From: a virus
IMG/VR virus record: IMGVR_UViG_3300033153_002788
Coordinates: 1-29,391 of that record
Strand: one strand, 5' to 3'
Length of the DNA stretch: 29,391 nt
How positions within the stretch are numbered: the stretch's first letter is position 1; every line of letters begins with the position of its first letter. The notes beneath the pieces were generated by a model that worked only from the letters and a program-made list of their open reading frames with translations, was not told the DNA's origin and made no database searches. Shown here piece after piece: positions 1 through 29,391 of this stretch. Made by a program: the position numbers and the translations under genes.

Positions 1-1
1 A

Positions 2-76
2 AGTGGTAAACGTATGATGACATTCACAACTAACTTTAATACCTATATTACCTTCGAAACAAGAAATCGAGACTAA
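2..76 (+). CDS. 3' end of an unidentified upstream gene (partial)
   Basis: An open frame runs from the left edge to a TAA at 74-76, giving 24 residues (start SGKRMMTF, end TRNRD). Only the C-terminus is visible, so no family can be given. It stops 7 bases before the next plus-strand gene, which fits the tail of a gene in the same late transcription unit. Confidence 0.45.
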   Translation, partial: SGKRMMTFTTNFNTYITFETRNRD

Positions 77-83
77 TTTCATC

Positions 84-470
84 ATGGCTTTTGAATCTCC
101 CTTAAACTCAAATAATTATACCGCGTATGCATTACATAATTATAAATATCGTCTTTTCAATACCTCTGATGAATTTAAAACAGATATTAAGTTATTATCT
201 GTAGTAAAGAGAGCACTAAGAAAATATCATAAATCTGGAGACATTAAATTACAGTTATTGATAAACCATATAATTATATTACGTAACACCTTTTCTACTA
301 TCCCTGCGGATAGACTATTATTTTACTACTGTGACACGTTCTGTTACCCAGCATTAAAAACAATTCTTACATATTTACATATGTGTCCTCATGACATTCC
401 AGAAGTCCGTATTCAGGATATCAAATATGACGATAACCTGATAGAGATAATACGTTCAGAGAATATGTAG
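84..470 (+). CDS. Conserved small phage protein of unknown function
   Basis: A 128-residue soluble protein, mostly alpha-helical by composition, with a central block around residues 55-100 (LLINHIIILRNTF, RLLFYYC, ALKTILTYLH). From memory a family with the pattern LLxNHIIxLxNxFG followed by a Cys-containing RxLFxxC and a Trp/Leu-rich helix recurs in T4-like marine phages near virion genes, but its function is unknown to me. The upstream ribosome binding site is poor, so coupling to the preceding gene (7-base gap) is likely. Its last 15 bases overlap the convergent homing endonuclease. Confidence 0.7.
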   Translation: MAFESPLNSNNYTAYALHNYKYRLFNTSDEFKTDIKLLSVVKRALRKYHKSGDIKLQLLINHIIILRNTFSTIPADRLLFYYCDTFCYPALKTILTYLHMCPHDIPEVRIQDIKYDDNLIEIIRSENM

Positions 471-1184
471 GTATTCATTTTCCCACATAACCACTAGATT
501 ATAACCTAATTTTTTTATTATATTTTCTTTTTCAATAGTTTTATCATACAGCTCTTTAGCAGTTATATTTTTATTGAATGGATGTGGTGTGTCATCTGGT
601 GAGTATAATTTAGGGTTTCCGTGGAATTTATCTCCATGAAATTCATATACTGTATTTGTTTCTTTACAATAACCATCAACAGGGAAATTTGTTGTAGGTA
701 TTTTATATTCACCACCATTCTCCGCGTGTTGGATATTTCCATCCATAGAGTTTAACCATTTTATAGCTATTTTTGAATAATTACTACCTCTTGAACATAT
801 ATTACACCCTTGACCAACTAAATGATTTGATGGTTTTTGGAAAAATGAGTTGTGTGTTAAGCATATAATTTCAACTTTTGTTATATTGTTTATATAATTA
901 ACTCTAGAGTAGTCATAATTATCATTATGTATTTCTTTAGCTTTTTCAATAAATTCAGGTGTGGTTAATGTTCTACTATCAGATCTCTTTATAAGACCAC
1001 ACTCAGGACAGCCATTTCCAAGATCATTATGAGATGCTGGTATTTGCCAAAATGAATCATGTATAGGACAAATAATTTCTACTTTTGTTCTATTGTTTAT
1101 ATAATTAACTCTAGAGTAGTCATACTTATCACCGTGAACTTCTTTTGATTTATTGATAAATTCTTCTGTAGTTAATCGTTTCAT
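456..1184 (-). CDS. Freestanding homing endonuclease with DUF723-like repeats and Vsr/EDxHD-like nuclease domain
   Basis: 242 residues. Two tandem repeats (about 4-66 and 72-135) each carry KYDYS or NYDYS, a VEIIC strand and a Cys/His set (C39, H42, C59, C62; C108, H111, C127, C130) that looks like a small zinc-binding DNA-contact module. The C-terminal part (about 138-242) has FPVDGYC, YEFHGDKFHGN and a closing VVMWENEY, resembling Vsr/PD-(D/E)XK-like EDxHD homing nucleases. Such genes are selfish elements that cut intronless or intergenic target sites. It sits on the opposite strand to the late genes around it and overlaps the end of its neighbour by 15 bases, as expected of an inserted mobile gene. 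The ATG at 1184 is chosen because both repeats are then complete. Confidence 0.8.
   Translation of the reverse strand: MKRLTTEEFINKSKEVHGDKYDYSRVNYINNRTKVEIICPIHDSFWQIPASHNDLGNGCPECGLIKRSDSRTLTTPEFIEKAKEIHNDNYDYSRVNYINNITKVEIICLTHNSFFQKPSNHLVGQGCNICSRGSNYSKIAIKWLNSMDGNIQHAENGGEYKIPTTNFPVDGYCKETNTVYEFHGDKFHGNPKLYSPDDTPHPFNKNITAKELYDKTIEKENIIKKLGYNLVVMWENEYLHIL
885..1124. repeat. 33-bp direct repeat inside the homing endonuclease gene
   Basis: Positions 885-917 and 1092-1124 are identical over 33 bases, 207 bp (69 codons) apart. They encode the YDYSRVNYINN segment of the two protein repeats. The identity is much higher than in the flanking repeat sequence, which indicates a recent internal duplication or gene conversion within the endonuclease. 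Confidence 0.85.
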
Positions 1185-1216
1185 ATTAAACGATCATAAA
1201 TAGATGTAGACAATGG

Positions 1217-1238
1217 TATTATACCTCCTAGTATAATA
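1217..1238. promoter_or_regulatory. Inverted repeat with Shine-Dalgarno-like loop upstream of the homing endonuclease
   Basis: TATTATAC (1217-1224), loop CTCCTA, GTATAATA (1231-1238): an 8-bp perfect stem. On the minus strand the loop and the following base read TAGGAGG, a strong ribosome binding site, but it lies about 40 bases before the endonuclease ATG. The arms also contain TATAAT on both strands. It could be a promoter element, or a hairpin controlling translation as known for some T4 homing endonucleases. Confidence 0.4.
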
Positions 1239-1261
1239 TTCAATTAATTTTATAGAGAACA

Positions 1262-1269
1262 TATAAATA
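1262..1269 (+). promoter_or_regulatory. T4-type late promoter box
   Basis: Exact TATAAATA, the gp55-dependent T4 late promoter element, in the gap before the plus-strand gene at 1275. The box ends only 5 bases before the ATG, so transcription would start at or next to the start codon. Confidence 0.6.
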
Positions 1270-1274
1270 ATACT

Positions 1275-1781
1275 ATGAGTTCATTATTCAAAAATGTAGC
1301 AGCTTACCAATTAGTAAGACTTATTTCTTCACCTTTTAAAAAATGGGATGCTTATAAGCATGGCCTAATTGATGATGAAGGTGAAACTATACGCAAACCG
1401 AAAACAGATACCGAGAAGAAATCCTTCGGTATGTTTCAGCGTCTCGTGCGTAGAATCAAACAAATTATGCGAAAAGCTCCATTTGGTGCGTTTAAAATAG
1501 CTTCTTTAGCTATTGCTTTAAAATTACTCAAAGAAAATACAGGCCATGATTTAACGTATGAACTAGAACAATTTGGTTTAAAAATACCATTATCGGAAGA
1601 TTATAACCCAAATGTATCATTAAGTCAAGGTAAATATACTGATGAAAACGGTAATTTCTTCATTATTAAAGAGAATATTAAACCAATAGACAACATTGTA
1701 GGTATTAATATTTATGAAGTACAGAACATCGTAACCAATGAACGAATTCTTGTAACCGAAGAAACTAGTAATAAATTATAA
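1275..1781 (+). CDS. Conserved late protein, probably virion-associated
   Basis: 168 residues. The N-terminal third contains LISSPFKKWDAYKHGLIDD and a basic region (about 50-75), followed by a hydrophobic helix (SLAIALKLLKE, about 78-90) and a beta-rich C-terminus. From memory the SPFxKWDAYKxGIID pattern recurs in T4-like marine phages among structural genes, but the role is not known. Late promoter boxes immediately before and at the end of the gene (1262, 1777) support late expression. There is no capsid-targeting leader. An alternative downstream start would lose the conserved N-terminus, so ATG 1275 is kept despite the missing leader and absent Shine-Dalgarno. Confidence 0.7.
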   Translation: MSSLFKNVAAYQLVRLISSPFKKWDAYKHGLIDDEGETIRKPKTDTEKKSFGMFQRLVRRIKQIMRKAPFGAFKIASLAIALKLLKENTGHDLTYELEQFGLKIPLSEDYNPNVSLSQGKYTDENGNFFIIKENIKPIDNIVGINIYEVQNIVTNERILVTEETSNKL

Positions 1782-1784
1782 ATA
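1777..1784 (+). promoter_or_regulatory. T4-type late promoter box
   Basis: Exact TATAAATA overlapping the TAA stop of the preceding gene. Initiation would fall near 1790, leaving a leader of about 34 bases with an AGGA ribosome binding site (around 1811) before the ATG at 1824. This is the most canonical late promoter in the window and would serve the three genes 1824-2940. Confidence 0.75.
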
Positions 1785-1823
1785 AACATAAATAATAATA
1801 GTATTTATTAGGATAGTCCGTAT

Positions 1824-2432
1824 ATGATTAAGGGTTTTAAAACATTTAACGAAGAATCAGAGTTAGCTACAGAAGTTAGCAATATGGTTGAATATTACGA
1901 ATTCAGTAATATGAATTTCGATACGTTAAATGAATCAGTATTATCAGAATTCAAGATGCCAGATATCTCAGGTGCTCTAGCTAGAGCCGGACTACACGCT
2001 AAGAAAGGTCGTGGTCTTATACAGATTATTGCTTCGTCAGGTATTCATTTTGCTAAGATCTTCCATGCTGCTATTAAAGCGTCAGGTGGTGATCAGGATG
2101 CAAAAGTTACTCTTAAAGACCTCCTATCAAAGAAAATAAAAAAAGAAGACATTATCGACTTCTTACTTAAATTAGATACAGCTACACTTCATTTAGTTAC
2201 TGGCCCAATCCATATGATTGAAGCTATAACAGGTTGGCATATTGGAGCTGCTGTTGCTAAAGTACGTAATACAGCTAAAGATATCTCTCAAAAAGGTAAG
2301 GATATCATAAATAAGTTAAAAGACGTTGCTACCGATTTAGAAGGTTCAGGTAAAAAATATATAGAGAAAGTTTCTAATTCAGTTGAGAAATTCTTTCTAC
2401 CACAAATAGATTCAAAATCAGTTAAGGTATAA
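1824..2432 (+). CDS. Late protein with variant capsid-targeting-like leader
   Basis: 202 residues. The start MIKGFKTFNEE resembles the capsid-targeting leaders elsewhere in the window with one extra residue, putting the putative cleavage Glu at position 11. The body is helical, with a Gly/Ala-rich stretch (about 50-80), a conserved-looking block TLHLVTGPIHMIEAITGWH (about 124-142) and a Lys-rich C-terminus. Expected role: virion or internal head protein, made late from the box at 1777. It is followed after 2 bases by the next gene. Family not identified. Confidence 0.65.
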   Translation: MIKGFKTFNEESELATEVSNMVEYYEFSNMNFDTLNESVLSEFKMPDISGALARAGLHAKKGRGLIQIIASSGIHFAKIFHAAIKASGGDQDAKVTLKDLLSKKIKKEDIIDFLLKLDTATLHLVTGPIHMIEAITGWHIGAAVAKVRNTAKDISQKGKDIINKLKDVATDLEGSGKKYIEKVSNSVEKFFLPQIDSKSVKV

Positions 2433-2434
2433 CA

Positions 2435-2659
2435 ATGAAAACAATCACCGAATATTTAAAAGAAGACGAAGTATTAGAAGAAGCTAAAGTACATCCACTC
2501 ATGGGTGATTTAGCTAAAGCTGTAAAATTAATTGATAAAGTTCGCCGTGGTAAAACTAAAATAGAAGACGATGTTATTCTAAATAAATTCAGAGACGATT
2601 GCGAAGCTACTCGTGATTATATAGAAGAAATGTTAGACTACGTTGAAGATTTAAAATAA
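2435..2659 (+). CDS. Small protein with T4-like capsid-targeting leader
   Basis: 74 residues. The leader MKTITEYLKE has Glu at residue 10 and an L-x-E cleavage pattern like T4 internal head proteins (MKTYQEFIAE). The rest is charged and helical; VHPLMGDLAK (about 19-28) resembles HPLMEKLSK in the protein at 21699-21956, suggesting the two are related. It is in the plus-strand late operon; its stop overlaps the next ATG by one base (TAATG). Candidate packaged, prohead-processed protein. Confidence 0.7.
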   Translation: MKTITEYLKEDEVLEEAKVHPLMGDLAKAVKLIDKVRRGKTKIEDDVILNKFRDDCEATRDYIEEMLDYVEDLK

Positions 2660-2940
2660 TGAAATCATTCAAAGACCATTTAGAAGAAGACGTATCAACA
2701 ACTACTGTTGGTGGTGCGAGTATCTTCACCCCAATCAAACCTACAGGTAAAGCTTTTGGATTAGACTTCTTTGAAGTAGATTGTGATAGCTTCGAAAAAT
2801 GTAGAACAAGTCCTAAAAAGAAATATAAACATTGGATGAAATTACTTAATAGTAAAGACATCCAACAATATGCTAAACAGACAAAAAGCTCTTTCCTTAT
2901 AAAACGACAAGGTAGTGAGGACTATTTGAGAGCACGTTAA
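2659..2940 (+). CDS. Small protein with T4-like capsid-targeting leader
   Basis: 93 residues. The leader MKSFKDHLEE puts Glu at residue 10 with L-x-E. The remainder has a Gly/Thr segment (TTTVGGASIFTP, about 15-26), a conserved-looking LDFFEVDCD (about 35-43), a Lys-rich middle (SPKKKYKHW) and a C-terminal strand region. Last gene of the plus-strand late operon, translationally coupled to its neighbour. Candidate internal head protein; function unknown. Confidence 0.7.
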   Translation: MKSFKDHLEEDVSTTTVGGASIFTPIKPTGKAFGLDFFEVDCDSFEKCRTSPKKKYKHWMKLLNSKDIQQYAKQTKSSFLIKRQGSEDYLRAR

Positions 2941-2953
2941 ACTATTTTAACGT
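2934..2953. terminator. Hairpin between convergent operons
   Basis: ACGTTAAA (2934-2941), loop CTAT, TTTAACGT (2946-2953): a perfect 8-bp stem containing the stop codons of both convergent genes. Neither strand has a good T-run after it, so it is only a possible bidirectional terminator or an mRNA 3'-end stabiliser. Confidence 0.4.
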
Positions 2954-3254
2954 TGATCTTCCAACCTAACCCTGTTTCCATTTGCTTCCAATCTAGAACC
3001 ATTTTCTTATTAATGATATTACCACCTTTATCTATGATGGTGATATCAGCAGACCCACTTAATCCATAATAAACTTGATTGTGATGAGTACCATCAGGAT
3101 TAGCTAAACGATACCCCTCTTTATCAAGAATATTATTAATGGAGAATATAGCGGTTGATATATTCGCAAATTGGAATTTATGGTTGCTCAAGAACTTCTG
3201 TACATTTCTATATGCAGAATTCATAGCTTTTTGTTCATTTATATATTTTTTCAT
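2937..3254 (-). CDS. Hypothetical protein, late-promoter linked
   Basis: 105 residues, no recognised family. The start MKKYINEQ has an I-x-E motif and could be a shortened relative of the capsid-targeting leader, but Glu is at residue 7. A second Met at residue 11 is an alternative start. The C-terminal half is beta-rich (SADITIIDKGG, WKINVKIV). A TATAAATA box lies directly upstream on the same strand. It converges on the plus-strand late operon, overlapping its end by 4 bases. Confidence 0.55.
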   Translation of the reverse strand: MKKYINEQKAMNSAYRNVQKFLSNHKFQFANISTAIFSINNILDKEGYRLANPDGTHHNQVYYGLSGSADITIIDKGGNIINKKMVLDWKQMETGLGWKINVKIV

Positions 3255-3262
3255 AATAATCT

Positions 3263-3270
3263 TATTTATA
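3263..3270 (-). promoter_or_regulatory. T4-type late promoter box (minus strand)
   Basis: Exact TATAAATA on the minus strand in the 20-base gap between the helicase stop and the ATG at 3254. The box ends 8 bases before the ATG, so a transcript would have almost no leader, as at 1262-1269. Confidence 0.55.
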
Positions 3271-3274
3271 CACT

Positions 3275-4678
3275 TTATACTTTAAAATCGTCAAATATAC
3301 CATCTTTTTTTGGGCTATCAAACATATCAGATTCAGATAAGTCTGTTCCAAAAGTAGGTTTCTCTTTCATATCATTCTGAGTTGTCATTGGTAAAGGTAC
3401 TTCCTCCTCCAAATCAAAGAATCTCATTTGTGAGAAATCCACACCCAACATTCCCTTACTATTTTGTGATATATCGCTAAATCTATTCTTTAATTGTTTT
3501 ACTAATATCTTTCCTTGTTCACGTAATTCTTCTGTAGAGATTAATCCAAATAAAGTATCCACGGTTGATACTAAGCCATACGACTCTGAAACATCACTCA
3601 TTTCAATATCGGATGCATTAATAGCACCACGATTAGATTGAGTTGCTGAGACGATAGGACAAACGTTCTCAGTAGCAAAACCGCGTAACTCTTCCGCTAT
3701 ACTCTTTACGATAGTATACGAGTTAGAACCAGATGGAGCACGAGTAGAAGCACAAATATTAATATAATCTATAAAGATAATATCAGGAACAAAATTCTTT
3801 TTAATTTTAAGTTCACGTATTAAATGTCTAAAGTGTCCAACATGAGCAGAAGCGGTAGGATATTCTTTAATAACAATATTACCCACTGTTCTATCTTTAA
3901 TACTATTAACTAAATCAACATACTTATCTTTCTCAGTTTTATTGACTTCGGATATACTCATCCTCAATAAATTCGAGTCAATACGTTCAGCAACACGTTC
4001 TTCTGATAATTCAAGCGTTATATATAAAACTTGCTTACCATTGAGCATAGCATTACAAGCATAGTTAATCAAGAATGCTGATTTACCACCACCTGAATGA
4101 GCCATGAATACATTTAGTGTTTTATCAGGTAACCCACCATTAGTAATTTTATCCATGTACTTAATACCAAATGGAATTCGTGATTCCTTACGGTGGAGAA
4201 AATCATGACGCTCACCAGCATCATTAATATATTCATGACCTACAGAGTTATCGAAAGAAACAGCAAGTGCATCTTGCAATAACTCAGGAATAGCACCTTT
4301 AGTATTATCCTCATCTTCACCAGAAATAATCTTGATAGAAGCTTGGATAGCATTAAATATAGCACGTTCAGAACAAAACTGTTCAGTACTATCTACTAAC
4401 CATTCATAATCAGATAAAACTTCTTCTTTATATGAAGTTACTCTTGCAATGATTTCATTATATTGATCTTGAGTTACATTTCCAATATGTTCAAGATCAA
4501 TGATAAAACTTTCTACAGTAGGCGATACATTGTATTTTGTGAAGAATTTATTATACTGTTTAAATATTAATTTATATGTACTATCAGTAAAATATTCTTT
4601 CTGTAGGTATGGTAAAACTGATCTAGCGTATTCGTCATTATTAAAAAGATTGTGGAATATTAAATCTTGTGTTTCCAA
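3275..4678 (-). CDS. 41: Replicative DNA helicase, T4 gp41 / DnaB family
   Basis: 467 residues, close to T4 gp41 (475). Hexameric 5'-3' helicase that unwinds DNA at the phage fork and, in T4, works with the gp61 primase. The N-terminal helical domain (1-120) is followed by a RecA-like motor: Walker A AHSGGGKS (193-200), a Glu in TLELSEE (about 223), Walker B IIFIDYI (300-306), SATQSNR (344-350) and KNRF (397-400), a candidate arginine finger. The C-terminus is acidic and low complexity (420-467), typical of a protein-contact tail. It is the third gene of a uvsX, small ORF, helicase unit in T4 gene order; the ATG at 4678 is 1 base from the upstream stop. Confidence 0.95.
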   Translation of the reverse strand: METQDLIFHNLFNNDEYARSVLPYLQKEYFTDSTYKLIFKQYNKFFTKYNVSPTVESFIIDLEHIGNVTQDQYNEIIARVTSYKEEVLSDYEWLVDSTEQFCSERAIFNAIQASIKIISGEDEDNTKGAIPELLQDALAVSFDNSVGHEYINDAGERHDFLHRKESRIPFGIKYMDKITNGGLPDKTLNVFMAHSGGGKSAFLINYACNAMLNGKQVLYITLELSEERVAERIDSNLLRMSISEVNKTEKDKYVDLVNSIKDRTVGNIVIKEYPTASAHVGHFRHLIRELKIKKNFVPDIIFIDYINICASTRAPSGSNSYTIVKSIAEELRGFATENVCPIVSATQSNRGAINASDIEMSDVSESYGLVSTVDTLFGLISTEELREQGKILVKQLKNRFSDISQNSKGMLGVDFSQMRFFDLEEEVPLPMTTQNDMKEKPTFGTDLSESDMFDSPKKDGIFDDFKV

Positions 4679-4888
4679 TTAATCTTCCTTTTTAGATGCT
4701 TGATGATTACTATATGCTTGCATAGCAAGAGAATATCCTGTATACGTAGACTCATATGCATGGATACCCATTTGCAAAATACCTTGCATCATATCAGCAT
4801 CCATATCATTTAACTCAGCCCACTCTTTAGCATACGCAGCTAATTGCTCATATGTATATTCTCTTAATACTACTTTTGAATCACTCAT
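4679..4888 (-). CDS. Small protein between uvsX and helicase (gp40 position)
   Basis: 69 residues, acidic, helical, Met/Ala/Tyr-rich (MDADMMQGILQMG, AYESTYTGYSLAMQAY). In T4 the gene between uvsX and 41 is gene 40, a head-assembly chaperone of about 115 residues; I see no sequence match, only the same position. The start overlaps the uvsX stop by one base (TAATG) and the stop abuts the helicase start, so translation is coupled to both. Function unknown. Confidence 0.75.
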   Translation of the reverse strand: MSDSKVVLREYTYEQLAAYAKEWAELNDMDADMMQGILQMGIHAYESTYTGYSLAMQAYSNHQASKKED

Positions 4889-5952
4889 TATTTTTTACCT
4901 TTTGTCTTTTCAATCACTACTTCTTCTTCAATCATTTTAATATTAGCGATTTTATATTTACGTTCAACAGCTTCTTTAAAATCTGTCTCTTCTAGAATAG
5001 GTTTCCAGAAAGCTTCATTAGATGTTTCTTTCGCTCTCCATAATTTATCTTCTTTTATATTACCATCTTTATCAGGTAAGACACGAGTATACCAACCAAC
5101 TTTAGGTTTGTTTACGTAATGCATTTCAAAAGCTACATCCAACATTCCAGAATATTTATTTATTCCACCCTCAAAAGATACAGAGATTGGAATCTTAGAT
5201 TTTTCTTGTACGTAACGACCTTTCTCAATATTAATATTAAAATCGTAACCTACAACATCTTTACCTTCTTTATTCTGAGAACGACCAATAATCCATATTT
5301 GATCCGCAGAGTATGTGATACCTGTACCACCACCTACAACATCCTTAGAATACATCTCTTGTGTTTTATAAGTATGTGCAACAGCAACCATAGGAATATC
5401 AAGCATGGTTAAATAAGGTGTGACTATACGAAATAATGATTTAATTTGTTTAGCACGAGTCATATCGGCAACAGCTTTATTATCTATAGCATCATCAATT
5501 TCTTTCTTGGATGCAAGATTACCAATACTATCAATAAGAATAAATACTTTATCTTTACGAGTGATAGTTTCTAATTGATCAATAATATCGAATTTTAATT
5601 GTTCAACGTTCTTGATAGGAGAATGAAGTACACGAGATGTATCAATTTCAAATGATGCAAAATAATCATCAGATGCACCAAACTCAGAATCATAAAATAA
5701 AGCAATAGCATCTTTATCAGCATCTAGATATGACTTTAACATTAACAATGCGAATGTTGTTTTAAAATGTTTACTAGGGCCAGCTAAAACAGTTAATCCT
5801 GATTTAAGACCACCATCCATAGAACCTGATAACGCTACGTTAATCATAGGAATAGGAGTAGGTGTTTCACTCTTTTCCATAAAGTTACTTTTAGAAAGTA
5901 AGTCAACTTCATCAATAGTAGAAGCCTTAATTAATTTATCCATTATACTCAT
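4888..5952 (-). CDS. uvsX: UvsX-type RecA-like recombinase
   Basis: 354 residues. Forms filaments on ssDNA and drives strand exchange for recombination-dependent replication and repair. Walker A GPSKHFKT (58-65) has the T4 UvsX form with Phe before Lys; the catalytic Glu is in FYDSEFG (about 90); Walker B is VFILIDSIGNLASKK (136-150); MTRAKQIKSLFRIVTPY and VGGGTGITYSAD closely follow T4 UvsX. The C-terminus ends in a basic EKTKGKK about 35-40 residues short of T4, so the acidic tail of T4 UvsX is missing. First gene of the uvsX-40-41-like unit. Confidence 0.95.
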   Translation of the reverse strand: MSIMDKLIKASTIDEVDLLSKSNFMEKSETPTPIPMINVALSGSMDGGLKSGLTVLAGPSKHFKTTFALLMLKSYLDADKDAIALFYDSEFGASDDYFASFEIDTSRVLHSPIKNVEQLKFDIIDQLETITRKDKVFILIDSIGNLASKKEIDDAIDNKAVADMTRAKQIKSLFRIVTPYLTMLDIPMVAVAHTYKTQEMYSKDVVGGGTGITYSADQIWIIGRSQNKEGKDVVGYDFNINIEKGRYVQEKSKIPISVSFEGGINKYSGMLDVAFEMHYVNKPKVGWYTRVLPDKDGNIKEDKLWRAKETSNEAFWKPILEETDFKEAVERKYKIANIKMIEEEVVIEKTKGKK

Positions 5953-5955
5953 AGT

Positions 5956-6240
5956 TTAATGATCCTTCGATTTAGCGTATTCTTCTTCTGTCCAATACGT
6001 CTTTTTAAAAATATCTGGTTTACATGGATAAAATTCACCTTCAACCCCTTTGATGACATAATCACCTTTAGAAGCTATATGTTCTACTTCATTATCACCA
6101 TCTTCCAAAGTACCAACTTTAATAGTACCCTCTACTTTAGCTTCAATAGCTGTAGAACAAAAAGATTTTATAGCATCTAAATTATCACCAGTCCACTTCA
6201 TAGCTTCTATAGCTACAGGTTTCTTAATGAACTTCGGCAT
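5956..6240 (-). CDS. Conserved phage protein (GDYVIKGVxGEFYPCKPDIF family)
   Basis: 94 residues from ATG 6240; a GTG at 6252 would add 4 residues, but the ATG has a GGGG ribosome binding site at good distance. It carries the hallmark of a very widespread small phage family: N-terminal KKPVAIEAMKWTGDN and C-terminal GDYVIKGVEGEFYPCKPDIF. The family is common in phages of many hosts but has no known function to my knowledge. Probably a small beta-rich fold. It overlaps the preceding 57-residue gene by 17 bases. Confidence 0.8.
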   Translation of the reverse strand: MPKFIKKPVAIEAMKWTGDNLDAIKSFCSTAIEAKVEGTIKVGTLEDGDNEVEHIASKGDYVIKGVEGEFYPCKPDIFKKTYWTEEEYAKSKDH

Positions 6241-6397
6241 AAGATACCCCACGCTGGTCTAATAAATGTCTAGCATGACGTTTAAATTTTGGTAATTGCG
6301 TACCATCCACTAATTTTAGCAATGCTTCATTTGACATTTGATTCATATCAACAGCACCACGACCACCATTTCTTGTTCTTCCTAATCTATATTTCAT
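6224..6397 (-). CDS. Small basic hypothetical protein
   Basis: 57 residues, basic, start MKYRLGRTRNGGRG, then a helical segment (MSNEALLKLVDGTQLPKFKR). No family recognised. It fills an otherwise empty gap, starts 2 bases after the upstream stop and overlaps the downstream gene by 17 bases, which is the packing style of this genome and the main support for its being real. Confidence 0.6.
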   Translation of the reverse strand: MKYRLGRTRNGGRGAVDMNQMSNEALLKLVDGTQLPKFKRHARHLLDQRGVSYAEVH

Positions 6398-6399
6398 TT

Positions 6400-6630
6400 T
6401 TACTGCCTCTTATTATAGCCGCCTTCTTCAACGACATATCCACGTTCTCTTAACGCTTCTTCTGTGATTTCACGTTCTAAAAAGTTTTCAAATCTTGATT
6501 TTTCTTTTTCGAATTTTGCTTCTAGTTCTTTGAAGCGTCTCCATTCATCTTTAACCATTTGTTTAGCAAGATCTTTAATCTCTTGACCAAGTTCATCAAT
6601 AGATTCTTTTTCTAATTCTTTAAATTTCAT
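6400..6630 (-). CDS. Coiled-coil hypothetical protein
   Basis: 76 residues, almost entirely charged helix with heptad-like spacing (residues about 1-60; WRRFKELEAKFEKEKSRFEN), then a Gly-containing tail (RGYVVEEGGYNKRQ). Probably a small coiled-coil protein; no enzymatic motif. The start overlaps the stop of the preceding 40-residue gene (TAATG), so they are cotranslated. Confidence 0.65.
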   Translation of the reverse strand: MKFKELEKESIDELGQEIKDLAKQMVKDEWRRFKELEAKFEKEKSRFENFLEREITEEALRERGYVVEEGGYNKRQ

Positions 6631-6752
6631 TATAACACCTTTTTAGTTGGATATCTTTTTGTTCCTTTAATATTTTCACGTACTATTAATGCTGTGAAAT
6701 CCCATTTTCCTTTTTTAATTAACTTTTTACGTTTCTTATAAGCAATAGACAT
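6630..6752 (-). CDS. Very small basic protein
   Basis: 40 residues, strongly basic N-terminus (MSIAYKKRKKLIKKGKW) and RYPTKKVL at the end. The support is a good AGAGGT ribosome binding site, the TAATG overlap with the next gene and the absence of any other gene here. Could bind nucleic acid; function unknown. Confidence 0.6.
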   Translation of the reverse strand: MSIAYKKRKKLIKKGKWDFTALIVRENIKGTKRYPTKKVL

Positions 6753-6754
6753 AA

Positions 6755-7030
6755 TTATTTACCTCTTTGACGTTTACGTGCTGATTTTTGTAAAGCGATT
6801 TTATGCTTACGTTTCTTCATAGCGTACATAGGAGGTTGATGACGTAGACCTTTTTTCTTAGTAGGTAAAGTTTCAACTTGCATTTCATTAATTTCTTTTA
6901 AATCTTCTTGAATTTCTTCTGAGGTTAGATTTTGAATAATTTCTTCATCATTTTCTTCGCGGATTTTTTCTCCATCAATAGCACCTGAGAATCCACTACC
7001 ATGATTTAAAGTTGGATCTGTTTCGTTCAT
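6755..7030 (-). CDS. Hypothetical protein, acidic N-terminus and basic tail
   Basis: 91 residues. The first 60 are acidic (IREENDEEIIQNL, EEIQEDLKEINEM); the last 30 are very basic (MKKRKHKIALQKSARKRQRGK region). This charge split suggests a nucleic-acid or protein-contact adaptor. No family recognised. It lies immediately downstream of the CmoA-like gene (11-base gap), so it may be cotranscribed with the modification cassette. Confidence 0.6.
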   Translation of the reverse strand: MNETDPTLNHGSGFSGAIDGEKIREENDEEIIQNLTSEEIQEDLKEINEMQVETLPTKKKGLRHQPPMYAMKKRKHKIALQKSARKRQRGK

Positions 7031-7041
7031 AATATTTTCCT

Positions 7042-7716
7042 TTATTTAATACATATAAGAGCGATAAAATTATGAGATTGCCAGAAAGTTTCTACAGATG
7101 AGAAACCTATATCATAATAATAATTAATAATTTCATCAATATTTTTTAAATTCATCATTGTACGAAGACTCTTTTCTTTTTCAAAGATATCGTCATATGT
7201 GAAATGTTGATTCTTGTATTGGTAATACAGAGATGTTTTTATATCTTGCATACGAGCACAGTTAGAATAAACTTTTTCTGCACTTACAAATCCTGATCCA
7301 GGAATCATACTATTATACAATTCTTGAACCACTTTGTCACGAGTTTTTACATCTAAAAATTGCAATGTAAAAATATTCGTAGCGAAAGATACAATTTCAT
7401 CTTCTGGAAATGTGAAATTTTCTATATCATCCATAAAGAACTCAATATTAAAAGCACTATTATTATTCATATCATCTATAAAATTTTGTTCCTTTTCGAT
7501 ACCAGTATAATCCACTCCAACTAATGAAGACTTATCAGCCATACGTTTAAGTAGTTTTCCTGTTGAACATCCAATATCAATTACTTCTGTATTAGAACGA
7601 ATGAAATAATCACCCAAATTTTCAACGTCAGCGATTAAATCAGAATAACCGCGTATACTCTTACTAATATGATCATCAAAGTTTTTAACCGTGGCAAAAG
7701 AAAAATCATTATTCAT
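7042..7716 (-). CDS. CmoA-like carboxy-SAM synthase
   Basis: 224 residues from ATG 7716 (AGAAGG site just upstream; a longer frame to 7794 has no support). Class I SAM fold with motif I VIDIGCSTG (45-53). Similarity to E. coli CmoA by eye: FDDHISKSIRGYSDLI against FPDMIQRSVPGYSNII, NIFTLQFLD against LNFTLQFLEP, SAEKVYSN against LSEKFSFED, and FWQSHNFIALICIK against LWFQCFNFGSLVALK. CmoA makes carboxy-SAM from SAM and prephenate, normally for tRNA wobble cmo5U. E. coli Arg199, which I recall binding the carboxylate, aligns near K182/R185. It overlaps the upstream cytosine methyltransferase gene by 8 bases and no CmoB is present, so a DNA-modification role is inferred. A plain methyltransferase is the alternative. 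Confidence 0.75.
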   Translation of the reverse strand: MNNDFSFATVKNFDDHISKSIRGYSDLIADVENLGDYFIRSNTEVIDIGCSTGKLLKRMADKSSLVGVDYTGIEKEQNFIDDMNNNSAFNIEFFMDDIENFTFPEDEIVSFATNIFTLQFLDVKTRDKVVQELYNSMIPGSGFVSAEKVYSNCARMQDIKTSLYYQYKNQHFTYDDIFEKEKSLRTMMNLKNIDEIINYYYDIGFSSVETFWQSHNFIALICIK

Positions 7717-8929
7717 TTTGTAATACCTTCTCATATATATTTTTACAAAGGTACTGATACATTGGTGGTGAAACCATTCTACCAATACGCTCATACTTTT
7801 GGTTTGAATTACCTGTTAATTTATAATCTTCTGGTAATCCCATTAAGCGTATAGCTTCTTGTATACTTAATGGTCTTTTAGTATCAGGTAATATAAAGCA
7901 ACCGTTCTGTAATCCCTTCTGAGTTAACGTAGGAGATGGTTTATTATTAGATAATACATAATAATTAAAATATTTTCTTGTATCAAGAACATCACAGAGT
8001 AAGTATGCTTTATCCTTTTCCGTTTTTTGCTTAATAATAATCTTATCAATAATAGGAGAGAATCCTTTAAAATAATTTGTATTGATAAGATTATTCATCC
8101 ATTCTTCTTCCTCATGTTGGTAAACATCTTCTATATCACCAATCACTGATTTTATAGATGTCTCTATGGAGAATGGTTCAGGATAAATGTGAGCAATATT
8201 AAATTGATTGATATGTTTAGCTTCCGCAATATCATCTCTTATCGCTAAAAAAATAACTCGTCTACGGTTTTGAGCTACACCATAATCAGATGAATTCAAT
8301 ATACTATAGGTAACTAAGTATCCAATCTTCTCAAACTCGTTAAGAATTTTATTTAGGTATTTTTTACTTTCACCAGCAGTTAAACCAACAACGTTTTCTG
8401 CGATAATAACTTTAGGTTGTATATCATTAGCTATACGGATAAATTCAAAAAATAAATCTTCTATATTCTCAACAGTTTTACCATCAGAATATTTCTTCGT
8501 TTTATTCCAACCCATCTTTTCATCAACGGTTTGTACTTCACACGAATCGAAATAATCATCACCATCATCAAATAACGAAACAGGTTTATCTTCTTTCTTC
8601 TTATTCTGTACAACAGCACCACATAATGAGAAAGCAGAACATGGAGGACTACCTTCAAGTAGATCTAGTTCACCTTTTTTGATATTAGCTTTATCTAAGA
8701 AATCTTGACCTGTTAGATCTTTAATGTCACCCAAGATAACAGGGGTATCGAAATTATCCCTGTATGTGGATACAGCTTCCTCTACGAACTCATTAGCAAC
8801 TAGAGTATTACCACCTGCTAACTTAATTCCAATAGTAGATCCACCACCACCTGAGAAAGTTGAAATGTGAGTAAATAGTTTTTTATTAGATTGTTCTAGG
8901 ACATCTTCTAAGTAATAAGGTTCGTACAT
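7709..8929 (-). CDS. DNA (cytosine-5) methyltransferase family, copy 2, with GRM motif X
   Basis: 406 residues. C5-MTase motifs in order: I (FSGGGGS, 25-31), IV with the catalytic Cys (GSPPCSAFS, Cys97), VI (AENV, 177-180), VIII (QNRRRVIF, 220-227), IX (RPLSIQEAIRLMGLP, about 352-366) and X (ERIGRMVSPP, 380-389). The usual motif X is GNS or GNA; here it is G-R-M, replacing the conserved Asn that lies near the SAM amino-acid end. It is very similar to the adjacent copy except in the block around residues 250-320, the target-recognition region, so the two probably recognise different sites. The start overlaps the copy 1 stop (TAATG) and the end overlaps the CmoA-like gene. Confidence 0.93.
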   Translation of the reverse strand: MYEPYYLEDVLEQSNKKLFTHISTFSGGGGSTIGIKLAGGNTLVANEFVEEAVSTYRDNFDTPVILGDIKDLTGQDFLDKANIKKGELDLLEGSPPCSAFSLCGAVVQNKKKEDKPVSLFDDGDDYFDSCEVQTVDEKMGWNKTKKYSDGKTVENIEDLFFEFIRIANDIQPKVIIAENVVGLTAGESKKYLNKILNEFEKIGYLVTYSILNSSDYGVAQNRRRVIFLAIRDDIAEAKHINQFNIAHIYPEPFSIETSIKSVIGDIEDVYQHEEEEWMNNLINTNYFKGFSPIIDKIIIKQKTEKDKAYLLCDVLDTRKYFNYYVLSNNKPSPTLTQKGLQNGCFILPDTKRPLSIQEAIRLMGLPEDYKLTGNSNQKYERIGRMVSPPMYQYLCKNIYEKVLQNE

Positions 8930-10149
8930 TATTTTAATATTGTCTCATAAATGTTTTTACATAATTGTTCATATATAGGAGGGGTTACCATTCTACCAAG
9001 ACGCTCGAATTTTTGATTTGGAGTACCTGTTAGTTTATAGTCTTCTGGCAATCCCATCAAACGTACAGCTTCTTGAATGCTTAATGGACGTTTACCACTA
9101 GGATGAATAAAGTTAGCAGATTGTAATCCAACTTGAGTTAACGTTGGAGCGTGTTTACTCATAGATAAAACATAATAACTAAAGTATTTATTACCACCAG
9201 GAATTACAGAAGAGAATTTATGAAAGTTATCATCAGTCTTTTGTATTTCTACTATATCACTAATAAAGGTTACTGTGTTTTGATACGTCTTACGACCCAT
9301 CAAATGCTTCATCCATCTTTGTTCGCCATGTTTCCATACTTCACCGTATTGCATTGTACCAATTACATCTCGTAATGTCAAAGGTTTTGAAATTTGATCA
9401 GGGTAAATATGAGCAAGATTAAATTGGTTAATATGTTTAGCTTCCGCAATATCATTACGTATAGCAAGAAAAATAACACGCTTACGAGATTGAGCTACAC
9501 CATAATCAAGTGAGTTAACAACTTTATATGTAACAATATATCCTATATTATCAAACTCATTGAGAATTTTATTTAGGTATTTTTTACTTTCACCAATAGT
9601 TAAGCCAGCTACGTTCTCAGCTATAATAACTTTAGGTTGAATATCGTTAGCTACACGAATAAATTCGAAGAATAGATCTTCTATATTTTCTACTTGTTTA
9701 CCATCAGAATAAGTTTTGGTTTTATTCCAACCCATCTTTTCTTCAATACTTTTAGATTCTACTTCTACAAAATATTCTTCTGTGTCATCAAACAGAGATA
9801 CAGGTTTAGTGTCATCTTTATTATAAGTTACACTACCACATACAGAGAACGCAGAACATGGTGGACTACCTTCAAGTAAATCGAGTTCACCTTTCTTAAT
9901 GCCAGCTTTATCTAAGAAATCTTGACCTGTTAGATCTTTAATGTCACCCAATATAACATTGGAGTTATTAAAGTTATCTTTATAAGTCCTTACAGCTTCT
10001 TCAACAAATTCATTAACTAATAGGGTATCACCGCCTGCTAGTTTAACACCAACAGAAGATCCACCACCACCAGTAAATGTTGAGATATGTGTAAAAAGTT
10101 TTTTATTAGATTGTTCTAGAACGTCTTTTAAATAATATTTTCGATACAT
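8929..10149 (-). CDS. DNA (cytosine-5) methyltransferase family, copy 1, with GRM motif X
   Basis: 406 residues from ATG 10149, chosen because it aligns with the start of copy 2 (MYRKYYLKDVLEQSNKK against MYEPYYLEDVLEQSNKK); a TTG 15 bases upstream is less likely. Motifs: I (FTGGGGS, 25-31), IV (GSPPCSAFS, Cys98), VI (AENV), VIII (QSRKRVIF, 220-227), IX (RPLSIQEAVRLMGLP) and X (ERLGRMVTPP, Arg386 in place of the usual Asn). Transfers a one-carbon group, or on the hypothesis below a carboxymethyl group, to cytosine C5 in DNA. No restriction endonuclease is adjacent, so the role would be protection of phage DNA. Starts 2 bases before the GroES-like stop. Confidence 0.93.
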   Translation of the reverse strand: MYRKYYLKDVLEQSNKKLFTHISTFTGGGGSSVGVKLAGGDTLLVNEFVEEAVRTYKDNFNNSNVILGDIKDLTGQDFLDKAGIKKGELDLLEGSPPCSAFSVCGSVTYNKDDTKPVSLFDDTEEYFVEVESKSIEEKMGWNKTKTYSDGKQVENIEDLFFEFIRVANDIQPKVIIAENVAGLTIGESKKYLNKILNEFDNIGYIVTYKVVNSLDYGVAQSRKRVIFLAIRNDIAEAKHINQFNLAHIYPDQISKPLTLRDVIGTMQYGEVWKHGEQRWMKHLMGRKTYQNTVTFISDIVEIQKTDDNFHKFSSVIPGGNKYFSYYVLSMSKHAPTLTQVGLQSANFIHPSGKRPLSIQEAVRLMGLPEDYKLTGTPNQKFERLGRMVTPPIYEQLCKNIYETILK

Positions 10150-10150
10150 A

Positions 10151-10429
10151 TTACTCGTCAACAAAACCCATTAACGCTTTTTCACCGATCATACGGTAAG
10201 TCTTACCATCAAGTACAAATGGAGTAGAAGCATTATACATAAATACAACCTTCATACCATTTTCAACACCTGTTTCCATTGCTACGCAAGAAGAAAGAAC
10301 AGTACCAACAGCAGGGTATTTCTTGGATGTATCTTCACCCATATAGATACCACCTTCAGATAATTCAGATGGATCTTGTGTAACTATATCAGTTAGTAGA
10401 ACGAAACCGTTCAACATTTTCATTGCCAT
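10151..10429 (-). CDS. GroES/gp31-like co-chaperonin
   Basis: 92 residues, close to GroES (97) and shorter than T4 gp31 (111). Beta-barrel pattern of the family: MLNGFVLLTDIV at the start, a mobile-loop-like segment with GGIYM (about 26-30), GTVLSSC, NGMKVVFMYNASTPFVLDGKTYRMI and a terminal LMGFVDE. It would cap the host GroEL ring and, by analogy with T4 gp31, allow folding of the major capsid protein. Assignment rests on fold-like pattern and length, not on strong identity. The upstream 66-residue gene stops 3 bases before it. Confidence 0.75.
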   Translation of the reverse strand: MAMKMLNGFVLLTDIVTQDPSELSEGGIYMGEDTSKKYPAVGTVLSSCVAMETGVENGMKVVFMYNASTPFVLDGKTYRMIGEKALMGFVDE

Positions 10430-10432
10430 TAT

Positions 10433-10633
10433 TTATTTTTCCTTATCAATATAATATTCGTGTGTTATAAAGCCAACATTATTTAGACCAATGAATTCAT
10501 ACTCATCAATCATTTCTTGAGTGACTGATATAGCATTACCATCTTTAATCCATTTAATATCTTTTAATTTAGCTTCATTGATTTTATTTAGTTCTTCGAG
10601 AATTTCAAGAACACGGTTAATATTTACTTCCAT
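10433..10633 (-). CDS. Hypothetical small protein
   Basis: 66 residues, acidic, helical first half (VLEILEELNKINEAKLKD) and a beta-like second half ending HEYYIDKEK. No family recognised. An AAGG site lies 9-10 bases before the ATG. A sigma70-like promoter overlaps its start region (10637-10665). Function unknown. Confidence 0.6.
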   Translation of the reverse strand: MEVNINRVLEILEELNKINEAKLKDIKWIKDGNAISVTQEMIDEYEFIGLNNVGFITHEYYIDKEK

Positions 10634-10636
10634 AAT

Positions 10637-10665
10637 AATATACCTTTTTATAAGTGATTTGTCAA
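10637..10665 (-). promoter_or_regulatory. Sigma70-like promoter motif
   Basis: Minus strand TTGACA (10665-10660), 17-base spacer, TATATT (10642-10637), in the gap after thyX. The match is strong but the -10 box ends 3 bases before the ATG at 10633, so the transcript would begin in or at that codon. It may instead serve the GroES-like gene and the methyltransferases downstream. Confidence 0.4.
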
Positions 10666-10669
10666 GAGA

Positions 10670-11596
10670 TTATAATAATTGTCTAGCTTGTATAAATCCT
10701 TTAAAGTTACCACTCCACAATTCATCAGTTCTAACATCTAAATGTGTTGTACCTTCATCCCAATCCACACAACCCATAGTTATAGACATAGGTGTTGCTT
10801 GATGTTCTAATGGAGATAAATGAATAGGATCATTTTCTGCTAATATATGACCTTTACCATCATCATATGGACGTACCGCTAACATGTTATAAAGTTCTAA
10901 ATCTTTTTCAATAGAAGGTTCAGATTTATCATGATTCAAATATGATACACGAGCACAACGAGCAGCAGAACATTTTAAAGCTTCCTCATCATTAGAAAAA
11001 TCTCCGTGGAATATATACGGTAAATGCCATTGACCAGCTTCCAACAATTCTGGTTCACTATCTTCCATACACTTACGCATAATAACAGCTAACTCACGAA
11101 TCTCAGGTTGAGCATCTTTATGATCGCGCAAAGCAAACCAATTATCATATTCTGTAGCGGTTACCACTGTATTCATGAATTGAAAAGGTTCGAGTAAACG
11201 ATTAGATACTTGTTTATGAATATTCTCATCAGCAAGATTTTTTGCATGTTCTGAAGCATCCATAGCTGCGAGTCCCCATTCATAAGAAGGAGTCCACTCC
11301 CCAGCATGGTCAATTTCAATATCCCAATCTCGTGAAGCTTGCATTCCTGATTGATTCAATCCATACGCGATAGGATGAGCAGGTTGCTCTTTAATCTGTT
11401 TAAGGAATGTTTTTACAGGTATTGCGCGTGAGCTTGATGCATTACGCGAAAACATACGATGTGTCATTAACTCACTATGAATAAATCTAGGATACTTCAA
11501 TTCAAAAGTGGTAATCCTATTACCTTCTTTATTTATACTGTCAGCTACAATTCTAGCGCGAATGCTTGCGCGACCATTTACTTCAACTTTATACAT
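10670..11596 (-). CDS. thyX: Flavin-dependent thymidylate synthase ThyX
   Basis: 308 residues. Makes dTMP from dUMP with FAD/NADPH and methylene-tetrahydrofolate, independently of ThyA. The signature RHRxxSxNxxSxR appears as THRMFSRNASSSR (45-57). Further family features are the substrate-contact region around NIHKQVSNRLLEPF (about 145-160) and a C-terminal EHQATPM segment. Length is at the long end for ThyX. It supplies dTMP for phage replication together with the nucleotidase at 24397. Starts from ATG 11596, 14 bases after the hydrolase gene. Confidence 0.95.
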   Translation of the reverse strand: MYKVEVNGRASIRARIVADSINKEGNRITTFELKYPRFIHSELMTHRMFSRNASSSRAIPVKTFLKQIKEQPAHPIAYGLNQSGMQASRDWDIEIDHAGEWTPSYEWGLAAMDASEHAKNLADENIHKQVSNRLLEPFQFMNTVVTATEYDNWFALRDHKDAQPEIRELAVIMRKCMEDSEPELLEAGQWHLPYIFHGDFSNDEEALKCSAARCARVSYLNHDKSEPSIEKDLELYNMLAVRPYDDGKGHILAENDPIHLSPLEHQATPMSITMGCVDWDEGTTHLDVRTDELWSGNFKGFIQARQLL

Positions 11597-11610
11597 AATA
11601 ATATTTCCTG

Positions 11611-12189
11611 TTAATAATGTTTATAAAAAATATGGGTATCAATTTGTGTTAGTTTAATTAAGTTCTTATTCCAACTTGGATTAACATAATCAGCATGATA
11701 AAATAATGCTCCGTTAGATAAGTCCTTTTCACCTGTATAGTACTCATGTAATGTATCTTTTGCAATTAAAACAGCTCTTGCGTATGCTACTTTATCGTAT
11801 GTTTTGTTTTTACTATATCTAATAGTCCAGCTAAATTGTTTACGTTGATAAACAACTTTACAAACTGTGTTCGGCCAATTATCATGTTTTAATCTATTTA
11901 CAGTAACCCACGCAACCATATGTTGTCCGAAGGTGCTTTCATTACGCGCTTCAAAATAAATATTTCGAGCCAAACAAGTTACATCCCTCCAATCATACAT
12001 TGCATCAGGGAATGCATCTACTAAATCTTTATATGTAATGCGAGTTAGATTAGATTTTTCTTTCTTAATTACTTGAATTTGTTTTGTATGTATTACTGAG
12101 TTTTCAATAGGAATTAAAAATGTCATTGACATTGTGAATAATAAAAACGCAGTTAACGCTAGAGCAACAATACCTTTTTCTTTTTTCAA
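11611..12189 (-). CDS. Cell wall hydrolase, SleB/Hydrolase_2 family, with N-terminal membrane anchor
   Basis: 192 residues from a TTG start at 12189 preceded by an AAAGGA site. Residues 7-27 form a hydrophobic segment (GIVALALTAFLLFTMSMTFL), a signal anchor or signal-arrest-release type. The catalytic domain (about 70-185) has the SleB pattern: CLARNIYFEARNES with the likely catalytic Glu80, MVAWVTVNRL, VCKVVYQRKQFSW and ALFYHADYVNPSW. It would cleave peptidoglycan from the periplasmic side, so it is a plausible endolysin. No holin or spanin is adjacent. A role in entry or cell-wall remodelling cannot be excluded. Confidence 0.82.
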   Translation of the reverse strand: MKKEKGIVALALTAFLLFTMSMTFLIPIENSVIHTKQIQVIKKEKSNLTRITYKDLVDAFPDAMYDWRDVTCLARNIYFEARNESTFGQHMVAWVTVNRLKHDNWPNTVCKVVYQRKQFSWTIRYSKNKTYDKVAYARAVLIAKDTLHEYYTGEKDLSNGALFYHADYVNPSWNKNLIKLTQIDTHIFYKHY

Positions 12190-12218
12190 AATCTTATTCC
12201 TTTCTTATTAGGTATTAT

Positions 12219-12977
12219 TTATCGTTTCTTAGTGGGATACTTTTTGAAACTCATCTTATCAAAACCTTTTTGATTTCTCATATCAAGGTCTGAGATAGTC
12301 ACAGTATCCTTTTCTGTACAACCTAATACACCAAAATAATACATATCAATCTCTTGATATGCGGAATAAGTATCAAATACTTTATGGAAATTATATTCTA
12401 TCAATGGAATGTTAATATAAAAATTAAAGAATCCTGACATTGGAGCATAATTTGAGACTCTAAAATTATTCTTCTCATGTTTTAACGCAAAGATAGGTGT
12501 CTTTAATTCAAAAAATAAGTCTTCAAATACATCTGTTCCAGACCATTTATTTAGATAACGAGAAATATAATCGTCTGTATCATCCCATCTTCTCCAACCA
12601 TAAATACTTTTACGTTTCTTATAGTAATATTCGCTAAACTTTTTATCTTTAATTACTTCATCAATGAATTTTCTATATTGTTCAATAGTATAGAATGTAT
12701 CAGTTTTATAGTCTAGCCATTTAGGTTTAGTATATCTTACATGTAACGCAGGATACATTTTACCACAAAAACCAATCATAATAGTTTCTAATTCAAATGG
12801 TCTAGTTTGATTTGGTGTTGCCTTCCAAAAATCTTGCATCTTATCATTTACAGAAGATGGTAATTCATGAACCTCTAATCGTTTTTCTGATTCCATTCTT
12901 ACAAAAACATTAGGATCATCAGAGACGTGCTTTTGCACACTATCATAATAATCCCTTTGTTTAGATATAATTCTCAT
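12219..12977 (-). CDS. Conserved hypothetical protein
   Basis: 252 residues, aromatic-rich and soluble. The N-terminus MRIISKQRDYYDSVQKH and C-terminus DMRNQKGFDKMSFKKYPTKK match the pattern of an uncharacterised protein I recall in many large phages and plasmids (start MKIISKxxDYYD, end with F..MSF...P). It includes ETIMIGFCGKMYPALH (about 64-79). Function is unknown. The start overlaps the preceding gene's stop by one base. Confidence 0.75.
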   Translation of the reverse strand: MRIISKQRDYYDSVQKHVSDDPNVFVRMESEKRLEVHELPSSVNDKMQDFWKATPNQTRPFELETIMIGFCGKMYPALHVRYTKPKWLDYKTDTFYTIEQYRKFIDEVIKDKKFSEYYYKKRKSIYGWRRWDDTDDYISRYLNKWSGTDVFEDLFFELKTPIFALKHEKNNFRVSNYAPMSGFFNFYINIPLIEYNFHKVFDTYSAYQEIDMYYFGVLGCTEKDTVTISDLDMRNQKGFDKMSFKKYPTKKR

Positions 12978-13348
12978 TATAATTTACTTACTTCATCACA
13001 CCATTGACATTGACACACTTCACCATGACCATCATAATAAGCACCAGATTTATCACAGCAAGGACAATTAGCAGCGTTTAATAAATCTTTAGCTTCATCT
13101 AATTTTGATTTCTCTTTATACATCTCAATAATAACTTCGTTAGTACGTTCCGACATTTTTCTTCTAATTTCTTGAATGGTGTCACGCTTGAAATCAATCA
13201 TAGGCCATTCATTATCTTGTAGCTCACCATCATCAGTATATGGATGTTTACTATAACTAAGACATACCATTCTACGAAGAATTAATACCTCTTCTTCAAG
13301 AGCTTCATTAGTTCGTAAACGTTTAGCAACTTTATCACGATAAGACAT
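12977..13348 (-). CDS. Hypothetical protein with C-terminal zinc-finger-like Cys cluster
   Basis: 123 residues from ATG 13348 (GGA upstream; the longer frame to 13393 runs through the neighbouring gene). A helical N-terminus (RDKVAKRLRTNEALEEEV), a charged middle, then CPCCDKSGAYYDGHGEV followed by CQCQWC: five to six Cys in two knuckles, typical of a DnaJ-like or rubredoxin-type zinc site. Likely a small regulatory or nucleic-acid-binding protein. Overlaps the Phd-like gene by 14 bases. Confidence 0.7.
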   Translation of the reverse strand: MSYRDKVAKRLRTNEALEEEVLILRRMVCLSYSKHPYTDDGELQDNEWPMIDFKRDTIQEIRRKMSERTNEVIIEMYKEKSKLDEAKDLLNAANCPCCDKSGAYYDGHGEVCQCQWCDEVSKL

Positions 13349-13502
13349 TTTGATTAATTCCATCATATTTTTCTGGCGACATGAAAACACCAAAGTCTAA
13401 TTTATTTCTCGTAATATGAATAACGCTATTTGGATTCTTTTCAACATAACGTATCCATTTCTTCATCTCACGAGTAAATCTACTGAGAGGAATTTTATCC
13501 AC
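13335..13502 (-). CDS. Phd/YefM-like antitoxin homologue
   Basis: 55 residues from GTG 13502, which overlaps the HAD gene stop by 8 bases; the longer open frame upstream only shadows that gene. The pattern is IPLSRFTREMKKWIRYVEKN, then VIHITRNKLDFGVFMSPEKY, which fits the Phd/YefM fold (S-x-F/A-R...VEK...I-x-I-T-R...V-x-M-S-x-E-x-Y). Family members bind DNA as dimers and neutralise Doc/RelE-type toxins. No toxin gene is next to it, so it may neutralise a host toxin or act as a repressor. It is short for the family (usually 75-90), lacking most of the toxin-binding C-terminus. Confidence 0.55.
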   Translation of the reverse strand: MDKIPLSRFTREMKKWIRYVEKNPNSVIHITRNKLDFGVFMSPEKYDGINQNVLS

Positions 13503-13899
13503 GAGTTTTATACTGTTTACGATTAGTATTGATAACATGTATAAATAAAGTATCAATTTCATTGAATGTTTCTTTATACACACTAGAATCATCATAGATG
13601 ATATCAATTTTTTCACGTACACAAATTTCAGATTTCACAGGATTCCAAATATCAGCATCGACAAAAGGTAACCCACTAGACCAATCAATATCTACACCAC
13701 GATCTTGCAACTCACCTGTTACAGAGAGATAGTGATTAAAAGGTAAATCATGAGTTTCAATAAATTCCTTCATCTGTTCATCAAGTAATTGACCAGAAAT
13801 AATATATACTTCATGACCATTTTGGTGATGAGTTTTTAATAAATCTCTAAAATATTTAAAACTATCTAATACACCATGTACATCAAATGCAACTCTCAT
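13495..13899 (-). CDS. HAD-like phosphatase family protein
   Basis: 134 residues from ATG 13899, preceded by AGGAG; upstream frame residues are not supported. N-terminal motif I MRVAFDVHGVLDS has nucleophile Asp6 but His in place of the second Asp of the usual DxD. Motif II is YIISGQ (about 37-42) and a late acidic pair DIIYDDSS (about 103-110) is present. A small magnesium-dependent phosphatase is expected, but the DxH variation makes activity uncertain. Substrate unknown. Coupled to the downstream Phd-like gene. Confidence 0.65.
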   Translation of the reverse strand: MRVAFDVHGVLDSFKYFRDLLKTHHQNGHEVYIISGQLLDEQMKEFIETHDLPFNHYLSVTGELQDRGVDIDWSSGLPFVDADIWNPVKSEICVREKIDIIYDDSSVYKETFNEIDTLFIHVINTNRKQYKTRG

Positions 13900-13904
13900 A
13901 TTAT

Positions 13905-14084
13905 TTACTCCTGTTCTTCCCATTTAACAAACATTACATAACCAATATGTAATTTACCTTTCTTATCTTTATAATCAACTTTTGTTAATGTCGCATATCT
14001 TGTACCATCAAAGAAAGGTACATTATATGTTTTCACTACTTTATTAGGTAACCTTATAGGTATAGGTATGTATGGATTATTCAT
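13905..14084 (-). CDS. Hypothetical small protein
   Basis: 59 residues: MNNPYIPIPIRLPNKVV, then a beta-rich region (ATLTKVDYKDKKGKLHIGYV) and WEEQE at the end. No family recognised. It begins inside the end of the exonuclease frame (8-base overlap) and ends 5 bases before the HAD start, filling the only gap between them. Confidence 0.6.
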   Translation of the reverse strand: MNNPYIPIPIRLPNKVVKTYNVPFFDGTRYATLTKVDYKDKKGKLHIGYVMFVKWEEQE

Positions 14085-14641
14085 CCCTACTCAATTTATT
14101 TTCCAAATGTGCATAAAACTTAGCGGTATTCATAGCATCAATAAGCGCATCATGTTTACCCCTACCGTCCCATATGAGACCACAACGAGCCATACATTTA
14201 GATAAACCACCACTAGTATTCAATCCATTAGATAGAGCATACGCTTGATATAAATGTTTTACGTTAAAACCAGAACGTCCAAACTCCCATTTATAATCAA
14301 TATCCCCTCTATCGAGTTCCATCCTTATATGCTCAATATCACCCCCACCCCACTGTCTAACGACACGGATAGCGTTATACTCCTTCTGATCAGCAACTAA
14401 TTCACTATATGCTTCTAGTAGAGTACCGCCTGATGCTACCTGCTCATCGGTAATATGGGTAAGTTCTTTAATGAACTTACTCAATGGAACACCAATATTA
14501 ACATATATACGCTGAGATTTCAAGACTTTATATTCACCATTTTCAACAGTAAATACAATCCATCCAAATTGAATCTGGCGTTTGAATATTAGTATATGGT
14601 TGTTCTAGCTCTAAGTCAAGAGCAATTAATGGTTGTCTCAT
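14077..14641 (-). pseudogene. DEDD-type 3'-5' exonuclease (DnaQ-like fold), apparently frameshifted
   Basis: The first 23 codons from ATG 14641 read MRQPLIALDLELEQPYTNIQ followed by TPD, containing the DxE of exonuclease motif I, but the frame stops at 14543. The +1 frame, entered after ACG CCA G, continues as IQFGWIVFTVENGEYKV and runs to 14077 with HITDEQV, WGGGDIEHIR, FNVKHLYQAYAL and GKHDALIDAMNTAKF, the downstream motifs of the same family. Neither frame alone carries all catalytic acids. The junction fits loss of one copy of an 8-bp ATTCAATT repeat. Intact, the protein would be about 188-190 residues. Programmed frameshifting or a sequencing error are alternatives. Confidence 0.75.
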
Positions 14642-14649
14642 AATAATTC

Positions 14650-14889
14650 CTAATATGGTACTATATCGTTATTTAATAAAAATGATTTCATATCTTTAGC
14701 TTTAACAATAGGTATATAAAGATATGTTCCTAAAGCATGATCAGGTATACTTTCAAATTTAACACTATTAATATAAGCATTTTCTTTAGCTTCAAGACCT
14801 ATACTATCAGTTCCATCCATTCTTTGTTCTAAAATTCCAAAAAGATGACCATGATAATTTATAGTATAATAACTAAGTTCTTTTTCCAT
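14650..14889 (-). CDS. Hypothetical small protein
   Basis: 79 residues from ATG 14889; the frame extends to 14994 but that part shadows the zinc-ribbon gene. Start MEKELSYYTINYHGHLFGIL, then EQRMDGTDSIGLEAKENA and a C-terminus with YLYIPIVKAKDMKSFLLNN. No family recognised. Overlaps the end of the zinc-ribbon gene by 17 bases. Confidence 0.6.
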   Translation of the reverse strand: MEKELSYYTINYHGHLFGILEQRMDGTDSIGLEAKENAYINSVKFESIPDHALGTYLYIPIVKAKDMKSFLLNNDIVPY

Positions 14890-15043
14890 TTTTAATACTC
14901 GTTTTAATTCGTGATCTCCAAGGCCACCACGTATTACAATCGTGACATTCACCAGATTGTTGTCCATGAAAAACGATAGGTTCAATATTTTCACTACCGC
15001 ATTCAGGACAACTATATCTGACTTTTTTACCTTTACTTAACAT
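14873..15043 (-). CDS. Small zinc-ribbon protein
   Basis: 56 residues. Two CxxC knuckles, SCPECG (11-16) and ECHDC (32-36), 20 residues apart, with FHGQQ between and WWPWRSR after, the layout of a small zinc ribbon as seen in phage transcription or replication accessory proteins. A basic tail follows (IKTSIKNGKR). The Cys arrangement is strong evidence that this frame, not the overlapping longer one, is coding here. Confidence 0.75.
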   Translation of the reverse strand: MLSKGKKVRYSCPECGSENIEPIVFHGQQSGECHDCNTWWPWRSRIKTSIKNGKRT

Positions 15044-15045
15044 CT

Positions 15046-15234
15046 CTAAATAGATGCTCCTGCTTGATCTTCATGCATACCTTCAAGTTCATCTTCAAGA
15101 TCATGAAGCTCAGTAGACATATCTTCAATTTCTTGAGCAAGAACATCTACTTTGAATAAAAGATCTTCAATCAAGATTGCAGCAACTTCTTGACCATTCG
15201 CACGTAAATCATTAATTATTACTTTCGCATCCAT
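15046..15234 (-). CDS. Acidic coiled-coil hypothetical protein
   Basis: 62 residues from ATG 15234 (GAGGATG site upstream). Acidic helix throughout (AQEIEDMSTELHDLEDELEG) with heptad-like spacing. Possibly a dimeric adaptor; no family recognised. Two bases separate it from the zinc-ribbon start. Confidence 0.65.
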   Translation of the reverse strand: MDAKVIINDLRANGQEVAAILIEDLLFKVDVLAQEIEDMSTELHDLEDELEGMHEDQAGASI

Positions 15235-15244
15235 TATATCATCC

Positions 15245-16303
15245 TCAAATATGACAGTCAACAATAGTTAAACATTTATCATCAGGAATAGTATCAATTA
15301 AATCTTTAAATTCTCCATTCCAATCATTCTGATCTTTCTCATCAGATACACAACCAAACCAACCCATATCACCTCTTTCATACCATTGACCATCTTTAAG
15401 AACAGCAAATGTAGAGATAGATGAATTTGCTTTCATACTAACGAAATCTTCACGAGACTTTAAATAATCTTCTAGAGTATCATAGAAACTATCAAATACT
15501 TTTTTCAAATCTTTAACAACATCCTGACCATGATAAAAATCACGAGCATCTTGAATATCTTCAAATTCTTCATAACATTCTGACCAAGGCTTAAAGGTAC
15601 GACCATCCATAATAATATGAGCTTGTCTATATTCTTTTTCCGCTTCGAATGCTGCTTCTTTCATGCGTCCTTCAAAGTCAACATTAGATTTAATACATTG
15701 GTCTACACCTTTAGCATCAAACTCAGAACCCATTAATCCCTTTTCACCTTTCATACCAATATCAGGATTCTTTGGTTTTAATAAACCACTCCACCGACCA
15801 CCGATAGTCCACCAATCCCATTGAGCATTTGGATTAGTATAACGACCATAGCGACCATCTTGAATATTATCTTCACCATATTCATTCCAATCTTTCATAT
15901 ACTCTTCGAATGAATATATTTCTGACATAGGAAATTCTTTTTCTTCATATCCATCAGGAATAAATTTAATTTTTGCACGATAACCACGACCATCATCCCA
16001 GTCTCTAGAAGAATAATTGAAATTTTTTGTACAACCAGATCCACCAATACCAATCTCTCCTAATTCATCTTCAGTGGGTTCACGATAAAATTGATCATCA
16101 TAAGGAGAAACCTTTTCACCTGATTCATTTACAAGCATTGTACGAGTATCTTTTTTAAATTCTTCTAGATAATTATCATGTTCATCTACCCACACAACAT
16201 GTTCATCTTTAGTACCTGTACATTCATACTCATGAAATGGTTGTAACGCTTTTTCTAAATCTTCCGGTTTATCCGTAACTACTAAAACTGTAAAATGGCT
16301 CAT
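15245..16303 (-). CDS. Conserved phage protein (MSHFTVLVV / WDWWTIGGRWSG family)
   Basis: 352 residues, acidic, rich in aromatic residues. It starts MSHFTVLVVTDKPEDLEKAL and contains NPNAQWDWWTIGGRWSG (about 157-173), the hallmark of a large family seen in many phages and some bacteria. A ferredoxin-like N-terminal segment is likely (beta strand, helix with LEKALQPFHEYE). C-terminal motifs are STFAVLKDGQWYERGDMGWF and DDKCLTIVDCHI. To my knowledge no function is established. Confidence 0.8.
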   Translation of the reverse strand: MSHFTVLVVTDKPEDLEKALQPFHEYECTGTKDEHVVWVDEHDNYLEEFKKDTRTMLVNESGEKVSPYDDQFYREPTEDELGEIGIGGSGCTKNFNYSSRDWDDGRGYRAKIKFIPDGYEEKEFPMSEIYSFEEYMKDWNEYGEDNIQDGRYGRYTNPNAQWDWWTIGGRWSGLLKPKNPDIGMKGEKGLMGSEFDAKGVDQCIKSNVDFEGRMKEAAFEAEKEYRQAHIIMDGRTFKPWSECYEEFEDIQDARDFYHGQDVVKDLKKVFDSFYDTLEDYLKSREDFVSMKANSSISTFAVLKDGQWYERGDMGWFGCVSDEKDQNDWNGEFKDLIDTIPDDKCLTIVDCHI

Positions 16304-16318
16304 TATATTTTCCTCTAA

Positions 16319-16510
16319 TTAAAATGGTTCACACAATTCATCTAAAATTTTATTTAATTCATCAATCTTATGCATCATAGCATAATGAATATTATCAAGA
16401 TCATAACGACCTTCATCATATCTTGTAGCATATGGTAATCCAATCAAAGGTTGATGAATCTTCCACTTACCATCTATTTTTAATACTTCGTTACCATACT
16501 TGTCGTGCAT
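16319..16510 (-). CDS. Hypothetical small protein
   Basis: 63 residues: a short beta-like start (GNEVLKIDGKWKIHQPLIG) and a helical end (MMHKIDELNKILDELCEPF). No family recognised. Its ATG overlaps the stop of the upstream membrane peptide (TAATG). Confidence 0.55.
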   Translation of the reverse strand: MHDKYGNEVLKIDGKWKIHQPLIGLPYATRYDEGRYDLDNIHYAMMHKIDELNKILDELCEPF

Positions 16511-16638
16511 TATAATATCCTATAAAAAATATATGCTATTAACAAATCATATGTAGCACGAGAATAATTATCTTCTAATGCATAATAACCAGACATAATA
16601 ATAAAGAATATAGGAAAAAGAATTTTAACATAATTCAT
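16510..16638 (-). CDS. Small membrane protein
   Basis: 42 residues with two hydrophobic stretches (about 4-18, ILFPIFFIIMSGYY, and 31-42, LLIAYIFYRIL), so one or two membrane passes. Linked by TAATG overlaps to both neighbours, which supports translation. Too short to assign; a holin-like or superinfection role is possible but unsupported. Confidence 0.55.
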   Translation of the reverse strand: MNYVKILFPIFFIIMSGYYALEDNYSRATYDLLIAYIFYRIL

Positions 16639-17162
16639 TATATTTTCCTTGCTTCCTCTCGTACCTGTTCCCAACTTGTAGGATATAAATCACGATTATC
16701 TAAACAAATATTAATATAACGCGGGTCATCTAAAACAATATCATGCAAATGACCATGTACATTAAATTTATATCGTTCCTCTAATTGTTGAGTATGTACA
16801 GGATAATGTGAACAAATATCTTTGTTATGACCAAATTCACGATATGCTTCAATACTTTCAAAGTACTTTAAATACTCATTAATAGCAGAACGTAACTTAT
16901 CATGGTTACCACCAATTAAATGCTTAATACCATTCATACGTTCTACAATAGATAATCTTTCAGCTAAATTACTATTAGCATCACCAAATACTACATCTCC
17001 AACGAAGAAGACATGATCATTAGGTTTTACTAAGGAATTATGCCGTTCAATAATCACTTCATTCATTTCATCAACAGAATCAAACGGACGCTGTTTAGCA
17101 CAGAACTTTAAAATGTTCTCATGGAATAAATGATGATCTGAACAAATCCAACGTGTACTCAT
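16638..17162 (-). CDS. Calcineurin-like metallophosphoesterase
   Basis: 174 residues from ATG 17162 (AGGGG site). The dimetal motifs are complete: SDHHLFHENI (8-17), VGDVVFGD (54-61), GGNHDK (84-89), SHYP and NVHGHLHD. This is the small MPE subfamily found in many T4-like phages; substrates are undetermined, with nucleotide or cyclic-phosphodiester hydrolysis likely. Upstream bases that extend the frame shadow the lipoprotein gene and are left out. It stops on the first base of the next start. Confidence 0.88.
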   Translation of the reverse strand: MSTRWICSDHHLFHENILKFCAKQRPFDSVDEMNEVIIERHNSLVKPNDHVFFVGDVVFGDANSNLAERLSIVERMNGIKHLIGGNHDKLRSAINEYLKYFESIEAYREFGHNKDICSHYPVHTQQLEERYKFNVHGHLHDIVLDDPRYINICLDNRDLYPTSWEQVREEARKI

Positions 17163-17166
17163 AACA

Positions 17167-17445
17167 CTAACCCCTACTAATAGATGCGGTAGTAGTAAAA
17201 GCACCACCCAAACCAATAGCGAAACCGAAATCATACCACCCACCATTATTATAGATAGCATATACAGCTATACTATCAGAGAACAGTGATCCTATAAATG
17301 CAAAACCGAAAGTAACTCCATGCCATAATCCATACCAAAACCCAACAGGCTCAATAGCCATAGCTTGTTCGAAAGTTACAGTATTCGCGCAACCACTTAA
17401 TGCTAGTAATAATACTAACCCAAATACAATTTTTAATTTTTTCAT
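17167..17445 (-). CDS. Small lipoprotein with membrane segments
   Basis: 92 residues. Signal peptide with basic start (MKKLKIVFGLVLLLALSGC) and lipobox LSGC, Cys19 lipidated. Then GFWYGLWHGVTFGFAFIGSLFSD-type hydrophobic region and a Gly-rich NNGGWYDFGFAIGLGG. The GFWxGLWHG...AIYNNGGWYDFGF pattern occurs in a small bacterial membrane protein family I recall without known function, suggesting acquisition from a bacterium. An envelope role such as superinfection exclusion is possible. Confidence 0.75.
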   Translation of the reverse strand: MKKLKIVFGLVLLLALSGCANTVTFEQAMAIEPVGFWYGLWHGVTFGFAFIGSLFSDSIAVYAIYNNGGWYDFGFAIGLGGAFTTTASISRG

Positions 17446-17774
17446 AATACTTTATATCCTTTTTCTTCATATACTTCATTCAATTCTTTAGTAAACAATT
17501 TCTTAACTTCATCATCATCACCATTTACTGGCCATTCTTTACCAATTAATAATTGTGAATGATAATTTAAAATATCACCACGTACACATGTATCAGTATA
17601 TGTATTATCTAATATTTCTACTAGAGTACGATTATCCATAAATGATAAATGTTTAACTATTTGTGGAGTAGACATATCCACTCCAGTATAATCACGATAA
17701 AAATGATTTATATCATCTACAAGTTTCTCATCTTCAATAATCATATCAACCAATTTTAATGTTACTTTATTCAT
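17442..17774 (-). CDS. Hypothetical protein
   Basis: 110 residues from ATG 17774 (AGGATGGG site; TAATG overlap with the upstream gene). Acidic, helical (MNKVTLKLVDMIIEDEKLVDD), with HLSFMDNRTLVEILDN in the middle. No family recognised. It overlaps the lipoprotein start by 4 bases (ATGA). Confidence 0.65.
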   Translation of the reverse strand: MNKVTLKLVDMIIEDEKLVDDINHFYRDYTGVDMSTPQIVKHLSFMDNRTLVEILDNTYTDTCVRGDILNYHSQLLIGKEWPVNGDDDEVKKLFTKELNEVYEEKGYKVL

Positions 17775-17947
17775 TATAAAACCCATCCTATTACTGTTCC
17801 AATCCATTCAAAAGAATTACCCCACCAAACATTATCATTAAGATAACAATGTAATATATATTTTATAAACCAAATTTCCATTAATATTATACCAATACCA
17901 AAATGGAATAATAAGAATAAATTATCTCTATCATTTAATATATTCAT
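17774..17947 (-). CDS. Small membrane protein, Trp-rich
   Basis: 57 residues; hydrophobic stretch about 10-30 (LFLLFHFGIGIILMEIWFI) and a second one at 47-57 (WIGTVIGWVL), with NVWWGNSFEW between. Linked by ATGA and TAATG overlaps to its neighbours. Function unknown; likely inner-membrane. Confidence 0.6.
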   Translation of the reverse strand: MNILNDRDNLFLLFHFGIGIILMEIWFIKYILHCYLNDNVWWGNSFEWIGTVIGWVL

Positions 17948-18228
17948 AATGAAGAGTACTTTATTCTGTAGGCCATGCTAATAAGTTTTTCTTCAAATAG
18001 ACTTTCAAAATTAGGGTGAGTGATAGAAAATTTACCTGATTTTATTTCAAATAAACCCAACATACATGATAAAGTTACCATATCTTCACCACCAATAATA
18101 GTAGCATGAACAGTAACATCTTTATTTTCTATATGCTTCATCATACTAACGTAATTACCATTATTAGAAGTAAAGTGTGTGCTATACCCTTTACTCTTTA
18201 ATATTTCAGTTAGCTCCGAAATTTCCAT
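17944..18228 (-). CDS. Hypothetical protein
   Basis: 94 residues: N-terminal helix (EISELTEILKSKGYSTH), then an alternating beta region (VTVHATIIGGEDMVTLSCMLG, LFEIKSGKFSITHPNF) and a C-terminal helix. No family recognised. Translationally coupled on both sides. Confidence 0.6.
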   Translation of the reverse strand: MEISELTEILKSKGYSTHFTSNNGNYVSMMKHIENKDVTVHATIIGGEDMVTLSCMLGLFEIKSGKFSITHPNFESLFEEKLISMAYRIKYSSL

Positions 18229-18377
18229 TATAAGAACGACTTTATTAATGTTTCTACATCATCTGATATAGAACCTGTGTTTAATATATTAAACTCATCA
18301 AGATATTCACGAGTAGCCCGCATTTCATTTTCAAGATAATCAATATACTCTTGTGCTTGTTCTAGATCTTCATTCAT
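18228..18377 (-). CDS. Small acidic helical protein
   Basis: 49 residues, start MNEDLEQAQEYIDYLENEMR, acidic helix, end ETLIKSFL. Support is the ATGA overlap with the upstream gene and TAATG with the downstream one. Function unknown. Confidence 0.55.
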   Translation of the reverse strand: MNEDLEQAQEYIDYLENEMRATREYLDEFNILNTGSISDDVETLIKSFL

Positions 18378-18568
18378 AATAGTTTCTCAATATCTTTTTT
18401 CAATTGGTCGATCATAGATTGATTAGTATCTATAACTCCATTATTGTAAGCTGATTCCAATCTCAGTTCAATCAAGCCAACAATATCGCCAGCTTTTTCT
18501 TTATAATATTCATATGTAATACTATTATAAAGATCTCTAGCTATTTTATTAAAATTTTTATTACTCAT
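18374..18568 (-). CDS. Hypothetical small helical protein
   Basis: 64 residues, mixed charge, helical (ARDLYNSITYEYYKEKAGD, IGLIELRLESAYNNG-like middle, MIDQLKKDIEKLL end). Coupled by ATGA overlaps to both neighbours. No family recognised. Confidence 0.55.
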   Translation of the reverse strand: MSNKNFNKIARDLYNSITYEYYKEKAGDIVGLIELRLESAYNNGVIDTNQSMIDQLKKDIEKLL

Positions 18569-18744
18569 AATTTAATTAAGTTTTCCATGTCGCGTACTAA
18601 ATTATTAGATAAGTTATCAAGAACATTCAATACAAATTCCTTATCTATATCAGAATCATGTCGATATTCAAAATAATCATCAATCTTGTTAATTGCTTGT
18701 TCATATCGGCGAATACGAACTTCGTTAATTTTACTTTGCTCCAT
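18565..18744 (-). CDS. Small helical protein
   Basis: 59 residues, start MEQSKINEVRIRRYEQAINK, then DDYFEYRHDSDIDKEF and a C-terminal helix. Probably a small helical bundle; no family recognised. It overlaps the upstream gene by 14 bases and the downstream one by 4. Confidence 0.55.
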   Translation of the reverse strand: MEQSKINEVRIRRYEQAINKIDDYFEYRHDSDIDKEFVLNVLDNLSNNLVRDMENLIKL

Positions 18745-18949
18745 TTAATACTCCATCTAATATTGTGTTAAGTTCAACTGTTCCCTTAATTACACGAGAT
18801 TTATTATTTGCGAATTTACCTATTTGACGCGACCCGTCACGATAAAACTCACAATTATGATCAATACCCCCAAATACAAATTCCATATAATACGCAATTT
18901 TAGGACTATTAGGAGTTGGATTAGATATTGTGATGTCTATTGAATTCAT
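18731..18949 (-). CDS. Hypothetical small protein
   Basis: 72 residues, beta-rich start (MNSIDITISNPTPNSPKIAY), HNCEFYRDGSRQIGKF in the middle and VELNTILDGVLNG at the end. No family recognised. Overlaps the upstream 105-residue gene by 4 bases. Confidence 0.55.
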   Translation of the reverse strand: MNSIDITISNPTPNSPKIAYYMEFVFGGIDHNCEFYRDGSRQIGKFANNKSRVIKGTVELNTILDGVLNGAK

Positions 18950-19263
18950 CGGTTATACTCTGGCCCATAAGGAGAGATACGCGCTAAACCGTTTGCATCA
19001 TCATAGATATTACCACGAGCACCCTTCGCAGGAGCTTTCCAACCAGCAGCTTTCAGAACGTCACCATTCTCTTTATTAACAAAACAAAAGACAGAACGTG
19101 ATTCTCCATCAGAGCCAACGGTTACAATCTTAGCGTATTTACGACCCCCACGATGTTCAATAGAATCTCGTGGATTTTCTGGGAAGCTTGTACTCATATA
19201 ATCGTTATAAATCTTATTACATCCTTCAACGAACACATTAAGTTTATTTTCAAAATCTGACAT
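18946..19263 (-). CDS. Conserved phage protein (GWKAPAKGARGNIYD family)
   Basis: 105 residues. N-terminal helix with FVEGCNKIYNDYMSTSFP, then GRKYAKIVTV, SVFCFVNKENGDVLKAAGW, APAKGARGNIYDDANGLARI and GPEYNR. This pattern (KIVR...FxFxNxxxGDVLKxAxWxxPAKxARGNIFD) is a common phage family of unknown function, seen in many tailed phages. It is the first gene after a near-consensus sigma70 promoter, so probably early. Confidence 0.8.
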   Translation of the reverse strand: MSDFENKLNVFVEGCNKIYNDYMSTSFPENPRDSIEHRGGRKYAKIVTVGSDGESRSVFCFVNKENGDVLKAAGWKAPAKGARGNIYDDANGLARISPYGPEYNR

Positions 19264-19294
19264 AATTTAATTCCTCTCAATTAACTATAAGTCA

Positions 19295-19322
19295 ATTATA
19301 CAATATTGGAAATGATTGTCAA
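19295..19322 (-). promoter_or_regulatory. Strong sigma70-type promoter
   Basis: Minus strand TTGACA (19322-19317), 16-base spacer, TATAAT (19300-19295): both hexamers are consensus. Initiation near 19288 leaves a short leader with GAGAGGAA before the ATG at 19263. It should drive the run of small genes from 19263 leftward, as an early operon read by the unmodified host polymerase. Confidence 0.85.
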
Positions 19323-19382
19323 TAGATAAAATAATTATCGTTATAGAATATTTTTATGGGGATATAATTGGAACTTTAGGAT

Positions 19383-19403
19383 AACCCTACAGATAGTAGG
19401 GTT
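19383..19403. terminator. Hairpin after the 65-residue gene
   Basis: AACCCTAC, loop AGATA, GTAGGGTT: a perfect 8-bp stem located between the stop at 19413 and the promoter at 19322. There is no T-run on either strand, so it is a weak or factor-dependent terminator, or an mRNA end stabiliser. Confidence 0.5.
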
Positions 19404-19412
19404 AATATACGA

Positions 19413-19610
19413 CTAGTGCGCAGTTATTTTAAGTGTAACATAGTGATCATAAATAACCCCTACACTTTCACCTTTTTCTGTTGGTATTTCATGTTTTCCG
19501 AGAAATGAATCCTCAATTGGATATTCATCTAAGAATTTATCAAGATTGGCAAATTCTTTAGTTATAGAACCATTAACATACTTTTCAGTATGTACTACAG
19601 TGTAATTCAT
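19413..19610 (-). CDS. Hypothetical small protein, probably early
   Basis: 65 residues, start MNYTVVHTEKYVNGSITKEF, acidic middle (LDKFLDEYPIEDSFLG), beta-like end (VIYDHYVTLKITAH). AGAGGTGAG ribosome binding site. It stands alone between its own sigma70 promoter and a hairpin, so it is a single-gene early transcript, the arrangement expected of a host-takeover protein. No family recognised. Confidence 0.65.
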   Translation of the reverse strand: MNYTVVHTEKYVNGSITKEFANLDKFLDEYPIEDSFLGKHEIPTEKGESVGVIYDHYVTLKITAH

Positions 19611-19639
19611 AATATCTCACCTCTATTTAATATACTCTT

Positions 19640-19668
19640 AATATAACACAAGAGATAGGGCGTGTCAA
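19640..19668 (-). promoter_or_regulatory. Sigma70-type promoter
   Basis: Minus strand TTGACA (19668-19663), 17-base spacer, TATATT (19645-19640), 30 bases before the ATG at 19610. The position fits a dedicated early promoter for that small gene. Confidence 0.8.
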
Positions 19669-19680
19669 GTGATTTCTGGT

Positions 19681-20601
19681 TTAATTTGCGTCCCAAATAT
19701 GAGCTGTTAGCTGAGTAACAGGGATATTATTTGTTATCCATGCCCATAATTGTAGCTTAATTTTTGCGTTTGTCAAGGGGGATTTTTTAGGTTTTTTAAA
19801 TACTAAATATTTAAAGTCTTTAATGATAGGAGCAATATCATCTTTTTCCTTTTTACCCGAAATGCCTTTTCCTGTAGGAAGACGTTTAGTATCTTTCTTA
19901 TTATCTTTTGCGTTTCTATAGTCCTTACCATCAGAACCTTTAAAGAAAATAGTATTCTTGCGGTTGTTTAATATAACGTATATTCCACCATTAACACCTT
20001 TAGGGATTTTACCTTTATCTAAAATATCCCACATAGTATTTGCCGCACCTTCATGAGTTTGTAAAAGGATATCATCAGGTACTACACGTTCACGTCCTCT
20101 ATTTTGAGCAACAGCTAATTTATAATCAGTCAATACCCAAACTAAATGAATATTTTCTTCTTTATAACCTTGCCCAATTAATTCTGGTATAAGTTTGTTT
20201 GCTTTACTAATATTCTTTAATGTAACATCAAATAATATATTAGGTAATGTCTCAGGATTTTTTGATTGTGATAACATAGCTGATAATGTTTTATCAGTAG
20301 TACCTAGTTTTTCTACGAAAGCATGTAGTTTAGCTACATCTTTTGGATTACGTAAGTTAAGACCTTTTATCTCAGGATATTTACCTGTTGCTTTATTGAT
20401 CTTTAAAAACATTCTTTTCATTTCATCAACATCACGAACCTTGAAGTCTTGGATATTCATAAAATTATTAGAAGCGAAACCTTTACCTGATCCAGCACCA
20501 CCAGCAAGGATTACAATTTGACCATAACGTTTTCCATTATTAATTAATAATAGTTTTTCATTCAGTTGTTCTTCTGTAAGGAATTCTGTAACTGACTTCA
20601 T
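19681..20601 (-). CDS. Zeta-toxin-like P-loop kinase with capsid-targeting leader
   Basis: 306 residues. The leader MKSVTEFLTE matches the T4 internal-protein leader (Glu at 10, L-x-E). A P-loop follows: IVILAGGAGSGKGFASNNF (29-47), then VRDVDEMKR, an FDVTLKN strand (about 124-130), HLVWVLTDYKLAVAQNRGR with a kinase-type Arg pair and VVPDDILLQTHEGA. This layout resembles zeta toxin/AAA-type small-molecule kinases; zeta toxins phosphorylate UDP-N-acetylglucosamine and block wall synthesis. The C-terminus has a Lys/Gly linker (about 225-250) and a helical end. Last gene of the packaged-protein cluster; starts 4 bases inside the preceding ORF. Substrate not deducible. Confidence 0.75.
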   Translation of the reverse strand: MKSVTEFLTEEQLNEKLLLINNGKRYGQIVILAGGAGSGKGFASNNFMNIQDFKVRDVDEMKRMFLKINKATGKYPEIKGLNLRNPKDVAKLHAFVEKLGTTDKTLSAMLSQSKNPETLPNILFDVTLKNISKANKLIPELIGQGYKEENIHLVWVLTDYKLAVAQNRGRERVVPDDILLQTHEGAANTMWDILDKGKIPKGVNGGIYVILNNRKNTIFFKGSDGKDYRNAKDNKKDTKRLPTGKGISGKKEKDDIAPIIKDFKYLVFKKPKKSPLTNAKIKLQLWAWITNNIPVTQLTAHIWDAN

Positions 20602-20864
20602 TGATTGTTTCCGTATTTAGTAGATAGATAGTTATATTCAGCTAATAATTTTTTATGTAAAGCAATTTGATAAGGAGTAGCTTTTCTATACTTCATTAAA
20701 TTTTCTAATTTAAGAATCTGACTGCTTAACTCTCTAATGCGTGATTGCGATTGAAGCATAATGTAATTATCTGTAGAAGGTGCATTTTTATATTGATTTG
20801 CATAATCAGCAGAATTTACATTAAAAGATATAATAAGTGATAGTATTAATAATAATGTTTTCAT
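20598..20864 (-). CDS. Small secreted protein with coiled coil
   Basis: 88 residues. Sec signal peptide MKTLLLILSLIISFNVNSA with probable cleavage after residue 19 (NSA|DY). The mature part is helical (QSRIRELSSQILKLENLMKY, about 40-59) and periplasmic. Directly downstream of a membrane protein with a coiled coil, so the two may form an envelope complex; a spanin-like function is possible, but there is no lipobox. Confidence 0.65.
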   Translation of the reverse strand: MKTLLLILSLIISFNVNSADYANQYKNAPSTDNYIMLQSQSRIRELSSQILKLENLMKYRKATPYQIALHKKLLAEYNYLSTKYGNNQ

Positions 20865-20865
20865 C

Positions 20866-21225
20866 TCATTTACTCTGTAGTGATTTCAATTCATCTTTAT
20901 ACTGTTCTAATATAGCAGCATCAAATGGTTCTAAAAATTTATTATGTTTAGCAAGCTTATTTTTTCTAAATCTTAATTTAAAGATCTTATTTTCTAAATT
21001 ACGAATATCTTCTACTCTTTGTTGAGCTTTAGCTGAAGCAATAGAAATATATAGAGGATCTAGCTTAGTTGTTATTTCAACTAATTTAAGATATCTCTGG
21101 TCGTTTCTGTAATCTAAATAGAAGAATGCAGCAGAGGTAAACAATCCACTAAACATAATAACAAATGCTAGTACAGTAGATAAATTTTTAAGGTTCTCTA
21201 TGAATGATTTATCACTATCATACAT
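20866..21225 (-). CDS. Single-pass membrane protein with coiled coil
   Basis: 119 residues: a short N-terminal helix (SFIENLKNLSTV), a membrane segment about 19-37 (LAFVIMFSGLFTSAAFFYL), then a long basic helix (QRVEDIRNLENKIFKLRFRK, about 69-88). Topology N-in with the bulk in the periplasm, like inner-membrane spanin subunits, though nothing else ties it to that family. No capsid-targeting leader despite its position in that cluster. Confidence 0.65.
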   Translation of the reverse strand: MYDSDKSFIENLKNLSTVLAFVIMFSGLFTSAAFFYLDYRNDQRYLKLVEITTKLDPLYISIASAKAQQRVEDIRNLENKIFKLRFRKNKLAKHNKFLEPFDAAILEQYKDELKSLQSK

Positions 21226-21228
21226 TGA

Positions 21229-21444
21229 TTATAATTCACCAAACATGATATCAAGAATATCATCTAATAGATTTCCTTTGATTTTAAGTTTCTTTAGAAT
21301 TTTTACAGCTTTATCTTCAGCACCATCATTTAACGCAGAAGCTAATTTTTTACCTTCCACACCATCCATTGCATCATCAAGAGCTTTCTCAGCTTTCTTG
21401 ACACGAGCACTAGCTTCTACAACAAACTCTTTATATCTTTTCAT
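21229..21444 (-). CDS. Small protein with T4-like capsid-targeting leader
   Basis: 71 residues. The leader MKRYKEFVVE, followed by Ala, has Glu at residue 10 with V-x-E and is close to MKTYQEFIAE|A of T4 internal proteins. The body is a single Lys/Asp-rich helical domain (VKKAEKALDDAMDG, KAVKILKKLKIKGNLL). Candidate packaged protein; the predicted mature part is about 61 residues. Overlaps the upstream gene by ATGA. Confidence 0.7.
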   Translation of the reverse strand: MKRYKEFVVEASARVKKAEKALDDAMDGVEGKKLASALNDGAEDKAVKILKKLKIKGNLLDDILDIMFGEL

Positions 21445-21698
21445 TTAAGTTCCTTAAATATATCATCAATTTCACGAGCGACAACTTGACCTTTTTTACC
21501 TTTAATATTAATAACCCATAAGTCATTATCATCTAAAGAAAAATCTCCAATAGTCTTACCTTTTTTATTAATTTTATGAACTCCACCATTACCACGTACT
21601 AATGTGATACTCCCAGATGTCAATTCCTTTTTACCACTCATCCATTTATCAGCTAGTGGGTATTTAGATTCTCTTAAAAATTCTTTTATTGATTTCAT
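21441..21698 (-). CDS. Small protein with T4-like capsid-targeting leader
   Basis: 85 residues. Leader MKSIKEFLRE (Glu10, L-x-E). The body is beta-rich and basic: YPLADKWMSGKK, SITLVRGNGGVHKINKKGK, GDFSLDDNDLWVINIKGKKG and a C-terminal helix. Looks like a small folded domain rather than a core scaffold. Function unknown. It begins right after the preceding stop. Confidence 0.7.
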   Translation of the reverse strand: MKSIKEFLRESKYPLADKWMSGKKELTSGSITLVRGNGGVHKINKKGKTIGDFSLDDNDLWVINIKGKKGQVVAREIDDIFKELK

Positions 21699-21956
21699 TT
21701 ACTTTATTCTCTGTATAGCCATTTTTAGAGTTCCAAGAACTTCTGATTCCACTTTCTCTAAATTTACATCAGACATTTCCCAATCTTTAAGCTCTAATTG
21801 AATAGCTTTATCAACAACACCCGAACCTTTTAATAACTTAGCAATTGCTTCTTTTGCAACTTTTAAAGTATCTACATATGCTTTCTTTTCAACTTTACTT
21901 AATTTTTCCATTAGAGGATGACTGTCTTCTTCTAAAAATTCTGTTAATGATTTCAT
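21699..21956 (-). CDS. Small protein with T4-like capsid-targeting leader
   Basis: 85 residues. Leader MKSLTEFLEE (Glu10, L-x-E). SHPLMEKLSKVEKKAYVD follows, related by eye to HPLMGDLAKAV in the plus-strand protein at 2435-2659. The rest is helical (DTLKVAKEAIAKLLKGSG). Candidate packaged protein; its tie to the late-strand paralogue links the two sites of this family. Confidence 0.7.
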   Translation of the reverse strand: MKSLTEFLEEDSHPLMEKLSKVEKKAYVDTLKVAKEAIAKLLKGSGVVDKAIQLELKDWEMSDVNLEKVESEVLGTLKMAIQRIK

Positions 21957-22183
21957 TTTGAACTTAATTCCTTATTGAATAAACCTTTAAATTTTGAATC
22001 TCTTGCTTGAGCAATATGAACAATATATGCGTTACCATCTTTACCACGATATAATCCAACAAGACCATCTGTAGTTTGTGTTACAGCGATACGCTTCTCG
22101 AAGAACTTACCAATAATACCACTCATTGCTTGAACGAGTTGGGCTGGTCGAGCTTCTGATATTAATTCTTTTATTGATTTCAT
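21953..22183 (-). CDS. Small protein with T4-like capsid-targeting leader
   Basis: 76 residues. Leader MKSIKELISE, followed by Ala, is an I-S-E|A cleavage site very close to T4 I-A-E|A. The body has a helix (QLVQAMSGIIGKFFEKRI) then a small beta domain (VTQTTDGLVGLYRGKDGNAY). Basic overall. Function unknown. Confidence 0.7.
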   Translation of the reverse strand: MKSIKELISEARPAQLVQAMSGIIGKFFEKRIAVTQTTDGLVGLYRGKDGNAYIVHIAQARDSKFKGLFNKELSSK

Positions 22184-22494
22184 GATATATACATGTTTAA
22201 TTCGTATCTACCAGTGGCAGTTCGCTTGCTACTACCTATACCATACACTTGAAAGTGTACAGCTTTTCTTTGTTCTTTATCACCTTTATACAATTTTAAT
22301 GTATAACGATTTGTTTTACCATCAGAAGGCTTTTTCGGGCCAGTACTTACAGTATCAAATACTTCATCATCATCAACTTCAAATCCGTTTTTCTTTACGA
22401 AAGCTAACATTTCTGTGATAGCAGAGGTTAATGTATTATGATAAATGGTATAATCTTTCTTACCTTCTTTTAAAAATTCTTGTACTGTTTTCAT
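22180..22494 (-). CDS. Small protein with T4-like capsid-targeting leader
   Basis: 104 residues. Leader MKTVQEFLKE, followed by Gly. The body begins YTIYHNTLTSAITEMLAFVK, then an acidic DDDEVFDTV, RYTLKLYKGDKEQRKAVHFQ and an end strand YELNMYIS. The pattern YHNTxTSA...G...R..L...K..RKA..F.VY recurs, from memory, in marine T4-like phages without known function. A compact alpha/beta domain is expected after leader removal. Confidence 0.7.
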   Translation of the reverse strand: MKTVQEFLKEGKKDYTIYHNTLTSAITEMLAFVKKNGFEVDDDEVFDTVSTGPKKPSDGKTNRYTLKLYKGDKEQRKAVHFQVYGIGSSKRTATGRYELNMYIS

Positions 22495-22501
22495 TTTATT
22501 C

Positions 22502-22855
22502 CTAATTATGGTATTTATTAATTACATCATCTATATTAATTATTTTTTTATTAATATCTTCAACATCTTTTTTAACTTTACCATTACAATCCTTATTTAT
22601 TACTATAATTCTAGGTTTAACTTTAGAATTAGTTTTTTCTACAGTACTTTTCTTTGGAGGATTGTAATAAGGTTTCATTTCTTCAATCTGTTTCTTTAGT
22701 ACAACATTTTCTGATGTAACATCTTGCTTATCAAAATAATGCCACCCACCAGTAGAGATTCCACTAAAGGTAATAATAATCATAACGATTAATTTCCAAT
22801 AATCTCTTACTACGTCAGGAAGCTTTGTAATTATTTCCCATTTATCAGTAGCCAT
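22502..22855 (-). CDS. Single-pass membrane protein
   Basis: 117 residues: cytoplasmic N-terminus (MATDKWEIITKLPDVVRDYW), membrane segment about 21-41 (KLIVMIIITFSGISTGGWHYF), then a Lys-rich, Pro-containing extracytoplasmic part (PYYNPPKKS) and a C-terminal helix. The start overlaps the stop of the secreted YadA-like protein by one base (TAATG), so the pair is cotranslated and may form an envelope complex. Confidence 0.65.
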   Translation of the reverse strand: MATDKWEIITKLPDVVRDYWKLIVMIIITFSGISTGGWHYFDKQDVTSENVVLKKQIEEMKPYYNPPKKSTVEKTNSKVKPRIIVINKDCNGKVKKDVEDINKKIINIDDVINKYHN

Positions 22856-23223
22856 TAGAATCTCTTAACCCCACCGACAGAGACCATTTCATCATCATCC
22901 CCATCTTGTTTAGTAACTGAGAAAGTAAGTAGTACATCTTTATATCTTTGACATAAACTAAGAGCTATAGCTGTTTTAGATTTATGATTACTCATACCAA
23001 AACCACCCTGTAAACTATAAGTATCCCATTCACAGTTAGTAGCATGAGCTACAGCACCGGCCATAGCCATACTTACATCGTCTGTAGATTCTATAATATT
23101 TGTTATATTGTTATAGTTAATAGTATCATTATGATCATGATCATTATGGTCATCACCATTAGCCATTGAACTAGTACAAATAGCAAACATAAGTATAAAA
23201 CCAATAAATATTTTTTTTATCAT
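22855..23223 (-). CDS. Secreted protein with YadA-anchor-like C-terminus
   Basis: 122 residues from ATG 23223 (AAAGGGA site; upstream frame extension to 23295 shadows the neighbour). Signal peptide MIKKIFIGFILMFAICTSSMA. A His/Asp-rich segment follows (NGDDHNDHDHND, a likely metal binder). The C-terminal half, VSMAMAGAVAHATNCEWD then LQGGFGMSNHKSKTAIALS, VLLTFSVTKQ and MVSVGGVKRF, resembles the trimeric YadA outer-membrane anchor (G-x-S-A-x-A-x-G ... GxGxxxxF). It could trimerise in the host outer membrane during infection. Two Cys are unusual for that fold. Confidence 0.6.
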   Translation of the reverse strand: MIKKIFIGFILMFAICTSSMANGDDHNDHDHNDTINYNNITNIIESTDDVSMAMAGAVAHATNCEWDTYSLQGGFGMSNHKSKTAIALSLCQRYKDVLLTFSVTKQDGDDDEMVSVGGVKRF

Positions 23224-23236
23224 ATCTAATATCCCT

Positions 23237-23494
23237 TTATTTATTACGAGTCTGTTTATCCATAACTTTAGCAAGCTCACGAGGTTTAAGACCAACCTGT
23301 TCTGCTGCTTTCACCAATGCGAAAGACGCAGAAATATTCCCACGCTTTAAAATTTCTTTTTGTATTTTAAGAGCTTCTTTATATTGATTCTTATGAAGAA
23401 TACGCTTGAGAAAATGTAGTAATTTTTTAGGAAGAATATCTTTAGTAAGAGAAGTTATCATAGCTTCTTCATTAAATTCAATAAACGTCTTCAT
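23237..23494 (-). CDS. Small protein with T4-like capsid-targeting leader
   Basis: 85 residues. Leader MKTFIEFNEE, followed by Ala (Glu10; Asn at the -3 position instead of Leu/Ile). The body is strongly basic and helical (KKLLHFLKRILHKNQYKEAL, ALVKAAEQVGLKPRELAKV), which suits an internal DNA-associated protein. Last capsid-leader gene before the first secreted/membrane pair. Confidence 0.68.
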   Translation of the reverse strand: MKTFIEFNEEAMITSLTKDILPKKLLHFLKRILHKNQYKEALKIQKEILKRGNISASFALVKAAEQVGLKPRELAKVMDKQTRNK

Positions 23495-23781
23495 TAATAA
23501 TTCTCAGTATGTTTAATTCTAGCTCGACTATCTTTATCAGAGTAATCTATAGAAAGCTTTTGAATCTTGGAAGATTTATCGTTATTTGTAACGCGCTTAA
23601 TTACTAATTTTGATTCTAATGCTTTTTTTATATCTTCACTGGTTTTGTCGCCAGCGTAGTGTTTAATCATTTTTTTGCCTTGAGGCTTTTTCATGATAGC
23701 ATCCATAAAATCATTGATTATTTTTTCAGAAGATTCGTATAATTCCTTCTTCTCTTCATTAAATTCAACAAAGGACTTCAT
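23494..23781 (-). CDS. Small protein with T4-like capsid-targeting leader
   Basis: 95 residues. Leader MKSFVEFNEE (Glu10), nearly the same as the next gene downstream. The body: an acidic helix, IINDFMDAIMKKPQGKKMIK, TSEDIKKALESKLVIKRVTN and a basic end. Basic overall. The one-base overlap with both neighbours makes translation coupled. Function unknown. Confidence 0.68.
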   Translation of the reverse strand: MKSFVEFNEEKKELYESSEKIINDFMDAIMKKPQGKKMIKHYAGDKTSEDIKKALESKLVIKRVTNNDKSSKIQKLSIDYSDKDSRARIKHTENY

Positions 23782-24074
23782 TAGTTACTCAGATCTTTTA
23801 TTTTAAAAATAGCTTTACTTGAAAATGGTACTAATCGTTTACCAGATAAACCTATTCCAATTATAGCATTATCTTTAGTGATTAATTTTAACATTAATTT
23901 ATCATCTTTATCACCAAGAAACCAGCCAGTGACTTTTTTCATGATTTCAGGTAAATCTTCTTGTAATTTATCATATAAATCACCAAATGTTTTAGTACCG
24001 TAAACTTTGGTCAAAAAAGGATTAGATGTACTTCCTTGAGTTCTTTCTGATAGATATTGGTCTACTGATTTCAT
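23781..24074 (-). CDS. Small protein with T4-like capsid-targeting leader
   Basis: 97 residues. Leader MKSVDQYLSE (Glu10, L-x-E). Then SNPFLTKVYGTKTFGDLYDK, IMKKVTGWFLGDKDDKLMLK and a C-terminal beta region (NAIIGIGLSGKRLVPFSSKA). Probably a small alpha/beta domain. Function unknown. Coupled by overlap to both neighbours. Confidence 0.7.
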   Translation of the reverse strand: MKSVDQYLSERTQGSTSNPFLTKVYGTKTFGDLYDKLQEDLPEIMKKVTGWFLGDKDDKLMLKLITKDNAIIGIGLSGKRLVPFSSKAIFKIKDLSN

Positions 24075-24367
24075 TTTATAGCACTCTTTAAAAAGTCAAC
24101 TGCTTTTTTAACACCTTTTGGATTACCTACAGCACCCATACGTATCATATTAGCAATTTTATTATCTATACCAGCGCGTCCATCTCGTATGAATTGATTC
24201 CATACTCTCTGAACTTCTAAATTATTACTTTTTAAAAAATCTTTAATGGCTGATACACGTACACCTGTTTGAACACCAAATTCAGCCAATGCTGAATCTA
24301 CAGAGAGTAGTCCAACTTTAGGTTTCAAAAATTTAACTTCATCTAAAAATTCGTCTACTGATTTCAT
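24071..24367 (-). CDS. Small protein with T4-like capsid-targeting leader
   Basis: 98 residues. Leader MKSVDEFLDE (Glu10, L-x-E). The body is helical with VDSALAEFGVQTGVRVSAIK, then LEVQRVWNQFIRDGRAGIDN and KGVKKAVDFLKSAIK; helix-turn-helix character is possible. First gene of the cluster in transcription order, with promoter-like sequence just upstream. Function unknown. Confidence 0.7.
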   Translation of the reverse strand: MKSVDEFLDEVKFLKPKVGLLSVDSALAEFGVQTGVRVSAIKDFLKSNNLEVQRVWNQFIRDGRAGIDNKIANMIRMGAVGNPKGVKKAVDFLKSAIK

Positions 24368-24379
24368 TTTATTCTCGTT

Positions 24380-24407
24380 ATTATATAATATGTATACTAT
24401 TTATCAT
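24380..24407 (-). promoter_or_regulatory. Possible promoter for the capsid-leader cluster
   Basis: The minus strand has TATAAT (24385-24380) with ATGATA (24407-24402) 16 bases upstream, and an overlapping GATAAATA (24405-24398), one base from the T4 late box. Either an early or a late signal could start here, 30-odd bases before the first leader-bearing ORF. Neither is exact in all parts. Confidence 0.35.
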
Positions 24408-24888
24408 TCTTTAAGATTTTTTCAATCAGTTTCTTAGCACTAGCAAATCCTTTATAAAATACAACTTCCCCACCAGCTGATTTGAAAGGTAAAGTTGCTT
24501 TCTCACGATCATCAATCAATAAAGTATCATCTTTAGCAAAATCAGATTTAGCTTTAGAAGTAGTCACATAATTAAATTTATTTGCTAATTGTGGGAAATG
24601 TTTCTTCAACCAAATAACTTTATCGACAGCATTACCCTTTGAACCATATTTTCCAACAGAAGTCAACACTTCAACGTTTACAGGATAACTTTCAACTAAT
24701 TTAACTAAATTCTTAGCATCTTTCATTAAAGGTAAATCTCGAAAAAAGTTAATATCAGAGAAGGATTTCTTCGCTTTTACTAGTTCTTCAACATCTGCAT
24801 CCTTTAAATTCTTATATACTTTATTGTAAGCTATCTCAAAATCAGCTAATACACCATCTAAATCTAAATATACTGTCTTTATCTTCAT
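24397..24888 (-). CDS. 5'(3')-deoxyribonucleotidase, HAD superfamily
   Basis: 163 residues. Motif I DLDGVLADF (9-17) is the NT5C signature, with nucleophile Asp9 and acid/base Asp11. VLTSVGKYG (about 74-82) is motif II and TLLIDDREKA (about 122-131) carries the motif IV acidic pair. Removes phosphate from deoxynucleoside monophosphates; in phages this probably adjusts nucleotide pools, alongside ThyX. Driven by its own sigma70-like promoter (24921-24949). The start has a GGAAAG site. Confidence 0.88.
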   Translation of the reverse strand: MKIKTVYLDLDGVLADFEIAYNKVYKNLKDADVEELVKAKKSFSDINFFRDLPLMKDAKNLVKLVESYPVNVEVLTSVGKYGSKGNAVDKVIWLKKHFPQLANKFNYVTTSKAKSDFAKDDTLLIDDREKATLPFKSAGGEVVFYKGFASAKKLIEKILKNDK

Positions 24889-24919
24889 TATCTTTCCAAA
24901 GTTGTTCTCATCAAAAATA

Positions 24920-24959
24920 CATTATACCCAATTCATGAGTATAATACAAGGGTATAATG
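24920..24959. terminator. Inverted repeat, probable phoH terminator overlapping a promoter
   Basis: CATTATACCC (24920-24929) and GGGTATAATG (24950-24959) are perfect 10-bp arms with a 20-base loop, starting 8 bases after the phoH stop. On the minus strand the second arm is followed by TATTTTTG, so it can act as a terminator. The loop and arm also hold the promoter of the next gene. Confidence 0.5.
24921..24949 (-). promoter_or_regulatory. Sigma70-type promoter
   Basis: Minus strand TTGTAT (24949-24944), 17-base spacer, TATAAT (24926-24921), about 33 bases before the ATG at 24888. It lies inside the inverted repeat 24920-24959. Confidence 0.7.
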
Positions 24960-24967
24960 ATATTTAT

Positions 24968-25738
24968 CTACTCTGAAAAGTCCTCTTCCGCGATAATAAA
25001 CTCCCTAACGAGCTTAGAGCGTACTATATCGTTTCTAGTAAATTCTATGGTGTCAAACGAGCTAACACGAGAGATGATACGTTGGAAGCGTTCTAACGCT
25101 GTACGGTCTCTCTGTTTAATGTGATCTGTCTGTTTAGTGTCACCACATACCATAAATCGAGTATTTTTACCACAACGAGTTATTATACTAGATAATTCAT
25201 CAGAGTTCAAGTTTTGACTCTCATCAACAATAACAATACTGTTATTTAGTGTAATACCGCGTATATAGCTAGTGGAAATGAAATCGAGATATCCATTATT
25301 CTTTAAATTTGCATATGATTTTTTAAAATCGAACAGTTCATCACATATAGAGATATATGGTGCTTCGTATACTGCTGATTTATCTGATTCAGTACCAGGA
25401 AGAAATCCCTGATCACGAACAGGTAGAGTTGACCTTACAATTACAACCTTATCATAAGGAGTTTGTACATCAAGTACTTCTTGTAATGCTAGGAATAATG
25501 CTAGAAAGGTTTTACCTGTTCCAGCACTTCCTTTTAATAATATATGGTCGCTTTGATTCCAAACATGAAAAACATCTTCTTGAGTTTCATTTTTTGGATA
25601 TATTTGGTTTAGGTCTTTGAGGTGAAACGTTTTTTTGATTGATCCTTTATCGTAATCTTGTTTTGTTGCAAGGTTATTATAGGTATCGTTAATACTTACA
25701 ATTTTAGGCGTTTTTAATTTACGTTTTTTTCGTGACAT
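24968..25738 (-). CDS. phoH: PhoH-like P-loop ATPase
   Basis: 256 residues. Walker A GSAGTGKT (70-77), followed by the PhoH hallmarks VVIVRSTLPVRDQGFLPGT (about 98-116), Walker B VIVDESQN (169-176) and FMVCGDTKQTD (about 195-205) with Arg-rich sensor residues near the end. The family is an RNA-helicase-like ATPase frequent in marine phages; its role in infection is unsettled. A basic N-terminus (MSRKKRKLK) fits nucleic acid binding. Single-gene unit with its own sigma70-like promoter and probable terminator. Confidence 0.93.
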   Translation of the reverse strand: MSRKKRKLKTPKIVSINDTYNNLATKQDYDKGSIKKTFHLKDLNQIYPKNETQEDVFHVWNQSDHILLKGSAGTGKTFLALFLALQEVLDVQTPYDKVVIVRSTLPVRDQGFLPGTESDKSAVYEAPYISICDELFDFKKSYANLKNNGYLDFISTSYIRGITLNNSIVIVDESQNLNSDELSSIITRCGKNTRFMVCGDTKQTDHIKQRDRTALERFQRIISRVSSFDTIEFTRNDIVRSKLVREFIIAEEDFSE

Positions 25739-25760
25739 TTATAATCCCTATTCGTTATAG

Positions 25761-25789
25761 ATTATAAATATTTATCATTTTTATGTAAA
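25761..25789 (-). promoter_or_regulatory. Sigma70-type promoter of phoH
   Basis: Minus strand TTTACA (25789-25784), 17-base spacer, TATAAT (25766-25761), with AGGGA before the ATG at 25738. The spacer contains GATAAATA, one base off the late box, which may be chance. Confidence 0.7.
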
Positions 25790-25798
25790 TTTTTCCTC

Positions 25799-26485
25799 TT
25801 ATTTTGACCATATTTTGTCCATATTTCCACGTAATATAGTTTTTAATTTAAAAGATTTTCCTAATATATGATCTGTAATCCTATCGTCTTGAAATCTATA
25901 GGTACGTATTTTATCACCCCGCATACCACTACCAACCATAGATGAACGATTCTCATTACGCTTTGAATGTTGTTCATTATGAGTTTTATCATCAAGTATT
26001 TTATTGACGGCATTCTTAGCATCAATTTTATTTTTATTTTGGGAACGACTATCCCTTTCTTGTTTAATACCTGTAGGAAGATGTATACACTTTATAGCGG
26101 ATAGCGTTTTATTTTTCTTTTGGCCGCCAGCACCAGTAGACTTAAATAATTCAAAACGATAATGTTTATCATCTCGTAAATTATATTTAGACTGAGAAGA
26201 ATAATTACCATCTAATACAGCAACAGTCACAGTAGATGTATGTACACGACCTTTAGTTTCCGTTGGAGGAATTCTTTGTATACGGTGACCACCTGATTCG
26301 TTTTTTAAACAATCAAGTTTATTACCAATTATTTCTATTGATATATAGCCAGAACGTTGGCTAAGACGCGTAGACTTTCAGCCTAGCTTGAGGAATGTTT
26401 TTTCGTAAGCGATAGCAAGATCATTTACAAATAGTTTTGAATCGTCTCCACCTTCGGCAGCTCGGATTTCCATTATACGTTTCAT
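25799..26485 (-). CDS. Phage class I peptide release factor (RF1-type) interrupted by an in-frame UGA
   Basis: 228 codons from ATG 26485 (AGGAG site) to TAA, counting one in-frame TGA at codon 36 (26378-26380). The frame is the same on both sides: MEIRAAEGGDDSKLFVNDLA ... FLKLG-TGA-KSTRLSQRSGYISIEI, then ESGGHRIQRIPPT (63-75) with PPT at the RF1 PxT codon-recognition site, and GGQ (120-122) for peptidyl-tRNA hydrolysis. The TGA stands where RF1 proteins have Trp in xxWxVE. RF1 domain 1 is missing, as in other short phage or ribosome-rescue-type factors. Full product needs readthrough; otherwise the gene is dead. UGA is a true stop elsewhere in the window. Confidence 0.8.
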
Positions 26486-26495
26486 TGTGGTTCTC

Positions 26496-26636
26496 CTACT
26501 TTTTATATTTGTCAATCAAGTGTTTAATAGCAAGGTAAGATCTTAAATCTATTTGCATTATTTTTATTACCCTTGGGTTTCTTTCTGTTTTTAATAACTC
26601 TTTTAATAAATTAATCGTTTGATTAATCTCAAAAAT
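26496..26636 (-). CDS. Possible small basic protein with ATT start
   Basis: An open frame of 46 residues (FEINQTINLLKELLKTERN, then VIKIMQIDLRSYLAIKHLID and KYKK) between the 46-residue ORF and the release factor. No ATG/GTG/TTG start lies at its beginning; ATT 26636 sits 10 bases after AGGTG. Amphipathic, lysine-rich, phage-like composition. An internal ATG would leave only 20 residues. Reported as tentative. Confidence 0.35.
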   Translation of the reverse strand: MFEINQTINLLKELLKTERNPRVIKIMQIDLRSYLAIKHLIDKYKK

Positions 26637-26638
26637 AG

Positions 26639-26779
26639 TTACACTACACCTGAAGAGAAACCACCTGCTGGTCTTAGTTTGATTGCTGCAACAAGATCTT
26701 TTATGATTTGTTCAGCTCTATTTAATAATTTATTAGCTATATGTATAGGGCCAGTGTCGATTGGATCTGTATTATTCAT
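26639..26779 (-). CDS. Small hypothetical protein
   Basis: 46 residues: MNNTDPIDTGPIHIANKLLN, then AEQIIKDLVAAIKLRPAGG and FSSGVV. Helical centre with amphipathic pattern. Overlaps the end of the SLOG-type gene by 8 bases in the ATGAATAA style used elsewhere here. No family recognised. Confidence 0.55.
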   Translation of the reverse strand: MNNTDPIDTGPIHIANKLLNRAEQIIKDLVAAIKLRPAGGFSSGVV

Positions 26780-27161
26780 TATGTTTTTCCATTAGTATAT
26801 GTGAGTTTCCATTACTATTTATGCATACTACAATAACGGATAATCCTTTCTTATTAGCATTATCAATCATTTGTTTTGTGCCTTTACTCTTACCATCCCA
26901 TACAGCAAATAGAGCATCAGCGTATTTAGCCATTTCACCATTACGTATCATGCCAGCACGTTTACCGTACTCATCCCAATCAGCAGGGAATCGTTTAATA
27001 GCAATATCTTGACTCTGAGCTAATACTTCACCCATTCTATCCACACCACGAGCCGTACCTGAAACAACTTCTGTTACATCCCATTCATCAGGGAAAAATT
27101 TTATTGAATTATAGAATTGTTTGGGGGTGATATTTCTACTACCGGCGATTATAACTTTCAT
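26772..27161 (-). CDS. SLOG-fold protein, DUF2493/YspA-like
   Basis: 129 residues from ATG 27161. Rossmann-like SLOG pattern: MKVIIAGSRNI (1-11), VVSGTARGVDRMGEVLA (about 34-50), IKRFPADWDEYGKRAGMIRN (about 55-74), MAKYADALFAVWDGKSKGT and a final VIVVCIN strand. Family members (DprA/LOG/YspA relatives) bind nucleotides or nucleotide-derived ligands, and some act in signalling or defence. The function of phage copies is unknown. A GTG 27 bases upstream is an alternative start; the ATG gives the conserved N-terminus. Confidence 0.8.
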   Translation of the reverse strand: MKVIIAGSRNITPKQFYNSIKFFPDEWDVTEVVSGTARGVDRMGEVLAQSQDIAIKRFPADWDEYGKRAGMIRNGEMAKYADALFAVWDGKSKGTKQMIDNANKKGLSVIVVCINSNGNSHILMEKHNE

Positions 27162-27261
27162 AATATGGTGGATGGATAGGATTTTCACCTATAGACTTAA
27201 TGAATACGCAGAGCGAATTAATTTCATCCAACGCGTCTATCTCGTTGTATACTCCATCCAT
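27139..27261 (-). CDS. Small hypothetical protein
   Basis: 40 residues from ATG 27261 with an AAAGGACA ribosome binding site: MDGVYNEIDALDEINSLCVF, then IKSIGENPIHPPYYESYNRR. It fills the space between tRNA-Ser and the SLOG gene and overlaps that gene's start by 23 bases, which would give it translational coupling. No family recognised. Confidence 0.5.
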   Translation of the reverse strand: MDGVYNEIDALDEINSLCVFIKSIGENPIHPPYYESYNRR

Positions 27262-27274
27262 TGTCCTTTAAATC

Positions 27275-27361
27275 TGGCGGAAGATATAGGAATCGAACCT
27301 ATCTCACCTTTCGGTGGCCTTTGGTTAGCAACCAAGCACAATACCACTCTGTCAATCTTCC
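27275..27361 (-). tRNA. tRNA-Ser (GCU)
   Basis: 87 bases with encoded CCA. Acceptor GGAAGAT/ATCTTCC pairs 7/7; anticodon loop TTGCTAA gives GCU (Ser codons AGC/AGU); a long variable arm (CCACC, GAAA, GGTG) is typical of tRNA-Ser; T-loop TTCGATT is normal; discriminator G. The first anticodon-stem pair is C-A, the only weak point. Confidence 0.9.
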
Positions 27362-27371
27362 AAAATTGAAA

Positions 27372-27404
27372 ATGCACACTAACAGGGCTATTGTTAGTGT
27401 GCAT
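27372..27404 (-). terminator. Rho-independent terminator after the RNase H-like gene
   Basis: Two perfect 13-bp arms (27372-27384 and 27392-27404) with a 7-base loop, 8 bases after the stop at 27412. On the minus strand the stem is followed by TTTTCAATTTT. It would end the transcript of 27412-27885 before tRNA-Ser, or help define the tRNA precursor 5' end. Confidence 0.85.
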
Positions 27405-27411
27405 ATTTATG

Positions 27412-27885
27412 TTAGTGAAGCATACCTCTAGCTCCACGGTCACCAGCATGTGAAGCTGCCCAAGCATTAGGTTTAACTTCCGCTTGAATACCTGTCATAC
27501 CCATCACGTAACCAAGTGCTTCTTTCATCACTAAGTTTGAGTTATGATTTTTATCTGAATTAATATCTAAGTGAATAGCTACATTAATTTCAATTAATTC
27601 ATCTTCAAAATCTGTATAAGTATCTACCGCAAGTTGAACTTCACGCATTAAACGCATACGAGGTTTTTCCGCTTTAGGATCAAATACACGTTCTACTTCT
27701 GTGAAGTGGAAAATTTTACCACCATGCTTAGAACCCTTATGGATAATAAACGCTACAGTATAACGAGCGAACCATTGACCTTTTTTCTTAAAACGTACAG
27801 AGTCGCAGCCAATATATACTGAAGAATTAGCTTCCATATTTTTTAGGTATTCTATAACTTCTACTTTTTCTTCTGTATTAAACAT
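27412..27885 (-). CDS. YkuK/DUF458-like RNase H-fold protein
   Basis: 157 residues. Motifs of the family: VYIGCDSVRF (23-32) with Asp28, VAFIIHKGSKHGG, VERVFDPKAEKPRMRLMREV and AIHLDINSDKNHNSN (about 103-117) with the second Asp, then AWAASHAGDRGARG (about 141-154) with His and Asp. These acidic positions fit an RNase H-like nuclease core. The function of YkuK-type proteins is not established. Leader AGAGAAGATTAATT is nearly the same as before the 70-residue gene at 28434. Confidence 0.8.
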   Translation of the reverse strand: MFNTEEKVEVIEYLKNMEANSSVYIGCDSVRFKKKGQWFARYTVAFIIHKGSKHGGKIFHFTEVERVFDPKAEKPRMRLMREVQLAVDTYTDFEDELIEINVAIHLDINSDKNHNSNLVMKEALGYVMGMTGIQAEVKPNAWAASHAGDRGARGMLH

Positions 27886-27909
27886 AATTAATCTTCTCTT
27901 ATAATTTTA

Positions 27910-28431
27910 TTAATCTATCTCTTTAAATATACCTTTTAAACGCTTACCACTTTCACGAGCAATCTCACCAACTTCTTCTGTTGATTCAACTTCTCTTAAA
28001 TTGCCAGAAGTATCACCTTTCTTCGGTATAAAATATTCTACAGGTTGTGAACCAATACCATTACAAAATTCTTCATGGTTATCGTCTTCAAACTCAATTA
28101 AGAATTTAAAACATTTTCTACATTCACCAACAATATTCTTTGAAGGTGAAGTCATAAATCCTAAAAGTTCTTTTGCATATTCTTCTGCTGATATAGGTTC
28201 TTCATTTCCATGATAACCCATAGACATATCACTAGTAATTGAACCCATTGATTTACAATACTCAGCAACAGTAGTATTAGCTTTTACTTTATATGATTCG
28301 TAAATCAATTCGCCAGTTTCTTCATCTTTACCAATCAATTTTTTTCTTGTTTGGTCTTCAAAGATGCCGCCAGAAATCTGAGTGATACCTTCATCTTTAA
28401 TATACTTTTCTAATTTTTCAATTGCGCTCAT
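27910..28431 (-). CDS. Hypothetical protein with a possible zinc site
   Basis: 173 residues, acidic, soluble. N-terminal helix, YESYKVKANTTVAEYCKSMG, PISAEEYAKELLGFM (about 79-93), then VGECRKCFKF and HEEFCNGIG, where Cys/His spacing (C-x2-C...H-x3-C) could bind zinc. No family recognised. Starts 2 bases before the stop of the next upstream gene. Confidence 0.65.
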   Translation of the reverse strand: MSAIEKLEKYIKDEGITQISGGIFEDQTRKKLIGKDEETGELIYESYKVKANTTVAEYCKSMGSITSDMSMGYHGNEEPISAEEYAKELLGFMTSPSKNIVGECRKCFKFLIEFEDDNHEEFCNGIGSQPVEYFIPKKGDTSGNLREVESTEEVGEIARESGKRLKGIFKEID

Positions 28432-28433
28432 AA

Positions 28434-28646
28434 TTAATTCACCACTATATCTTTAAGTTCAGTTATATTACCACATTTATAATCATTTATATTTCTAAAG
28501 AATTGTTCCATAAGGACAAAATCTTCATCAATGAATTTACAATAATTGATAGCAGGGTATCCGATACCATCTACTATACCTGTTTTTAATTCGCCAGTGT
28601 CTTCTTTATATTCGAAAACCACTTCACCTCTAAAAATATATTTCAT
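28434..28646 (-). CDS. Hypothetical small protein
   Basis: 70 residues, acidic: beta-like MKYIFRGEVVFEYKEDTGEL start, then a helical/aromatic half (DEDFVLMEQFFRNINDYKCG). No family recognised. The ribosome binding site AGAGAAG lies in the end of the upstream gene. Confidence 0.6.
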   Translation of the reverse strand: MKYIFRGEVVFEYKEDTGELKTGIVDGIGYPAINYCKFIDEDFVLMEQFFRNINDYKCGNITELKDIVVN

Positions 28647-28648
28647 AA

Positions 28649-28858
28649 TTAATCTTCTCTTACAATTTTAAAACCTTCAATTTTAGTAAAATCTTCAATC
28701 ATGTTACCGTTATATATTAATCTCCATGTACCATCAGGTAACTCATCAAAGTGAATCATATTCAATCTAGTTTTAACAGCAGTTACTTTTGTTAAATCTA
28801 ATTTAATATCTAGACCTTCTATTAACACACTTCGTTTAACTTTATCTTTCTTAGCCAT
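28649..28858 (-). CDS. Hypothetical small protein
   Basis: 69 residues: basic N-terminus (MAKKDKVKRSVLIEG), then beta-rich (LDLTKVTAVKTRLNMIHFDE, WRLIYNGNMIEDF) and an acidic end. No family recognised. First protein gene downstream of the tRNA cluster. Confidence 0.6.
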   Translation of the reverse strand: MAKKDKVKRSVLIEGLDIKLDLTKVTAVKTRLNMIHFDELPDGTWRLIYNGNMIEDFTKIEGFKIVRED

Positions 28859-28887
28859 AATAACAATCCTAGATAGTATTAATAAAT

Positions 28888-28959
28888 TGGAGGAGACACT
28901 GAGTAACGATCTCAGCTAAGAGCCGTATGAAAGCTCGTTGGTCACCATGACCCATCTCC
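28888..28959 (-). tRNA. tRNA-Met-like (CAU), abnormal D arm and T loop
   Basis: 72 bases with encoded CCA. Acceptor GGAGATG/TGTCTCC (two G-U pairs), anticodon stem GAGCT/GGCTC with loop TTCATAC (CAU) and T stem CTGAG/CTCAG adjoin correctly. The D region is a tight hairpin GGTCA-TGG-TGACC, shorter than normal, and the T loop is ATCGTTA: positions 54 and 58 are A and T instead of T and A. Could be a divergent tRNA-Met or Ile2, or a decayed gene. Confidence 0.6.
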
Positions 28960-28966
28960 TTTAATC

Positions 28967-29047
28967 TGGCGTCTGGGGACGGATTTGTACCGCACTTCGT
29001 TACTAATAGGGCGCGACCCTAGATAACAGCTACATGCTAACCCAAAC
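28967..29047 (-). tRNA. Abnormal tRNA-like gene, identity uncertain
   Basis: 81 bases with encoded CCA. Acceptor GTTTGGG/CCCAGAC pairs 7/7 (one G-U). T arm TGCGG-TACAAAT-CCGTC has one mismatch and A at position 55. The middle hairpin TAGGG-TCGCG-CCCTA could be read as an anticodon arm with CGC, but the D arm is only AGC/GCT with a 5-base loop. Too irregular to assign an amino acid. Confidence 0.45.
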
Positions 29048-29054
29048 TTAAAAT

Positions 29055-29128
29055 TGGTCTGCGCATTTATCAGACTTACGAGTTGTGTAAGTCACCTATC
29101 TTCATCCTTGAGAATAGGTAGATCGCAG
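29055..29128 (-). ncRNA. tRNA-sized CCA-ended RNA with two hairpins
   Basis: 74 bases, placed in the tRNA array with tRNA-like spacing and ending in ACCA. Ends pair CTGCG/CGCAG; inside are hairpins ACCTAT/ATAGGT and GACTTAC/GTAAGTC (7 bp, loop ACAACTC). No T arm adjoins the acceptor and no loop has a U33-type anticodon context. A decayed tRNA or a distinct tRNA-like RNA. Confidence 0.4.
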
Positions 29129-29136
29129 CATCTATA

Positions 29137-29214
29137 TGGAAGCAAGAGCGGGATTCGAACACCGCGTCATACAGGTTATGAGCCTGAGCTGGAACCACTC
29201 CAGTCCATCTTGCT
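29137..29214 (-). tRNA. tRNA-Met/Ile2 (CAU)
   Basis: 78 bases with encoded CCA. Acceptor AGCAAGA/TCTTGCT pairs 7/7, D arm ACTGG...CCAG, anticodon loop CTCATAA with CAU, normal T loop GTTCGAAT. The discriminator is U, unusual for Met. It could be elongator Met or a lysidine-modified Ile2. Confidence 0.85.
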
Positions 29215-29221
29215 ATTTATT

Positions 29222-29296
29222 TGGCAGCTCTAGCTGGTAACGATCCAACGCTTCGTGGTTCAAAGCCACGCGCACTTCCATTATACTAATGAGACA
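29222..29296 (-). tRNA. tRNA-Gln (UUG) with mismatched acceptor stem
   Basis: 75 bases with encoded CCA. The anticodon arm is perfect (CGTGG-CTTTGAA-CCACG, UUG), D arm TTAGTATAATGGAAGTGC is Gln-like, discriminator G. The T loop is ATCGTTA as in the tRNA at 28888. The acceptor TGTCTCA/TAGAGCT forms only 4 of 7 pairs, with two C-A mismatches. Confidence 0.75.
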
Positions 29297-29302
29297 TAAA
29301 TT

Positions 29303-29388
29303 TGGTACTACCGGAAGGAATTGAACCTTCTATAAGATTTCTCTAACACGGTTATCAGCCGTGCGCTCGACCATTAAGCATCGGTAGT
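29303..29388 (-). tRNA. tRNA with GAU anticodon (Ile) and long variable arm
   Basis: 86 bases with encoded CCA. Acceptor ACTACCG/CGGTAGT 7/7, anticodon arm CACGG-CTGATAA-CCGTG (GAU), T arm GAAGG-TTCAATT-CCTTC. The variable region is 16 bases (includes AGA-GAAA-TCT), which is class II size, unlike normal tRNA-Ile. Discriminator A. Confidence 0.8.
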
Positions 29389-29391
29389 ATA

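Follow-up and report, generated by a model that had tools for sequence, protein, structure and literature searches.

An array of genes with a T4-type capsid-targeting leader forms a putative internal-protein island in a T4-related phage

In a 29,391-nucleotide stretch of viral DNA from a metagenome (IMG/VR record IMGVR_UViG_3300033153_002788, the whole of which we call the window), ten genes with unrelated bodies share a short N-terminal leader that resembles the leader of T4 internal proteins. We consider it likely, with good confidence, that this array serves a T4-related phage as an internal-protein island, in which the leader would direct the packaging, cutting and delivery of unrelated cargo. 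We observed the leader, its T4 match, cargo modules bordered by the cut site, and a protease gene in close relatives; by analogy with T4 we strongly infer packaging and cleavage in the window phage, and its leader proteins are likely packaged in the head.

Ten leader genes in a single run

The ten ORFs have ATG starts and lie on the minus strand between positions 19681 and 24367. As the initial annotation had described, M1, K2, a Ser, Thr or Arg at position 3 and Glu at position 10 are found in 10/10. That annotation named the genes by their low coordinates, which are the 3' ends, and these names are kept here. Intergenic spacing within the array is −4 to +16 bases, in an operon-like single run that also includes leaderless genes. 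All ten genes exist, but the count fell short for the window, since two plus-strand genes, 2435 and 2659, carry the leader as well. The features are as follows (slashes mark candidate cut sites).

24071..24367, minus strand, 98 aa: leader gene MKSVDEFLDE/VKF, body without known relatives
23781..24074, minus strand, 97 aa: leader gene MKSVDQYLSE/RTQ, relatives searched and none found
23494..23781, minus strand, 95 aa: leader gene MKSFVEFNEE/KKE, site without L/I/V-x-E
23237..23494, minus strand, 85 aa: leader gene MKTFIEFNEE/AMI
22855..23220, minus strand, 121 aa: leaderless protein inside the array, N-terminus signal-peptide-like by eye
22502..22855, minus strand, 117 aa: leaderless protein inside the array, one membrane segment by eye
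22180..22494, minus strand, 104 aa: leader gene MKTVQEFLKE/GKK, body a mobile cargo domain
21953..22183, minus strand, 76 aa: leader gene MKSIKELISE/ARP
21699..21956, minus strand, 85 aa: leader gene MKSLTEFLEE/DSH
21441..21698, minus strand, 85 aa: leader gene MKSIKEFLRE/SKY
21229..21444, minus strand, 71 aa: leader gene MKRYKEFVVE/ASA
20866..21225, minus strand, 119 aa: leaderless protein inside the array, membrane segment by eye
20598..20864, minus strand, 88 aa: leaderless protein inside the array, signal-peptide-like by eye
19681..20601, minus strand, 306 aa: leader gene MKSVTEFLTE/EQLNE/KLL, P-loop kinase (Zeta_toxin family, phrog_5268)
2435..2659, plus strand, 74 aa: further leader gene MKTITEYLKE/DEV
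2659..2940, plus strand, 93 aa: further leader gene MKSFKDHLEE/DVS
1824..2432, plus strand, 202 aa: looser leader MIKGFKTFNEE..., possibly a core or internal protein
24397..24888, minus strand: 5'(3')-deoxyribonucleotidase, leaderless, conserved flank of the array

The leaderless proteins at 22855..23220 and 22502..22855 gave no match in Pfam and in PHROG, respectively. The window has 7 exact matches to the T4 late promoter motif TATAAATA against 9.5 expected, which is no enrichment, and none lies upstream of the array, so that late expression of the array is not supported by this motif.

Position 4 is V, F, I, L or Y and position 10 is Glu in 12/12 leaders, and position 7 is F or Y in 10/12 (L and H in the others). 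The conserved columns are 2, 4, 6, 7, 8 and 10, positions 5 and 9 are variable, and the leader residues are kept while their codons vary. Eight of the ten array leaders have L, I or V at position 8; the description of the sites as mostly L/I/V-x-E thus stands for these eight and fails for 23237 and 23494, which read EFNEE. Counted over all twelve, P3 of the gp21-type site is L or I in nine leaders, V in one and N in these two. Among shuffled N-termini, the pattern MK[STR]...[FYLH][LIVN].E turns up at a rate of 7.4e-5, a chance expectation of ~0.003 leader genes in some 45 window genes, where 12 were seen. Leader scores in the window are bimodal, with twelve ORFs at or above 13.3 and the next at −0.8. 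Ten leader genes within 5 kb is also the largest array among the 291 records scanned, the next highest having six.

Could the array have arisen by recent duplication of one gene, the leader being residual homology only? The array genes are adjacent, similar in size and in one orientation, as such an origin would leave them. Beyond the leader, however, BLASTP of the bodies against one another, from residue 11 on, finds no pair at E<0.1, in agreement with the initial annotation, which had called them unrelated. The same leader type also sits on unrelated bodies in T4, in cyanophages and in G001, the closest relative (a 60.8 kb IMG/VR contig behind protein L151), and the 22180 body is found with different leaders as well as in polyproteins. 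We therefore regard duplication as extremely unlikely and retain the reading of a leader joined to independent cargoes.

The leader in T4 and in published virion proteomes

We applied a position matrix trained on the ten window leaders only to 410 T4 ORFs. The highest-ranking proteins were gp61.1 (20.3), IPIII and IPII (16.4) and IPI (12.1), followed by a gap to the next at 6.3. By the same score the window holds 12 leader genes against 4 T4 ORFs, which upholds the proposal that they are far more numerous than in T4. Mapping of the T4 IPIII leader assigned residues 4 and 7 to targeting and residues 8 and 10 to processing, and gp21 cleaves after L/I-x-E (PMC9026906); all four mapped positions are conserved columns in the window leaders.

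IPI, IPII and IPIII resemble the window proteins in having separate small genes, bodies that are small, basic and unrelated, and a 10-residue leader matching at positions 4, 7, 8 and 10. They differ in number, with three genes in T4 against 12 in the window (ten in one array), although T-even phages as a group are reported to have at least 10 Ips (PMC12373910). The window bodies are without homology to them, one window cargo is a kinase, and for the window proteins cleavage and injection are predicted by analogy. Two T4 details of the initial annotation proved wrong: IPI has no Glu10 (MKTFKEFTST), and Alt does not start MKTYQEFIAE. Alt, a packaged ADP-ribosyltransferase, is like the window kinase an enzyme whose leader has Glu10 as its last residue (MELITELFDE), but its leader letters differ and the window enzyme is a P-loop kinase. 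Families of internal virion or head proteins (phrog_3155, phrog_7857 and phrog_2667) are weakly matched by 21229 and 22180 from residue 1, with E-values of 0.004–0.02 for which we claim no membership; the matches of 21229 are to phrog_7857 and phrog_3155 (E=0.004 and 0.012).

Published virion proteomes also bear on the leader. Purified on CsCl, virions of cyanophage S-CREM2 (OR473000) contain enzymes whose entry route the authors left unexplained (PMC10665884). Scoring of its 219 CDS with the leaders of the window and of T4 placed an APH/ChoK-like kinase, a SAM hydrolase, a cytidylyltransferase and gp13 at the top. All four are MS-detected virion proteins (PMC10665884), none has an assigned structural role (0/4), and the probability of 4/4 is ~0.003 given 52/219 detected. 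S-CREM2 gp12, gp15 and gp136 also have leaders by eye and are all in virions; they were left out of the count because they were noticed post hoc.

Other phages gave mixed results. One of two leader matches in Morganella phage MP1 is in the virion list (gp136, score 20.7, 59% coverage), and the other, gp135, is missing from it. Neither of two high-scoring leader genes of S-SZBM1 is among its 30 MS-detected proteins, and an NMNAT with a 9-residue leader is detected in that phage. With a threshold of 12, set from T4, 3/6 leader proteins of the three external phages are in virions (p=0.09); with T4 included the figure is 6/10 (p=0.003, assuming that ~45/289 T4 genes encode virion proteins). The virion-proteome support for the leader is real but not uniform.

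The leader genes undetected in S-SZBM1 virions would suit another reading, that the shared N-terminus is no packaging tag but either an address for some other site (for example, a complex for replication or at the membrane) or a translational or regulatory signal. A UvsW.1-type protein of MP1 with the leader-like N-terminus MKTFKEIFEQ points the same way, and the motif may thus not be exclusive to packaged proteins. Against this, the window matrix retrieves T4 IPI-III, whose leader is experimentally capsid-targeting, the residues are kept while the codons vary, and LxE junctions lie at module borders inside long proteins, away from translation starts. An address or signal of this other kind is very unlikely in our estimate, and a packaging leader remains the preferred reading.

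Mobile cargo modules, a kinase and their relatives

Close-relative searches of IMG/VR with single proteins (the kinase and PhoH) and a megablast of the region returned nothing; the relatives described here came from alignment-based scans. The 22180 body has 118 relatives in the IMG/VR scan; it follows other leaders and also forms a module within long proteins that marine T4-like phages encode. It resembles a stretch in a 463-aa protein of Methylophilales phage Melnitz, and the similarity begins directly past Glu in both proteins. At the junction of this module, [LIVMF]xE occurs in 44/51 distinct contexts, compared with 7.7% at random positions in the same proteins; in the seven exceptions Glu is mostly replaced by Ala.

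Other cargoes behave similarly. The 21441 body recurs behind a leader in L151 and, bracketed by ELEE/ and VKE/, in the polyprotein L242, which also holds the 22180 module. A body similar to that of 2659 follows an LxE site in L235 and L264, two proteins that resemble window gene 1275 in their N-terminal part, and 23237 weakly matches the module after VELDE/ in the NMNAT-type polyprotein L232 (E=0.003). Zeta-type kinases lie within three long proteins (L211, L261 and L265). Like the window, Melnitz gene 20, L242, L211 and L265 hold zeta-type kinases and the bodies of 22180 and 21441 between [LIVM]xE sites, but they carry many modules per polypeptide, whereas the window has one leader per gene.

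What could the cargoes do? Most bodies have no recognisable domain, none of the window bodies matches a known anti-defence protein, and PADLOC returned one weak match and no other. For the predicted model of 22180 (pLDDT 81) no PDB fold match was found, and its best BFVD match was a protein of 1134 aa that bears the name 'Anti-CBASS protein Acb1' (E=0.012, TMq 0.50). Pfam found no Acb1 domain in the related polyproteins, so we regard the match as a lead only.

The Zeta-toxin-like kinase 19681 is the only functional clue among the cargoes. It matches phrog_5268 along its full length and scores 26.0 bits against Pfam Zeta_toxin (PF06414; cut-off 22.3), its G001 relative scoring 28.6. In an alignment of 30 sequences the invariants include G34, G35, S38, G39 and K40 (the Walker A lysine among them), D57, D59, R170 and R172. 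Searched by sequence, the kinase has no relative among solved structures; Foldseek with its AlphaFold2 model placed PezT, AvrRxo1-ORF1 and polynucleotide kinases among the nearest solved folds, at moderate TM-scores of 0.39–0.44. The kinase shares with the Zeta toxin/UNAG kinase family an above-cut-off score, a conserved Walker A and the Foldseek matches to PezT and AvrRxo1-ORF1. No antitoxin gene was recognised beside it: none of its neighbours matches an antitoxin family, although small divergent antitoxins could escape detection.

Where would the kinase be cut? The model has pLDDT<50 at residues 1–15 and is a folded P-loop kinase thereafter, so that LxE15 coincides with the end of the disordered tail, and Glu15 is one of 26 invariant residues in the alignment of 30 sequences. 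N-termini of the relatives vary widely in length, and [LIM]xE stands directly before the domain in 24/24 distinct ones. The kinase is likely cut at LNE15/K, with E10 as a second candidate, although LxE15 could, less probably, be conserved for a structural reason. The initial annotation expected mature N-termini at residue 11; for the kinase, a cut at LNE15 is more probable than one at E10 alone. Full-length relatives of 19681 among the phrog_5268 kinases of Straboviridae (RB43-like phages, Aeromonas phage 65 and others) likewise have a MKSFKDF-like start and LxE before the domain; they differ in being annotated as hypothetical, with a variable leader length and usually no array in the loci read. 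The nearest kinase match in the phage collection, LR756508 (43%), has no leader array seen near its kinase.

In G001 the island has the same flanks as in the window, the nucleotidase before and the kinase after, and the array that they enclose counts about eight leader genes. Only 3/10 leader cargoes are common to both, namely the kinase (67%) and the bodies of 22180 (52%) and 21441 (40%), and the rest differ. Such cargo turnover between conserved flanks fits an arms-race role. G001 also encodes an S77 protease, a scaffold and a major capsid protein, the last containing the site ELNE/AAT, and PF03420 (S77 prohead protease) scores above cut-off in 11/18 related records, including G001 and Melnitz. 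The window's own protease is unseen because the window is a 29-kb fragment carrying replication genes, without head genes.

A leader that is a genuine targeting and cleavage signal need not imply host-directed cargo: the cargoes could be core or scaffold fillers or DNA-condensing proteins, kept in the head or ejected without host action. Small bodies, more basic than the other proteins of the window (p=1.4e-4), recall DNA-associated internal proteins, and the lack of recognisable domains in most of them fits as well. The exchange of cargo between close relatives despite conserved flanks is unlike a structural role, however; one cargo is a Zeta_toxin-family kinase, the leader in S-CREM2 is on a SAM hydrolase and other enzymes, and T4 IPI-III are anti-restriction proteins that inhibit different GmrSD restriction enzymes (PMC12373910). 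A filler role is thus unlikely, and we prefer that of cargo delivered to the host.

A proposed route of delivery

The initial reading of the N-terminus as a T4-type capsid-targeting and protease leader is well supported by its sequence, the module junctions, the protease gene of relatives and one published virion proteome. In the route that we propose, a leader of ~10 residues, joined gene by gene to unrelated cargo, would dock each precursor onto the scaffold core during prohead assembly. A gp21-type (S77) protease would then cleave after the Glu of [L/I/V]-x-E, usually E10 and in the kinase E15, which would release the cargo within the head. By analogy with T4, the cargo would enter the cell alongside the DNA, and a host-directed action in the first minutes would follow. 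Anti-host action is a putative role of the cargo as a set, and for each single cargo anti-defence action is a hypothesis that the T4 analogy suggests.

We moderately favour a broader reading, in which T4-related phages share a portable delivery code: a leader or [LIVM]xE linkers would tag any domain for head loading and release, and cargo domains, zeta-type kinases included, would shuttle between single-leader arrays and multi-cargo polyproteins. Such a code would account for the virion enzymes of cyanophages (SAM hydrolase, kinases and NMNAT) and predicts new T4 cargo such as gp61.1. The leader itself and the variability of T-even internal proteins are already known. New relative to the open-access literature, with an earlier partial description possible elsewhere, are the size of the array, the Zeta_toxin-family cargo, the exchange of the same cargo between polyproteins and genes with a single leader, and the leader as an explanation of cyanophage virion enzymes.

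Our results suggest that the window phage loads its head with a set of proteins that is unusually large and changes fast, for delivery with its DNA. If this is true, the leader is an address label, readable from sequence, for proteins delivered at infection across T4-related viruses beyond coliphages. Dozens of unannotated small genes and some enzymes whose presence in virions seems odd would then become testable injected effectors, and islands between conserved flanks would be places to seek new anti-defence proteins.

Surroundings of the leader genes in the window

Genes 1275 and 1824 on the + strand, which run into the two extra leader genes of the window, are each immediately preceded by an exact TATAAATA motif (1262-1269 and 1777-1784). 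These motifs may be late promoters. Within the array itself, two pairs of small proteins were found (20598-21225 and 22502-23220), each combining a membrane-like and a signal-peptide-like product, and a counterpart of these pairs is absent from the array of G001, the closest relative of the window. Elsewhere in the window, two similar DNA cytosine-5 methyltransferase genes (TIGR00675) stand side by side at 7709-10164, and 25799-26230 encodes a release-factor-like protein that is truncated and has a GGQ motif, its nearest models being RF1 and PrfH.

Leader-like proteins in relatives and marine phages

One G001 array gene (L293:13192-13815) encodes 208 aa, starts with MLKFKQYISE up to the putative cut and carries a YRG-like motif. 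It is possibly a small ADP-ribosyltransferase; the protein had no match in Pfam.

Cyanophage S-CREM2 has a small gene cluster whose products were detected in the virion, all with leader-like N-termini ending xxE.

Members of the S-CREM2 cluster (L297:3837-13331)
gp6, SAM hydrolase
gp12, Cas9-like
gp13
gp14, APH kinase
gp15

Marine T4-like phages encode very long proteins (L265:5262-9830, L242:1645-3804 and L211:6654-8270) that look like small domains in series, with [LIVM]xE sites between them. At the end of one of them is a zeta-type kinase, and this same protein also contains an HNH-like module.

Leader-like starts in T4 and on UvsW.1-type proteins

Two UvsW.1-type proteins have leader-like N-termini, MKTFKEIFEQ (L307:16341-16568) and MKSFTTFVNEA (L006:15723-15953); either these proteins are also packaged or the motif gives a false positive here. 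When T4 was scored against the window leader matrix, the top score was that of gp61.1 (gene 61.1, L007:18966-19130), a 54-aa protein starting MKTFKEFIKE-DMVAG (hyphen, putative cut). gp61.1 may be a so far unrecognised internal protein of T4.

Follow-up and report, generated by a model that had tools for sequence, protein, structure and literature searches.

The described systems closest to the gene reported here are the autoregulation of bacterial release factor 2 (RF2) and the eRF1 of mimiviruses. A phage protein made from a leaky UGA is also familiar from the coat gene of Q-beta, where the codon is read through by Trp-tRNA; the readthrough product is a structural extension protein and not a termination factor, so that no feedback is possible. 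In a survey of prfB, the RF2 gene, UAG was found in 0 of 8,164 frameshift motifs, and prfA, the RF1 gene, was without programmed frameshift (PMC12421855). A self-sensing in-frame stop has long been thought possible in release factor genes and was reported as unknown for those of bacterial type: the 2016 review by Atkins and colleagues lists no RF2 gene with an in-frame UGA bypassed by readthrough, gives the UAG counterpart in RF1 genes as unknown and names a giant virus as the sole release factor case (PMC5009743). Gene lists of huge phages include RF1 and RF2, with recoding in them unmentioned in the accessible text of Al-Shayeb and colleagues (PMC7162821). In the open-licence literature we found no prior description of the phage release factor family treated below, although absence there is not proof.

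The window, by which we mean the whole stretch of viral DNA analyzed (29,391 nucleotides; IMG/VR record IMGVR_UViG_3300033153_002788), carries a release factor gene on its minus strand (Table 1). From 26485 to 25799 the frame spans 228 codons, and TGA at codon 36 is its sole interruption. A preliminary description of this DNA had claimed a UGA at a conserved Trp position with the reading frame unchanged on both sides, and both parts of the claim held. Codon 35 is GGC and the frame is the same before and after the stop, so that the gene does not have the CUU UGA +1 frameshift site of prfB. The codon-36 column holds Trp in the two bacterial RF1 sequences used here (L013, QGWRIEV; L016, QGWKAEV) and in the solved RF1 structures 1zbt and 2fvo. 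The in-frame TGA is confirmed as real and conserved.

Table 1. The release factor gene of the window and its parts, in window positions.
Feature	Position	Strand	Remark
RF1-type class I release factor gene without domain 1	25799..26485	minus	228 codons, TAA end; in-frame UGA must be decoded
In-frame TGA, codon 36, at the RF1 Trp position	26378..26380	minus	context CTA GGC TGA AAG TCT
Codons 1-35, domain 2 strand and helix	26381..26485	minus	35-residue product if ribosomes stop at UGA
AGGAG before ATG, likely Shine-Dalgarno sequence of the release factor gene	26493..26497	minus	sequence
P-P-T tripeptide, codons 73-75, RF1-type stop-codon recognition motif	26261..26269	minus	3' of UGA
GGQ, codons 120-122, peptide-release catalytic motif	26120..26128	minus	3' of UGA

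Read with Trp at codon 36, the product matched PCRF (PF03462) over residues 4-88 and RF-1 (PF00472) over residues 105-206, both above cut-off. NCBIfam scores were 212 bits for RF1, 100 for RF2 and 54.5 for PrfH, and a PrfH identity was rejected given the TIGR03072 cut-off of 166.65. The RF1 match begins at profile position 107 and stays below the equivalog cut-off of 400, the protein consisting of domains 2-4 only, without the domain 1 of a full-length factor. The higher score for RF1 than for RF2, together with PPT at residues 73-75, bears out the earlier assignment to an RF1-type factor, and the predicted model (pLDDT 85.5) has ribosome-bound RF1 as its top fold match (TM 0.82). Nearly all relatives have PPT or PPN as the tripeptide and RF1-like residues or Gln at the Q181- and H193-like positions, and GGQ is kept in 156 of 156 non-redundant relatives taken from best-80 listings and from huge phages. 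From P-P-T and its RF1-like neighbours the phage factor is predicted to read UAA and UAG; release activity of a factor lacking domain 1 is putative. Separately, the P-x-T loop is seemingly deleted or altered in L062, L255, L011, L257 and L258, suggesting changed stop recognition in these members.

Whether homologues carry TGG or TGA at codon 36, a check that the preliminary description had proposed, was determined in IMG/VR searches, each covering the 80 best among 184-318 relatives. Since codon 36 is no part of the search patterns, a relative with TGG there would not have been missed. Codon 36 was TGA in 75 of 75 newly fetched loci of the window's clade in one best-80 search, and TGA, never TGG, in 69 of 69 distinct sequences of that clade in a further one. 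Synonymous codons nearby are mixed (D15, GAT 32 and GAC 31; Y27, TAC 32 and TAT 31) on a protein tree that spans 23 substitutions per site. The closest relatives, L104 and L105 (71-72% identical), share the same 15 bases with the window around the stop, CTAGGCTGAAAGTCT, while other synonymous sites are near saturation. On this comparative evidence, UGA in the window's clade is under selection as UGA. Furthermore, the base after UGA in 68 readthrough genes was A (53), G (9) or C (6) and never T, whereas T follows 62 of the 207 ordinary TGA stops in these phages; these counts are phylogenetically non-independent, and 5 of the 68 genes have the stop a few codons from column 36. In one study, U at this +4 position is linked to reduced readthrough (PMC5289835). 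Where computable, dN/dS was 0.02-0.18 on both sides of the stop, which indicates that both are under purifying selection. A conserved in-frame stop with coding constraint on either side is the mark of programmed readthrough, and the window's gene has both. No conserved RNA structure was found 3' of the UGA: single folds vary, and 21 aligned sequences gave no consensus.

Dereplication at 90% identity of the best-80 listings and of short RF1-like genes of huge phages, in which the same in-frame stop oddity was seen first, gave 156 genes, mostly from jumbo phages. Among these listed matches, 151 need recoding near the same place and five (L017, L049, L064, L244 and L248) have no control stop. In 90 of the 156, one or more in-frame stops lie at or near codons 36, 43 or 51 (overall span 36-52), nearly always UGA, with UAG in three; in 61, an RF2-like +1 frameshift site is found at codon 37, consisting of a GGAGG-like element, CUU (CTT in 60 of 60) and then UGA, UAG (nine) or UAA (two). 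The second readthrough position of the huge-phage clade is UAG rather than UGA in L043-L045 (codon 52) and L029 (codon 50). Phage-collection matches labelled Listeria, Staphylococcus or Bacteriophage sp. were left out, those opened being bacterial-type full-length release factor genes. The tree placed the phage family as one clade beside bacterial RF1 and apart from RF2. Readthrough and frameshift types cluster on this tree yet exchange several times, and UAG and UAA control stops sit on scattered tips of one clade in which UGA predominates. In one relative, from a Hahella MAG (L316, 4001-4690), codon 36 reads TGG and, in place of the in-frame stop, a CTT-TAG frameshift site lies at codon 42, beyond which the +1 frame stays open through the rest of the factor; this natural exchange points to Trp as residue 36 and to a single control stop as the feature that is kept. 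Both the conservation across dozens of divergent phages and the sister genes with an RF2-like frameshift at the adjacent codon thus give strong support to readthrough, as first proposed, rather than decay. Together, the sequence comparisons establish the stop, its conservation, an intact protein selected on both sides of it and its exchange with frameshift sites.

Members of the family also occur in bacterial assemblies. Readthrough-type genes were found in Thalassospira, Jiella and a Rhodospirillales MAG, copies that may be phage or prophage sequence, and frameshift-type genes in Myxococcota, among which Nannocystis species share a conserved chromosomal neighbourhood. In Nannocystis (L346-L349, L351 and L352, about 4001-4664) it is a third release factor gene with an RF2-like +1 site, in addition to full-length RF1 and RF2, whose presence was confirmed in the three genomes examined for them; near the frameshift site, L349 departs from the others. 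The chromosomal copy L347 belongs to a cultured organism, Nannocystis exedens DSM 71. Phages had exactly one RF-1-domain gene in 19 of 19 records checked, with no second release factor gene. A search for a close phage relative of the window by PhoH or by near-identity DNA found none, and the short release factor loci of relatives contained none of the window neighbours PhoH, UvsX and ThyX; the release factor gene seems, on this slight evidence, to travel independently of them. Elsewhere in the window, small proteins that begin alike (MKS/MKT...EFLxE) form arrays at 21229-24367 (minus) and 1824-2940 (plus), which we take to resemble the internal head proteins of T4-type phages, with their prohead protease site, and two adjacent paralogous proteins at 7709-10164 (minus) resemble C5 cytosine DNA methyltransferases.

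We infer that programmed readthrough of the UGA, with Trp inserted, makes the phage RF1-type factor in the cell and that the UGA serves as a sensor of termination capacity, a reading to which we assign a probability of about 0.78. Because the stop lies in the gene's own reading frame, the factor could be made only if ribosomes fail to stop. Most ribosomes reaching codon 36 would be expected to terminate and release the short peptide, whereas slow termination would let near-cognate Trp-tRNA read the UGA and yield the full-length factor. The tRNA-Trp(CCA) carried by most of the sampled phages, described below, is also in favour of this reading. The codon would then act like the UGA of prfB, through in-frame readthrough rather than a frameshift; given the lack of conserved RNA structure after it, readthrough efficiency may be modest. 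Given the RF1-like recognition motif, the loop would most likely be indirect: phage RF1 would take over UAA, which makes up 61% of stops in readthrough-type phages, host RF2 would thereby be freed for UGA, and further readthrough would fall. Synthesis would in this way respond to the host RF2 level, as the preliminary description had suggested. A factor of RF1 type would not be expected to read UGA; either the loop is indirect, then, or the specificity differs from that implied by the motif.

The latter option, that an omnipotent factor or one of shifted specificity also reads UGA and directly limits its own synthesis as RF2 does, is possible but in our estimate doubtful. If the factor itself is the sensor, reading all three stops would explain why stops exchange freely, UAG (nine frameshift and three readthrough representatives) and UAA (two frameshift representatives) replacing UGA in the family, in contrast to prfB, which is without UAG in 8,164 genomes (PMC12421855). 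The few members without the P-x-T loop (L062, L255 and L011) point the same way. However, the near-universal PPT or PPN, the RF1-like residues or Gln at the Q181- and H193-like positions and the grouping of the family with RF1, not RF2, all argue against it. The broader proposal, of a widespread family in phages and some Myxococcota that would read UGA, UAA and UAG and control itself via the stop in its own mRNA, with readthrough and +1 frameshift interchangeable, is likewise possible but doubtful.

Rather unlikely, to our judgement, is a temporal switch in which the supply of phage tRNA-Trp sets readthrough, so that the factor is made late, once phage tRNAs have built up and not before, and no release factor feedback is involved. 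Such a switch would fit the 31-59 tRNA matches found in each of 11 phage records, of 12 searched, and the tRNA-Trp(CCA) present in 7 of the 8 phages with sampled tRNA clusters, twice in two of them. It leaves the sister clade unexplained, since an RF2-like frameshift at the adjacent codon needs no tRNA-Trp, and the release factor of G003, the twelfth record, has the UGA although no tRNA was found there (the record may be incomplete). No suppressor tRNA with a UCA anticodon was seen in the sampled clusters, which cover part of the phages' tRNAs. CUA-anticodon, amber-reading tRNAs were seen in jumbo phages with the phage release factor (L293, 7272-7345 and 7953-8024; L295, 8294-8367; L302, 18386-18473), and ARAGORN labels them Pyl.

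That the UGA encodes selenocysteine, as UGA can, or that translation restarts 3' of the stop, for which codon 86 offers a GTG, is very improbable, and both were rejected for the window's gene. The 21 aligned sequences have no conserved (bSECIS-type) hairpin after the UGA and bacterial RF1 has Trp at this column, while a start at GTG86 would leave out the P-P-T motif and would not fit the selection on codons 1-35.

Barely credible is a genome-wide reassignment of UGA to Trp in the phages or their hosts, to which the UGA at a Trp position might otherwise point. That UGA is an ordinary stop elsewhere, as the preliminary description held, was evident in the window, where TGA closes 13 of 64 genes, most via ATGA overlaps, and where the genes contain 103 TGG codons and a mid-frame TGA is absent from every other real gene. 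It was equally evident in the 50-kb stretches around the short RF1-like genes of huge phages and in the relatives' loci, where TGA closes 464 of 1313 long flanking ORFs and is followed by a long extension in the same frame no more often (31/464) than TAG is (22/241). Code 4, with UGA as a sense codon across genes, is rejected by this stop usage. Finally, a pseudogene or sequencing error at codon 36, with nothing in its favour beyond the stop itself, has a negligible probability and is ruled out by the TGA in dozens of independent assemblies, the purifying selection on both sides and the invariable GGQ.

Predicted readthrough is the rule in this jumbo-phage release factor family, beside a sister clade with a frameshift version, and the family lets one ask how one type of recoding gives way to another, what makes UAG acceptable here when prfB does without it, and which benefit phages would draw from tying release factor supply to termination capacity. 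Standard annotation will tend to call such genes truncated or broken. Compared with bacterial RF1, the window's factor has the same domains 2-4, P-x-T, GGQ, fold and a UGA at the Trp position, but it lacks domain 1 and requires recoding, whereas prfA has no programmed frameshift (PMC12421855). With prfB, in which a +1 frameshift at CUU UGA C is aided by an internal Shine-Dalgarno sequence, it shares a class I release factor product and an early stop in the mRNA that has to be bypassed, and the sister clade has a like site (GGAGG, three bases, CUU, stop); the window's gene differs in its unchanged frame, RF1-type product and missing domain 1, and the phage family in its additional use of UAG, found in none of the 8,164 prfB motifs (PMC12421855). 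Mimivirus R726 and Megavirus mg280 likewise encode a viral class I release factor with UGA readthrough, for which Trp was proposed, and a CUU-stop frameshift (Jeudy 2012, PMC3521657). Theirs, however, is an eRF1-type factor of an unrelated protein family in a eukaryotic host, with both events in one gene, whereas in the phages readthrough and frameshift are mostly alternatives within one bacterial-type family.
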